From a virus, in IMG/VR virus record IMGVR_UViG_3300013102_000015, positions 1 through 45,309 of that record: a stretch of DNA of 45,309 bases; one strand, written 5' to 3'. Numbering within the stretch: the first letter of the stretch is position 1; every line of letters begins with the position of its first letter. The position numbers and the translations under genes are program-made. The notes under the pieces are model-generated. The model ran no database searches and was not told the DNA's origin. It worked only from the letters and a program-made list of their open reading frames with translations. Below are positions 1 to 45,309 of this stretch, in pieces.

Positions 1-123
1 AAGCGCATACAGCGCATTTAACGGACACACTTTCCAAGTGGTTGAATTTAATAACTCTTATATATCTCTACAGGGATTAGGATTTAGTTCTACTTCGTTA
101 GTAGATTTTACATTTACTGAGGT
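1..123. repeat. Terminal direct repeat, left copy
   Basis: The first 123 bases are identical to the last 123 (45187-45309). A coding frame runs without interruption from the right copy into sequence that continues only after the left copy. The simplest reading is overlap at the ends of a circular assembly, from a circularly permuted or circular molecule. A genuine short terminal repeat of a linear virion genome is the alternative and cannot be excluded from sequence alone. Confidence 0.97.
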
Positions 124-295
124 ATTAATCGTAGATCTAGATAAAGAGAACAGATCTATAGAATCTAAAATCGCAGATGTTAAGGCAGGGTTAGTTCCTG
201 AGGCTCCAGAAGCTTATGCCGATTATCTACTTCGCATGCGTAAGAGATTACAAGCCTACTGTATCGCTAATGGATTTGAATTTAATGTAGATTAA
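1..295 (+). CDS. Unknown small protein, 3' part (gene starts at 45158)
   Basis: This is the downstream part of a gene that begins with ATG at 45158 and reads through the circular junction; the complete product is 107 residues. The frame is open from base 2, so a GTG at 38 is not the real start. The first 22 residues (MKAILKTKAGSAYSAFNGHT...) come from the right end. There are no membrane segments and no motif I recognise; the C-terminal third is helical and charged (around YADYLLRMRKRL). It is one of only two genes on the plus strand. It has a TATCTTTG promoter box at 45122 and ends just before the hairpin terminator at 299-328, so it looks like an independently expressed unit. Function unknown. 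Confidence 0.85.
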   Translation, partial: SAYSAFNGHTFQVVEFNNSYISLQGLGFSSTSLVDFTFTEVLIVDLDKENRSIESKIADVKAGLVPEAPEAYADYLLRMRKRLQAYCIANGFEFNVD

Positions 296-372
296 AAATT
301 AAAGCCCTCTATTTCTAGGGGGCTTTAAAAGTGTATAATCATTTACCAAAGTTTGCGGAACTTTGTAAGGCT
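293..372 (-). ncRNA. Candidate small RNA of about 75-80 nt
   Basis: A TTTG-N19-TATATTTG promoter on the minus strand (406-376) would start RNA near 372. The next bases form a hairpin (CAAAGTT at 347-353 with AACTTTG at 359-365, 5-nt loop) and the transcript then meets the hairpin at 328-299 followed by a T run. No open frame of useful length lies between. The evidence is only the order promoter, hairpin, terminator; the terminator may exist solely for the plus-strand gene. Confidence 0.35.
299..328. terminator. Bidirectional hairpin terminator
   Basis: TTAAAGCCC (299-307) pairs with GGGCTTTAA (320-328), and the stem extends inward by three more pairs including one G-T. On the plus strand it closes the gene ending at 295. 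On the minus strand the stem is followed by TTTTTAA, so it could also end a leftward transcript starting near 372. Confidence 0.75.
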
Positions 373-375
373 AAG

Positions 376-406
376 CAAATATACACTTATTATTTTGTTA
401 AACAAA
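376..406 (-). promoter_or_regulatory. Bacteroidota-type promoter, leftward
   Basis: On the minus strand TTTG (406-403) is followed after 19 nt by TATATTTG (383-376), a full match to the TTTG / TAnnTTTG promoter pattern. It reads into the short stretch 375-296, which has no gene on that strand. The -33 box lies at the edge of the hairpin at 404-435. Confidence 0.5.
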
Positions 407-435
407 TATCCCTCTTATTTTTAAGAGGGATATTT
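404..435 (-). terminator. Strong hairpin ending the leftward virion operon
   Basis: Perfect 14-bp inverted repeat (404-417 with 422-435) around a 4-nt TTTT loop. It lies about 115 nt downstream of the stop of the gene ending at 552, the last gene of the terminase-end operon. A T-rich stretch follows in the leftward direction. The space 436-551 also holds an imperfect AAGGCG...CGCCTT pair (475-511) and no gene. Confidence 0.65.
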
Positions 436-551
436 AAGTATATGATAGTGTTAGAATGGAAACCTTTTTAAAAAAAGGCGCTCTACTTACTATTGTTCAG
501 AGGAACGCCTTCCATATTTTAGATAAACAAATATAATAAATTATTTTATTC

Positions 552-1070
552 CTACAAATTATTTTTAAATGTATTAAGGTTAGGTACTCTAAATCTTCCG
601 GTAATCCTCCAGCCTGTAAGATTCCTATCATCTTTAAATTTAACTATGGTCATGTCCCAGGCCGTTACTTCAAAGTCATATCCTAACTCACATTCATAGA
701 GATTACGATCACACCCTAAGCATTCCAAAATAGGGGAATATAATTCCTGCCATAAGCTGCTAGTAATGTCATGCCCGGGGATCTCATTAAAAACATTTTG
801 CCCTATGTCATCTCTTTGCTGTACTACAAATAGGGTAAACCTATGATCACATGCAGCATAATTAGATAGCCCTGTAGCGCTATTCATTTGGTAGTAAGAT
901 GATACCTGATAATCGGTAACAAAGACATTTAAGCAGCATTGTCTATCCTCTATGGCTTGCTGGTTATTCATAGCTGATTCTGATAATGGGGCTCCGTACT
1001 CCCAGCAGAACCCACATTTACTCACAGAATTATAATGTTCTGTCAAAGCTTTAAAGTAATCTATTATCAT
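552..1070 (-). CDS. Probable virion protein (tail completion type), unknown family
   Basis: 172 residues, soluble, with several cysteines (C19, C22, a CC pair near 45, CLGC near 118). The last 40 residues alternate hydrophobic and polar residues like a beta-sandwich and end in a GWRITGRFRVPN stretch, a pattern I associate with small tail-completion or tail-terminator proteins of Bacteroidota phages. It overlaps the 1070-1684 stop by one base and is the last gene of the operon led by the terminase, which supports a virion role. No catalytic motif is visible. The assignment rests on context and fold impression only. Confidence 0.55.
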   Translation of the reverse strand: MIIDYFKALTEHYNSVSKCGFCWEYGAPLSESAMNNQQAIEDRQCCLNVFVTDYQVSSYYQMNSATGLSNYAACDHRFTLFVVQQRDDIGQNVFNEIPGHDITSSLWQELYSPILECLGCDRNLYECELGYDFEVTAWDMTIVKFKDDRNLTGWRITGRFRVPNLNTFKNNL

Positions 1071-1684
1071 TATTTCTTAGTATTAGGTTTTGGTTTAGTT
1101 ATTTCTGCGTAAGCCTTCTGGATCTCCCGCTGTACCTTCTCTAGCTTAAGCACCTCATACACTTTGTAATACGGTAATTGCTCAATAAAGGCATGTTTAC
1201 TCAAATCATTTAATGCAAGAGCATGGATAGTAGCAAGAGCTCCAAACTCGTCTAACTTATGTACTCCGGCTGCCATCATGTGTGGATCCGGATCCGATTT
1301 GAGATAGTGCTTTTCTAACGTGGCAATCTTATCATGTTGTTTTTTAATCCATACCATGAAACTAAAAATATCATTTTGCGTAATATTTTTAAGCTTTACA
1401 TTCTCATGCTGGCAGTTAAGTAACATCATGATAGCCTCAGCATGCAATTCCTTTTTCTGGAGGGTTATCATATCCTTTCTCACAACCCCATAGGGCAAAT
1501 CCGTAAAAGGTAAACTCTCGTAGCCTCCAAGAGAATTAGATCCTTTACCATATTTGAAAATATAATCTATTTGCTCCTGAGTTACACCTGCCAGATTAAT
1601 AACAAGAGGGTTACTGTGATTCACCGTAACATCGGTAGTACCGGGGCTAGGTTTCTTTTTCCTGAATAAATTAAACAGTCCCAT
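1070..1684 (-). CDS. Unknown protein downstream of large terminase
   Basis: 204 residues. A basic N-terminus (FRKKKP) is followed by a flexible segment, and from about residue 30 the chain is mainly helical, with a conserved-looking stretch of helices (IEQLPYYKVYEVLKLEKVQ) near 170-190. No signal peptide or membrane segment. It starts one base after the terminase stop and overlaps the next gene, so the three are probably co-transcribed. A structural or assembly-factor role is plausible from position, but I do not recognise the family. Confidence 0.6.
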   Translation of the reverse strand: MGLFNLFRKKKPSPGTTDVTVNHSNPLVINLAGVTQEQIDYIFKYGKGSNSLGGYESLPFTDLPYGVVRKDMITLQKKELHAEAIMMLLNCQHENVKLKNITQNDIFSFMVWIKKQHDKIATLEKHYLKSDPDPHMMAAGVHKLDEFGALATIHALALNDLSKHAFIEQLPYYKVYEVLKLEKVQREIQKAYAEITKPKPNTKK

Positions 1685-1685
1685 A

Positions 1686-2942
1686 CTATTTACGTTTTCT
1701 ACGATTATATGTTACTCTACCTGAAGCATTTGCCCCCCATTTTCCAATGAAGAAATATCGAATGGCATCTATACAATGGTTGAATGCATCTATCGGGACG
1801 GTTCTATCTTTATCTGACCACTTCCATTTACGAAGCTCTCCGATAAGATTTAATGATCTAGAAGTTATTCGCAGAGTAACCTCCTGGATTTTCTCGATAC
1901 CATAGGCGATGGTTTCTTTTTTAGGCCCCGAAGCGTTAAAGCCTGCATTCTGTAGTTCCTTAATTTTGGAGGGTTCTGCATTATCACAATACATAGGAAG
2001 CTTAGGATTTACCCCTGCTGCCTTCAATAGCTTTACATGATCTGGGGTAAGTAAACCAGATTGGTATACCAACTCATCAATATATATCATACCATCATAT
2101 CGATAAATAGCTACAGTAGTAGTAGGATCCGGGCCTCCTTTACCAAAGTCAACCCCATATCCTAGAAGTTCAGCACCCGGAGGAATATTATCTACCGTCT
2201 TCCAATCCTGTAGGATGGTACCTTCCATAGTACCTACTTCGCCCTTAACATATACCCGACACCAGTTAGCCCAATAGAAGCTTTTAATATTAGGGTTCTC
2301 CATAAGATTGCCCCTGCCATCTTTTATTTTATCGGCCCATTCTCCAGAAGGATTATAAAAGGCTTTAGCCATTTTAATGTTAAGGTCCTCTATAGTTTCC
2401 TCAGGGCATGCCTCATTATCCAGATAAGTAAGCTGTAGAAATTCGCTGTTAGGTTCTAGTAATACTTCGGTGTGTGCCCAGAATTCATGATCCGGATTAT
2501 AATCTATCCATACTTCCTTAGATCGAATCATCAAAGCGTCTGCTATCTCATACCCAATATGGTTAGCCTCATTTAGGAATAGGATATCTCTCTTACCCGC
2601 TGCCTTAGCTTTACCTATGGAGTCAAATGATTTGAACTGTATTCGAGAACCGTTGGCAAAAGTATATGTTAAACTGGTAGCATTCCAACGAGCATCAGCC
2701 CAACGGAAGGTATCCTGCATAACATTTTTAAAGATGTCCATAGCTCCCTCTCTAACAGCAGGAAGAGTTTCGGCTACTACAGTAATTTTTAATCTATCAG
2801 TCTTGGCAGCTCTATCTATCAGGACCGGAATAATACCATATGTTTTACCCGCAGAAGTAGATCCCTGTACTACTTTCTTACGGGCTTTCATAGCTAACAG
2901 CTTATTGATGGCTGTAGTTCTTAAAAATCTACTGGCTTCCAT
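1686..2942 (-). CDS. terL: Terminase large subunit
   Basis: 418 residues. Packaging motor and DNA-cleaving nuclease that works with the portal and small terminase during head filling. Walker A is GSTSAGKT near residues 24-31, with hydrophobic residues plus NEA (LFLNEANH) near 118-127 as the Walker B and catalytic acid. The C-terminal RNase H-like nuclease shows VDFGKGGPDPTTT near 261, YCDNAEPSK near 316 and CIDAIRYF near 390, which supply the acidic metal ligands. Start chosen at 2942 (MEASRF); an upstream in-frame start at 2975 lies inside the promoter. A TATATTTG box ends only 5 nt before this ATG, so the message may be leaderless. The small terminase is upstream at 4631, separated by three unrelated genes and a tRNA-like element. 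Confidence 0.93.
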   Translation of the reverse strand: MEASRFLRTTAINKLLAMKARKKVVQGSTSAGKTYGIIPVLIDRAAKTDRLKITVVAETLPAVREGAMDIFKNVMQDTFRWADARWNATSLTYTFANGSRIQFKSFDSIGKAKAAGKRDILFLNEANHIGYEIADALMIRSKEVWIDYNPDHEFWAHTEVLLEPNSEFLQLTYLDNEACPEETIEDLNIKMAKAFYNPSGEWADKIKDGRGNLMENPNIKSFYWANWCRVYVKGEVGTMEGTILQDWKTVDNIPPGAELLGYGVDFGKGGPDPTTTVAIYRYDGMIYIDELVYQSGLLTPDHVKLLKAAGVNPKLPMYCDNAEPSKIKELQNAGFNASGPKKETIAYGIEKIQEVTLRITSRSLNLIGELRKWKWSDKDRTVPIDAFNHCIDAIRYFFIGKWGANASGRVTYNRRKRK

Positions 2943-2947
2943 AATAG

Positions 2948-2978
2948 CAAATATACAAAAATCCCTAATACACACAAA
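2948..2978 (-). promoter_or_regulatory. Promoter of large terminase gene
   Basis: TTTG (2978-2975), 19-nt spacer, then TATATTTG (2955-2948) on the minus strand. The -33 box forms part of the loop of the terminator hairpin 2961-2990, so the end of the preceding transcript and the promoter of terL share the same bases. Only 5 nt separate the -7 box from the terL ATG. Confidence 0.65.
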
Positions 2979-2990
2979 TGTATTAGGGAT
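2961..2990 (-). terminator. Hairpin terminator overlapping the terL promoter
   Basis: Perfect 12-bp inverted repeat (2961-2972 with 2979-2990), 6-nt loop, followed in the leftward direction by TTTTTG. It lies 33 bases after the stop of the gene at 3023-3607 and directly before terL. Confidence 0.75.
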
Positions 2991-3022
2991 ATCACCAAAT
3001 CACATATAATATGAAAAAATAT

Positions 3023-3607
3023 TTAATCGCTCCAAGATGATCCGCTGTCACTTGACCCACTATCATAGCTACTATCTGAGGATGAACCGGAATCCCAGGA
3101 TCCTGATGCTCCCCCTCCCCCGAAATCTCCACCATTGCCAAAGCTTGGGCTATCGTCAATAGTATGACTGGTATGGTATAAGTTATCAAATGAATCATTA
3201 CTCATAGTTTCTGATTCAGTCCATATAAATCCATCATTGCTGCAAGCTTTTAGGATTGGTTCTATATAATTACCTCTTTGGCTATGTTTGTAGGATTTGC
3301 CTGCCTTTCTATCTCCTTCTAATTTAAGTGCATAGTCTAAAGCAGCTTTTATACTTTCATCTTCTAGAGGTGAGCTATCTAGAAGTATAGGAGAGTGAAC
3401 TATTCCCGCTTTGTCGTATTTGGTAGCTCCAGTATCTAGATCTAAGTTTTCTGAAGTAACAGGGCCTAATTCATTTCGTATTGATTCAGCTTCTTTACTG
3501 ATAGTCTGCCATAAAAGTCTAAGTAGATAGGTTCCTAATCCTACAACGCCAACTATAATCAATATTCCTTTTACTATTTCCATGATATCAAATTTTAATG
3601 GTTCCAT
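3023..3607 (-). CDS. Membrane-anchored protein with Gly/Ser-rich tail
   Basis: 194 residues. One membrane segment near the N-terminus (IVKGILIIVGVVGLGTYLL, about residues 11-29), then a soluble charged region, then a low-complexity end rich in Gly, Ser and Asp (from about residue 155). That end begins with GGDFGGGGASGSW, like the C-terminal tails of TPM-domain/YgcG-type membrane proteins; the TPM domain itself is not recognisable. An internal ATG at 3583 (MEIVKG) is an equally possible start, since the first ATG lies within the end of the upstream gene. It sits just before terL; function unknown. Confidence 0.65.
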   Translation of the reverse strand: MEPLKFDIMEIVKGILIIVGVVGLGTYLLRLLWQTISKEAESIRNELGPVTSENLDLDTGATKYDKAGIVHSPILLDSSPLEDESIKAALDYALKLEGDRKAGKSYKHSQRGNYIEPILKACSNDGFIWTESETMSNDSFDNLYHTSHTIDDSPSFGNGGDFGGGGASGSWDSGSSSDSSYDSGSSDSGSSWSD

Positions 3608-4083
3608 TGAATCTCAATAAGTTCAATAGGATAAATAGGCAAGTTCCACCATCTAGCATTATCTGCTATTCTGCCCCAATACTCTAAACCTTTTACTGAT
3701 TGACCCCAGCTAAATGAACATCCTATGAAATCCTCCAGATCATCAAAAGGAGTGGCTAGCCAATCCTGAGAAGAAAAATGAGATCTGTTATATCTCTTAA
3801 ATTCTTTCATCCATTCCCTACGCTCAGAGCGTGACAGTTTTCTCAAATAATAGTATCCTGTAGCACCTTTAACTAATCTGGGAACTTTTCCCATGGGATA
3901 ACGTTCTTTTATCAGCTGGTCCTTTACATAAGGGATATCTGTTAATGATGCTATCCCCACTGGATTTAACATGCCTAACTTTTCTAAATCTATGTAAGCC
4001 TCTGCCAGGGTATCAGATTTGAACTCATGCAAAGAAGAGGCTAACGGGATTCCATGTATGCCTAATTTTAAATTATTTTCCAT
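3595..4083 (-). CDS. Unknown soluble protein
   Basis: 162 residues, no membrane segment. The centre is basic and helical (LRKLSRSERREWMKEFKRYN, about 82-101) and the C-terminal part is rich in tryptophan (WNLPIYPIELIEIQW near the end). It overlaps the next gene by 13 bases if that gene uses its first ATG. No family recognised; position between the two terminase genes suggests a phage-specific accessory role. Confidence 0.55.
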   Translation of the reverse strand: MENNLKLGIHGIPLASSLHEFKSDTLAEAYIDLEKLGMLNPVGIASLTDIPYVKDQLIKERYPMGKVPRLVKGATGYYYLRKLSRSERREWMKEFKRYNRSHFSSQDWLATPFDDLEDFIGCSFSWGQSVKGLEYWGRIADNARWWNLPIYPIELIEIQWNH

Positions 4084-4200
4084 TGGTAAAAGATTTTAAT
4101 TGTTAACGGCCAAATGGCCAAGGTGTGAGGTCTTTTAGCTTATCCTCCTTACTATTCGTGGTGATCTTTAACACGGGTTACACCCTTTACCGTACCTTTG

Positions 4201-4265
4201 TCAGACTGGCAGGATTTGAACCTACTCGCCCATGAGCTTGCTCTATCCAACTGAGCTACAGTCTT
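4201..4265 (-). tRNA. Truncated tRNA-like gene (65 nt), contracted anticodon arm
   Basis: On the minus strand: acceptor AAGACTG (4265-4259) against CAGTCTG (4208-4202, 6 of 7 pairs), T8-A9, a canonical D arm (GCTC, loop AGTTGGATA, GAGC) and a T arm GTAGG-TTCAAAT-CCTGC, with A as discriminator and no encoded CCA. Only 14 nt separate the D and T stems, where a normal tRNA has about 23. The segment contains CTCATGG, which could be read as a loop with anticodon CAT, but only 2-3 pairs could support it. Either a decayed tRNA or a phage tRNA-like RNA. A 6-bp hairpin (4269-4292) stands immediately upstream of it. Confidence 0.6.
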
Positions 4266-4302
4266 ACCGCTTAGCATTGGGGAGCCCTAAGCTGGCCATA
4301 TT

Positions 4303-4542
4303 CTATTTTTTAATATGTATTGCTGATCGTGGTACAAAATATTTCCCTGATAATTTGCTTAACTTCTTAGCTTTAGGAATCCAAAGATCAATATTAGCAG
4401 AGGAGCTATTATAATCTCCGGACTGGAAAAATCCATATGCAAAGTTAAAAGCTTGACCTTTGTTTTCCGCTATTACCTCCACTTCAAGATCAGGAGTATT
4501 ATTTTTCTTAGTTCCTTTTAGTTTTAAAATGTAAGTTTTCAT
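4303..4542 (-). CDS. Small unknown protein with its own promoter
   Basis: 79 residues, basic, starting with a beta-strand-like run (TYILKLKG) and containing EVEVIAENKGQAFNFAYGFF, which resembles the small alpha/beta domains of phage accessory proteins. No membrane segment or catalytic motif. It begins 24 nt after a strong TATCTTTG box (4567-4574) within the recurring promoter-leader module. The tRNA-like gene follows it on the same strand and may share its transcript. Function unknown. Confidence 0.6.
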   Translation of the reverse strand: MKTYILKLKGTKKNNTPDLEVEVIAENKGQAFNFAYGFFQSGDYNSSSANIDLWIPKAKKLSKLSGKYFVPRSAIHIKK

Positions 4543-4566
4543 ATGCTTTGATTTTTAATTACACTT

Positions 4567-4596
4567 CAAAGATACGAATAATTTTTAAACTACAAA
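4567..4596 (-). promoter_or_regulatory. Promoter module for 4303-4542
   Basis: TTTG (4596-4593), 18-nt spacer, TATCTTTG (4574-4567), then leader TGTAATTAAAA. An A/T tract extends upstream to about 4625. It is one member of a family of near-identical modules, the others being at 10507, 15015, 24127, 45042 and 45122. Confidence 0.8.
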
Positions 4597-4630
4597 ATAT
4601 TTTATATAAAAATTTAAAAATATTTTTATC

Positions 4631-5092
4631 TTATGGCGTATCCGGGAAAAGTGGCTGCTCTTGAATAAGCGTGTTCTCGGTCTTATCTGTAAGCCCGAGG
4701 TCTCTAGCTATGATATTTTCCTTAAACGCTCCTACAGCTGCCCCTCTGAACTTCTGATCAAACATGGCGTTCCGTATCCGCGCGATGACATCCGCATACT
4801 CCGAGTATCTGTTATCCTTATTCGACTTATAATCATCCAGTTTAGCAATAACAGCCCGTTCAGATAAGAAATCCTCAAAGCCTGCCCAATTGTAAGGCTG
4901 CACATTTTCCAATGTGATGATCCTTCCTGCTGATTCTCCTCCTCTGATAAAGTCCTGTCTTTCTGCTGGCATTTCATCCACCATTTGAAAATAATCACAA
5001 GCTAACTCCCATAACTGCTCAGGAGATTTTAAATTTTTAGGCCGTCCAGTGTTTTTCCTCCACTCCCAGTATCCTAAGTCGCCTCGTTTCAT
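4631..5092 (-). CDS. terS: Terminase small subunit (DNA packaging protein)
   Basis: 153 residues from the chosen start. The N-terminus MKRGDLGYWEWRKNTGRPKN, a helical region with LWELACDYFQ near 27-36, and a late segment where GAAVGAFKENIIARDLGL precedes DKTEN match the small terminase/packaging proteins common in phages of Bacteroidota. Such proteins recognise the packaging site and recruit the large subunit. The start at 5092 is preferred over 5128, because the 12 extra residues are hydrophobic and A/T-encoded and do not fit the family. The gene lies directly downstream of repeat region 1, whose hairpin may separate it from the preceding operon; a packaging site in that region is possible. 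Confidence 0.75.
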   Translation of the reverse strand: MKRGDLGYWEWRKNTGRPKNLKSPEQLWELACDYFQMVDEMPAERQDFIRGGESAGRIITLENVQPYNWAGFEDFLSERAVIAKLDDYKSNKDNRYSEYADVIARIRNAMFDQKFRGAAVGAFKENIIARDLGLTDKTENTLIQEQPLFPDTP

Positions 5093-5131
5093 AATGTAAA
5101 TTTTTATCAAAAATAGAAAATTTTCCAAAAA

Positions 5132-5172
5132 TAACCTCTAAACAATAAATAAAAGTTATTGTTTAGAGGTTA
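5132..5172. repeat. Perfect 17-bp inverted repeat at the edge of repeat region 1
   Basis: Arms 5132-5148 and 5156-5172 with a 7-nt loop ATAAAAG. The core CTAAACAATAA...TTATTGTTTAG recurs exactly at 24189-24217. In the leftward direction the stem is followed by TTTTTGG, so it can act as a terminator. Its AAACAAT content is shared with all other repeats of the region, which suggests a protein-binding site as well. Confidence 0.8.
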
Positions 5173-5400
5173 ACCTATTGATTTTCAGTACAGTTACAAG
5201 CCAAATTTAGCTATTTTAAACAATAAACAATAAAACTTCCACACCCCTATATACGTATATGCGTTTTTACACGGGATTTTTACAGGTATATATACATATA
5301 TTTAATTATATAAAGTTTTACTATATTTATTGTTTTATTGTTTAGATCATTGGTAACCCCCATGAATAAAGAGGTTCTTTCTAAACAATACATTGTTTAA

Positions 5401-5430
5401 ACTTGTTTAAACTTGTTTAAACTTGTTTAA
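5401..5430. repeat. Three tandem 10-bp units ACTTGTTTAA
   Basis: Exact head-to-tail copies at 5401, 5411 and 5421, directly after palindrome 5382-5399, whose right half also ends in TTGTTTAA. A 10-bp period places each unit on the same face of the helix. A shorter version (TTGTTTAAATTGTTTAAACTTGTTTAA) occurs in pieces at 24458-24484. Confidence 0.85.
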
Positions 5431-5595
5431 AAATGACCTGTTTTTCATCTTATTTTAATATTAGAAAATCTTGCGTAATATTAGCTAATATTAGATTTTG
5501 AGTAAAAAATCCCCGAAATGCTTCACAGAAAGTTTTACCAATTTTATTGTTTTATTGTTTAGATCTTCTGTATCTGCCATTATCAGGGACTTTAC

Positions 5596-5618
5596 TTTTA
5601 AACAATCATTGTTTAAAA
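5596..5618. promoter_or_regulatory. Perfect operator-like palindrome
   Basis: TTTTAAACAAT (5596-5606), one C, ATTGTTTAAAA (5608-5618). Related palindromes stand at 5382-5399 and, with one mismatch, 24445-24466. Odd-length dyads of this size are typical of dimeric repressor or initiator sites. It lies only a few bases after the stop of the gene at 5623. Confidence 0.65.
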
Positions 5619-5622
5619 TAGT

Positions 5623-6162
5623 TTAGTCTTGTTTAATTTCAAATCTTTCGATCTTATCAGAATTCCATTTAATTTCTAAAAATCCATTACCTTTTGACAG
5701 CCATCTTCTAAAGGCTTTAAATCTTCCGGCTTCCGCATGCAATAAATAATCCTTTTTCCTATATGGGTCGTTATAAAAATACCCCACAGGCATGCTATTT
5801 AGAATCTTATAGAGTACGGGATTAGAATACTCCCATTTTACCTCTACACCGTCTATCAATTCAGTATCCATTTTATCCTCTTGGATCTCCTCAGGTATAA
5901 AAATAGCAGGTTCACACGTTCTTTTCTCTCCCTCGAAAGCCTGAGTTACTTCCCCCGTTTCAGGCCTCATATCACACTTGACCGAGTACATCACCTGGCA
6001 TCCCCCTATTATGATGTGCTGCTCTTTAGTACCTACTTTATAGCAGTAATTGGAGGTTACCCTGTTCGGATCCAAGCCTATGACATCCTTAGTTTGGATT
6101 ATTTGAACATCACCCCATACAGCTCTGTACTGCTTACCGTCAGGGGGCATAAAACCACTCAT
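5623..6162 (-). CDS. Unknown protein
   Basis: 179 residues, soluble, mixed alpha/beta. The first half has GGCQVMYSVKCDMRPETGE near 53-71 with two cysteines; the second half has aromatic stretches (VGYFYNDPYRKKDY near 126-139). No known motif. It is the last gene of the small-gene run 10.5-5.6 kb, and its stop codon touches repeat region 1. Function unknown. Confidence 0.6.
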   Translation of the reverse strand: MSGFMPPDGKQYRAVWGDVQIIQTKDVIGLDPNRVTSNYCYKVGTKEQHIIIGGCQVMYSVKCDMRPETGEVTQAFEGEKRTCEPAIFIPEEIQEDKMDTELIDGVEVKWEYSNPVLYKILNSMPVGYFYNDPYRKKDYLLHAEAGRFKAFRRWLSKGNGFLEIKWNSDKIERFEIKQD

Positions 6163-6179
6163 GGGTGGTGATTAAATAT

Positions 6180-6509
6180 TTACCTTTCATACTCATGTTT
6201 TTTAGCGTTGTCAAATAATGCAAAGTATTTCATGCCGTCTGTATGGGCGTCTAAGAAAACCATAGTAAAATCTTTCCCCTCATATACGTGCTTTTCGTAA
6301 AAACGTTGACGATAAATACTACCCAAATAGCATTCTCCTTCCTCATTTTCCGATTCCTGAATAGATGAGGCATATTTTACTTCATCCCCGTCAAGGGCCC
6401 AAAAGTATTGAGTATTATCTGAGATGGGGCAAACTACCCAATCCTCTGTAAACCCTACATGGTCATAAATAGCCTGTAGGGCTTGCTCATAATTTTTAAT
6501 TAGATCCAT
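6180..6509 (-). CDS. Unknown acidic protein, apparently conserved type
   Basis: 109 residues, acidic. Starts with a helix (LIKNYEQALQAIYDHVGF), then aromatic-rich strands (DWVVCPISD, YFWALDG) and ends with HTDGMKYFALFDNAKK. I have the impression of a small family in Bacteroidota phages with the pattern DWVVCPI...TDG.KYF, but cannot name it. Five bases separate it from the upstream gene, so it is co-transcribed. No enzymatic motif seen. Confidence 0.6.
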   Translation of the reverse strand: MDLIKNYEQALQAIYDHVGFTEDWVVCPISDNTQYFWALDGDEVKYASSIQESENEEGECYLGSIYRQRFYEKHVYEGKDFTMVFLDAHTDGMKYFALFDNAKKHEYER

Positions 6510-6513
6510 ATTC

Positions 6514-6780
6514 TTAATTACTTAAAGTTACCTGGCCATCGTATAACTCCACCAGATCCTTAGACGTTCCGGGGTATAATCTCCCAGGGATATAAGTCTC
6601 TAATGTTGAGGTGTTAAGGATACACAGTGCCAGAAAATCAGTTTCTGTAGACATAGTAGTCTCATTAATAAAAATGATAACTCCAGTTTCTTCCCTGGTA
6701 TACCTCAGGGCGTTGGGGATGCTCCAGTCAATAACTGGTGCTGCTACTCTTGGTGTTAATTCTACGTTCATAATTTCCAA
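6514..6780 (-). CDS. Small unknown protein
   Basis: 88 residues (85 if the ATG at 6771, MNVEL, is used). Mainly beta by appearance, with VIDWSIPNALRY and PGRLYPGTSKDLVELYDG segments; no membrane part. The start overlaps the stop of the upstream gene by 13 bases, which suggests translational coupling. Function unknown. Confidence 0.55.
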   Translation of the reverse strand: MEIMNVELTPRVAAPVIDWSIPNALRYTREETGVIIFINETTMSTETDFLALCILNTSTLETYIPGRLYPGTSKDLVELYDGQVTLSN

Positions 6781-7019
6781 TATTTAGATTTATACGCATC
6801 ATAGCGCTTTTTTAATTTACTATCTTTTGCCAGATATCCTGAATCTATAATGGCCTTCAGTACTTTATTGTCTGCCATCATTTCTGCTACTTCTGCATTA
6901 CGCAGATACATTCTATACTCTGTAACCGTTATGGTAGTATCATTAACTGATACCCGGGCTTCAATGCAACCCATTTTGAAAGCTGCATTTACTTGTTTAC
7001 TAGGGGTTGCTCTACTCAT
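6768..7019 (-). CDS. Small basic unknown protein
   Basis: 83 residues from the ATG at 7019 (MSRATPSKQ). An open frame extends to 7115 but would cover most of the upstream gene, and its extra residues look like a frame shadow. Basic C-terminus (KLKKRYDAYKSKYWKL) with a helix-rich centre. The start overlaps the upstream stop by 8 bases. No motif recognised. Confidence 0.55.
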   Translation of the reverse strand: MSRATPSKQVNAAFKMGCIEARVSVNDTTITVTEYRMYLRNAEVAEMMADNKVLKAIIDSGYLAKDSKLKKRYDAYKSKYWKL

Positions 7020-7215
7020 ATTTATCGAAATATTTAAAACAAATATCCTGGGTAGCACATATGAGTAAAACCAAAGGATAAAGAATGAAGTAAACCCAAA
7101 TAGGAGTCTCTCCATCAGCCATCATTATGGGCCCTGCTATACCCAGACATAATATTATAATAGCTGATACTCCGTAAAGCATCATAAGCATACGAATTAA
7201 AACTTTCCTAACCAT
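7012..7215 (-). CDS. Small membrane protein, two predicted helices
   Basis: 67 residues. Two hydrophobic segments (about 11-30 MLYGVSAIIILCLGIAGPIM and about 40-54 WVYFILYPLVLLICA) separated by a short acidic turn, with a charged C-terminus (FKYFDKYE). A small early membrane protein in a run of overlapping genes. Possible roles such as altering the host envelope or excluding other phages are speculation. Confidence 0.55.
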   Translation of the reverse strand: MVRKVLIRMLMMLYGVSAIIILCLGIAGPIMMADGETPIWVYFILYPLVLLICATQDICFKYFDKYE

Positions 7216-7444
7216 TGTATAAAGTGTTTAATATTTTAGACTCTATCTCTATAACTGTATCAGAGGAGTATAATTTAAAGGCGTTCATCTTACCCTCTTT
7301 GTATTGTTCCACATATATCGAGGATCTTCTTCGACCTGTTAATTCTGGGATTATATTTATAATCCGATCTACTCTTACTAAATGGTGTTCGTCTTTCTCT
7401 ATCGCTGAGAATCTCACGAACATTGGTTTATTATTTTCTACCAT
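7208..7444 (-). CDS. Small unknown protein
   Basis: 78 residues, charged, with alternating strands (VRVDRIINIIPEL, SSIYVEQYKEGK) that suggest a small beta-rich domain. The FVRFSAIEKDEHHLVRVDRI opening resembles small SH3-like or LytTR-like folds, though I would not assign either. Its start overlaps the upstream gene by 14 bases and its end overlaps the downstream gene by 8, so translation is probably coupled. Function unknown. Confidence 0.55.
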   Translation of the reverse strand: MVENNKPMFVRFSAIEKDEHHLVRVDRIINIIPELTGRRRSSIYVEQYKEGKMNAFKLYSSDTVIEIESKILNTLYNG

Positions 7445-7667
7445 AACGTTTAATATATTTTTTAGTTGCGTTCTTTTGATTGATAGACCAGACTACCACT
7501 CCATCAGGAAAATGGAAAGGTTTTAACCCCTGCGCTCTGTGTTTATCTTCCTGAGACATAGGAGTCAGGTAATGGTCTTTTGCTTGCTTCAGAGGATTAT
7601 CCTTCCCAGTTAATAATCCCGCAAGCCCTAAGGCTACAGCCGTCTTAAGTTTAATATCCTTTTTCAT
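7431..7667 (-). CDS. Small basic protein with N-terminal hydrophobic stretch
   Basis: 78 residues. The first 21 (MKKDIKLKTAVALGLAGLLTG) combine lysines with a short hydrophobic run, too short and weak for a confident signal peptide or anchor. The rest is basic (KNATKKYIKRYGRK at the end). The start overlaps the upstream gene by 17 bases. Function unknown. Confidence 0.5.
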   Translation of the reverse strand: MKKDIKLKTAVALGLAGLLTGKDNPLKQAKDHYLTPMSQEDKHRAQGLKPFHFPDGVVVWSINQKNATKKYIKRYGRK

Positions 7668-8139
7668 AATCTTTAAAATTTTCAGATAAGCCTACCCATA
7701 TTTCCTGATATAGGTATTTAGTTCCGTTTATAGTTATAAACTCAGAATAAACCATAGGAGATATAAAATTGGTTAATTTGTCTATTCCTTCTCGTATAGC
7801 TTTCTCCCTCATTACAGGATACCCGCCTATTTCTGTTTTTATGCATATTTTTTGCAAATTATTTTTGTATATTACTATGGGATCTGGCATAGACTGAATA
7901 GGAGGACAAGTAGATAATTTCTCCCACTTTTTAGCATTCTCTAACGCTTTATTAAATAGCCCCCAATATTCCTCTAGTTTCAAATTCTTTTCGATAATTA
8001 ACTCCCTATAAATTTTATTAGACCCTAAAGCCCCATTTAAATCTATATTTAATTTATCTACCCTTATAGACCTATTTACGGCGATATATAACGTAAATGC
8101 CAGTAGCCCCCATGATATTAATTCAGTTAGTGATTCCAT
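7651..8139 (-). CDS. Membrane-anchored unknown protein
   Basis: 162 residues. A single N-terminal membrane segment (ELISWGLLAFTLYIAV, about 6-21) is followed by a soluble helical region of about 140 residues with a KLNIDLNGALGSNK helix and an LKLEEYWGLFNKALENAKK helix. Probably an inner-membrane protein with its body in the cytoplasm. No catalytic motif. It overlaps both neighbours by 17 bases. Confidence 0.55.
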   Translation of the reverse strand: MESLTELISWGLLAFTLYIAVNRSIRVDKLNIDLNGALGSNKIYRELIIEKNLKLEEYWGLFNKALENAKKWEKLSTCPPIQSMPDPIVIYKNNLQKICIKTEIGGYPVMREKAIREGIDKLTNFISPMVYSEFITINGTKYLYQEIWVGLSENFKDYEKGY

Positions 8140-8401
8140 TGATATTATTTATTAAAGTTGTTATTAAATTTAACCGGGGAGTAAGTAGCCCCGGACCTAT
8201 ACCATTATCTGATATTAGTCTTCTAAGTACTTCACAGTCAGAGTCTGACATTTTCCCCTGAAGATACATATCAGTAATTGCTAATTCTAGATCTCTCCTG
8301 CACCCATTGACATGTATAAAGTGACCTAATCTCCATAATAATTTAGAATGCTTATTAGATCCTGTAAGCTGCCACATGCTGCCAAAATCTATACTAATCA
8401 T
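8123..8401 (-). CDS. Small unknown protein
   Basis: 92 residues, helical, no membrane segment. The first third (MWQLTGSNKHSKLLWRLGHF) and the second helix (DLELAITDMYLQGKMSDSD) look like a compact helical domain. The start ATG overlaps the upstream stop by 8 bases. No family recognised. Confidence 0.5.
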   Translation of the reverse strand: MISIDFGSMWQLTGSNKHSKLLWRLGHFIHVNGCRRDLELAITDMYLQGKMSDSDCEVLRRLISDNGIGPGLLTPRLNLITTLINNINGITN

Positions 8402-8750
8402 CAGATAATTCTTTTATCCATTTTCTAAGAATTTCCATACGGGTCCTATCTTTGTCTACTTTATTGAACTGATCAAATATTCGATTTATATCTCTTCCTA
8501 GTTCTGGAAATGCATGCTGAGTATTATACCATCCCCAATACTTACCATCAGGGCCGTATGATAAATAATTGTAAAGATCCCACATAATACAAGGAAGTAC
8601 CAAGCATAACCCATCCGCGTAATCCCCCTCAGTTCCATCCTCTACGTCCCATTTTCTTTGCTCAAAATATTCAAGTGCTTCGATATAAGTTTGCAATCTG
8701 ATATCAGCTGGAATAACTTCATTTAAATTTTTAATGTGTGTATTTTTCAT
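8394..8750 (-). CDS. Small unknown protein of the early region
   Basis: 118 residues, helical. A GDYADGLCLVLPCIMWDLYN stretch at about 42-61 carries two cysteines and resembles the GLC motif of small phage proteins I have seen in Bacteroidota phages, without a known function. The C-terminal third is charged and helical (RTRMEILRKWIKELSDD). Twelve bases separate it from the helicase gene upstream, so it is probably in the same operon. Confidence 0.55.
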   Translation of the reverse strand: MKNTHIKNLNEVIPADIRLQTYIEALEYFEQRKWDVEDGTEGDYADGLCLVLPCIMWDLYNYLSYGPDGKYWGWYNTQHAFPELGRDINRIFDQFNKVDKDRTRMEILRKWIKELSDD

Positions 8751-8762
8751 AAGATAATAATT

Positions 8763-10238
8763 TTAATATTGGTAATCAGTAATAAACCCTAAGTAATGTT
8801 TTGCCCTTGTATAAGCTACGTAAACTAAATTACGTTCCTGTTCTGCCATCCATTCTATCTGCATACTTTTAGCATGCATCATCTTTTCAGGGCAGAGGAT
8901 AAATACCCTATCACACTCTAACCCTTTGGATTTATGTATGGTAGATAAGCAAATACCCTGATTTTTATCACTAAATATAGTGAGAATTCTACTTACTACA
9001 GCTGAGGATTTAGTGATACCTTCTGCTATAATTCTGATAGCATCGACTTTATCCACGTATGCCTGATAGTCTGAGGATTCCCGCGCCTCCTGTAAGCTGC
9101 ATCCGGTAGATTTAGAATACTTAAGTGCGATCTTTGCCAGCTCCTTTTCCAAAACCTGCATAACATCCTCCATATATTCCCGGTTTGTGTTCTGTATCAT
9201 TCTAACCAGATTGGCGCCTATATCTCCTCCTTTAATGTAAGCCTTAACTCCTTGCTTAATATAATTTATACATACATTTACTAGAGGAGAAACTAATCGG
9301 CAAAGGATCATATCGCCATCCTGTACACTCGATAATTTAGCCTCTCTATCTACTATGCCCGAATGTGCCCCTTCTCTGGCTTCGATATGAGGAACAATAG
9401 TCTTAGCCAGGCGAATGATGTCCCCATCACATCGATAACACACGGATAGAGGAAGAGTTACCGTATCCGGTAGATTCTGTAAAATTCTGAACGATTCAAT
9501 ATCAGCTCCTGCAAATCCGTAAATCGCTTGCTGAGGATCTCCTACTGCTATGAATCTTCCCCCAGGTTTAAGACATTTTAGAAATAGCTCCCTTTGACAG
9601 GTATTAAGGTCCTGGCACTCATCAATGAAAACCCAATCATATTGTGTTACCCGCATCTTTTTTATGATAGGGAAGAATATCATATCTGTAAAATCTATCT
9701 CATCCTCATTTTGTAACCCCCATTTAATAGCCCTGAACGCATATTTAATTTCATTGCTTAGTAAATGTATATCGTGCTTAGTTGCAAGTTCTTTGGCTCG
9801 TTCCTTATCGTTACATAGGTTAAGACGGCAAAGGTCAATAAGCTGAAAGATATTAGATTTAAACTCTTTACGTTCAGCAGGTTCTAAATCCGTATCCGGA
9901 GTAAGGAATCCCTGAGCATCTATACTATGGATAAACTTCTTATACTTATCGGTATTAGTTTCCACATCCCATAGAGAACGATTAACCGCAGAAGCGCCCA
10001 TACCATGAAGGGTATAAATCTGGACATTTGGCATGTTACCTACTTTGATCTTAAGTTCCTCTACTATAGATTTATTGAATGCCAGAAATAAAACTGTCTG
10101 ATGAGGTGGAATCCTCTTTAAAGATTCTACCAAAGTAGTAGACTTTCCAGATCCCGCTACTGCATCAATAACAGCGTTACCCGTGCCCGACTCTATGAAG
10201 CTGTAAACAGCTGCCTGATATTTTGATGGTGTGTACAT
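8763..10238 (-). CDS. UvrD/PcrA-type superfamily 1 DNA helicase
   Basis: 491 residues, shorter than cellular UvrD (about 720). Walker A AVAGSGKSTT near 26-35; motif II FIDECQDLN near 204-212; motif III GDPQQAIYGFAGAD near 230-243; motif V-like HKSKGLECDRVFIL near 430-443; motif VI VAYTRAK near 474-480. All ATPase motifs are intact, so it should be an active ATP-dependent 3'-5' unwinding enzyme acting in replication or recombination. Compared with UvrD, the shortened inserts suggest a reduced 2B region. It lies three bases downstream of the small gene 10242-10484 and is probably expressed from that gene's promoter. Confidence 0.9.
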   Translation of the reverse strand: MYTPSKYQAAVYSFIESGTGNAVIDAVAGSGKSTTLVESLKRIPPHQTVLFLAFNKSIVEELKIKVGNMPNVQIYTLHGMGASAVNRSLWDVETNTDKYKKFIHSIDAQGFLTPDTDLEPAERKEFKSNIFQLIDLCRLNLCNDKERAKELATKHDIHLLSNEIKYAFRAIKWGLQNEDEIDFTDMIFFPIIKKMRVTQYDWVFIDECQDLNTCQRELFLKCLKPGGRFIAVGDPQQAIYGFAGADIESFRILQNLPDTVTLPLSVCYRCDGDIIRLAKTIVPHIEAREGAHSGIVDREAKLSSVQDGDMILCRLVSPLVNVCINYIKQGVKAYIKGGDIGANLVRMIQNTNREYMEDVMQVLEKELAKIALKYSKSTGCSLQEARESSDYQAYVDKVDAIRIIAEGITKSSAVVSRILTIFSDKNQGICLSTIHKSKGLECDRVFILCPEKMMHAKSMQIEWMAEQERNLVYVAYTRAKHYLGFITDYQY

Positions 10239-10241
10239 GAT

Positions 10242-10484
10242 TTATTTATTAAACCAAATTACATGAGTAAATTCAGGTCGGTGTTCAGCTGTCCAAAACT
10301 CATCGGGATCTACGGGAATACTAGATTTTTTAGATTCTGTAGCATAATACCCCCTACCATCTGAATCTATTATAGTTCCATCCTCACACATTTCTGAGAA
10401 ATCCTCAATTAAATACAGATCTCCGTATTTTGGTAAATCTGTTAATGTATAATCTTTTTCTGATTTTTCATTAAAAAGTTTCAT
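10242..10484 (-). CDS. Small acidic unknown protein heading the helicase operon
   Basis: 80 residues, strongly acidic, with DLYLIEDFSEMCEDGTIIDS near 22-41 and a late WTAEHRPEFTHVIWF segment. It starts 22 nt after a strong TATCTTTG promoter box and is followed after 3 bases by the UvrD-type helicase, so it is first in that operon. The abundance of acidic and aromatic residues could suggest a DNA mimic or inhibitor, but that is only a guess. Confidence 0.6.
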   Translation of the reverse strand: MKLFNEKSEKDYTLTDLPKYGDLYLIEDFSEMCEDGTIIDSDGRGYYATESKKSSIPVDPDEFWTAEHRPEFTHVIWFNK

Positions 10485-10506
10485 AATACTTTGTTTTTAA
10501 TTACAT

Positions 10507-10536
10507 GTCAAAGATACAACTTAATTTCAAACTACA
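10507..10536 (-). promoter_or_regulatory. Promoter module of the helicase operon
   Basis: TTTG (10536-10533), 18-nt spacer, TATCTTTG (10514-10507), leader ACATGTAATTAAAA. The 21 bases around the -7 box and leader are identical to the plus-strand promoter at 45122. An A/T tract extends upstream to about 10570, just after the terminator at 10583. Confidence 0.85.
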
Positions 10537-10582
10537 AAATATTTTTTATAAAAATTTAAAATTATTTTTTTAATAAAAGAAA

Positions 10583-10604
10583 AAGCCCGGAAAATTCCGA
10601 GCTT
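10583..10604 (-). terminator. Terminator after the SNF2 helicase gene
   Basis: AAGCCCGGAA (10583-10592) pairs with TTCCGAGCTT (10595-10604), with one mismatch and a 2-nt spacer that opens into a small loop. Leftward it is followed by TTTTTCTTTT. It separates the replication operon from the helicase operon promoter. Confidence 0.75.
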
Positions 10605-10639
10605 AAAAACGTAATTAAAACCAATAGCACACAGCTATT

Positions 10640-12010
10640 TTAAAAAAATTTTTTAAGATACTTAGACACCAGGGCTTTCACAGATTCCATTAAACCGTTT
10701 TGACCTTTTTCTTTTCGATCTAAATTCTTTACCACAGAATAGTCCTCTGTATCTTTGCAAAGGATACGATTAATAATAACTATCTGATCCTGCCCCTGCC
10801 TGTGTAGCCTGGCGTTAAACTGTTGGTATAACTCTAAGCTATCATTAAGGCCAAACCAGGCGATAACATTACTCCCCTTCTGTAGATTAAGCCCATGCCC
10901 TCCAGAGGCCGGATGCATAACTAGCATGGGAATTTTTCCGGCATTCCAATCTTTAATATGTTGATCAGTCTTAAGGTGTACCGCGTTTTTAAATTTCTTC
11001 AGGATCCTATCCCGGTCATGTTCAAAACAGTAAGCAACTAATATAGGTTTACCATTAGCCTCCTCTACAATATCCTCTAGTGCGTCTAGCTTCAGATTAT
11101 GGATATGATGTACTTGCTTATCAGAATCATATACCGCACCATTAGAGAATTGTAATAACTTACTTCGTAAAGCTGCCGCATTAACGGCCGTAATCTCATC
11201 CAATCCGGAGAATATCTCCAGTACTGCCTCCTCTTCAAACTCATGGTATTTTTTCCTAATATCGGGAGGAAGATCTATTACAATATCATTTATGATGGGC
11301 TCCTCCATATCCAGATAGTCCTCTTTCTTCATAGATATTACAATATCTTGAATTAGTTCCGGTATGCGTTTCTCCCCATATTCTGTGACATCATATCCCC
11401 ATCCGTTATATCTTTTTTCAAAATATAACCCTCGGAACTTGGTTACCGTTTTATGAAGTCTTTCTCCCTCATCAAGTAAATATATCTGGCTCCACAGATC
11501 TATAAGTCCGTTAGGGGCGGGAGTTCCTGTAAGCCCTACTACTCTATCCACTGATGGAATAGCCTTACGAAGAGCTTTAAATCTCCTAGAGGATGGGTTT
11601 TTAAAAGATGATAGCTCATCAATAACTATCATATCGAACGGAAGATTATGACCCCCATACAATGCGCACAGCCACGGGATATTATCCCGGCCTATCGTAT
11701 AAATATGAGCTTTATTATTAAGTGCTTTTAATCTTTGCTTTTCGGTCCCTATTACCTTTGAAATAGTAAGACTGCTAAGATGAGCCCATTTACTGATTTC
11801 CGCATCCCATACACTTTCTGCTACTCGCTTAGGGGCTATGATAAGTACCTTCATTACCTCCAACTCTTGAAACATTAGATATTTTATAGCGGTGAGAGTA
11901 GAAACTGTTTTACCTAATCCCATATCCAGGAACAAAGCCGATCGGGAATGATCTATAATATGGTCAACGGCTTTATCTTGATAGCCGTGCATCTGAGATC
12001 TGTGCATCAT
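10640..12010 (-). CDS. SNF2-family DNA helicase/translocase
   Basis: 456 residues, the compact form found in many phages. Walker A is DMGLGKTVST near 26-35; the DExx motif appears as VIDELSSFKN near 129-138; the Q-rich motif VI is QQFNARLHRQGQDQ near 395-408. GLTGTPAPNG (motif III region) is also visible. All ATPase elements are present. The combination of SNF2 helicase with VRR-NUC nuclease, VapE-type primase and PolA is a recurrent phage replication set. It overlaps the methylase gene by 4 bases. Likely role: remodelling or branch migration during replication or recombination. Confidence 0.9.
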   Translation of the reverse strand: MMHRSQMHGYQDKAVDHIIDHSRSALFLDMGLGKTVSTLTAIKYLMFQELEVMKVLIIAPKRVAESVWDAEISKWAHLSSLTISKVIGTEKQRLKALNNKAHIYTIGRDNIPWLCALYGGHNLPFDMIVIDELSSFKNPSSRRFKALRKAIPSVDRVVGLTGTPAPNGLIDLWSQIYLLDEGERLHKTVTKFRGLYFEKRYNGWGYDVTEYGEKRIPELIQDIVISMKKEDYLDMEEPIINDIVIDLPPDIRKKYHEFEEEAVLEIFSGLDEITAVNAAALRSKLLQFSNGAVYDSDKQVHHIHNLKLDALEDIVEEANGKPILVAYCFEHDRDRILKKFKNAVHLKTDQHIKDWNAGKIPMLVMHPASGGHGLNLQKGSNVIAWFGLNDSLELYQQFNARLHRQGQDQIVIINRILCKDTEDYSVVKNLDRKEKGQNGLMESVKALVSKYLKKFF

Positions 12011-12702
12011 AATAAAGGCTCAAATTTAAATAATTTTTCAGTTCTATTATATCGTTTTGATTTATCCAAAATAGTATTGTGTAATATTTCTGTTACACAG
12101 ATAAAATCAAATGGACCATTGTATTCAGATATAAATACCTCATGTCCTTCATTCGACTTATCTCTGCACCATTGCCAAAAATGATCATGGTCTATAGAGT
12201 CTTTATATCCAGTAGTAGACCGATAAGGCGGATCACAATAAATAATAGAGTTAGGAGGTATTTCTAATTTATCATAAGAAGAATTTTCAAGAATTACTCC
12301 TTTCATTAGCTGTAATTGTTTTAATAAAACTCTTTTACCCCGTAAAGCGTAATTATCTCCCTTTTTATTTTTAGAAAATCCTGCAAACCATTTAGCCCCA
12401 AAGCTTACCATAAACCCTATAAATGCAACCATAGCAGGGTCCTCTAAATCCTGACTTTTTTTATAATAATGATATTCTTCCTCTGTAACTGTATCGGGCG
12501 GTATCCATCCTTTTTGTAAAGCCTTCCACATTTCTATTAGGTAATAATTTATATCATTTCCTATTCTTAACCCTTCTACTTTATCAATCATATTTCCACC
12601 TCCCATAAAAGGCTCTACATAATACTGGCCAGGTTTTCTGTTTTTTAAAATTATAGGAAGTAGATGTTTAGCTATTTTATTTTTAGATCCTAAATATTGC
12701 AT
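12007..12702 (-). CDS. dam: DNA adenine methylase, D12 class
   Basis: 231 residues. N-terminal QYLGSKNKI and EPFMGGGNMID (about 30-40) are the S-adenosylmethionine-binding motif of D12/Dam-type N6-adenine methylases, followed by the acid-containing GNDINYYL; the catalytic motif is YCDPPY near 156-161. All key motifs are intact. Methylating phage DNA could protect it from host restriction or mark it for replication or packaging. No partner restriction nuclease is adjacent, so it is probably an orphan; the VRR-NUC upstream is a replication-type nuclease. The target sequence cannot be inferred. Confidence 0.9.
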   Translation of the reverse strand: MQYLGSKNKIAKHLLPIILKNRKPGQYYVEPFMGGGNMIDKVEGLRIGNDINYYLIEMWKALQKGWIPPDTVTEEEYHYYKKSQDLEDPAMVAFIGFMVSFGAKWFAGFSKNKKGDNYALRGKRVLLKQLQLMKGVILENSSYDKLEIPPNSIIYCDPPYRSTTGYKDSIDHDHFWQWCRDKSNEGHEVFISEYNGPFDFICVTEILHNTILDKSKRYNRTEKLFKFEPLL

Positions 12703-13067
12703 AATTTTTCTTTGGTTAATAATTCTGATCTTAGCATAGTAGATAAATCCTCTGAATTATCTACTACATATACTCTGAAACCTAAAGCCATTAGTTCTTT
12801 ATGAACTATATCCTGAAACTGCGTAGGCTTTTTTCCTGTAGATTTTAACTCACAATAAAACATGTGTCCGCCCGGTAAAAGAATCATTCTATCTGGAAGG
12901 CCCCTATCGAATTGAGATGATAGTTTAATACATTTACCCCCGGCATCTTTTATCCACTTTACCAGCTTACGCTCTAAAACTTTCTCAGACTCTAATATCT
13001 TAGAGGGTTCTTTTGTCTCATGTCTAGATTGAAGTGCCGTTTTTTCTAATTTACTTAGACTTTTCAT
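12690..13067 (-). CDS. VRR-NUC domain nuclease
   Basis: 125 residues. PD-(D/E)xK nuclease fold: an acidic residue in the early helix (ERKLVKWIKDAGGKCIKL near 31-48), then RGLPDRMIL near 56-64 and YCELKSTGKKPTQFQ near 72-86, which give the D...ExK...Q pattern of VRR-NUC proteins. Such small phage nucleases probably resolve branched DNA and usually stand next to an SNF2 helicase, as here. The start lies 17 bases inside the upstream small gene and its end overlaps the methylase gene by 13. Confidence 0.88.
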   Translation of the reverse strand: MKSLSKLEKTALQSRHETKEPSKILESEKVLERKLVKWIKDAGGKCIKLSSQFDRGLPDRMILLPGGHMFYCELKSTGKKPTQFQDIVHKELMALGFRVYVVDNSEDLSTMLRSELLTKEKLCNI

Positions 13068-13203
13068 TCTCTTTATATTCTTTTATAAACTTATTAAGTG
13101 TTTCTATTTCCAATTCTGACAAAATATCGTGTCCTAATCTCTTACCATTAATATAGAATATCCCTTGAATATTCACAATAGTAACTACTTTATTATTCTC
13201 CAT
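13051..13203 (-). CDS. Small unknown protein (50 aa)
   Basis: Starts ATG at 13203 (MENNKVVTIVNIQGIF), stops TAA at 13051. A beta-hairpin-like first half (VVTIVNIQGIFYINGKRLG) and a helical second half (ELEIETLNKFIKEYKENEK) suggest a compact domain. It fills the gap between the nuclease and the nucleotidyltransferase-like gene and overlaps the nuclease start by 17 bases. The tight packing supports it being real. Function unknown. Confidence 0.6.
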   Translation of the reverse strand: MENNKVVTIVNIQGIFYINGKRLGHDILSELEIETLNKFIKEYKENEKSK

Positions 13204-13205
13204 AT

Positions 13206-13658
13206 TTATATAAGATTTGAAAATATTAATTTCTTATAGATGGCCATTAAATCATCTGTATGCTTATCGTCATGTTTAGAAAATAACACTTTTCCGGCTA
13301 TTGCAAAACACGGGTTTTGTATATTCATTTCTAAACCTTCTATATCCATTGTTAAAGATTGTAGTAAATACTTAGGAACTTTGAATATACAAACTTTTAC
13401 ACCATGAATCAAAAGAGGAATTCTTTCCAATATATCTCCATTAAAATCTGTAGTAAACTTATAATTTCTATGATATTCATCTACTTTTCTGTATTTAGAA
13501 ATTTCAAAAGGTTTATCTTTATCTATGAATATGTCCAAGTCTCCTATTTCTCTATCCATTAGCCCCATGGCATTAAGACACATAGATCCTCCTATGGTTA
13601 TACTAGGATCTATTTTCTGTAACACCTGTATGGCTTTTTTCATGTCATTAGTTATCAT
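13206..13658 (-). CDS. Nucleotidyltransferase-like protein
   Basis: 150 residues. ITIGGSMCLNAMGL (21-33) followed by GDLDIFID (39-46) matches the GGS...DxD core of the MNT/AbiEii-type nucleotidyltransferase fold. The third acid, normally on a later strand as hDh, is not obvious: the matching strand reads VKVCIF. A C-terminal helix FSKHDDKHTDDLMAIY fits the KHxxDL element often seen after the fold in AbiEii-type proteins. It may be a degenerate or inactive member. It lies between the PAPS-reductase-like and VRR-NUC genes, so it may take part in nucleic acid or nucleotide modification. A second, more complete relative lies in the tail cluster (39753). Confidence 0.6.
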   Translation of the reverse strand: MITNDMKKAIQVLQKIDPSITIGGSMCLNAMGLMDREIGDLDIFIDKDKPFEISKYRKVDEYHRNYKFTTDFNGDILERIPLLIHGVKVCIFKVPKYLLQSLTMDIEGLEMNIQNPCFAIAGKVLFSKHDDKHTDDLMAIYKKLIFSNLI

Positions 13659-13893
13659 CAGGCTCAGTAATTTCAGTTAAACCATGTACTTGTGTAAAGG
13701 ATACCATAAGCTCATCGAATTCAGAGGCAGCGTCTATATTGGGTAAAGATACTAATCTTTTATCTCCATAATATCTGGGAGGGATTATAATATCTTCCCC
13801 CTTTACTTCTTTAATGAGGTCTATGACTTCTCCATTAGATAGATGTTTTAAATATTCTATCGTGGCTTTTCTAAGTGCTTTGTTTAGTTTCAT
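13648..13893 (-). CDS. Small unknown protein
   Basis: 81 residues. A helical N-terminus (KLNKALRKATIEYLKHL) with a basic face, a middle with PPRYYGDKRL and an acidic end (TEITEPDDN). No catalytic motif. It lies between the PAPS-reductase-like and nucleotidyltransferase-like genes, with an 11-base overlap with the latter. A partner role to either is possible but unproven. Confidence 0.55.
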   Translation of the reverse strand: MKLNKALRKATIEYLKHLSNGEVIDLIKEVKGEDIIIPPRYYGDKRLVSLPNIDAASEFDELMVSFTQVHGLTEITEPDDN

Positions 13894-13899
13894 ATTATT

Positions 13900-14991
13900 T
13901 TAATTATCTATTCCGCATTGTGCAAATGGTTCGCAATTTTCTTCATACTCGTCATTCTCATTTTTCAAATCAATAGGAGGTAATACTGTTGCTTGTTTTA
14001 GGAAATATGTAGCTGATTTATGCGATCTAAACATAGTTATTGGAAATGTCCATTCTGAAGTATCTTTATCTCCGGGCACATGATGTGAATATTTTTTTTC
14101 TAGATATGTGAATCCGTCAAAATATTGAGGAGTTACCTGAGCTATTTTTATCAGCTTTTTCTCTGATTTTTTCCAACACGTTTTACAATTACCCTCAAAC
14201 CCTTCTAATTCTAATCTAAAGGGCTGCAATTTCCAATATCCGTTTATTTGTTTTTTAGTCATAGGTTTTATTTCTATACACGGATAAATAATTTTATTCT
14301 TTTTTCGGTGTATAGAAACTCTATCTATTTCGTCGGATCTTATGCCTATAGCTAAGTAATAATTAGTTCCCCAGCCTATTGATCTTATGTAAGATTTTAT
14401 AGGATCTGATTTTAGATATTGAGTGCATTTAGGATGGGCGTGATTAAATAATCCATATTTCTGTACTGCTTTTTCAAATAGAGATATATCCCGGGTAGCA
14501 CTTTCAAAATTTACTATTTTATGCCTTACTCCTTTTCCTCTTTCTGGGGCTATTACAGCTTCTACCCATACTATAGGAATGCCCCATTCATCCATACACT
14601 TTTTAATAAATTTTAAAGTCCTTTCATCCTCTTCTCCTGTATTCGCAAATATAAAAACCATATCCCATATACCACTGTACATTATCCAAAGAAAATAAGC
14701 CATCCAGGCAGATGTCTCTCCCCCGCTGAAAGATATAACTACTTTAGGTTTATTAGGAATCATGTGGGTCACTTTATCCCATCCCTCTATTTTTAATCCA
14801 AATCCATAAGATGCTGTAAAATCTTTAGAATAGGTAGAATAAAATATTCTATCACTATGTATAGCATCTATTCTGTAAATAGTTTTTTTATTTTTAAATT
14901 GGAAAAAACTACCATCAGGTAATCTCCTTATTTCTTTAATTTCTCCTTTTTTGAAGTCTAAAGGTCTTAGATTAATATCTTTATATTTCAT
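13900..14991 (-). CDS. PAPS-reductase-like PP-loop ATPase
   Basis: 363 residues. SGGETSA at 89-95 is the PP-loop that binds ATP or PAPS in this superfamily. Downstream come NTGEEDERTLKFI, HPKCTQYLKSDPI near 198-210 and CKTCWKKSEKK near 270-280; the Cys residues recall the metal-binding cysteines of phage PAPS-reductase-like proteins. An extra N-terminal domain of about 80 residues (beta-rich) has no match I can name. In phages these proteins may serve sulfur transfer or nucleotide/nucleobase modification rather than assimilation. It has its own TATCTTTG box and begins the run down to SNF2. Confidence 0.85.
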   Translation of the reverse strand: MKYKDINLRPLDFKKGEIKEIRRLPDGSFFQFKNKKTIYRIDAIHSDRIFYSTYSKDFTASYGFGLKIEGWDKVTHMIPNKPKVVISFSGGETSAWMAYFLWIMYSGIWDMVFIFANTGEEDERTLKFIKKCMDEWGIPIVWVEAVIAPERGKGVRHKIVNFESATRDISLFEKAVQKYGLFNHAHPKCTQYLKSDPIKSYIRSIGWGTNYYLAIGIRSDEIDRVSIHRKKNKIIYPCIEIKPMTKKQINGYWKLQPFRLELEGFEGNCKTCWKKSEKKLIKIAQVTPQYFDGFTYLEKKYSHHVPGDKDTSEWTFPITMFRSHKSATYFLKQATVLPPIDLKNENDEYEENCEPFAQCGIDN

Positions 14992-15014
14992 AAGTATTAA
15001 TTTTAATTATGTAC

Positions 15015-15022
15015 CAAAGATA
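15015..15022 (-). promoter_or_regulatory. Promoter -7 box of the PAPS-reductase-like gene
   Basis: TATCTTTG on the minus strand, 23 nt before the ATG at 14991, with the shared ATAATTAAAA leader. The -33 position is TTTT rather than TTTG, so it may be weaker than the other modules. An A/T tract extends upstream to about 15075. Confidence 0.65.
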
Positions 15023-15073
15023 TAAATAAAAATTGAATATAAAAATTATTTTTATAAAAATTTAAAATTATTT

Positions 15074-15226
15074 TTAAATGTTCTTTCCTTTAGCTATTCC
15101 CTCTAAATAATTAAATAGGATAATTCCTGTCAGTATCATAAATGTTATCCAATCATTTACCAGAAAATAGGCCCCAGTCATATTAATTACAAAGGCTAAT
15201 ATTTCTAAATACTTAAATATTTTCAT
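15074..15226 (-). CDS. Small membrane protein (50 aa)
   Basis: ATG at 15226, TAA at 15074: MKIFKYLEILAFVINMTGAY followed by FLVNDWITFMILTGIILFNY, two hydrophobic helices, and a charged tail (EGIAKGKN). It starts immediately after the primase/helicase stop, in the same direction. Its small size and two helices resemble other small phage membrane proteins; role unknown. Confidence 0.6.
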   Translation of the reverse strand: MKIFKYLEILAFVINMTGAYFLVNDWITFMILTGIILFNYLEGIAKGKNI

Positions 15227-15227
15227 T

Positions 15228-17624
15228 TTAATCTAATTTTCTAACATAATATTTCTGTACCCCATAATGTTTAAAATTTCGGGTAGATTTGGAAGCTTCC
15301 CAATCCGGTAGACTTCTCATAATATCATTATATTCACGAGATTTATACCTGTCCAGATCCTGCTTATTCTTGCCCATGCATTCGGTCCAAATCTCGGCCA
15401 CGCATATGTATTGCCTCTGATATTTTCCTGGAATTCTTAACTCATCATCCTCTGAAAGATAAGACATTCTATCAGTTATGCCCATATCCTCCCATCCTGC
15501 CGGGAGAGGAATATTTAAAAACTTATCGATAATTCCCATACGATCATCAGACTCAGCATGTAAAAGTTGCTCCTTTTGGGCTATTATTTCCGCTTCAGGG
15601 GATAAGATTAACGGCTCATTATTTCGGTACAAATGAACAGCTTCCGCCCATACTTGGTGCAAGAATTCATCATCATTAAATACTTTCAACATCTTAGGAT
15701 TATCTACTACTTTGATATCATGAACATCAATAGGATTAAAACGTCTGTTTTCTGAATCTCTCAGGAAATCCTTTGTATTGGTAGTTCCCCAAAATACGGT
15801 CTGCCTTGGATACGTCTCTGTAGTTCTGCCATACGCAGGTCTAAACTGATCTTCTCTTTTTGTGATGTAATGCTTAATACTCTCCAGATCGGCTTTTTTA
15901 AACCCGGATAGCTCGGCAATCTCCATAAGCCATACCCCGTGAAGCTGCTCCATACTTTCCTTACCGGTCCATCCCATGAAACTATCAGACGCCCATCCTT
16001 TACCTAACCAGTCTATGAATGAAGATTTTCCTGTGCCCTGCGCTTTTCCGCAAAGAACTAAAACCATATCATATTTAACCCCCGGATTATTAACTCTTGC
16101 TACTGATGCTACCAATTGTTTACGTATGGATTCTCTTGTATAAATGTTATCAGGGGCTCCGAATAAGTCAATAAGAAGAGTATCTATTCGGGGATTGCCG
16201 TCCCATTCTAAAGACTTCAGATAATCCCTAATAGGATGAAATGATTGTTTATAAAATTCCAGATTGAGGGCGTCATCAATTTTCAGAGTACCCGTTATTC
16301 CATAAATACACTCAATGTAATTTCGTATACCTGAATAATCTACATTACATATAGGCTCCGGACTATTAATTCTTCTCCAGGGCATTGTAGCAGTGATATA
16401 ATTCTTATTGTCAAATAGATTAAGCCTCAGCTTACCCTTAAGACGGATATCATTACTAAAAATAAGGCTTAAATTCCCGGCAGAACTTAGATAATTTCCT
16501 TTACCGTCTACCTCCAGGTCTGTCATCCAGTCTACACTCTCTTCCTCTATAGCTTCAGAATATAGATCACTATCTTCAAAATCATATTTTGCCTCAGATA
16601 CTCGCTCAGATGCTATAGTTTTACGGGTTTCTTTATCTTCCCTTACCATATCCTCCATAGCAATAAAACTCTTTAGTTTTGATCCTTCCTGAGCATCAAA
16701 ATCCAAATGCCCGAATAGATGAATACGAACTAAATCCCATACATTACAAAGCTTACCGGAGCACGGATCAGTACCGTGGTGAGAATAAGCAAACTTATTA
16801 TCGTAGGTAATAAGTCCGGAAGCAGTAGATCCTTTACAGTATGTATACCTACCGTCAGTAGTAGGAGTATATATTTCCGGAAGGAATTTATCTATAACCT
16901 CTTCAATAGAATAGGTTCTACAGAATGCTCCTATGATACCTTTTTTTAATTCTGGGTCCTCCTGCTTTTTAGCAGCGTTGTATATCTCAGTCATTTTAGC
17001 ATCTGAAGTAGGCCACAAACTGCTATCCTTCCAATCAATATACTGTGCTAAAACTTTATCCGCATCTAGCCAGGGACCATCCTGGTATTGAAAATAATAC
17101 TCTACATCTTTTGGGGTTGAGGCCCAAAACATGAGACGGTTTACATCAAACGTAGTATTATCAAATAAATCAACTCCTATCGTGCCCGCTATTTTACGGG
17201 ATATCGCTACATATTCTTCCGGGCTTACGTCTCTTGATAAGGGCATGATAAGCCTATATCTCGGAGAGTCAGGGGAATGCTTATGCGTGGCATGCAGGAT
17301 AGCAGCATTATCGAACATCATTTCGAAATCATCCCATAAATGAATATGAGCAAAATCTATATCTAATGTTAATAATCTTCTGTGCCCTACAGAGATTATA
17401 TTTCTTTTTCCGCCTACGAGATATCCGCCTACATATCCTCCCACATCCTTTATCCGGTGCTGCTCCTGCTTAGTTGCAGCTATAAATTCTTTAAATGTTT
17501 CGGTAGTAACTACTGGAGTAGCTATTTTTTTTAAGAATTCAGACCAAAGTATGTTCTTATTTTTCCATACTTTACTCTCAGCACTTCTGCCTTCCGCTAT
17601 ATCTATTTTACCATCGTAAATCAT
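15228..17624 (-). CDS. VapE/VirE-type primase-helicase
   Basis: 798 residues. The N-terminal part has LDIDFAH near 96-102 and, further on, FDVNRLMFWASTP, consistent with an archaeo-eukaryotic primase-like (VirE-N/BT4734-like) domain. A middle linker follows. The C-terminal part is a virulence-associated E helicase with Walker A GKAQGTGKSS near 525-534 and LMEIAELSG as the acidic Walker B region, then KREDQFRPAYGR near 595. One protein would therefore prime and unwind DNA at the phage fork. It lies next to DNA polymerase, nine bases apart. Confidence 0.87.
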   Translation of the reverse strand: MIYDGKIDIAEGRSAESKVWKNKNILWSEFLKKIATPVVTTETFKEFIAATKQEQHRIKDVGGYVGGYLVGGKRNIISVGHRRLLTLDIDFAHIHLWDDFEMMFDNAAILHATHKHSPDSPRYRLIMPLSRDVSPEEYVAISRKIAGTIGVDLFDNTTFDVNRLMFWASTPKDVEYYFQYQDGPWLDADKVLAQYIDWKDSSLWPTSDAKMTEIYNAAKKQEDPELKKGIIGAFCRTYSIEEVIDKFLPEIYTPTTDGRYTYCKGSTASGLITYDNKFAYSHHGTDPCSGKLCNVWDLVRIHLFGHLDFDAQEGSKLKSFIAMEDMVREDKETRKTIASERVSEAKYDFEDSDLYSEAIEEESVDWMTDLEVDGKGNYLSSAGNLSLIFSNDIRLKGKLRLNLFDNKNYITATMPWRRINSPEPICNVDYSGIRNYIECIYGITGTLKIDDALNLEFYKQSFHPIRDYLKSLEWDGNPRIDTLLIDLFGAPDNIYTRESIRKQLVASVARVNNPGVKYDMVLVLCGKAQGTGKSSFIDWLGKGWASDSFMGWTGKESMEQLHGVWLMEIAELSGFKKADLESIKHYITKREDQFRPAYGRTTETYPRQTVFWGTTNTKDFLRDSENRRFNPIDVHDIKVVDNPKMLKVFNDDEFLHQVWAEAVHLYRNNEPLILSPEAEIIAQKEQLLHAESDDRMGIIDKFLNIPLPAGWEDMGITDRMSYLSEDDELRIPGKYQRQYICVAEIWTECMGKNKQDLDRYKSREYNDIMRSLPDWEASKSTRNFKHYGVQKYYVRKLD

Positions 17625-17632
17625 AATTATAC

Positions 17633-19855
17633 TTAGTCTTTTTTATAATATTTTGTTAAATATCCGTCAGCCGCCAAAGGTAAACCTTCCGCCCAGGAAA
17701 TAGGCTCACCCATTATATTGCACATAACTCTTAAATCATCTTCAGCATCATATGAGGGAATGTCAGCTACTACCTCATCATGCACGTGCATTGCGATAGC
17801 ATACCCTGCATTATTTAGCCTTTTCATGGAATCCGCCAAAATATCACGAGCAATAGCTTGCACAATATTCTCTACAAGTTTGCCTCCGTAAGTGTCTATA
17901 CGAGTCCATATTTTTTTAACCTGGTCCATACCCCAATAAATTATTTTATCTACTTCCCAGGTTCTTCCGGTTTGGATATCAGTTTTAAGAATTCTATTAA
18001 GTGGAACCCAGCCTGTTAACTCTTCCTTAGTTTCTGGGTCAATACGTTTTATTTCATATTTCATTTCCTTAACAATGGATGGTTTTTGGTAAAATAACGA
18101 TCTTCCTGAAGGAAGAGTAATAGTGAGTACGTTTCCATCATAATTAAATTTTATTCCGCGATAATCTGATATTTGCTCTTTTCTTTTTTTAATCGCTAGA
18201 ATAGCGTTTTTCTCCATATCACTCCATAACTCTACTATATTAGGATTTGCCTCTCTCCAAGCTTTGACAATAGCCTTCATTTCCCTTTTAGAAAGTCCCA
18301 TTTTATCGCCGCCCATTTTTATCATGGCTCCTACTCCTCCCTGATATCCTAGAGCTAATTCCGCTACTTTACCTTTAGCTCTCATATCAATATTAGACCC
18401 GTCATGCTCTACTCCATTTTCATCTATCCATCGAATGGTCTCAATTGGCACACCAAACATTTGAGAAGCCGAAGCCTCATAGATCATACCATGGCTGTTA
18501 AATACTTCTACTCTCCAAGGCTCAGAAGCTAACCAGGCTATTACTCTTGCCTCAATAGCTTTAAAATCTGCAACGGCAAATATATTATCATATTCTGGAA
18601 TAAATGCTGTGCGGACTAATTGAGATAACACGGATCCTATATCGTCATAAGCCAGATATAATCCATTGTAATTCCCAGATCGTACCAACTCCCTGACATA
18701 ATCTATTTCATCAAATCCGGTAATTTTATTCTTTTTCTTAAACTTGTTTTGTGGCAGGTTCTGCAACTGGATAAGCCTACCTGCCCATCGTCCTGTACGA
18801 TTGGCCCCATAAAACTGAAAAAGTCCATGAGCCCTACCGTCATTGCAGGCACAAGCTAACATGGCCATGTATTTCTTAACCGAAGTTTTAGCCAATTTTT
18901 TTCTAAGACTTAAAACTTCATAGGCGGCAGATCCACACCCAGCTTCGTCCATAAGTACTGGTATATCGTCCTTTGTGAGGCTTTTTATTTCTTTTCCCAT
19001 CTGAGAACTCAACCAGGTTTTTAGCTGGGCGGGACTGCCAGGATTAGCTAATCCTGTTAATCTCTTAAGTCTATACATTAAATCTATAGTATTTCTTTCA
19101 TCTATAGCTACGGCATTTTCAGCAAACGTAAGATCTATTTTAATCCCCCTATCATTTATTTCCTGATCTAAAATATACAATTGTTGCTCAGAATCAGGTA
19201 ATTTATATGCAGATAACATTTGTAGCATAGTATACTCAGCATTTACATCCTGCTTACAATATAGTTTATACTTTTCCCATTTTTCAGGATTATGATGTGG
19301 CAAATTACGAGTTCTACCTCCATTAATTTTGGTAGGTTTGACTGGAATAGAGAAATATCTTATTAATGCCTTTCCCTCTGCTTCTTTGGCAGCTTCTCCC
19401 AGGTTTAAAGCTTTAGATACATCTCCCAATGATAGCGGTAATCCACAATAAGCAGCTTTAACCGCTGAACAATGCCACTGTGAAATTGGTACTTTAATCC
19501 CTATTTGCTCAAAACATAACCTTTCAAAGGCCGCATTATGAGCGTGTTTTCTACATGCTTGGGAATACATAAGATATATAAATTCATAGGGTAAATCTTC
19601 TCCACTTGCTAAATCTACAGTTTTAATCACTCCGTCATTTATTTTATAACATACGATCAAAATTTCAAAATCTAAACTCTGAGCATACTTATAAACTCCT
19701 GACTTTGCGATATCCACCGAGCTATAAGTTTCTATATCTATGTAGAGATCTACTTCCTTATCGCTATACATGTGATTAAGATAATCATCAGCATCAAAAT
19801 TTTCCATCGATGCTAAATATTCTTCTAATCCTTCTGTACTATCGTAATAACTCAT
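17633..19855 (-). CDS. polA: Family A DNA polymerase (PolA-type)
   Basis: 740 residues. N-terminal 3'-5' exonuclease with LYIDIETYSS near 37-46 as ExoI. Polymerase motif A ADFKAIEARVIAWL near 428-441, motif B AKGKVAELALGYQGG near 493-507, motif C HVHDEV near 687-692. No 5'-3' exonuclease domain. Motifs are intact, so it should be the replicative polymerase of the phage. It overlaps the upstream 19852-20532 gene by 4 bases and is followed by the primase/helicase, giving the core replication operon. Confidence 0.95.
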   Translation of the reverse strand: MSYYDSTEGLEEYLASMENFDADDYLNHMYSDKEVDLYIDIETYSSVDIAKSGVYKYAQSLDFEILIVCYKINDGVIKTVDLASGEDLPYEFIYLMYSQACRKHAHNAAFERLCFEQIGIKVPISQWHCSAVKAAYCGLPLSLGDVSKALNLGEAAKEAEGKALIRYFSIPVKPTKINGGRTRNLPHHNPEKWEKYKLYCKQDVNAEYTMLQMLSAYKLPDSEQQLYILDQEINDRGIKIDLTFAENAVAIDERNTIDLMYRLKRLTGLANPGSPAQLKTWLSSQMGKEIKSLTKDDIPVLMDEAGCGSAAYEVLSLRKKLAKTSVKKYMAMLACACNDGRAHGLFQFYGANRTGRWAGRLIQLQNLPQNKFKKKNKITGFDEIDYVRELVRSGNYNGLYLAYDDIGSVLSQLVRTAFIPEYDNIFAVADFKAIEARVIAWLASEPWRVEVFNSHGMIYEASASQMFGVPIETIRWIDENGVEHDGSNIDMRAKGKVAELALGYQGGVGAMIKMGGDKMGLSKREMKAIVKAWREANPNIVELWSDMEKNAILAIKKRKEQISDYRGIKFNYDGNVLTITLPSGRSLFYQKPSIVKEMKYEIKRIDPETKEELTGWVPLNRILKTDIQTGRTWEVDKIIYWGMDQVKKIWTRIDTYGGKLVENIVQAIARDILADSMKRLNNAGYAIAMHVHDEVVADIPSYDAEDDLRVMCNIMGEPISWAEGLPLAADGYLTKYYKKD

Positions 19856-20532
19856 ATTAGATCTGAATTATCCTTTACAGGGTTTAAAATTACCGGATTG
19901 ATCACACATGCCTCATGATATAGAGGAAATTCCGATTTGAAAGGCGTTACCAGAATAGGAGCTGACGGTTTATCTACTTTATCCTTATCTTTAGCAGCGT
20001 GAAAGAATTCAAATCGTAGATTAAATAATCCTTCCTCACTTTGTTTAAAGGCTTTAGAAATAGCTGTCATTTGCGGAACTGCTACCCCACATCCTCTGAA
20101 GTGAGTATTACGTTTCTGAACCTTAGTAACATCTATATTATGATCTGTAAGCGCTGGAATAATTGTACTAAAATCAGGAAATTTTTTAAACCCTCTTACC
20201 AGATTATAATCGTCCATAAGATCGTCAAATAATTTGATCTCTCTATCTTTTCCGATGATTCCAGTATAATCTTTTATAAGCACCCCATTACAAACTATAC
20301 CCTCTTTAGAAAATTTAATATTTTTATTCGGAAATACAGTTAAATCCTCAGAGTTAAATACTTTGCCTTCTATATTTTTAATCTGCTCTTTATCCTTGCA
20401 GAAAGTAGACACATCAATATAACATGCCATTTTATTATTAGTAGCCATAAGCTTGCCGTTTAAAACTACAGCATAATGAAGCCAAGGTTTATCCTGGTCG
20501 GTCGATAAAAAGTCTAAGATATTTGGAAACAT
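19852..20532 (-). CDS. Unknown replication-operon protein (possible clamp-like)
   Basis: 226 residues, soluble. The opening (KPWLHYAVVLNGKLMATNNK near 15-34) reads like a clamp-type domain in which a protein checks whether a variable is set, a pattern I associate with sliding-clamp-like phage proteins. The later repeated strand-helix units and the gene's position directly before DNA polymerase, with a 4-base overlap, would fit a processivity factor. This is an inference from pattern and context. No catalytic motif seen. Confidence 0.55.
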   Translation of the reverse strand: MFPNILDFLSTDQDKPWLHYAVVLNGKLMATNNKMACYIDVSTFCKDKEQIKNIEGKVFNSEDLTVFPNKNIKFSKEGIVCNGVLIKDYTGIIGKDREIKLFDDLMDDYNLVRGFKKFPDFSTIIPALTDHNIDVTKVQKRNTHFRGCGVAVPQMTAISKAFKQSEEGLFNLRFEFFHAAKDKDKVDKPSAPILVTPFKSEFPLYHEACVINPVILNPVKDNSDLI

Positions 20533-20543
20533 ATTATAAAATT

Positions 20544-20690
20544 TTAATTATTAATTTCTTTAAGTCCTTTAGAAGTAATAACGTATTGAGTAAACGTTAT
20601 TTTTGAAATTAAACCTAGCCTTTGCAGGTTTAGAATAGTGTAATGGTCCACATACTCATTATTTACGATTTTTAGTAATTCTTTTGCCAT
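20544..20690 (-). CDS. Small HTH-like unknown protein (48 aa)
   Basis: ATG at 20690, TAA at 20544: MAKELLKIVNNEYVDHYTIL then NLQRLGLISKITFTQYVITS, ending with KGLKEINN. The helix-helix-strand pattern (NLQRLGLIS...YVITSKGLKE) is like a minimal winged-helix unit. It starts a few bases after the terminator at 20706-20730 and runs into the clamp-like gene. No promoter box is obvious. Probably real because of its tight position; function unknown. Confidence 0.5.
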   Translation of the reverse strand: MAKELLKIVNNEYVDHYTILNLQRLGLISKITFTQYVITSKGLKEINN

Positions 20691-20705
20691 AAGTAGAGTA
20701 AAAAA

Positions 20706-20730
20706 TCCCAGCCGACAAAGTCAGCCGGGA
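20706..20730 (-). terminator. Hairpin terminator after the tRNA-like gene
   Basis: TCCCAGCCGAC (20706-20716) pairs with GTCAGCCGGGA (20720-20730), 11 pairs with two G-T, loop AAA. Leftward it is followed by TTTTTTA. It would end a transcript coming from the tRNA-like gene at 20957-20813. A further 7-bp hairpin (20777-20783 with 20805-20811) lies between them. Confidence 0.8.
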
Positions 20731-20812
20731 TAAAAACTAATAACCATGAAAACTCAAATTAAACATGAGTTAGGATAAACTCCTGCAATTTTCTGTAGCT
20801 TAACGGAGTTTG

Positions 20813-20957
20813 TGAGAGGGACAGGATTCGAACCTGTATTTAGCCTTACCCATTTACTGGGGTATCGGAGAATCGAGCTCCTCTACTTGTTCCTTGCGTA
20901 CACGCTCAGGCTAACTCTACTTCCTTTTCGGACGTTTACCAATTTCGTCACCCTCTC
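20813..20957 (-). tRNA. tRNA-Leu-like gene with expanded middle (145 nt)
   Basis: On the minus strand: acceptor GAGAGGG (20957-20951) against CCCTCTC (20820-20814), a D arm with GACG, AAATTGGTAAA, CGTC very like tRNA-Leu, and a T arm ACAGG-TTCGAAT-CCTGT. Discriminator A, no encoded CCA. About 93 nt lie between the D and T arms where a tRNA-Leu has about 38. That insert has a 7-bp helix TTAGCCT/AGGCTAA closing three small hairpins and a partial repeat of AAGTAGAG. No canonical anticodon arm is clear; CTCGATT (CGA) is one candidate loop but lacks the usual purine after it. Intron, tandem duplication or tRNA-like RNA are alternatives. Confidence 0.6.
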
Positions 20958-20963
20958 GATTTA

Positions 20964-20989
20964 AAAAGAGGCTAATTAAAGCCTCTTTT
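20964..20989 (-). terminator. Terminator after the DUF2815 gene
   Basis: AAAAGAGGC (20964-20972) pairs with GCCTCTTTT (20981-20989), 8-nt loop, with a T run (TTTTT) on the leftward side. It stands 8 bases after the stop of the 20997 gene. It separates that gene from the tRNA-like gene, which would need readthrough or its own promoter. Confidence 0.8.
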
Positions 20990-20996
20990 GGCATCC

Positions 20997-21551
20997 TTAA
21001 TAAAGATCGTCATCGTCTCCGAAATCCTCTTCGGCTGAAACTCTTCCTCCTCCTAGATGTTCACCGTCTCTAGTCTTCATAAGATTATTTAATCCTAATG
21101 ATACTCCCAAATAAGGCTTTTTGTCTGGATTATAGTAAAATGCATTTACCGAGGCTTTACCATAGCATCCTGAATAAAACTCGTCCGGCTGGATAATTTC
21201 GGTTACCTTTCCAGATTCAGGATCTTTTTCAACTATTCCAGGTTTAGCTTTGGACGATACTCGAATGAACCACATTCCCTCCATTGTAGGATCTCCCGGA
21301 TACTCTTCGTCTCCGTCTCTAAGTTCAGCTACTTTAGCATGTTTAGGAAGTTTAGTAACCCCTAATTTTTCTAATAGAAGATCTTTTTCTGCTTCGATTG
21401 CATCCTCAATAGCTTTTACTGTTTTTTTGTCTTTTTTAGGAATAAGAAGAGATACATTGTATTTTTTCTCGTCTCCTTCTTCCATAGCGGTAGGAACCCA
21501 TACGTTAGCGTAGCTAAATCTTACTTCTCCTGTAATTACTTTTGTTGGCAT
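20997..21551 (-). CDS. DUF2815 protein, probable single-strand DNA-binding role
   Basis: 184 residues. TGEVRFSYANVWVPTA near 7-22, KKYNVSLLIPKKDKKT and a late FYSGCYGKASVNAFYYN segment near 138-154 match DUF2815, an OB-fold type protein encoded beside DUF2800 and PolA in many phages and thought to bind single-stranded DNA. It ends with an acidic tail (EEDFGDDDDLY), like the C-terminal tips of single-strand-binding proteins that recruit partners. It has its own TACATTTG promoter box and ends at a terminator, so it is a single-gene unit, as expected for a protein needed in quantity. Confidence 0.87.
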   Translation of the reverse strand: MPTKVITGEVRFSYANVWVPTAMEEGDEKKYNVSLLIPKKDKKTVKAIEDAIEAEKDLLLEKLGVTKLPKHAKVAELRDGDEEYPGDPTMEGMWFIRVSSKAKPGIVEKDPESGKVTEIIQPDEFYSGCYGKASVNAFYYNPDKKPYLGVSLGLNNLMKTRDGEHLGGGRVSAEEDFGDDDDLY

Positions 21552-21604
21552 AATCTTTAAATTTTTAAATGTTAATAAATTTTAAATGTTGAATAATTCT
21601 TTTA

Positions 21605-21635
21605 CAAATGTAGTTTTTATTTTTTAAATATCAAA
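21605..21635 (-). promoter_or_regulatory. Promoter of the DUF2815 gene
   Basis: TTTG (21635-21632), 19-nt spacer, TACATTTG (21612-21605) on the minus strand. Unlike the other modules the leader is longer (about 50 nt to the ATG at 21551) and lacks the ATGTAATTAAAA sequence. Confidence 0.75.
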
Positions 21636-21664
21636 ATATTTTTTAATAAATTTTTAAAATATTT

Positions 21665-22882
21665 TTATGTAAAATCTCTGATGGCTGATTCAGTGCCCAT
21701 AGATGGACGGCTATCTTTTTCAGAAACCAAAGAAGGTTTCCCAGGTGGCTTAACCCATAATCCTCCTAATACTTCTTTAAACTGGACTTTACCCATTAAT
21801 TTCTCCATAGCTGTAATGCCGTTCAATTTATGAGTGAATATTTGTTTATCCGGGTAAATATTATCCCTAAGAGTTTCTATTACCTTTTCCTGATCCTTCC
21901 AAATTCGGTTAGACCTTCCCTCTACCAGCTTAAGCCCTTTATATGTTTTACCAGATAATGCCTGATCATGCATATACGCATGTACTGAAGTAATCCATTC
22001 TTTTATAACGGGAATTTGTAAATATAACTTAACCATTTCATCATCAGACAGAAGATTATCGGGTTTATCATTATCTGCGAATTCCATTTTAGCAGCTTCT
22101 ATGCTGAATTCATAAAGTGCCCTACATTTAGGTGCTACTTTACAAAATCTACAATGGGATCCGGCTTTTAATTCTCCCTCTCCTTTAAATGCTTTTTGTG
22201 CTAATGGGGCTAGTTCATTTTTTGCCCAATTTAGCAGATCCTCTACTGTGATATCCCAAGTAGAAATATGATCTAACCGGGGTTGTACAATTGTAAGGCG
22301 GATAATATCTATCTCGTGGGTTAAGCTGTATCGCAAATAAGCTCCCAAAGCGTATAATTTTAATTGAGAGTTATCTTCTGCATCTACCTGAACCCCTTTA
22401 CCGTATTTTAAATCCGTTACTTTCAGAATATATGTTTCAGAAGGATTAAGATATTGAGCTGCAACGGGCAAAATAATAGCATCACATGTCCCATATCCTT
22501 CAGGAACGTAAGCGCTAAAATTTACTTTCTCTTCAATTATAAGAGTTCCGCCTTTAGATGCTGCTAATTGTTCTAGAACATAATCCGTATATACTGCTAC
22601 ATGTTCTTCCATATCATCAGTATACAATTCGTGTGATCTTAGTTCAAATAGTTTCGCTTTATACGCCTGATCCGATAATATACCTTGACTTTTTTTAAGC
22701 TCTGTATCTGCAAACTCATGAGCCAAAGTACCCTCTTCTGCATGAACTGAAGTTTTAGAGGGGAATGGGTCTTCCAATCTTGCGGATGGGGTGCACTTAA
22801 GCCATCTACTTGCTCCAGAAGCGGAGAGAAGGGCGTGGGCCCTTTCCCCGTGGTTTATATCTTCTGTAGTTACTTTAGGCAT
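21665..22882 (-). CDS. DUF2800 PD-(D/E)xK nuclease (RecB/Cas4-like)
   Basis: 405 residues. Opening ERAHALLSASGASRWLKCTP near 13-32, HAEEGTLAHEFAD near 47-59, then DLKYGKGV near 157-164, giving the H...D...xK nuclease core; CRFCKVAPKCRAL near 246-258 is the cysteine cluster that, with C30, may hold an iron-sulfur cluster as in Cas4/AddB nucleases. DUF2800 genes accompany DUF2815 and PolA in phage replication modules and probably process DNA ends in recombination. It is the third gene of the operon started by the XRE-like gene, sharing one base with the upstream gene. Confidence 0.87.
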   Translation of the reverse strand: MPKVTTEDINHGERAHALLSASGASRWLKCTPSARLEDPFPSKTSVHAEEGTLAHEFADTELKKSQGILSDQAYKAKLFELRSHELYTDDMEEHVAVYTDYVLEQLAASKGGTLIIEEKVNFSAYVPEGYGTCDAIILPVAAQYLNPSETYILKVTDLKYGKGVQVDAEDNSQLKLYALGAYLRYSLTHEIDIIRLTIVQPRLDHISTWDITVEDLLNWAKNELAPLAQKAFKGEGELKAGSHCRFCKVAPKCRALYEFSIEAAKMEFADNDKPDNLLSDDEMVKLYLQIPVIKEWITSVHAYMHDQALSGKTYKGLKLVEGRSNRIWKDQEKVIETLRDNIYPDKQIFTHKLNGITAMEKLMGKVQFKEVLGGLWVKPPGKPSLVSEKDSRPSMGTESAIRDFT

Positions 22883-23523
22883 TATAGCGATTTTAGGAAA
22901 TCCATAAATGTAATGAAATGGGATTCGTCTAAGTTTGTTAACTTAGTAGCGCCTAATTCATTAAGTTTAGCTACGATAGCATCTCGATTGGCGTCTACTT
23001 TTGCCCCCAATTCTACTTTTAAAACATCTAAGGTTATTTCAGAATCTGTTGATTTAGATTTCTTTTTATCCTCTTTCATATCGGTTTCAGTATCATTATT
23101 CTCTTCCTTTTCCGAAGTATCCTTATCCTCCTCTTTTTCTGAAGAGTTAAAGTGTCTTAATATAAGTTTAGCTAATTTAGCATTAGTATTTTTACCTTCA
23201 GTAGCGGCCCATTCAATACCAAGAGAAGAAGCTATAACTTTAAGTTCTTCATTAGGGATAGCTTTTAATTCATCCTCCGTGTACTCGCTTACAGCCCCTG
23301 CTTTTTCTAATTCTTCTGTTTTGAATTCCTTCGTAATCATAGCTTCAGATAGAAAAGCTGTACTAGGCGCTAAGGCTTCTTTTGTCATTGAACCCACCGC
23401 AAATGCAACAGATTCAGCTACATTTTGATTATTACCCCCTAGGGCTAATGTTAATTTACCTAATAATTCCGCATCCCCCGGATTATATGTATCCAGGTCA
23501 AGTGTAAGATTAATTCTTGCCAT
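22882..23523 (-). CDS. Unknown acidic replication-operon protein
   Basis: 213 residues. N-terminal globular part with LTLDLDTYNPGDAELLGKLT near 6-25, a low-complexity charged linker rich in Glu, Lys and Asp (about 128-160), and a C-terminal helical domain (LDVLKVELGAKVDANRDAI, about 168-186) ending DFLKSL. The linker joins two domains as in scaffolding or DNA-binding adaptors. It overlaps both neighbours, so it is translated with the XRE-like protein and DUF2800. Function not recognised. Confidence 0.6.
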   Translation of the reverse strand: MARINLTLDLDTYNPGDAELLGKLTLALGGNNQNVAESVAFAVGSMTKEALAPSTAFLSEAMITKEFKTEELEKAGAVSEYTEDELKAIPNEELKVIASSLGIEWAATEGKNTNAKLAKLILRHFNSSEKEEDKDTSEKEENNDTETDMKEDKKKSKSTDSEITLDVLKVELGAKVDANRDAIVAKLNELGATKLTNLDESHFITFMDFLKSL

Positions 23524-23938
23524 TTTGTTTATTGTTTAAAATTAAATTGTCTAATTCTGTGAAATACTGTGATAGAGGCATTGTATTAGCATCTACGATA
23601 ACTGCCTCATGAAATATAGAGTTTTTATGGAAAATCTTAGTTATCCATGTATCTCTGTCTAATTCGGCCCGGTAGTCCTCGTTTTCAAAAGCTAATGAAT
23701 TATCAGAAGCCTTACGAGGTAAGTTCTTCCAGTTGCCCTGTTCAAATAGTTCATTAACAGGTATCCCAGTAAGGAATGATAATTTTGAAACCTGCTCAGT
23801 ATTTAAAAGAGCTTCACCATTAATGACCCTGCTTAATGCTATCATAGGATATTTATTCTCAGGGAATAATTCCGCAGCCACTTTTTTTGTATCTAAATTA
23901 TATTTCTCTATGACAGAGGATAAGATAAATTTATTCAT
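23510..23938 (-). CDS. XRE-like protein heading the replication operon
   Basis: 142 residues. The first 65 residues form an HTH pattern: KKVAAELFPEN, then PMIALSRVINGEALLNTEQV as turn plus recognition helix, then LSFLTGIPVNELF, as in Cro/C1-type helix-turn-helix proteins. The rest is a mixed domain with WITKIFHKNSIFHEAVIVDA. It is the first large gene of the replication operon, two repeats away from repeat region 2, so it is the best candidate in the genome for the protein that binds AAACAAT palindromes. That link is inference. No repressor-type dimer domain is visible. Confidence 0.7.
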   Translation of the reverse strand: MNKFILSSVIEKYNLDTKKVAAELFPENKYPMIALSRVINGEALLNTEQVSKLSFLTGIPVNELFEQGNWKNLPRKASDNSLAFENEDYRAELDRDTWITKIFHKNSIFHEAVIVDANTMPLSQYFTELDNLILNNKQNGKN

Positions 23939-24108
23939 ATGATTATTTTAATTGTTACTATCCAGACTATGACATTCACACAGGCCAGAATTATAAATAA
24001 TTCTGACATATTATATTTTCTCTCTTTGTGTTGAGTTGCGATCCCTATAAATCCAAAAAGGTAAAGGACATATAGAAAAGATAAAAATGCTACTGTAAAT
24101 TTTTTCAT
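23935..24108 (-). CDS. Small membrane protein (57 aa)
   Basis: Start chosen at ATG 24108 (MKKFTVAF), 18 nt after the TATATTTG box; an upstream in-frame ATG at 24129 would overlap the promoter. Two hydrophobic segments (about 6-21 VAFLSFLYVLYLFGFI and about 39-56 FIILACVNVIVWIVTIKI). It overlaps the XRE-like gene by 4 bases and leads the replication operon. Function unknown. Confidence 0.6.
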   Translation of the reverse strand: MKKFTVAFLSFLYVLYLFGFIGIATQHKERKYNMSELFIILACVNVIVWIVTIKIII

Positions 24109-24126
24109 GTCGTTTTGTTTACATGG

Positions 24127-24134
24127 CAAATATA
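24127..24134 (-). promoter_or_regulatory. Promoter -7 box of the replication operon
   Basis: TATATTTG on the minus strand followed by leader CCATGTAAACAAAA, a variant of the shared leader. The -33 position lacks TTTG, so an activator bound in the adjacent repeat region 2 may be needed. An A/T tract (24135-24185) lies between it and the repeats. Confidence 0.6.
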
Positions 24135-24188
24135 CAATTAATATTTAAAAATAAAAATAATTTTTACAAAAATTTAAAAATATTTTGC

Positions 24189-24480
24189 CTAAACAATAAA
24201 TAAAAGTTATTGTTTAGACCTTAACTATATGAAAGTCAATATAGTTACAGGCCAAAATTACTCATTTTAAACAATAAACAATAAAACTTGCGCACCCTTA
24301 TATATGTATATGCGTTTTTATATGTGTTTTTATATGTGTATTTTAGGTGTATATTATCTATATACCATAATATAAAAAGATTTAATATATTTATTGTTTT
24401 ATTGTTTATAATACAAAAAAGCCCTCTGATAGAAGGGCTTTATCTTTAAACGATGTATTGTTTAAATTGTTTAAACTTGT
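24189..24480. repeat. Repeat region 2: candidate origin or operator array (no gene)
   Basis: About 290 bp without a gene. It holds the inverted repeat CTAAACAATAA...TTATTGTTTAG (24189-24217), AAACAAT/ACAATAAA direct repeats (24264-24289), TATATGTATATGCG near 24301-24314, TTTATTGTTTTATTGTTTA (24390-24408), the one-mismatch palindrome 24445-24466, and TTGTTTAA units up to the stop at 24481. Bases 24189-24320 align without gaps with 5138-5269; later parts drift by a 13-nt indel. Both regions have the same orientation and lie upstream of leftward operons: here the replication operon, at region 1 the terminase. Confidence 0.75.
24418..24441 (-). terminator. Terminator of the lysis operon
   Basis: AAAGCCCT (24418-24425) pairs with AGGGCTTT (24434-24441), 8-nt loop, with a T run (TTTTTT) in the leftward direction. 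It lies inside repeat region 2, after the last gene (24481-24702). Confidence 0.82.
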
Positions 24481-24702
24481 TTAAGATTTATTCAATTCAT
24501 CTTGTAATCTTAAGATTTCGGATTTTGTTCTCTCTAAAAGCTTGTATCTTTCATCTATGTAAATCTTAAAATCAGTATCGTATTCATCATAATTTTCGAT
24601 GAAAGAATTAAGTAGCACCTGAGTAGATTCTATTTGTTTTAATTCAGAATCTAACGCAGTGTTAACAAATCCCCCGATACTCTCTTTTGGTGGTGTTGGC
24701 AT
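24481..24702 (-). CDS. Small coiled-coil unknown protein
   Basis: 73 residues. A proline-rich start (MPTPPKES) and a long helical remainder, with heptad-like leucines (KLLERTKSEILRLQDEL) suggesting a short coiled coil. It is the last gene after the endolysin, and its stop codon lies at the edge of repeat region 2. A lysis-accessory role is possible only by location. Confidence 0.55.
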   Translation of the reverse strand: MPTPPKESIGGFVNTALDSELKQIESTQVLLNSFIENYDEYDTDFKIYIDERYKLLERTKSEILRLQDELNKS

Positions 24703-24715
24703 AATATAAATTTAT

Positions 24716-25273
24716 TTAAATTGATTTTATAATTTGTTCAAAAATAGTAGCATATGATGCAATAAGCCCCGCTTTGTCTGTGCCGTTTATACACTTTCTG
24801 GCATTTTTATAATCTTTATCTTTTAGATTAATATAATCTGATATTTTTTTACCTGTAAATGATCCATGAATAAATCCATAAATCATTATATGGAAAGCGT
24901 TTGCCGGATCCATAACTAAATCAGGATTATTTACAAAATCTACCCCCATTAATTTTGAAAACTTAGAGTAATTATCTTTCCAAGTTATCTGTACAAATCC
25001 CCTACCGTAATATGGATAATATCTTAAATTCTTTTTTCTCCATGCCTCTGCATTTGGTAGCCAGTAGGCCTCCCTCACAGGTAGAAATGTGGCTTTAGTC
25101 TCGTGAAATGTAGTAGCGAACACATATGACCATTGAGGAATAGATAGGTCCTTAAATGAGCTATCTACAAAATCTAAGAAGTTATCCAAGGCGTTAACCT
25201 CGTTTTGGTCTAATTTCCGGTTAGGATCTAATCGGGATCTGTACCCGACAAAGAAAAGTTTTCTATTTATCAT
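24716..25273 (-). CDS. Endolysin, GH19 chitinase-like (lysozyme-type)
   Basis: 185 residues. The GH19 fold is marked by TTFHETKATF near 54-63 (catalytic Glu58), a second acid Glu68 in VREAYW, and the YGRGFVQITWKDNY box at 89-102. It cuts peptidoglycan at the end of infection. No signal peptide, so export depends on the holin. It lies four bases into the spanin gene end and completes the lysis cassette with holin and spanin. GH19 endolysins are common in phages of Gram-negative hosts, including Bacteroidota. Confidence 0.92.
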   Translation of the reverse strand: MINRKLFFVGYRSRLDPNRKLDQNEVNALDNFLDFVDSSFKDLSIPQWSYVFATTFHETKATFLPVREAYWLPNAEAWRKKNLRYYPYYGRGFVQITWKDNYSKFSKLMGVDFVNNPDLVMDPANAFHIMIYGFIHGSFTGKKISDYINLKDKDYKNARKCINGTDKAGLIASYATIFEQIIKSI

Positions 25274-25878
25274 TTTGATCTGAATTTAGTTAATATTTTA
25301 GTCCACCATGTAGACTTTTTAATATAGAATATTCCTACTGTAATTCCAATAATTATTACACCTATTATAATCCAGGATAAATATACTCCTAAAGTAAATT
25401 CTTTCTTTACTACTTCTATGGTCTTACTTTGTGCCTCTGTAGCTACTTTAGAAATATTGTCAACTGCTACAGCTACAGTGGATGATTTGGAGTTAATAGC
25501 TTCTGATTTACTAATACCGGTATTTGAATTATCGGACTGAGAATTTGAATTATTGTTTTTAATGACAAAATCTGCTATTCCAGATATCCCTATAGATCCT
25601 ACCGTGTCACCATCTACGATATTATAGTAAATTAAAGGATTTTCTTTGTTTACTTTTCCTGATATCTCTACAGAAGATTTATTATCTTTTATACTGGCAG
25701 AATTAACAGTAGAAGACTCAATATTTTTTGATTCTTTTACACTCTCTTTAGTTTCAGCTTTTGAAGTAGATGAAGCCTCTACTTTTTTAGTCTCTGAAGA
25801 CTCTGATCTTAATACTTTTTTAGTTCTGCACCCTAAGATACATATACTAATCAGTATCAGTAATACTATCTTTTTCAT
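25270..25878 (-). CDS. Candidate one-piece spanin (u-spanin)
   Basis: 202 residues. The N-terminus MKKIVLLILISICILGC is a lipoprotein signal with lipobox ILGC (Cys17). Then comes a long Ser/Lys/Glu-rich periplasmic-type stretch, and near the C-terminus a membrane segment (VYLSWIIIGVIIIGITVGIF, about 168-187) with a basic cytoplasmic tail. This N-terminal lipid plus C-terminal membrane helix is the u-spanin layout of T1 gp11, which joins outer and inner membranes and fuses them. Position between holin and endolysin agrees. Its start lies 32 bases inside the holin gene. Confidence 0.72.
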   Translation of the reverse strand: MKKIVLLILISICILGCRTKKVLRSESSETKKVEASSTSKAETKESVKESKNIESSTVNSASIKDNKSSVEISGKVNKENPLIYYNIVDGDTVGSIGISGIADFVIKNNNSNSQSDNSNTGISKSEAINSKSSTVAVAVDNISKVATEAQSKTIEVVKKEFTLGVYLSWIIIGVIIIGITVGIFYIKKSTWWTKILTKFRSK

Positions 25879-26491
25879 CCTCGGTAAAATTAAATGATTT
25901 TTCTACTTTTTTAATCGCTTTATCCTGTATAGATTTAAATATTTTATCCATAAATTTAAAAATACCAGGCTTTGATCCTGTAAGGGATTCTAAATGTCTC
26001 CCTATACTTCCAAATTCATACCCGATTATAAGGGTCCACACAATACATATGCATAGTATAGATATCATCCAGGCTGAGCCACTTATAGACGGGTAATCTT
26101 TTAGTTTAATAACTTCAGTAAATATAGATAATCCCATCATAAGAGAAGCGATAAGAATAGTAGCAAATACTTTAGCAATAGTATCTATCAATCTGTCAGC
26201 ATCAAATTTTTCTTTACGAATTTTAATAGCTACTTTCTGCCCTAATATGAAGTCTATAAATATCATCCCCAGATAAATCATAATCATGAATACAGTAATG
26301 AAAATAGGGGCCCATACATTTTTCAAATCAGCATCCTTAAAGAACAAATCGTTAAGACTGCTTATCGTTATAGTAGCAAAAACAGAACTCCCGTATACTG
26401 CTATAAATACCTCGCTTTTCTTAAAGAAATTAGAAGGATTTAAAGATAATAATATCTTAAATAAGCTGCTTAAAAATGCTTTTATGAACAT
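25847..26491 (-). CDS. Holin, Phage_holin_4-like
   Basis: 214 residues with four to five hydrophobic segments (about 28-44, 58-80, 104-126, 138-160). IDFILGQKVAIKIRKEKFDA near 78-97 and YEFGSIGRHLESLTG near 155-169 match the holin_4 family of phages of Gram-negatives and Firmicutes. It forms holes or collapses the membrane potential to release the endolysin. Charged C-terminal tail of about 45 residues. It overlaps the upstream membrane gene by 10 bases. Confidence 0.78.
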   Translation of the reverse strand: MFIKAFLSSLFKILLSLNPSNFFKKSEVFIAVYGSSVFATITISSLNDLFFKDADLKNVWAPIFITVFMIMIYLGMIFIDFILGQKVAIKIRKEKFDADRLIDTIAKVFATILIASLMMGLSIFTEVIKLKDYPSISGSAWMISILCICIVWTLIIGYEFGSIGRHLESLTGSKPGIFKFMDKIFKSIQDKAIKKVEKSFNFTEDEKDSITDTD

Positions 26492-26868
26492 CGTATTAGT
26501 TTAATTAAAGTTAATCCTATAATTGAAAATAAAAATACCGGGTAAATTATACTATCGTACACCTCAAACCCAAACTTAAACATCAAAGCTAAAAAATTAA
26601 AGGTCTGTAGGAATAGAAATATAGACACCACTATTCGAGTGTAGATACAGGCGCTAAATTTACAAATTAAAAATAACAAAAATAAAGCAAATAGTAAACC
26701 CTGTACTGTTACGTGCTGCGGATACCCATTAATAAGATAATCACTTCCTTTTACGGGTCCTGTATACTCTTCAGATCTACATCTGATAAATGATATCAAT
26801 TCATTTACAGCAGAGGCAAAAACTACCCCCGCTGTCATGAAATCCAATATTTTTAATTTGTTCTTCAT
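26482..26868 (-). CDS. Membrane protein of lysis cassette
   Basis: 128 residues with four hydrophobic segments (about 9-28, 56-74, 76-93, 104-125). No family recognised, but its position directly before the holin with a 10-base overlap suggests a second holin, an antiholin or a lysis timing factor. The tail fibre gene lies upstream after 8 bases, so all are likely co-transcribed. Confidence 0.6.
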   Translation of the reverse strand: MKNKLKILDFMTAGVVFASAVNELISFIRCRSEEYTGPVKGSDYLINGYPQHVTVQGLLFALFLLFLICKFSACIYTRIVVSIFLFLQTFNFLALMFKFGFEVYDSIIYPVFLFSIIGLTLIKLIRCS

Positions 26869-26875
26869 AGGTTAA

Positions 26876-29395
26876 TTATTTTACTCGGTTATATTCTGCT
26901 ATATGTTCTGCCAGGAATATACGTAAATAATTTACAAAACTCTCTACTCCGTAGGTCATCGCATCAGAATCAAAGCTTTTAAAAGTAGGATTGAATCTAA
27001 AATTTTGACATACTTCAAACGTAGAGGCGTATAAAGCTCCTATAGATTTCATAGCAGATCCTGAGAAGCCAGGACCGTTATAATTATTAGAATTTCCTAC
27101 AAAATAATCATCTGATTGAGGAATCAGGGTAGGTGCTTTGTCTTTATATTTTATAGAAATTTCTTTTATAAACACATTTGCCGCGCTTTGTCCTAATTCT
27201 GATCCTAAGTTCAGCACCCATGCCATATTGTACAATTTTGGGTCTGTCTCTGGCACACCGTGGAAATTATGAAAGTCTATCCCCATAATTGTATTAGGTG
27301 TTATTTTTCCTTGCATCCATGTATAAATAGCTTGTGACTCTATCTCAGATAAAGCGCTAGGTCCCGGATATGTAGAATCCGTAGGAGTTCCCCCTCCAGC
27401 CCAAAAAACTGGGAAATTTCTATTTAAATCCACATTGTTAAAATTCTTTCTGGATCCAGCCCCTCCTCCTGTATTCCACCCGTGAGGATTGGCAAACGGA
27501 ATTATCACAAACTCAACATTAAATCTAAGATATTCTAAAAATGAATGATATTTATAGTTTGTGGTTAGTAGCTTCATAAACTCATATACCAGAAATGATG
27601 GGGTCTTCTCAAATCCATGAATAGAACAGTTTATAAATATCCTCGGTAAAGTTTGAGCGTTTTTCGCTGTAGGGTCTCCGGGGCCTAATTTGGCGGGTAA
27701 AAATGAATAGCCATATATCGGAAGCTTATTCGATGGATCTGTATCTGTAGGAGCATCTGTAGTAATAGTTTCCTTAGTCACGGTATATCCGGCAGGAGGA
27801 GAAGATACAAAAGCATCCCACTGTAATGCCCATTGTCTGCAATCCTCATAAGGACTTTTAGGTATTCCCGTTCCTGCTGTACCGGAATAACTAGGAATTA
27901 ATGGGGCAGAGAAATACTCCCCAAAACTTTTAGACCTTGAAAATTTAATAAATCCTAATGGATTGTTAAACGTTTCAGATTTTAAGTAGTGGATTCTGTT
28001 TATGTTACTGTTATTTACTACTCCGCTGTTTCCTTCCAATACTCTTTGCGTATTAGGAACTTGGCTCCAATCTATTGTTACTTTTCCATAAATCGTAGAA
28101 TTCGATAGCCTAGATGTGCCGGATCTTAAATAATAAGTCTTTACCCCGGAATGTAAATTAGCATCATAAGTCATAGATAATGCGTTATTAAATTCATCAG
28201 CATAAAGGAATACAGCAGGCTTAGATGTTTCAGCATAAATAAAACCTAAATAGGTTAAATTAGTACCTCCATAATTTTTACCCAGCCCATAAAGCACCAC
28301 AGTAGTGTTATCTTTAACGTTATAAAATTCAGCATCTACTATGGCTTTATTCAGCCAGAATTTTTCCACCTCTGTACGAGCTGTTTGATATGTAGAAAAT
28401 ATATGATTGTAAATAACATCAGTAACAGCTACAGGTTTAATAGGATAATCCGTAGTTCCTGAGGCGTTAATTAATCTATAACCTTTAGCCCCAAAAACAT
28501 CCTGCGAGGTTGAGTTTAGATTAAGTACATAAAATAAAATATAATCATCAACGCCTAAAGGAATAGTAGCGTTATTAGTCGCTGTTTGTGCCCTTGCTAC
28601 ATTAGTTCCTACATTATAAATAACAACATAATAGGTATTAACTGGAGTAGTGATAGTTTGCGCTGTTAAATTATATACTCCGGTAGCTGTAACTATTTTA
28701 TTAGAAGAAGCCCCTATAAGTGTTACACTATTAGCAACTAAATCAATAGTCAAAGTAGTGGCAAAAGATGTAAGAAGAGCCGGAGCTTTAGTATAGGGTA
28801 TATAAAGTTCCCAATTAGCATTGGCTCCCGGTACGGCTGAAGTTATAGCAGTTTTGGCCTTCCATAATAGACCTAGATATCTAACTACCTCTCCTGCTGC
28901 ATAAGGACCTACTACAAAATCTCTAACAGCTCCCGTTTTAATATAATTCATTAAAACAGTAGCGTTATTAGCGCTAGAAGCAGAAGTAGTAGAAGTAGAT
29001 GTAAATCCATCTATGACGGTAGGATTAGGAATCGCTATATTTGTAGATGTCCAAACGTTCTTAGCTCTTGAAACAATACCAATATTATTAGCAGGCACGA
29101 CAATACCGCCAGTGTTAGGATAGGTTCCCGCTTCAGCAAAAGCCCACACATCCCCATTAGTCGGAATAACTGTAGAAGGTTTTATATTTCCCAAAAATAC
29201 GGCTCCTGAAGTCGCTAAAGCTTTGACCTCATTGATTAGGTCTAATGTTTCTGATTTAGAAAAAGAGTCCAGTATATCTCTTTTTTCAGCATCTAATAAT
29301 TCTAGAGTTGATCCTACTCTAAGGGCAGTATTCTCACCCGGTAAAGTAGCTCCTTTTATTAGCTGTATGTTTGTTTTTAATTGTTCGCTGCTCAT
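26876..29395 (-). CDS. Tail fibre with C-terminal M14 zinc carboxypeptidase domain
   Basis: 839 residues. The N-terminus (SEQLKTNIQLIKGATLPGEN, then RVGSTLELLDAEKRDIL) is the fibre attachment type found in Bacteroidota phages. The long centre is rich in Thr, Val and Asn, consistent with a beta-structured shaft. From about residue 560 an M14 peptidase appears: HGFE near 592 (zinc His and Glu), NPHGW, VDLNRNFP near 655, a third zinc His in IDFHNFHG near 704, and catalytic Glu in TFEVCQNF near 791. All key residues are present, so it may cut peptides or crosslinks on the host surface or peptidoglycan. It lies between head-tail genes and the lysis cassette. Confidence 0.83.
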   Translation of the reverse strand: MSSEQLKTNIQLIKGATLPGENTALRVGSTLELLDAEKRDILDSFSKSETLDLINEVKALATSGAVFLGNIKPSTVIPTNGDVWAFAEAGTYPNTGGIVVPANNIGIVSRAKNVWTSTNIAIPNPTVIDGFTSTSTTSASSANNATVLMNYIKTGAVRDFVVGPYAAGEVVRYLGLLWKAKTAITSAVPGANANWELYIPYTKAPALLTSFATTLTIDLVANSVTLIGASSNKIVTATGVYNLTAQTITTPVNTYYVVIYNVGTNVARAQTATNNATIPLGVDDYILFYVLNLNSTSQDVFGAKGYRLINASGTTDYPIKPVAVTDVIYNHIFSTYQTARTEVEKFWLNKAIVDAEFYNVKDNTTVVLYGLGKNYGGTNLTYLGFIYAETSKPAVFLYADEFNNALSMTYDANLHSGVKTYYLRSGTSRLSNSTIYGKVTIDWSQVPNTQRVLEGNSGVVNNSNINRIHYLKSETFNNPLGFIKFSRSKSFGEYFSAPLIPSYSGTAGTGIPKSPYEDCRQWALQWDAFVSSPPAGYTVTKETITTDAPTDTDPSNKLPIYGYSFLPAKLGPGDPTAKNAQTLPRIFINCSIHGFEKTPSFLVYEFMKLLTTNYKYHSFLEYLRFNVEFVIIPFANPHGWNTGGGAGSRKNFNNVDLNRNFPVFWAGGGTPTDSTYPGPSALSEIESQAIYTWMQGKITPNTIMGIDFHNFHGVPETDPKLYNMAWVLNLGSELGQSAANVFIKEISIKYKDKAPTLIPQSDDYFVGNSNNYNGPGFSGSAMKSIGALYASTFEVCQNFRFNPTFKSFDSDAMTYGVESFVNYLRIFLAEHIAEYNRVK

Positions 29396-29406
29396 TTTAT
29401 GTTAAT

Positions 29407-29709
29407 TTAAATAAAAGTGTTATCAAATACAGGGAAGAAAATTTTAAAAGTGAATGGATTTTCATCATCGCCACAGACACATGAAAAGTTAAATACTAAT
29501 CTACGTATAGCTTCAAAAGTAGCAGGACTTCCATCGATTGTGACGTTAGAAATAGGTCCCAGATCAATAAGTTGTCCATTCTTCAAGTAGCGTAAAATAA
29601 CATGATTAGCTCTATTAATTTTAGCTTCATAAGCCCTTAAAAGTACTGATGAATTAACATCCGATGTTAATCTAAAAGAATGCGAATTTAGAAGAGTTAG
29701 ATTATTCAT
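29407..29709 (-). CDS. Small unknown virion-cluster protein
   Basis: 100 residues from the ATG at 29709 (MNNLTLLN), one base after the upstream stop. A longer frame to 29769 would overlap that gene. Beta-rich (FRLTSDVNSSVLLRAYEA), with two adjacent cysteines in FSCVCGDDEN near 75-84. A tail or fibre assembly factor or fibre anchor is possible. Family not recognised. Confidence 0.6.
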   Translation of the reverse strand: MNNLTLLNSHSFRLTSDVNSSVLLRAYEAKINRANHVILRYLKNGQLIDLGPISNVTIDGSPATFEAIRRLVFNFSCVCGDDENPFTFKIFFPVFDNTFI

Positions 29710-29710
29710 G

Positions 29711-30331
29711 TCATTTCTTTTTAATGGATTTATATCTAAAGCCTGTGGATACTTTTTTAGTCTTTCCACAACCGCACGAGCCTATACATCCGCAAGATAA
29801 TTGACAATTACACGAATCAAAATTAGTAAAATAATCTTTGTTTAAACAAAGATATTCTTTTATGGTTTTATAAGCTTCTGAAGCTTTATTTTTATATGAA
29901 ACCGCCAAACCGTTTAAATCCTTAATAGGCACAGCAGATGACCATTCATTAGTTTTGTATTTTAACCCGTTAGGGGTGTCATCAAATGGGTTAATAATTA
30001 TGTAATTAGCGTAGGAGTAATATACCCACATTAGTTTTATGCCTAGATGTCTCTGTAACTTTCCATTACAATCTAAGTAAGTACCTCCAAAAATAAGATT
30101 TTGCCATTTCTGTAAGTCCCCCGGGATGGGAGTACCTTCAGGTAAATTAATTATTTCTGACCATTTAGCCATTACATCAATCATAAATCCTGTACATAAT
30201 AGAGGCTCTACATCAAAAATATAAGCATCCTCTATGGATATACATAATTTATTCAAATTACAGGAAGCTGTAACCATTCCCGTGCATGCAAAATCGGTAG
30301 ATTTTATAAATATAAAATTATTGTTAATCAT
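29711..30331 (-). CDS. Cys-rich virion protein (head-tail adaptor candidate)
   Basis: 206 residues from the ATG at 30331 (MINNNF), which overlaps the portal stop by 8 bases; an upstream in-frame ATG at 30355 is less likely. The C-terminal end is cysteine-rich (CNCQLSCGCIGSCGCG, about 176-191) and basic. Its position right after the portal and the Cys-rich end resemble a class of connector proteins in Bacteroidota phages, possibly with metal or disulfide crosslinks. No named family match is certain. Confidence 0.6.
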   Translation of the reverse strand: MINNNFIFIKSTDFACTGMVTASCNLNKLCISIEDAYIFDVEPLLCTGFMIDVMAKWSEIINLPEGTPIPGDLQKWQNLIFGGTYLDCNGKLQRHLGIKLMWVYYSYANYIIINPFDDTPNGLKYKTNEWSSAVPIKDLNGLAVSYKNKASEAYKTIKEYLCLNKDYFTNFDSCNCQLSCGCIGSCGCGKTKKVSTGFRYKSIKKK

Positions 30332-31544
30332 TGGTAGGTACAGTTTTAGTTTCAACTACTATGGGAATTATATTTACTTCAAATCCGAACATACGTAATG
30401 TCTGCTCTAGCATAGATCTTTCGTACTCGTTTTGCTCCCAATAGAAAAGTTTCATTTCGGTATAAGTATCAGCAGAAGTACCAAACATAGCTCCGGATCC
30501 TGAAAACACTAAGGGCTCCGGGATATTATTAAAAGCTCCCATTATGTTCTGTCTAAGATTTTTAATAGTACTCTCAAACAATTTATCATCAAATTGCGCT
30601 TTTAATTGGTTTACTACAAAAGCTTTATCCAGATCCTTATCAATATTCTGAGGTACCTCTACTGTAAATACAGTACTTGAATTCTCAGCACCTAAGAATT
30701 CGGCTAATTCCTCATCAAATTCCTCTGCTGCATCCTCATCCTCTTCATATTTAACCACAATAGTTTTGCCTAAAAATCCTTTTCTAGTTTGGGTATTATT
30801 ATAGAGTGAAATTCTAAATTCTGTATCCATATCATTATATACAGAATCGCCTAAAGGGAGGGCATATATGTATTCTGGAGTTAAATTCAAATAGTAAACT
30901 TGTCCTCTATAATTTTGGATCAACTGTTCCATAGTAGGAGAGTCTATACCCTTTAATTTACAATCATTACGCATTTGGGCCCGGATAACTTTACTATCTC
31001 TATTATATGGATAATACCATTTATCCAGATCCTCATCAGAATTTAATAATCCTCCCTCGCAATTATCTTTTAGCGCATAAATTTTACCTGGATAATCTGC
31101 GTCATCTTCTTTAGATTTAGCCATTACAACATAATCTAAAACCTCAACTGCTCCGGGTTTAAAAGCTGGGATCCCATCAATCTGAGATTTATCCATGTCC
31201 ACTATATACTTGACACGAAAATATACTCCGTATTGATATGCTATACTTCTTGATGCCTTTCTAAGGATATCATTAATAAACAATCCTTTACCTACTGGAA
31301 AATTAGAGGCGTTACCCTGCCCTGCTATATATTTTGCCATAAGGTTGGCACATCTTCTACCTGTAGGAGAGTTATTTATAACTTTTTCAATCCTCAAAGG
31401 ATACATATTATCCGCATCCCTGGAGTATATTTTATCAGAAGTATTTTTATCGGCTTTGATCTCTCTACTAAATAATTCAGTATTTTTAGCCCGGTAAGTT
31501 CCCGGCTCATTTTTAGCAGATGATCTTCTATTACCCAAGTCCAT
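30324..31544 (-). CDS. Portal protein
   Basis: 406 residues. The N-terminal third contains NNSPTGRRCANLMAKYIAG near 57-75, the middle has strands around KIYALKDNCEGG, and the C-terminal part has FNNIPEPLVFSGSGAMFG near 340-357 followed by long helices ending YERSMLEQTLRMFG, as in portal clip/stem and wing regions of Bacteroidota phage portals. Shorter than lambdoid portals but consistent with this clade. It forms the dodecameric channel for DNA entry. It lies downstream of the capsid gene in the direction of transcription, an inverted arrangement, and after a strong terminator. Confidence 0.78.
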   Translation of the reverse strand: MDLGNRRSSAKNEPGTYRAKNTELFSREIKADKNTSDKIYSRDADNMYPLRIEKVINNSPTGRRCANLMAKYIAGQGNASNFPVGKGLFINDILRKASRSIAYQYGVYFRVKYIVDMDKSQIDGIPAFKPGAVEVLDYVVMAKSKEDDADYPGKIYALKDNCEGGLLNSDEDLDKWYYPYNRDSKVIRAQMRNDCKLKGIDSPTMEQLIQNYRGQVYYLNLTPEYIYALPLGDSVYNDMDTEFRISLYNNTQTRKGFLGKTIVVKYEEDEDAAEEFDEELAEFLGAENSSTVFTVEVPQNIDKDLDKAFVVNQLKAQFDDKLFESTIKNLRQNIMGAFNNIPEPLVFSGSGAMFGTSADTYTEMKLFYWEQNEYERSMLEQTLRMFGFEVNIIPIVVETKTVPTND

Positions 31545-31572
31545 ATTTAGGATGTTTATTAAGTTTCAAAAT

Positions 31573-31616
31573 AAAAATAGGGTTACATATGCATTTTGAT
31601 ATTTAACCCTATTTTT
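31573..31616 (-). terminator. Hairpin terminator before the portal gene
   Basis: AAAAATAGGGTT (31573-31584) pairs with AACCCTATTTTT (31605-31616), 12 pairs, 20-nt loop, with TTTTTATTTTG on the leftward side. It separates the capsid operon from the portal operon; no clear TAnnTTTG box for the portal operon is visible, so readthrough may serve it. Confidence 0.75.
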
Positions 31617-31637
31617 GAGTAGTATATAAGGCTAAGA

Positions 31638-32243
31638 TTAAACTAAATCATTTAATTCTTTTGCCTCTAAATAGGCGGATAAATCGGATTTAGATTTTAA
31701 TTTCTCCCATTCCTCAACAGGATATCCTTTATCAGTTGCTGTTTGTTGTAATTCAGCAAAACTAGGAGCTTTATTACCTTTGTCCTTTACAGGTGCTTCC
31801 TCTTCGCTACCCTCTCTGTATTTAGAAGGAAGTAAAGAAAATTCTGCCTTTCTTTTGTTTAGTAACTCCTCGTCCTCTACGGCATTATCTAAATATGCTA
31901 TAGCGAATTCCTCAGACATTACGTCACCATACGATCGGCTCGTAAATAGTCTATCCTGATCTTCTTTTTTAAAATTATAGGAATAGATAATATTTTTATT
32001 TTTAATTTGAAACGTTTTGTTTGACATTGTAGTATTATTTTGGGTTAAAAGTGTATCTGGATCAGATCCATTACCAAAAGCTACAAAAGCTTCCCAATGC
32101 CTATGCCCGTTTATTGATCCGCAGGTAGGACACTCAGGAAAATATCCAAAAGCCTCTTTGAACATATTTTGGTAAATAGGGTAAAGCGTGCTAGATTGTC
32201 TAACGGCTGCTTTACCCTTATTAATTATATCTTTTATTGTCAT
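31638..32243 (-). CDS. Unknown capsid-cluster protein with CxxC motif
   Basis: 201 residues. One CPTCG motif near 38-42 in a hydrophobic N-terminal part, then a charged middle and a C-terminal segment FAELQQTATDKGYPVEEWEK followed by LKSKSDLSAYLEAK, like the SAP/HeH-type ends of head-tail or capsid-associated proteins. It shares one base with the tail-tube candidate. Function not established; likely virion or connector related. Confidence 0.6.
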   Translation of the reverse strand: MTIKDIINKGKAAVRQSSTLYPIYQNMFKEAFGYFPECPTCGSINGHRHWEAFVAFGNGSDPDTLLTQNNTTMSNKTFQIKNKNIIYSYNFKKEDQDRLFTSRSYGDVMSEEFAIAYLDNAVEDEELLNKRKAEFSLLPSKYREGSEEEAPVKDKGNKAPSFAELQQTATDKGYPVEEWEKLKSKSDLSAYLEAKELNDLV

Positions 32244-32836
32244 TATGGAGTAGCTGCAAACTGCTCGTTAAAATCAGCGTTAGCATCCCCTCCGGTCTGA
32301 GGCTTATAGATAAGAGGTAGCATTGACTCCTGTTCCGTGTCTTTAGATTGTAAAGGAACTACAGAAGCTCCTCCTCCTCCGGCCATATCTATAGTGAAGT
32401 CACCTGTAGATAAACCGTTTTCCCATCCGTAAATCTCTACTGTACCGTCAGCCAATTGAGCTGCTACTACAAATTTACCTCTGCCTAATTTATCTAATAG
32501 ACATTTAATCTCAGATTTAATCCCAATTGCAAGGATTTGAACTAAGTGTAAATATTGAGGAAGTCCTGTTACATCAGCTGTAGTTTTAGCAGCAGTTCCA
32601 AATATAGATCCGGAAGTCTCAGGAATTTTAAACATGACACCCTTTTTGCCTGTTTTAAGTACCATTTGCACGGTATAATCGCAAAGAGTATCAAAGCTCC
32701 CCACTACAGAAGCTGTACGATCAATATCATTGAAATTGATAATTACGACTTCTTGAAAGTATTTTTTAGCTAAATTACGAATACATGATAGATCTATCTC
32801 TCCCGTAATTTCAGCGCAAATTGCTGTATTTGCCAT
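32243..32836 (-). CDS. Probable tail tube or capsid decoration protein
   Basis: 197 residues. Beta-rich with AQLADGTVEIYGWENGL near 131-147, then a glycine-rich stretch (DFTIDMAGGGGASVVPLQSK, about 150-169) and an LPLIYKP end. This pattern resembles tail tube proteins of Bacteroidota siphoviruses. It begins about 30 bases after the major capsid gene, where a tail tube or decoration gene is expected. Confidence in the exact role is moderate. Confidence 0.6.
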   Translation of the reverse strand: MANTAICAEITGEIDLSCIRNLAKKYFQEVVIINFNDIDRTASVVGSFDTLCDYTVQMVLKTGKKGVMFKIPETSGSIFGTAAKTTADVTGLPQYLHLVQILAIGIKSEIKCLLDKLGRGKFVVAAQLADGTVEIYGWENGLSTGDFTIDMAGGGGASVVPLQSKDTEQESMLPLIYKPQTGGDANADFNEQFAATP

Positions 32837-32866
32837 AGTGTTATAAATTTTAAAAATTAAACGGTA

Positions 32867-33964
32867 TTAGATTGCTAAGATGTACTCTCTTAATGGAATA
32901 GATGCACCTAAATATGCTTCTAAATCAAAATATACTTTCTTATCCTTTTTGTCATAGAAAATGTCAAGCATTTTTAACATGTCTCTTTCCTCAGTACCGA
33001 TCAATAGATTTGTTTTATTGATAAGTAATACACGGTTAGGGTCAACTCTTGGATTAGTGCCACCTCCGCCGTTAAGAACTCCTACTTTATTGATGATTTT
33101 ATCCCATTCAGGCATCGGTTTAATAGGGATACCGTGGAAGGCTAATTTATCAAAATAGAATGTTTTAGAAGCTACGTTATCCGGATTGATTCTCTCTACT
33201 CCGTCACAACATGAACTATCTTTTAGTTTATTTAAGAATGCCGCTAAGGTCATTGCCATCTTTTTGGTCATTCTGTACTCCATAGGCTTATCTCCTGCCC
33301 ATTCCTGCTCTAAATAAAGAGCTTCCATTTGAAGCAATAGATCATAAATCTCCTGCCCTGTCATTTGTTGAGCTGCATAAGTAGCACCATTGTTTTTAGC
33401 AATAGGAACAACTAAACCAGGTACAGCCTGAGCCTGAGCAAACCATCCGTCAAAACCATTTAATAGAGGAGAAGCAGATCCTTTATCTCCAAAATATTCT
33501 ACTCTCCATTTAGCGATCTCGAAAGAGTTTACCAAAAGGTCAGTAATATATTGAAGTAAAGCCGTTTTAAGATATACTCTGTCCACTTTCGCTGGATTAA
33601 GCATCTTATAGCTATTCCAAAATATAAGGAAATTATCATTAAATGTTCTTAAACAGATTGGAACTCTACAAGAAATAAGACCCAAGTCCCATTTTTGCCC
33701 TGAGTAGTTCATGTTTAAATCACATTCTGTAGTATCACAGCTCTCAGCATTGATAAATGGAAAAGCTTCATAATTAGGCTCCATATCAACGATAGGAACT
33801 AGAGACCCGTTACGAACTCCGGTTACCACAGTGTGGTCTTTTGCAATATCAGAAGCAATAAAAACCTTGTTAAAAATTAATTGTCGGTATGTTGCATTTT
33901 CCGCAGATACCAGATCATCTACTAATGGTAGAAAATCATCTACAAAATTATCAGTATATGCCAT
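32867..33964 (-). CDS. Major capsid protein
   Basis: 365 residues, no membrane segments, three strands-plus-helix blocks. It lies directly after the protease/scaffold gene, the usual position of an HK97-fold capsid. Features: DFLPLVDDLVSAENATYRQL near 10-29 in the N-terminal arm region, NSFEIAKWRVEYFGDKGSAS in the middle, and an acidic end around FDLEAYLGASIPLRE. Cysteines (CDTTECD, CCDG) are unusual and may form crosslinks. Identification by length, context and composition; the fold itself cannot be shown from sequence reading. Confidence 0.78.
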   Translation of the reverse strand: MAYTDNFVDDFLPLVDDLVSAENATYRQLIFNKVFIASDIAKDHTVVTGVRNGSLVPIVDMEPNYEAFPFINAESCDTTECDLNMNYSGQKWDLGLISCRVPICLRTFNDNFLIFWNSYKMLNPAKVDRVYLKTALLQYITDLLVNSFEIAKWRVEYFGDKGSASPLLNGFDGWFAQAQAVPGLVVPIAKNNGATYAAQQMTGQEIYDLLLQMEALYLEQEWAGDKPMEYRMTKKMAMTLAAFLNKLKDSSCCDGVERINPDNVASKTFYFDKLAFHGIPIKPMPEWDKIINKVGVLNGGGGTNPRVDPNRVLLINKTNLLIGTEERDMLKMLDIFYDKKDKKVYFDLEAYLGASIPLREYILAI

Positions 33965-33982
33965 TGTATTATAGTTTTAAAA

Positions 33983-35140
33983 TTATTTAATGTTGGCAAA
34001 TAGATTACGAGTTGGTACGTCCTTATCTGCTTTAGATTTATTTTCTCTTTCCGGAGTCTCAGGATCTTCGTCCATGTCTTCCTCTTCCGTTTGAATAGCT
34101 GCAAATCGGGTTAATAAGTTTTTAGACGTTTTAAGGTCTTTTTTCAGATTAGAGATCTCCATTTTGTTGGTAGCAGCCTCAGCTTTTAGAGTTTCATTTT
34201 CAGCTTTTAACGCTGCATTCTCAGTAGCCAAATCATCTGAGTTTTCTACGGCTGGGATAATCTCTGTTAATTCTTCCCCGGTGAATTTGTAGGTTTCTCC
34301 TGTAGCCATTACATACTCTCCATTATTGGAATCTCCGGCAGGATTACCTCCAAATGTAGCTTTATCACCTACAGCAGGAGTATCTGCATCGGTCAATTCG
34401 TAAAAATCCAGTTCTTCGCTGGTAGCGGTATAGACTATTTTATTTTTTTTCGTCTCAATACCTAAGAACTTATTAGCCGCTTTTACAACGTCAGCTATTA
34501 GCCCTTTTTTGTCTTTTTCGCTCATATCGTTAGTATTATTGTTAGTTTGATTAGTTCGGTTAGCCCTCCATGAATTAAAAACCTCTTTGTCTACAGGTAC
34601 CATGGCATCCTCTAATTCAGTATAAAATCCATATTCCATACATTGCTCTGGAGTTAGCCAGGTATTTTCGTCCATTAAAGATAGGGCCACATCTTTTGTA
34701 ATATTGGTTCTTTGCTCGTATTGGGTAGCTATAAGATCATCAGTCCTGGATAGATCCTCATAAAGTTTGGAGGCCTTCTTTTTGTCTATGTCCTCCCAGG
34801 TCCAGGTCCAGGCATTATGGATGAAAGGCTCAGCAAATCCATTCCCTATACGCTTATCACCTGCCAGGAATATAGTTACTCCAATAGAGCAGCAATACCC
34901 GTCAATTCTGGTGGTAAGATTTATATTTTTTTCCTTTTGAAATCTGCGAAGTTTATTATAGATAGAAAACCCTGTAATAGTACATCCTCCGGGTGAATGA
35001 ATGTTAACTATAAGCTCGTCACCCTCCTTAATGTCAGATAACGCCTCTAAGGATTTGTTAAGATCAGAAAGATCGTATTCAAATCCGCCCTCCCACCATT
35101 TAAATGGGACAATTTCTCCATATATAGAAATTTCTGGCAT
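33983..35140 (-). CDS. ClpP-type prohead protease with coiled-coil scaffold tail
   Basis: 385 residues. Residues 1-180 are ClpP-like: NIHSPGG (46-52), the nucleophile segment GYCCSIGVTI (Ser85), catalytic His108 in PFIHNAWTW, and an acid in LMDENTWLTPEQCMEYGF (Asp157 or Glu158). From about 200 the chain is flexible and acidic, then a coiled coil (ENAALKAENETLKAEAA, near 310-326) with many Lys/Glu repeats. Fusing protease to a scaffold-like tail is a common head maturation design: the enzyme cuts the scaffold and itself. It is followed by the capsid gene. Confidence 0.85.
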   Translation of the reverse strand: MPEISIYGEIVPFKWWEGGFEYDLSDLNKSLEALSDIKEGDELIVNIHSPGGCTITGFSIYNKLRRFQKEKNINLTTRIDGYCCSIGVTIFLAGDKRIGNGFAEPFIHNAWTWTWEDIDKKKASKLYEDLSRTDDLIATQYEQRTNITKDVALSLMDENTWLTPEQCMEYGFYTELEDAMVPVDKEVFNSWRANRTNQTNNNTNDMSEKDKKGLIADVVKAANKFLGIETKKNKIVYTATSEELDFYELTDADTPAVGDKATFGGNPAGDSNNGEYVMATGETYKFTGEELTEIIPAVENSDDLATENAALKAENETLKAEAATNKMEISNLKKDLKTSKNLLTRFAAIQTEEEDMDEDPETPERENKSKADKDVPTRNLFANIK

Positions 35141-35178
35141 AAGTATTATATTTTTACAAAGATTTAAAATTTAATCTA

Positions 35179-35186
35179 TATATTTG
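35179..35186 (+). promoter_or_regulatory. Promoter -7 box for the plus-strand gene
   Basis: TATATTTG on the plus strand, about 85 nt before the ATG at 35271, matching TAnnTTTG. No TTTG is seen at the -33 position. A second, weaker TATCTTTA at 35251-35258 could also serve. The divergent protease gene must also start from this 130-bp spacer; an AATCTTTG on the minus strand near 35164 is its only candidate. Confidence 0.45.
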
Positions 35187-35270
35187 TATAAACTATTTTC
35201 CAATGACATAACCGCGCACGGAATTAAAAATCAGATAATTAGAATATTAATATCTTTAAAATTTGCAAAT

Positions 35271-35636
35271 ATGATAGACAAGAAAACAATTTATTTGGAC
35301 CTACATAAACTATCCGGGGAGGACATAAAGAATGTTTATTCCTATTTAAAAGAAAAAGGAGAGCCCATAGCCTGCGATTATATGGGTAACAGATATCTAG
35401 CTTATAATATCAATTTAGTAAAAGGATGGAACGATTTCAAAGAAGTTTATAATAAAAAAGAAATTACTTTGGATAAGTTTTATGGTATGTTTAGAAAAAG
35501 AATAGAATTTGCTTATTTTTCAGATATGGATATGTTTAATGAATGGTATGATGAAGACAAAATAGAAATAATTTCTATGACTTATGAATTTCAATGCGAA
35601 AGACATTTAGTATACTATAAAGAAAAAGCCTCTTAA
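35271..35636 (+). CDS. Isolated plus-strand unknown gene (moron-like)
   Basis: 121 residues from the ATG at 35271 (MIDKKTIYLDLHKLSG); an upstream TTG at 35184 is within the promoter. Acidic, with EKGEPIACDYMGNRYLAYNI near 28-47 and a late FAYFSDMDMFNEWYDEDK, no membrane part. It is the only rightward gene inside the head/tail block, between an own promoter-like box and a perfect palindromic terminator, which is the layout of a cargo or anti-host gene. Function unknown. Confidence 0.7.
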   Translation: MIDKKTIYLDLHKLSGEDIKNVYSYLKEKGEPIACDYMGNRYLAYNINLVKGWNDFKEVYNKKEITLDKFYGMFRKRIEFAYFSDMDMFNEWYDEDKIEIISMTYEFQCERHLVYYKEKAS

Positions 35637-35649
35637 TTAAGAGGCTTTT
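35624..35649. terminator. Perfect 26-bp palindrome, bidirectional terminator
   Basis: A gap-free dyad, arms of 13 bases starting AAAAGCCTCTTAA. It covers the stop of the plus-strand gene (35636) and reaches the stop of the convergent minus gene (35648). Both directions show a T run (TTTT). Confidence 0.9.
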
Positions 35650-35890
35650 ATATTTCAGAATCTAAAATAACTAATGCACTGGAGACAGTCCTGAGTGATA
35701 CTTTGCAATGCTCAGCGGTTACCGCCTTACGCTCCATAATATCCGGTATGGATTTGTAGGTTTTGTAAGTGGCGTAAATTACTAGATAATCTAAAGCAGT
35801 ATTAATATTTTTAATTCCTCCTTTATTAAGTTTATAGAGTAAAGATATGTTATTCTCTATAAGATCTAAAACTTTTATTTTATTCTCCAT
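35648..35890 (-). CDS. Small HTH-like protein
   Basis: 80 residues from ATG 35890 (MENKIKVLDLI), inside the end of the upstream gene by 11 bases. The C-terminal VTAEHCKVSLRTVSSALVIL has the helix-turn-helix look of a small DNA-binding or assembly protein. It is the last gene of the tail operon and may alternatively be a tail assembly chaperone. Not assigned to a family. Confidence 0.55.
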   Translation of the reverse strand: MENKIKVLDLIENNISLLYKLNKGGIKNINTALDYLVIYATYKTYKSIPDIMERKAVTAEHCKVSLRTVSSALVILDSEI

Positions 35891-36197
35891 TCCAGTACTC
35901 ACATTTTTTTACGTCCTGTCTTAACTTGAAAGATAATACACATCCGCCGCAATGACTACACATTCTACCGGATATCTCCGGAATCTGTTTATCTGTTTCA
36001 TGCATACTTTTTACAGGATCCTCTACATTGAATTCACAGGATTTACAATGATTATCATATCGCAATTTAGCAATTTTATAATTAATCCCCAAATAAAAAA
36101 ATGTCATTCCCTGAATAATAGCCTTAGTAGACTTTATCAGATCGGGGCTAGTTTCTGAGGCTAACCCCTCTTTTAATCTATTAATTTTATCCCACAT
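35880..36197 (-). CDS. Zinc-binding protein next to the tape measure
   Basis: 105 residues. Two paired cysteine sites, CKSC near 51-54 and CSHCGGC near 80-86, with a late C98, form a likely zinc ribbon. The first 40 residues are helical. A similar Cys-rich protein beside the tape measure is typical for Bacteroidota phages, where it may be a tail assembly factor. It lies two bases after the tape measure stop. Confidence 0.65.
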   Translation of the reverse strand: MWDKINRLKEGLASETSPDLIKSTKAIIQGMTFFYLGINYKIAKLRYDNHCKSCEFNVEDPVKSMHETDKQIPEISGRMCSHCGGCVLSFKLRQDVKKCEYWNGE

Positions 36198-36199
36198 AA

Positions 36200-39100
36200 T
36201 TATCCAAAATTAGCCCCCATACGAATAGAGGTGTTATCTGCCATATCTCCTATCCCGGCCTGGGATCCAGCGTAAATAGCATCTGCTACCAAAGATACGG
36301 AATTATCATCTAACATCACTGTAACACTTGACCCCATTATGGCATTTTGTACACTTGGAATGCTTGAAACTCCTACAGCGCCTCCGTTAAAATATCCTCC
36401 ATATGTAGGTCTCATGGCATTAGCTACTGCTGCACCCCCTACTGCTGCTACATCGGCTTGACTCCAGACTACCTCTCCTTTATGAACTATCCCGGCCGGT
36501 TGATATTTACCCCCATCCCCTGTATATCCTCCATCAGCAAAACCAGGTTGAACTGATACAATTTTAGCCACTTGTGCTAATCCTAAAGCGATCTGTACTG
36601 CCGACATAGCCCATCCCACAGGACCGGGGAATTCAGCTAAGGTTTTAGTAACAGAAAGATAAGTAGATATCGCGGCTTCTGCTACTGCCATAGCTTTGTA
36701 TGCTAGAGTATTCTCTTTGAATAGTCCTTTTGCCTGGCTGAAAGTTCCGGCTATGGCTTGTAGTTTAGCATTCTCCGCTGCTTGCTGAATTTGTTTAGTT
36801 TTTTCAGCGTAAGTAGCTTGCATAAGCTGTAACTGATCTAACTGATTCTGTAGTCTTAACTTTTCGTTTTCATCATCGGTGGCCTGAAGTTGATCTGCTA
36901 ATTCTTTTCGGGCTAAACCTATCTCCATTTGCAAATCATAATTAGCCTGATCCTCTTCTAAAAGAATGCCATTCTTTTTAAGAAACTCCTCTACTTCTAA
37001 TTGTGTTTGTTGCTCTAATTGTAATTTTCTAATTTCTAATTCTTGGCCCCCCTGAGCTTCCAACATTAATATTTCTTGCTGATACTGAATGGCCCGGGCT
37101 AAACGTTGCTGTTCTAAAAGGTCGTCATTAAACTGTTTATTAGTTTCTTTTTTCTTTTCTGCTACTTGTTTATCTATCTCTGCATCAGCAGCTGCTGTTT
37201 CACGAGAAAGAATAGATATACTCATTTTTAAAGTAGCTACATCATCAAGCTCAATCTGATTTAATACTTTCTTTTTTTCCAGCTCATCTATTTTTTGCTG
37301 AATGGCTAACTCTTTGGATTCTTTTTCTAAACGGTTAGCCTCTTTTTGTTTCTTGGCAACCTCATCAAAATAATCTAACTGATCCTTTAATTTTTGTTCT
37401 GTTAATTTTTTATCATCCTTATACTTCTCAGAGTTAATACGGATATATTCTGCTAGTTCTCCTTTAGCAATATCTGTAGATTGTTGAGCTTTATCTCTTT
37501 CAATATCTAAAGATTTTTTAGCTAAATCATTGGCCTCTTTTTCTGCCTCAGCTGCTGCTTTTTTAGCATCGGCTAATCTTTTAGTTTCAGCTTTTTTACG
37601 CTCTGCCTCTGCTGCTTTAGCTGCATCAGCCGCTGCCTTGGCTTCAGCATCTCCGGTAGCTCCTGTAGTTTTATTATTTGCTTTTTTTGCCTCGGCTTCA
37701 TCTTCTAATTTTTGGGCCTCAGCTCTTGCTGCATTTTGGGCTTTTATTAAATTTACATTCTTAGTATTGATAGATGCTAAGTAATCATCAACTTTAGAAA
37801 GAGAATTTAATGTATCTGAGTTAAAATTTCTGATCTGATTCTTAAGATCTCCATAAGAAGATTTAGCCCCCTCAATATCTAAAGTAAAAGCTTTTTTAAG
37901 GACATCCCCAGCCGTGGATCCTAATTGGGCTATCCTATCAATGTCACTCCCTATAGATTTAGAAACTTCCTTAAATCCTTTAGGAATAGCTTTAAAAACA
38001 TCTATTGTATTTCTACCAAATAACTGAAAGCCGTTACCTGCTCCTTGAAGGAATTCAGAAACATATCCTAAGGATCTATAGAATCCTATCTGTATATTTT
38101 TCCAAAGTACATCCAAATCCTTGCGCATAGTTCTGACAGAATCAGAGGAAAACGCCTCGTCTTTTGCTTTAGCTACTTCCAGATTTAAATTAGCTAACTC
38201 TATAGTTTTTTTCTGAAGTTCTGTAAGATTACCACTTGTTATATCCTGAGCTTTATTAAGCGCATCAAATATAACTAAAGCTCCTCCGGCATCCTCGCCC
38301 GCACCTTTAAATAAATCTGCGGTAAGTTGTGCCTGCTGTTGCTGGTTTAAATTAGTTTTTTCTGCTTTATCTGCTATTTCATCCAAAGCCTGTGCTACAG
38401 TAGTTCGCCCTTGCTGAACTCGTTTTAAAAGTTCATCAGAGAACGGAGCGCCAAAAGCATTAATTAGGGCATCCCTGGTGGATTTAGTTTGTTCATTTAA
38501 AGCAAGGCCAGCCTCTTTAATAGCATCTGGTAATTTATCAGAATAGATACCTAAATTAATACCGGTATTTAAAATATTTATGAATTGCTGAGCGCTGTAT
38601 CCGTTTTGAGCAAATAAGGCCCCATATTCTTTAATACTATCCCCAAACTCATCATTAGCAGCCCCTCCTCTTGATAGCCCCTCTACATACGTATTCCATG
38701 CCTCAGTAGATGAAATTTTAAAATCATCCATTAGAGCATCAATTTCCGTTATGGCATCTTCAAATGATTTTGTATCAAAAGTTTCAGCAATAGCAGTACC
38801 TGCCTGTCTTAACTGATTTGTTAATTCTCCGGTAGACCCCGCCAATTGTTCTACCTGTTTATTAGCTTCTGCTATTTCATTATTATGCTCTATAAGTTCT
38901 TTAGTATATAAAACTACTCCCGCCAATAGAATAAGCCAAGGATTTGCAGCTAATGTAGCATAAAGCTCCTTAGCCATAGTTTTTAAATTCCCAAAACTTT
39001 CTTTTATCCCGTCTACCCCTTCGGTAACATTTCCAGATAAAAGAGTATCAAAGCTATCAGATATATCTCCAAAAGCATCTTTAATGGCATTACGGTAATC

Positions 39101-39763
39101 TCCTACGCTTCTCTGATTATCTCCTACTGCCCCGTCTAGTTCTTTAAACCTATCGTTAAGGGAATTAGCGGCTGCACTCGCATCCTCCCATTGTTTTTTT
39201 AAAGCTAAATAAGCCTCAGATGTAGTATCTCCACTACGCTCCATTATTACTAATTCAGCCCCGAGATTTTTAGCTTCTAATTTTAGGGCATTAAGTTCCT
39301 TGTTAAGATCTTTATATGCGGTAGAATTTTCACTAGCTGCGGTACGCCCCCCTTCCATAAGAGTGTTTAAATTCCTATTCTCTTGTTGAAGGGATTTCAT
39401 AGATCTTTCAAGCTCTAGATTAGTTTTAATAAGATCTGTTTGAGAATTGACAATTTCATCAGTACGCTTTTTAGTCTCTTCCATCTCCTTATTAACCTCA
39501 TCCATAGCAGCCATATAATCCTCTTCTGATATGGTACCTTCCTGTAAAGCTTTATTAAGCTCATTCTGCATCTCCTTGAGAAGCACTACAGTTTTGGCAG
39601 CCTCCTGTATTTCTTTAGATTGCTGCTTTAATATATCTTTATTAAATTTCAAAGCATTAGAATATCCCTCTAACTGCTTTCTATTGTCTATAAGTTGCTT
39701 CTCTATGGCTGAAATATCCCAGCTAAAAGACCCTAAATCTATATTTTCCCCGTTATTTGCCAT
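36200..39763 (-). CDS. Tape measure protein
   Basis: 1187 residues, the longest gene. Long N-terminal coiled coils (about 1-230), a hydrophobic segment with LAANPWLILLAGVVLY near 268-283, long Ala/Lys/Glu helical repeats (about 680-950) and a C-terminal ADGGYTGDGGKYQPAGIVHK, a hallmark end of tape measure proteins. It sets tail length and acts in DNA injection. The length predicts a tail of roughly 1.5 A per residue, about 180 nm by the usual rule. It overlaps the nucleotidyltransferase-like gene start by 11 bases. Confidence 0.93.
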   Translation of the reverse strand: MANNGENIDLGSFSWDISAIEKQLIDNRKQLEGYSNALKFNKDILKQQSKEIQEAAKTVVLLKEMQNELNKALQEGTISEEDYMAAMDEVNKEMEETKKRTDEIVNSQTDLIKTNLELERSMKSLQQENRNLNTLMEGGRTAASENSTAYKDLNKELNALKLEAKNLGAELVIMERSGDTTSEAYLALKKQWEDASAAANSLNDRFKELDGAVGDNQRSVGDYRNAIKDAFGDISDSFDTLLSGNVTEGVDGIKESFGNLKTMAKELYATLAANPWLILLAGVVLYTKELIEHNNEIAEANKQVEQLAGSTGELTNQLRQAGTAIAETFDTKSFEDAITEIDALMDDFKISSTEAWNTYVEGLSRGGAANDEFGDSIKEYGALFAQNGYSAQQFINILNTGINLGIYSDKLPDAIKEAGLALNEQTKSTRDALINAFGAPFSDELLKRVQQGRTTVAQALDEIADKAEKTNLNQQQQAQLTADLFKGAGEDAGGALVIFDALNKAQDITSGNLTELQKKTIELANLNLEVAKAKDEAFSSDSVRTMRKDLDVLWKNIQIGFYRSLGYVSEFLQGAGNGFQLFGRNTIDVFKAIPKGFKEVSKSIGSDIDRIAQLGSTAGDVLKKAFTLDIEGAKSSYGDLKNQIRNFNSDTLNSLSKVDDYLASINTKNVNLIKAQNAARAEAQKLEDEAEAKKANNKTTGATGDAEAKAAADAAKAAEAERKKAETKRLADAKKAAAEAEKEANDLAKKSLDIERDKAQQSTDIAKGELAEYIRINSEKYKDDKKLTEQKLKDQLDYFDEVAKKQKEANRLEKESKELAIQQKIDELEKKKVLNQIELDDVATLKMSISILSRETAAADAEIDKQVAEKKKETNKQFNDDLLEQQRLARAIQYQQEILMLEAQGGQELEIRKLQLEQQTQLEVEEFLKKNGILLEEDQANYDLQMEIGLARKELADQLQATDDENEKLRLQNQLDQLQLMQATYAEKTKQIQQAAENAKLQAIAGTFSQAKGLFKENTLAYKAMAVAEAAISTYLSVTKTLAEFPGPVGWAMSAVQIALGLAQVAKIVSVQPGFADGGYTGDGGKYQPAGIVHKGEVVWSQADVAAVGGAAVANAMRPTYGGYFNGGAVGVSSIPSVQNAIMGSSVTVMLDDNSVSLVADAIYAGSQAGIGDMADNTSIRMGANFG

Positions 39764-40172
39764 AACTTAGTACTTTTATTTTCTCCAAAATCCCTATTTT
39801 CCAGTGTTCCGCAACCTTAGGTAATAGATTTTGATAGTATAAAAGCATAGAATCTACCGTTGAAACCCTTATATCATCTATAATTTCATATTCCGGTAGT
39901 ATATTTTCTACAAAAATATCAATTTTTGCAATACCATTTTCCAAAATATAGGCTCTATTTCCGCTAGGAGAAAATCTGGAATAAGTAAAATAGGTATGAA
40001 TATCCCCGGGAATGCCTTTTAAATTGTTAACTACTATATCTAAATCATTAGGTTTTGATAAATATAGTCCATGAACTACTAAGGCAGTAGACCCTACCAC
40101 TACAAAATCCGATTTTATAGAGGTTATCTCCTGACAATAGTCTATAATATTATGTACAGTCTCCCAGCTCAT
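39753..40172 (-). CDS. Nucleotidyltransferase-like protein in the tail cluster
   Basis: 139 residues from ATG 40172 (MSWETV), which lies 23 bases inside the baseplate gene end. FVVVGSTALVVHGLYL (23-38) with GS at 27-28, NDLDIVV (42-48, D43 and D45) and KIDIFV (83-88, D85) make a complete GS...DxD...D nucleotidyltransferase core. Such enzymes transfer nucleotides to proteins or RNA; some are toxins (MNT, AbiEii). It stands between baseplate and tape measure, an odd place for an enzyme. Possibly injected with DNA or used to modify tail proteins; both ideas are speculation. Confidence 0.65.
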   Translation of the reverse strand: MSWETVHNIIDYCQEITSIKSDFVVVGSTALVVHGLYLSKPNDLDIVVNNLKGIPGDIHTYFTYSRFSPSGNRAYILENGIAKIDIFVENILPEYEIIDDIRVSTVDSMLLYYQNLLPKVAEHWKIGILEKIKVLSYGK

Positions 40173-42567
40173 TGATAGTAGCACTTGATGATATAGATCC
40201 TTCAGCGGCACAAACGGTATGCGTATGGGTAGACCCCGGACTAGTCCCATTAAATACATAGGATTGAGAATTATTACTACAGTCTATCCAATAAATTTGC
40301 ATACTATCCCCAGATCCAAGGAATTGAGAGCATTCATAATTTTTACAGGTAAGAACTATGCGCTTATATTTCAAAATATTACTGTATACTATGAACCCAT
40401 TTTGAGAAACACCCTGTAATCTAAATGAATTATCCCCTACAGTTACCGGAGCTGTATATGGATTTGATCCTGATCCTAGACTTATGAATCCGGACCCGGT
40501 ATCTACCTGCCAATCAAAAGTTATAAGAGGATCATCCGCAGGATTAGCCATACCTGATATTTTTAAAATGGCAGAAGCTTCTACTCCTAATTTATCTCCG
40601 TTGCTATTATCATTCCACACTACGGTTAATGCATAATCCTGGGGGTCTATAGGATCTGTAGGGATTATAACCCCGTTAGGGTCCCATTTAACCCGGATAA
40701 ATTCTCCTTTAGTTGTATCATCCCCATCATAGGTAATCTTATTTATTAAATAATACTGCTGTTCCTGAGTGAAATAATACAGTTTCTTAAGATCCAAGGT
40801 TATAACATCTAACGGATGAAGATATAAATTAATAGTATGCAGACGAGAATCATTTAAAACTTTTCCATAATCTACATAAAACGTATTTATAAGTTCCTGC
40901 CAGGTTAATCCCGTAAAGTCCGCAAAAGGAACAGAAGCTACAGTTTGTGAAATTCCTAAAGTCTTAGATCCTATCTTAACTGTAGTATTAATACTGTTTG
41001 CTTTTACCAAATGGAAACGTTTATCTAACCCTTTGTAATTAATAGTTTGTCCTCCGCTATCTTCTTTTATCTCCTTATCATACAATTTAAATACCTGCAT
41101 AGATTTATACCCGAAGGAGCCAAAATAAAACATAACAGGATCTTTTTCTGGGCTATACATTTTAGATTTAAAAACATCGGTAGACTCTTTTATATTCAGG
41201 TTATTTATAATTATGGATCCATTATTATAATCTCCCTCCTTATCATTATACTGATAGGAGAATACATTTCTTTGTGCGTATGAATTGTAGACATACAACT
41301 CGTTGGTACGCCCCATGTATTTATCGGTCCAATCCTCTATCTCAGCAGATACTAATCTCTCGGACATTAACATATAATCTATATTTCGACTATGCTCATC
41401 AGTAAAAGGAGTAAGTCCGAATATATTTAACATTTCTGTTATAAAGTCGGTAATTTTAAAAGCTTTTAGCTCGTCTGAAAAAGATACTGATCCTCCTGTG
41501 AATTTATATATTTTAAAATTAAAATCGGTGGTCCAATTAACGCCCCCATTAGATAGCCATAACATGCTATAAAAAGACATTATATCTCCCTGAGTTAAAT
41601 GTACTATCGTTTCCGTTTTTACATGTTGAGATTTCCTAGGAAAACTCCCTAAGGGAATGCTTGACCTTTCAGACATGGGGACACTTTCCTGATTTATTGA
41701 AGCATAATAGTTTAACATCTTCCCATCATTATACTCTGGGATAGTGATATCAGCTTCAAAGACTATTTTATAATCTCCTGTTTCCGGAACTATGAATTCT
41801 TTATTATCTACCAGGTCCGGAGAATTAAGCTGCCTATACCAATTGTTTGGGTTATCTGTAGGTACATTCACATTCTCTATGAATTGTGATCCGCTCGCAT
41901 CCTCTTTTAATTCGGTATTATCAACGGGAATAGGTTTAGGGTAAGTAATCCAAAGATTATTAAATTTAGGACTATCAAACAAGGCGCCGGTATAAGTGAA
42001 ATTAAAGGTACTGTGAATTTTATCCCAGAGATATTTTACATTTACTGAAGGAACTAAGTAGTCTATATTAATCGTATCTCCATCAGTTCCGTAATGAGTA
42101 AGTCCGTTATAATCTGTAATAAGATAACGGTAGTTAGGATTAGTAAAAGATGCGATTACAGAAGCTAAATTTTTATTATGATCTATTTCTGATAAATTTA
42201 AATCAGCCCCTAAAGTTTTATTTTCAATGGATTTAAAAAAGTCTATAACTCCAGCATAGATATAAATTTTATACTCATCATCTGTGGACTTTATATTTAA
42301 CCACCCTTTAACCATAATAGGGAACCCATCAATACACACCATACAGTTAGGCTTTTGGTAAGGATATGGGGAAGTATCAGAGGGAATACCTAAGCCTCCT
42401 AATATTTGGATATTCCTAGAGGTTCTGGGAATAGAATAGCTATTAGTATAGGTAGCCTGTCTATCTTTTACCTCAGCAATATCATTCGCTTGGATATTGT
42501 ACTTTAGTTTTTTATCTGGATAAAGATCCAGACTAATCCCGTTAAAAAATATTTGAGTTATAAACAT
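40150..42567 (-). CDS. Large tail/baseplate protein with C-terminal Ig-like domains
   Basis: 805 residues. The N-terminal part (LDLYPDKKLKYNIQANDIAE near 13-32, then TYTNSYSIPRTSRN) is a pattern I associate with large tail-tip proteins in Bacteroidota phages. The middle is a mixture of strands and loops. The last 180 residues look like Ig-like and lectin-type adhesive modules (LKISGMANP..., DWQVDTGSGFISLGSG), with cysteines at the end (NYECSQFLGSG, WIDCSNN, HTVCAAEG). Likely part of the tail tip that contacts the host. It lies two bases after the distal tail candidate. Confidence 0.7.
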   Translation of the reverse strand: MFITQIFFNGISLDLYPDKKLKYNIQANDIAEVKDRQATYTNSYSIPRTSRNIQILGGLGIPSDTSPYPYQKPNCMVCIDGFPIMVKGWLNIKSTDDEYKIYIYAGVIDFFKSIENKTLGADLNLSEIDHNKNLASVIASFTNPNYRYLITDYNGLTHYGTDGDTINIDYLVPSVNVKYLWDKIHSTFNFTYTGALFDSPKFNNLWITYPKPIPVDNTELKEDASGSQFIENVNVPTDNPNNWYRQLNSPDLVDNKEFIVPETGDYKIVFEADITIPEYNDGKMLNYYASINQESVPMSERSSIPLGSFPRKSQHVKTETIVHLTQGDIMSFYSMLWLSNGGVNWTTDFNFKIYKFTGGSVSFSDELKAFKITDFITEMLNIFGLTPFTDEHSRNIDYMLMSERLVSAEIEDWTDKYMGRTNELYVYNSYAQRNVFSYQYNDKEGDYNNGSIIINNLNIKESTDVFKSKMYSPEKDPVMFYFGSFGYKSMQVFKLYDKEIKEDSGGQTINYKGLDKRFHLVKANSINTTVKIGSKTLGISQTVASVPFADFTGLTWQELINTFYVDYGKVLNDSRLHTINLYLHPLDVITLDLKKLYYFTQEQQYYLINKITYDGDDTTKGEFIRVKWDPNGVIIPTDPIDPQDYALTVVWNDNSNGDKLGVEASAILKISGMANPADDPLITFDWQVDTGSGFISLGSGSNPYTAPVTVGDNSFRLQGVSQNGFIVYSNILKYKRIVLTCKNYECSQFLGSGDSMQIYWIDCSNNSQSYVFNGTSPGSTHTHTVCAAEGSISSSATINELGDCT

Positions 42568-42568
42568 A

Positions 42569-43471
42569 TTACAAATCTCTATTTATATACGTAGGTAAGA
42601 TATAATCTATCTCATTTGTATAGCTCATATCTATTGTGTTTAATATGGCATCATTACTATTTGATAATTGTAGTCTATGCCAGCTGCTTGCTTCATCTAC
42701 TCCAGCAGGATCATACATTTGAATCTCCGGAGAAGATATAAGGTCTAAAATTATGGGTTGAAGTTCGGCCGGAGTTTTAGTCTTAAGGGTTATCTCTCTT
42801 ACTGTATCAGTACCTGTATTGCGGCTAACATCAGCACGTAACTGCATAGGGATCTGAGATATTATGTTTTTGCCTTTAACTTTTGGTTTTATCTCACTAA
42901 CCTCAAATACCCAAAATTGATATCCTCCCAAGGAATTAAGAAATCTTATAATTTTAGCATTACAGGATTCTAGTAAATTCATTTTGAAAGTGTCAGAAGC
43001 AACAGGAATATAATCTATTATTGCGTTGCCTTGTATTTTGTTAGCGTATCCTGGCAAAAGAATTCCTCTCCAGTCTACCCACTTAGAAATAACAAGAGGA
43101 AAGCCATCAGAAAGATACCATTCATCGATATTATTTTTATCTCTTCCTCCTCGGATGAAATATTTTGATACGGTGATTAATTCCGTTGTATTGTCCTGAA
43201 ACATTACAGTAAATTCTAATTGATATTGCCCTATGGTGTTATGTGATGGAGCATCTGGATAAGGTTGTAAAGGTCTAATGGTTTGAGATACATTGAATCT
43301 AAAAACATTAGAAGTATCAGGGTATAATCTAAGTATAGGTAAAGTAACTGTAGTAGTTAAATTTGTTACTTTTAAATCTAACCTTATTGGTACTTTAGGA
43401 AAGTCAGATACTTGTAGCCAAATATCATTCCCGGCCAAATAGTAATTATTTTCTAGTCCTGCGATTGTCAT
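42569..43471 (-). CDS. Distal tail protein candidate
   Basis: 300 residues, beta-rich. PIRLDLKVTNLTTTVTLPIL near 27-46 and PYPDAPSHNTIGQYQLEFTV near 71-90 are typical of beta-sandwich tail-tip proteins. A long LQPIILDLISSPEIQMYD segment near 242-259 and an NEIDYILPTYINRDL end. It precedes the baseplate protein with ATGA-type overlap upstream (43468-43471). Likely a tail component connecting tube and tip; not assignable more precisely. Confidence 0.6.
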   Translation of the reverse strand: MTIAGLENNYYLAGNDIWLQVSDFPKVPIRLDLKVTNLTTTVTLPILRLYPDTSNVFRFNVSQTIRPLQPYPDAPSHNTIGQYQLEFTVMFQDNTTELITVSKYFIRGGRDKNNIDEWYLSDGFPLVISKWVDWRGILLPGYANKIQGNAIIDYIPVASDTFKMNLLESCNAKIIRFLNSLGGYQFWVFEVSEIKPKVKGKNIISQIPMQLRADVSRNTGTDTVREITLKTKTPAELQPIILDLISSPEIQMYDPAGVDEASSWHRLQLSNSNDAILNTIDMSYTNEIDYILPTYINRDL

Positions 43472-43605
43472 AGTATACGTGCTATTTTGATAAATATAAT
43501 TGAAAATCCTACTATAACTAAATATATAAATAGATTACCAAACCCAAAACCTTGTTTTACTGGAATGGGATTACCTTTTATTATTTTACTTTTATCTATT
43601 TTCAT
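43468..43605 (-). CDS. Small single-pass membrane protein (45 aa)
   Basis: ATG at 43605 (MKIDKSKIIKGNPIPVKQGF), TGA at 43468 overlapping the next ATG. One membrane segment (NLFIYLVIVGFSIIFI, about 24-39) after a basic N-terminus; C-terminus KIARIL. Tight spacing to the gp10-like gene (two bases) and to the distal tail gene supports coding. Role unknown. Confidence 0.6.
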   Translation of the reverse strand: MKIDKSKIIKGNPIPVKQGFGFGNLFIYLVIVGFSIIFIKIARIL

Positions 43606-43607
43606 AT

Positions 43608-44108
43608 CTAAATATTTCTAAATGCGTCTGCTGCATTACGCTGGAGGGCTTCTACTACTTTAGGCTGAACTATCATTCGTATTTTATCTTCGATAAATTT
43701 TACGGTGTCCGGCTCGGTAAGAACTTCTAATAAATCGGATCCTCCTTTACGTTTCCAGGTAGTACCTTTTTTAGCTATTGACATGGCTACCGCTATAGGA
43801 TCCGCAGCAATGCCTTTATTTTTAACCCATTCCTTGATAAAAGTATTTCCAGCCCAAACTGCCCACCGTCTTAAAGCTTCTATGCTTTGATCCTGATTAG
43901 GTCCTCTACCTCTTACGAGATAGTAAGTATAATCTCTGCCTCGGATAACTGCCTCTCTATTATTGGATGCTACTACCTCCAGACTCTTTATCCATTCACC
44001 AGAAGCATTCATATCTAACTCTAAGAATCTAGGAATTAGAAACCTCTCTACTACTTCCCCTATGACAAGTAATATATCTTCATTGGTTAAAAATTGATAG
44101 TTAGCCAT
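43608..44108 (-). CDS. HK97-gp10-like tail completion protein
   Basis: 166 residues from the ATG at 44108 (MANYQFLTN); a frame opening at 44141 would run through the terminator. YTYYLVRGRGPNQDQSIEAL near 61-80 followed by WVKNKGI and MSIAKKGTTWKRKGG matches the Y...GRGP...W..KGI...GT pattern of HK97 gp10-like neck/tail completion proteins. It helps join head and tail. It starts right after the terminator at 44117-44138, so it has an own upstream region with a TATATTTG at 44146-44139. Confidence 0.65.
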   Translation of the reverse strand: MANYQFLTNEDILLVIGEVVERFLIPRFLELDMNASGEWIKSLEVVASNNREAVIRGRDYTYYLVRGRGPNQDQSIEALRRWAVWAGNTFIKEWVKNKGIAADPIAVAMSIAKKGTTWKRKGGSDLLEVLTEPDTVKFIEDKIRMIVQPKVVEALQRNAADAFRNI

Positions 44109-44116
44109 AAATAAAA

Positions 44117-44138
44117 AGGCACCCCATGTAGGGTGCCT
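44117..44138 (-). terminator. Terminator before the tail operon
   Basis: AGGCACCC (44117-44124) pairs with GGGTGCCT (44131-44138), 6-nt loop, then TTTTTATTT leftward. It ends the run of small genes 44163-45015. Confidence 0.85.
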
Positions 44139-44162
44139 CAAATATAATAAAAAATAAATTAA

Positions 44163-44339
44163 CTAAGGTACTTTAGTAATAAATACTATTTCTTTGATGT
44201 TTATTATATATTCTGTCTTTCCATCAAGTTGGAACATTTGAAAGTCATTACACCCAGATTCTAAACGAGAATTTATAATTTCTATTATTTCTTGAGTTAC
44301 ATCCAGATGCGATCCGTTTTTAAAGTGTATTCTTTTCAT
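44163..44339 (-). CDS. Small unknown protein (58 aa)
   Basis: ATG at 44339, TAG at 44163: MKRIHFKNGSHLDVTQEIIE continuing to a KEIVFITKVP end. A beta-hairpin-like start followed by a helix and two strands (GKTEYIINIKEIVFI). Lies three bases after the upstream gene and before the terminator. Function unknown. Confidence 0.6.
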   Translation of the reverse strand: MKRIHFKNGSHLDVTQEIIEIINSRLESGCNDFQMFQLDGKTEYIINIKEIVFITKVP

Positions 44340-44342
44340 TAT

Positions 44343-44669
44343 TTAAACGTTTGTATTTTGGAAGGGTTCTAACGCTTTCTCAATAGCAGCTTTGGATTTA
44401 GCATCAGTGGCATTCACTTTATAGTATCCTTTCTGAAGTGCCGTTTTAAGTTTCATATACTTAAGGAAATATCCCCCTTCAGTTGGAATTTTTGCCACTA
44501 CTACTTTTTTAAGATGCCCGTGTAAAGGATGAGTAGATGCTATTTTACCTACTACTTTTACTCCTGGAACTATTACCGTTCCTGATTTCTTATCTACTAT
44601 TCTGCCTAGTGTTATTCTAGGTCTACGCTGCTCTTTAGAGCTTCTGTAATTTTGTTCTGTTGTTTGCAT
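44343..44669 (-). CDS. Small basic unknown protein
   Basis: 108 residues, basic. The centre is beta-rich (GTVIVPGVKVVGKIA, KKVVVAKIPTEGGYFLKYMK), the end helical (DAKSKAAIEKALEPF). The composition suggests nucleic-acid binding, but no motif proves it. It lies ten bases after the leading gene of the operon. Confidence 0.55.
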   Translation of the reverse strand: MQTTEQNYRSSKEQRRPRITLGRIVDKKSGTVIVPGVKVVGKIASTHPLHGHLKKVVVAKIPTEGGYFLKYMKLKTALQKGYYKVNATDAKSKAAIEKALEPFQNTNV

Positions 44670-44679
44670 AATATAAAAT

Positions 44680-45015
44680 TTATTTGTTAGTTTCTAAATA
44701 ATTAAGCCTGTCAAGTTCGGCAGCTAATAGTGCCGCTGCTATTCGGATCCTATCCTTTTTATCTTTAAGCGCTAATTTGGTAAACCATTCCTTGTCCCAT
44801 CCCTTAGGACAAACAACCCCGTATTGTCTTACATCTAGGGGATAATCATCATAATCTATTTTTAATAGTTCATAGGCAGCCGATATTAATTGCTCCGCAC
44901 CATAATATTCTGGATGCTCTGCCTGGAATTCTGCGCTAAACCCGTATTTGTCTATCTGTTTTCTTCTCTCTTGTAAAATGGCTTTTACACCTTCGCTTAA
45001 ATCTAATTCATTCAT
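44680..45015 (-). CDS. Conserved phage protein resembling dATP/dGTP diphosphohydrolase N-terminal type
   Basis: 111 residues, helical. The opening ILQERRKQIDKYGFSAEFQA near 13-32, YYGAEQLISAAYELL near 37-51, WDKEWF near 73-78 and RIRIAAALLAAELDRLNYLE near 89-108 match the ERxxQ...H...L..AA...W...LxxAxAxxxAEIDRL pattern of a small family seen widely in phages, related to the N-terminal part of dATP/dGTP diphosphohydrolases. The usual EHD motif is altered to AEHPE. It leads its operon from the promoter at 45042. Confidence 0.6.
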   Translation of the reverse strand: MNELDLSEGVKAILQERRKQIDKYGFSAEFQAEHPEYYGAEQLISAAYELLKIDYDDYPLDVRQYGVVCPKGWDKEWFTKLALKDKKDRIRIAAALLAAELDRLNYLETNK

Positions 45016-45041
45016 AATTTTATTTGTTAATGATTACATGG

Positions 45042-45071
45042 CAAAGATAGGAATTAATTTTGAACTACAAA
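45042..45071 (-). promoter_or_regulatory. Promoter of the 45015-44163 operon
   Basis: TTTG (45071-45068), 18-nt spacer, TATCTTTG (45049-45042), leader CCATGTAAT, ATG 26 nt later. It is divergent from the plus-strand promoter at 45122; the two share about 120 bp of A/T-rich spacer. Confidence 0.82.
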
Positions 45072-45121
45072 ATATTTTTTAAATTTTTCTAAAATTATTT
45101 TTTAATATCAAATATTATATG

Positions 45122-45129
45122 TATCTTTG
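45122..45129 (+). promoter_or_regulatory. Promoter -7 box of the junction-crossing gene
   Basis: TATCTTTG on the plus strand, leader ACATGTAATTAAAA, ATG at 45158. The bases around the box and leader are identical to the promoter at 10507. At the -33 position only TTTA/TTTT is found. Confidence 0.7.
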
Positions 45130-45157
45130 ACATGTAATTAAAACCCATTACAGTATT

Positions 45158-45309
45158 ATGAAAGCAATTTTAAAAACAAAAGCAGGAAGCGCATACAGCG
45201 CATTTAACGGACACACTTTCCAAGTGGTTGAATTTAATAACTCTTATATATCTCTACAGGGATTAGGATTTAGTTCTACTTCGTTAGTAGATTTTACATT
45301 TACTGAGGT
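45158..45309 (+). CDS. Unknown small protein, 5' part (continues at base 1-295)
   Basis: ATG at 45158; the frame stays open to the end of the window and continues in frame at the left end because the terminal 123 bases repeat. The whole gene encodes 107 residues. Product described at 1-295. Promoter box at 45122. Confidence 0.85.
   Translation, partial: MKAILKTKAGSAYSAFNGHTFQVVEFNNSYISLQGLGFSSTSLVDFTFTE
45187..45309. repeat. Terminal direct repeat, right copy
   Basis: Exact copy of bases 1-123; see the left copy. Confidence 0.97.

Follow-up and report, generated by a model that had tools for sequence, protein, structure and literature searches.

The 45,309-nucleotide stretch of viral DNA analysed here (the window), an IMG/VR virus record, contains two arrays of short AAACAAT iterons, copy 1 at 5132-5622 and copy 2 at 24187-24473, and both are considered, with a probability of about 0.8, to be candidate replication origins of the SaPI/PICI kind bound by the VapE primase-helicase. 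Positions 1-123 of the window are repeated perfectly at 45187-45309 as a 123-bp direct terminal repeat, which makes it very likely that the map is that of a whole genome, closed and complete. On the minus strand, which carries almost every long ORF, structural and lysis-side genes are followed by copy 2, an XRE-like gene (23510-23938, minus strand, first among the long genes of the replication operon), the replication operon, copy 1, the terminase small subunit gene terS (4631-5092, minus strand, GP3_package, ATG at 5092) and terL. The replication operon has a gene in the position of a PDDEXK-type exonuclease and genes encoding an Enc34-type ssDNA-binding protein, PolA, the VapE primase-helicase (15228-17624, minus strand, Pfam VapE-like 2e-68), which is the proposed initiator, and an SNF2-type helicase. 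Copy 1, between the replication operon and terS, and copy 2, upstream of the operon, stand at opposite ends of the replication module, 19 kb apart, and neither adjoins vapE in the window. The host is probably a member of the Bacteroidota, since those relatives whose hosts are known infect members of Elizabethkingia, Croceibacter, Flavobacterium and Bacteroides.

The AAACAAT arrays are indeed duplicated and stand far above chance expectation. The colinear, gapless duplication of 5138-5269 at 24189-24320 that a sequence-only reading had described, with a fixed offset of 19051, was confirmed (112 of 132 bases identical), and the identical blocks it reported are present at 5138-5167, 5213-5238 and 5255-5269 (15 nt), the first two being 30 and 26 nt long rather than 29 and 25 nt. 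The blastn match between the copies is wider (5117-5420 and 24169-24484, approximately 320 bp, 76%, E 1e-53). There are 32 occurrences of AAACAAT/ATTGTTT in the window, 12 of them in copy 1 and eight in copy 2, and the densest 450-bp stretch has 11, compared with a maximum of four in 200 dinucleotide-preserving shuffles. Three ACTTGTTTAA units are present in copy 1 (5401-5430), as is a second TTTATTGTTTTATTGTTTA, which occurs only once in copy 2; both had been noted at the outset. The TTTAAACAAT-N-ATTGTTTAAA palindrome attributed to both copies is perfect in copy 1 (5597-5617), whereas its equivalent in copy 2 (24445-24466, TTTAAACGATGTATTGTTTAAA) has one mismatch. A second occurrence of the left half (5312-5389 and 5529-5606, 76%) gives copy 1 the extent of approximately one and a half arrays. 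An Rfam scan and an exact 27-mer scan of viral contigs returned no match, and neither did blastn of copy 1 against phage records, since conservation is limited to the plan of the array and its short iterons.

Read in gene sense, each array consists of an outer palindrome, a tandem iteron pair AAACAATAAAACAAT, an AT-rich core of about 87-100 bp, an inverted tandem pair ATTGTTTATTGTTT, 50 bp of further sequence and a hairpin AAACAAT...ATTGTTT. By coordinate, copy 1 begins on the terS side with an outer inverted repeat (5132-5172, 17-bp arms, 7-nt loop, ssDNA fold z -8.6), followed by the inner tandem pair TAAACAATAAACAAT (5217-5231, plus strand), the AT-rich core (5239-5325), a candidate unwinding element of low stability with the alternating Y-R stretch TATATACGTATATGCG, the inner pair in opposite orientation, TTTATTGTTTTATTGTTTA (5326-5344, minus strand), the outer palindrome TCTAAACAATACATTGTTTAAA with the three ACTTGTTTAA units (5380-5430) and the duplicated left half, made up of the second TTTATTGTTTTATTGTTTA and the perfect palindrome TTTAAACAATCATTGTTTAAA (5543-5617). 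Copy 2 has the corresponding outer inverted repeat (24187-24219), inner pair (24268-24282, plus strand), AT-rich core (24290-24389), inner pair in opposite orientation (24390-24408, minus strand) and outer palindrome with one mismatch and an extra half-site (24445-24473); in this copy, the intrinsic terminator of the preceding genes (24418-24441, minus strand) stands between the outer palindrome and the iteron pair. The least stable 90-bp window of the core falls within the top 0.9% of the genome for copy 1 and the top 0.1% for copy 2. Iteron pairs in opposite orientation are thus present on both sides of an AT-rich region, as in origins of the SaPI/PICI type, with an inner iteron spacing of 7-8 bp in the window compared with about 9 bp in most relatives, so the geometry is not identical.

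Seven promoter-like repeats of approximately 75-95 bp, of the Bacteroidota type (TTTTGTA, about 19 nt, TATCTTTG), precede genes in the window, at 4535-4632, 10477-10575, 14984-15080, 21576-21672, 24108-24192 and 45009-45107 (all minus strand) and at 45069-45184 (plus strand); the final pair, of opposite orientation, overlap each other and are possibly divergent. One of them occupies the gap 3' of vapE, and the one at 24108-24192 (TTTTGTA..TATATTTG) lies between copy 2 and the operon. Overlap of the copy 2 array with this promoter repeat is limited to the edge of the outer hairpin (24187-24192), and the arrays can thus not be equated simply with the promoters. The switch in GC skew that had been proposed as a check is found at neither copy; the skew is negative almost throughout, as co-directional genes would lead one to expect, which makes this check uninformative.

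Regarding related phages, a search of viral contigs by a gapped iteron pattern detected eight contigs, and the plan of iterons, AT-rich core and inverted iterons is present in P2559Y, TCUEAP1, G001-G009 and others. Both arrays stand at the same two positions as in the window in the contig G002 (TerL 79% identical) and in the complete isolate P2559Y; the position of copy 1 is kept in G002, P2559Y, TCUEAP1, G003 and G009, and that of copy 2 in G002, G007, P2559Y, TCUEAP1 and G009, so that the positional conservation of both copies, put forward from the sequence as a check, holds in G002, P2559Y, TCUEAP1 and G009. In the isolate TCUEAP1, which has no AAACAAT array, the plan nevertheless recurs at the same two positions with the iteron TGAGACA (TGTCTCAA/TTGAGACA). 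Among 12 further contigs, AAACCAT was detected in both arrays of G029 and GAAACAA in both arrays of G031; G030 and G036 have two arrays each, and G009 has two with AAACAAT. The code has changed in both copies at once in TCUEAP1, G029 and G031, as one shared binding protein would impose, and the suggestion that both copies are bound by the same protein is supported accordingly. At least eight closed or complete genomes contain two arrays (the window, P2559Y, TCUEAP1, G009, G029, G030, G031 and G036), one before the replication operon and the other usually before the terminase genes, the second array of G029 and G030 being placed only outside the replication module since terL was not found there by the queries used. 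No origin is described for these phages in the literature searched, a search outside which most subscription papers fall.

One copy alone may be the working origin and the other a regulatory decoy, titrating the initiator or controlling the adjacent promoter; spare iterons regulate the level of the initiator in iteron plasmids, and some relatives (G035 and G037) have a single clear array. Only one array was detectable in each of the VapE- and XRE-encoding phages G033, G035 and G037, and the 7-mer cluster test found none in another such phage, BF486P2. The full symmetric plan with a low-stability core is, however, present in both copies in the window, P2559Y, TCUEAP1 and G009, and the decoy reading is judged plausible but clearly short of an even chance.

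The arrays are linked to vapE. In cluster-bearing contigs with enough sequence the replication module is common (XRE, PDDEXK exonuclease, Enc34-type SSB, PolA, VapE and SNF2) while the structural modules differ, and AAACAAT arrays were absent from phages with related TerL but without VapE. In a motif-blind 7-mer test, bidirectional arrays with an ACA core were detected at 41 of 80 VapE loci; the control gave a bidirectional cluster at 12 of 46 TerL loci, but with other motifs. In the distant VapE phages phiFL4A, LWP01, Bacuni_F1, L160, L164, L166, L167 and L168 an array lies directly 3' of vapE, with the iterons GGATAC in phiFL4A, GTCAACA in LWP01 and GTAAACG in Bacuni_F1.

Several other arrangements were observed. 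The contig L167 has two arrays (1220-1510 and 11444-11700) that differ in code, one of GGATACA immediately 3' of vapE and one of GTCAACA about 10 kb upstream. A symmetric array with a near-perfect 42-bp palindrome in its core is found in L071/L077 (G004:26080-27026, G008:9507-10453), with three more iteron blocks on one side at a spacing of approximately 170-190 bp. In a phage that has a related TerL and no VapE (L086:7690-10017 and G010:30020-30300), a GTGTAAC array lies immediately 3' of the gene for a protein combining Prim-Pol and DUF3987 with a Fis-type HTH at the C-terminus, which repeats the design with an initiator of unrelated kind. The TerL relatives L020, L022, L029, L032, L049 and L052, without VapE hits, have bidirectional GTAGTCA or GTGACTA clusters, which are possibly the origins of yet other initiators.

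Regarding the protein that would bind the iterons, VapE is homologous to the Rep/PriRep helicases of SaPI and PICI elements by both phmmer and Foldseek. Full-length VapE matches 7PDS at 1e-60 in phmmer and its C-terminus alone does so at 1.5e-7; the model of residues 691-798 (mean pLDDT 87, about 95 in the winged part) shows a winged helix, itself at residues ~740-798, and the six best PDB matches of the modelled C-terminus in Foldseek correspond to the six 7PDS chains ("PriRep1 with dsDNA"). SaPI5 PriRep1 is named in PMC10516667 where that article cites another paper, which is presumably the source of the 7PDS structure.

For 50 VapE proteins to which an iteron was assigned, the identity of the winged helix that is left after allowing for the remainder of the protein declines as the iteron difference grows (r -0.45, 0 of 400 permutations, with labels shuffled without a tree and relatedness uncorrected), compared with r -0.01 for the primase and r -0.12 for the helicase in the same test. 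Nearest-neighbour contrasts at domain level were mixed, and the domain-level covariation is partly due to distant pairs. In a scan of every VapE column, Asn783, at the end of the first wing strand (model residue 103), was present in 33 of 39 proteins with TAA-ACA iterons and in none of 11 with others (p 3e-7, iteron classes being assigned by hand from computed consensuses), far ahead of the runner-up column (2e-3); in the closer set the counts were 33 of 35 and 0 of 7. The Asn783 column is a stronger result than the domain-level covariation. Covariation and homology lend support to the proposed binding of the iterons by the VapE wing.

The XRE-like protein was, with the VapE-type primase, one of two binders put forward initially, and the arrays could be operators whose palindromes it binds, repressing or activating the early and late operons. 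Its gene is the first long one after copy 2, the TTTAAACAAT-N1/2-ATTGTTTAAA arrangement suits binding of a dimer, and both arrays are upstream of operons, with Bacteroidota-type TAnnTTTG promoters between array and gene. Nevertheless, arrays are present in L157, L164, L166, L167 and other contigs in which no XRE relative was detected (E 0.1, whole contigs), there is no array before XRE in G004 and G005 and only a degenerate one in G003, and the sites share only the hairpin edge at 24187-24192 with the promoter. Where XRE is encoded as well (32 phages), the iteron is tracked by the VapE winged helix (r -0.435, 16 of 1000 permutations) but not by the XRE recognition region (r -0.009, 444 of 1000), the shuffling again disregarding relatedness. 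The XRE-like protein is thus disfavoured, and an operator function is improbable. It is more doubtful still that the arrays are pac sites or sites coupling packaging to replication that are recognised by TerS, for although copy 1 adjoins terS and TCUEAP1 is reported to be a headful packager (PMC7237756), copy 2 is 19 kb from copy 1, the array is absent in phages with related TerS/TerL but without VapE, it lies 3' of vapE in other phages and its iteron tracks VapE.

Among known systems, the candidate origins most resemble those of SaPI/PICI elements, where short iterons form two sets, one on either side of an AT-rich region (PMC6092414, PMC7581432). This arrangement is described as invariable in PICI origins and as without parallel among other known bacterial replicons (PMC6092414), and the C-terminal domain of SaPI Rep binds the downstream iterons (PMC7581432). 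The primase-helicase fusion homologous to PriRep1 (7PDS), with a C-terminal DNA-binding domain that is predicted in VapE, and the array directly 3' of the initiator gene in the distant VapE phages are further points of likeness. The window differs in that its arrays belong to a whole phage rather than a satellite, are present twice and away from the 3' end of vapE, and have extra outer palindromes, a hairpin and a different iteron sequence. The arrays are therefore suggested to work like PICI origins, and strict membership is not claimed because neither array is immediately 3' of the initiator gene in the window.

The SCCmec Cch2 origin (AAGTG iterons) is also served by a self-loading helicase, related to the above, for which iteron binding via the C-terminal domain has been shown (PMC7581432), but Cch2 has no fused primase and the origin has three direct iterons only, at one site. 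Origins of iteron plasmids and of the lambda type share iterons and an AT-rich region, whereas the arrays of the window are symmetric and two-sided and no separate initiator gene with internal iterons was seen in the window. A DnaA-dependent iteron origin was rejected, with 57 one-mismatch DnaA-box matches in the window against 57.7 expected and hence no enrichment; the sole match in copy 2 is the iteron itself. With SV40- and papillomavirus-type origins, in which clusters of short sites recruit a self-loading AAA+ helicase as a double hexamer, there is a functional analogy (PMC7581432), but the DNA-binding domain is different and no membership is implied.

The SaPI-like plan, the location 3' of vapE in distant relatives and the covariation with the VapE winged helix support the candidate origin among the functions first proposed for the arrays, while a partition function found no support. 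The suggested coordination of replication with packaging or late transcription is not supported either, nor does the preferred explanation require it. Given their fit to the PICI plan, the arrays are best explained as origins that VapE binds and opens. Several VapE molecules would bind the AAACAAT iterons via the C-terminal winged helix, and the oppositely oriented iteron sets would bring two helicase hexamers into a head-to-head position across the AT-rich core, which they would melt and prime; replication would then start in both directions, with PolA and the Enc34-type ssDNA-binding protein supplied by the phage. Such origins would be present twice in the genome, one per end of the replication module; that the arrays act as origins, that replication is bidirectional and that both copies are used at the same time are inferences.

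New here, as candidates, are SaPI/PICI-like origins in ordinary phages, moved off vapE and doubled around the replication module. More tentatively, at somewhat less than even odds, a large group of mostly Bacteroidota-type phages may be two-origin replicons, in which one PriRep-type primase-helicase fires two SaPI-like origins bracketing its operon, with their codes kept identical by coevolution with Asn783. Since arrays of the SaPI plan are present in many ordinary phages, phages and satellites would share an initiation system. Candidate origins can now be offered for phages whose records mark none, with an iteron assigned for about 40 VapE loci and a single-residue prediction of initiator specificity, and the question is raised why a pair of candidate origins flanking the replication genes is retained in so many of these phages.

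Follow-up and report, generated by a model that had tools for sequence, protein, structure and literature searches.

What is the nature of an RNA that has the acceptor, D and T arms of a tRNA, but in which 94 nt take the place of anticodon and variable regions? The question is raised by a 145-nt tRNA-like structure, here called element 1, on the minus strand (20813..20957) of a viral DNA of 45,309 nt; the window, as we use the word, is this whole stretch. The original prediction had called it a tRNA-Leu-like gene and had offered three readings of the insert: an intron, a duplication, or the sign of a non-translating tRNA mimic.

Element 1 and its surroundings

Every part of the tRNA-like body is confirmed on the minus strand, which carries nearly all large genes of the window. 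The 5′ strand of the acceptor stem, GAGAGGG (20951..20957), pairs at 7 of 7 positions with CCCTCTC (20820-20814), which together with the discriminator A73 at 20813 forms the 3′ end of the body (20813..20820); the genome then reads CAAA, and CCA is not encoded. The D arm, ACG-AAATTGGTAAA-CGT (20932..20948), carries UUGG in its loop, the T arm, ACAGG-TTCGAAT-CCTGT (20821..20837), is paired at 5 of 5 stem positions, and T8 (U8) and G9 can be read directly. A strict structural pattern composed of these features (7/7 acceptor, T8, GG in the D loop, 5/5 T stem, TTCRA loop) is matched at a single place in the 45-kb window, element 1 being the sole such structure in that scan. When the 400-nt region of element 1 was shuffled 2000 times with its dinucleotides preserved, the pattern arose once, or about 0.0005 per shuffled region. 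The whole body folds at -44.6 kcal/mol (z = -2.8), a stability that none of 200 shuffles equalled.

Element 1 nevertheless scores 16.6 bits against the Rfam tRNA model RF00005, under the cut-off of 29. Rfam returned nothing for the window at gathering thresholds, and ARAGORN made no credible call for element 1, intron and relaxed settings included. A tmRNA, with an Ala-type tRNA domain and a tag reading frame, was rejected as ARAGORN in its tmRNA mode gave none. Neither a nucleotide search of element 1 against 50,697 phage records nor an exact-motif scan of IMG/VR returned a match.

The insert (20838..20931, minus strand) measures 94 nt, close to the 93 nt first estimated. Its minimum free energy structure does contain the proposed 7-bp helix, UUAGCCU/AGGCUAA, closing three hairpins, while the further suggestion that it forms a domain in itself finds no support: on its own it folds no better than shuffled sequence would (z = -1.05, with 27 of 200 shuffles matching it). 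The internal repeat reported in it, an 8-nt AAGTAGAG, is present and marginal (P = 0.045 in the shuffled insert), and we judged it to be at the level of chance (P about 0.05), as we did, on a rough estimate, an approximate complement of AAGTAGAG near 20690. No close relative of this particular insert was found among the 50,697 phage records or by exact motif in IMG/VR.

Element 1 lies downstream of a gene for a Gp2.5/Enc34-type single-stranded DNA-binding protein (SSB; phrog_112, PF10991; 20997..21551, minus strand) and is followed in the same gene run by a small ORF, a further ORF, the family A DNA polymerase (17633..19855, minus strand) and a VapE-type primase/helicase. A Bacteroidota-type promoter, TTG-n-TAnnTTTG (21605..21634, minus strand), stands 53 nt before the SSB start. 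With a spacer of 18-22 nt this consensus has 12 matches on the minus strand of the window and 0 on the plus strand, several of which have in common the core TTGTTTATTGTTTAAAAT (5230, 24281). As the next match downstream of the SSB promoter is only at 10537, the simplest assumption is that the SSB promoter also drives transcription of element 1. Of the two terminators said to bracket it, the one about 80 nt downstream is a strong intrinsic terminator with a 12-bp stem and a T run (20705..20731, minus strand). The other (20964..20989, minus strand), between the SSB stop codon and element 1, is a genuine 10-bp hairpin ending 6 nt before the acceptor, whose T run falls mostly within the stem; a counterpart at similar spacing is present in most relatives.

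A family of tRNA mimics in related phages

Relatives were gathered by searches with the SSB and the DNA polymerase of the window, and then with the SSBs of Croceibacter phage P2559Y and Bacteroides fragilis phage BF486P2. The gap between SSB and DNA polymerase holds, in about two dozen divergent related phages, a tRNA-like element of 67-197 nt, differing in sequence from one phage to another. This family, which is well supported, comprises IMG/VR contigs together with P2559Y (L022, 87 nt) and BF486P2 (L023, 67 nt); judging from these cultured phages and from the type of promoter, the hosts of the other contigs probably also belong to Bacteroidota. Members have the 7-bp acceptor, the D arm with GG and the T arm with TTCRANY of RF00005, and the P2559Y element scores 52 bits to that model though it has no anticodon arm. 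ARAGORN misses most members or calls them odd tRNAs.

The strict pattern is found in 15 of 15 SSB-downstream regions against 0.001 expected from shuffles, a figure that gauges chance and not prevalence, the regions having been picked as carriers. Over 13 phage genomes, scanned in pieces, it has 18 matches against 0.3 expected. Eleven of these, in 11 of the 13 genomes, lie in the SSB slot and are in most cases the sole tRNA-like structure of the genome; most of the remainder are true tRNAs or tRNA-likes of other kinds. A further scan, relaxed in geometry and stricter in pairing, adds an element in contig G015 and a set of minihelices in gut phage contig G022. The element is missing from several related phages (L024, L030, L048, L101, L104). 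Elizabethkingia phage TCUEAP1, L030, L048, L101 and L104 have the hairpin with no mimic, so that the function of the mimic is dispensable. A scan of genome contigs with an SSB alignment returned almost only Firmicutes prophages and was uninformative on the element.

The same slot has other contents too. Another phage group has three ordinary tRNA genes (Met, Asn, Pro) after SSB (L094 3508-3741). In P2559Y the tRNA-like element is followed by about 540 nt of non-coding DNA (19433-19985), partly conserved in L027, which contains AGTTCTTTAARAGGGTA...GTAACTC, a motif present in L044 as well.

Is the shape of these elements maintained, or are they remnants of tRNA genes captured in the past and now without function? 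Some observations might suggest decay: the anticodon arms are lost, acceptor stems are weakened in L044, L038/L042 and L111, and canonical tRNAs occupy the slot in the phage group just mentioned. Neutral decay would, however, disrupt stems and arms equally, and the 15 core pairs (acceptor 7, D 3, T 5) of 20 divergent members are paired in 99.3% of cells, with 14 of the 15 changed on both sides, so that pairing is kept through double changes in the D and T arms as in the acceptor. The covariation score is 1.09 against 0.28 for shuffled alignments and at most 0.24 when slid; a second set of 23 members covered the acceptor and T stems only. Since unrelated tRNAs would covary likewise, the comparisons that matter are those between close relatives, and six close pairs display 14 double changes, 7 single changes that keep the pair and 1 that breaks it. 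L118 and L119 differ in the first acceptor pair (G-C to A-U); L120 and L121 differ in an acceptor pair (G-C to A-U) and in a T-stem pair (U-A to C-G). Pairing in the acceptor, D and T stems is thus maintained by compensatory changes, for which the original prediction had looked to related phages, and the plain decay of relatives that would have told against it is not seen: the acceptor and T arm are retained. We regard decaying tRNA genes as a very improbable explanation.

No anticodon arm, defined as a 5-bp stem with at least 4 pairs, a 7-nt loop and U33, follows the D arm in any of 26 elements, whereas all 4 canonical tRNAs of the same phages have one; we therefore class the elements as non-decoding tRNA-likes and not as tRNAs. 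The anticodon region is anything between 14 and 147 nt long. A 5-bp stem does occupy the place of the anticodon stem in about a dozen members, with 12-88 nt replacing the 7-nt loop and a variable region of 3-4 nt after it (among those with such an opened stem are L034, L037, L038, L045, L105, L106, L118 and L122), which is what a translating tRNA would look like if an intron in its anticodon loop were removed by some splicing activity. Several relatives are, on the contrary, too short to hold an anticodon, with a 4-nt loop in L029, a 5-nt loop in BF486P2, a 6-nt loop on a longer stem in L123, and similarly reduced regions in L035b and in a second element of the window described below. Element 1 itself lacks a 5-bp stem where the anticodon stem would be, and at 94 nt without an Rfam intron match its insert is far from a group I intron, the core of which takes about 200 nt or more with its catalytic helices. 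This spread of forms excludes a single intron mechanism and, as far as can be read from structure, makes decoding by the family very unlikely; a spliced, translating tRNA is accordingly an explanation to which we give hardly any credence. The intron offered by the original prediction is not supported, nor is the duplication; relatives in the same gap have the acceptor, D and T arms in common and not the insert. Its third option, that of a non-translating mimic, is supported. As for the tRNA-Leu label, it suits the D arm and A73 of element 1, but other members resemble other isoacceptors, and amino-acid identity is hence not the conserved property.

Related structures also occur outside the SSB slot. 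Element 2 of the window (4201..4265, minus strand), 65 nt long with tRNA-like D and T arms, scores 35.7 bits against RF00005 (cut-off 29) and has an 8-nt remnant where the model expects a 17-nt anticodon arm; neither ARAGORN nor the fast Rfam scan picked it up. It is preceded by a promoter (4595-4567) and a 79-aa ORF and followed by the next ORF, so that both elements come after the promoter-proximal gene of their unit. Just 3′ of the tRNA-like structure, the window (4115-4165, minus strand) and L029 (about 3700-3745, plus strand) have a common non-coding motif, CCACRAATAGYAAGG...GATAAGCTAAAAGAC, a possible conserved hairpin with a 13-nt loop and no match to an Rfam family. The G022 contig has six minihelices of about 45-46 nt (L296 4501-7219, corresponding to G022 about 22301-25019), each made up of a 7-bp acceptor stem, a short linker retaining TTGG and a T arm, which is weaker in two of the six. 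They are located at or just past the ends of six consecutive small genes or gene pairs, and the gene after each starts within about 70 nt. The array carries a repeated leader, TTTAAATGACAAGAATTATGGA, as in a gene-cassette array, and because the repeats take in part of the leader of the next gene, it must have grown by duplication of gene cassettes. In G015 (L293/L269; 32675-32900) a 54-nt tRNA-like structure has acceptor, D and T arms with the anticodon arm absent, and adjoins a second one lacking the D arm.

What the mimics may do

What could be the role of a tRNA shape preserved without decoding? The explanation that we favour, with middling confidence, is that the element, a non-decoding mimic, serves as a signal for RNA processing (‘punctuation’) on the polycistronic transcript of the replication genes. 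The transcript would begin upstream of SSB and run through the mimic; host RNase P would cut at the 5′ end of the mimic, giving an SSB message that ends in the hairpin, and a cut or trimming at the 3′ end would separate the downstream genes. The acceptor/T stack and the elbow of D loop and T loop would be the parts read by RNase P and the tRNA 3′-processing enzymes, and the anticodon region would be free to shrink, grow or take up extra hairpins. We infer that the mimics are transcribed, that RNase P or a 3′ nuclease cleaves them, and that the phage benefits.

Several features of the loci are consistent with such processing. In 29 of 30 loci a search based on the consensus detected no Bacteroidota promoter in the interval from SSB to polymerase, and in several phages the polymerase starts so close behind the element (some 2 nt in L123 and some 20 nt in L002, L028 and L038) that there is no room for one; the absence of a recognisable promoter between them suggests that SSB and the element are co-transcribed. 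Upstream of the element, about 20 of 25 loci have a stem of 6-15 bp no more than 20 nt away, its 3′ arm mostly ending 5-11 nt before the acceptor, a spacing that roughly matches the leader gripped by RNase P, the bacterial protein subunit binding leader positions -4 to -7 (PMC4919922). Hairpins consisting of acceptor stem, T stem and T loop alone are cleaved by E. coli RNase P RNA (PMC11143913), and polycistronic mRNAs are among the targets of RNase P (Li and Altman 2003, as cited in PMC4919922). The location of each G022 minihelix at or just after a gene end also speaks for punctuation.

Other features fit less well. The upstream hairpin exceeds nearly all shuffles in about 14 of the 25 loci and is weak in some of the others and not detectable in several, which counts against the proposal, as do the related phages that have a hairpin and no mimic, and the prediction that a canonical RNase P cut in the G022 minihelices would fall inside the upstream stop codon. 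The acceptor/T stack and leader spacing of an RNase P substrate are present, with a 3′ end that reads ACAA, ACTA or similar rather than RCCA (C74 is common among the family, C75 is not), so that bacterial RNase P would hold the 3′ end less firmly unless CCA had been added beforehand.

The strong terminator after element 1 also allows for a free-standing RNA, released between hairpin and terminator, processed like a tRNA and stable, and serving in trans as a decoy that draws off tRNA-handling enzymes or a defence nuclease, or as a carrier of the fast-changing insert. The tRNA fold protects RNA, the inserts are large and strongly variable, and one gut clade has conserved hairpins in common (CAGCAAT..CCATAATGCTG), all of which speak for such a molecule. 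The elements are, on the other hand, usually present in single copy at one operon junction, with a start codon close by in several loci, an arrangement favouring action in cis; a decoy for anticodon nucleases would retain the anticodon loop, which 0 of 26 elements do, and the insert of the window is not unusually structured on its own. We consider a free-standing RNA unlikely, though it is the stronger of two main rivals.

Action in cis need not involve cleavage. The mimic might be an operator or attenuator to which a protein of phage or host (SSB, polymerase or a tRNA enzyme) binds, so that expression of the replication genes is tuned while the RNA stays uncut. Phage T4 offers a precedent in its SSB and polymerase, both of which control their own translation, and the position between SSB and polymerase, adjoining the polymerase start in several phages, would suit an operator, as would the alternative structures that hairpin and mimic could form. 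In the window, though, the next gene is a small ORF past the terminator and not the polymerase, and element 2 and the G022 minihelices adjoin unrelated genes, which leaves regulation without cutting improbable. Returning to RNA processing as the preferred role, we suggest tentatively a broader version of it: phages of Bacteroidota might use anticodon-free tRNA mimics, down to 45-nt minihelices of acceptor and T arm, as general punctuation that recruits the tRNA-maturation enzymes of the host to cut polycistronic mRNA.

Significance and known parallels

To our knowledge, operons divided by tRNA mimics are known only from mitochondria and a few eukaryotic RNAs, and literature searches, with most subscription journals outside their scope, did not turn up any account of tRNA-like elements lacking an anticodon in the operons of phages. 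If the proposal is correct, phages of a major gut and marine bacterial phylum split their replication operons by means of mimics cut by the host tRNA machinery. DNA viruses would then have their own equivalent of mitochondrial tRNA punctuation, in which the anticodon region, no longer under selection, is open to new domains, and RNase P would gain non-tRNA substrates that are testable in cultured phage-host pairs. Whatever the function, about two dozen divergent members selected for tRNA shape without decoding constitute a natural experiment on the parts of tRNA that serve non-translational enzymes, and the members missed or mislabelled by ARAGORN expose a gap in annotation.

How do the mimics compare with known RNAs? 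Element 1 has the acceptor, D and T arms, elbow bases and A73 of a tRNA, in particular tRNA-Leu, and differs from the RF00005 model by its missing anticodon arm and its sub-threshold score. It resembles tRNA-Leu(UAA) with a group I intron in its enlarged tRNA-Leu-like body, but its insert is too short and gives no group I signal, and its relatives have deletions. The antisense C4 RNA of phages P1 and P7, listed among RNase P substrates (PMC11143913), is a phage RNA processed by RNase P, yet it is an antisense regulator of enterobacterial phages, unrelated to the mimics in sequence and position. Three other systems come nearest. MALAT1/mascRNA and menRNA provide a tRNA-like module without a working anticodon that is cut by RNase P and RNase Z and ends the upstream RNA (PMC4919922); these are mammalian long non-coding RNAs, whereas the phage mimics reside in an operon. 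In animal mitochondria, as in the G022 array, successive genes are separated by tRNA-shaped spacers, although the mitochondrial ones are working tRNAs and the phage mimics cannot decode. Finally, the t-elements of plant mitochondria are tRNA-like signals for the processing of mRNA ends (Forner 2007, as cited in PMC8003010). They are organellar and are processed within the organelle by PRORP/RNase Z, while the mimics belong to DNA phages of Bacteroidota and their processing is putative; both are tRNA-shaped and non-decoding, retain acceptor, T and D parts, and lie between genes on one polycistronic RNA, which in the case of the phages is a probable transcript.
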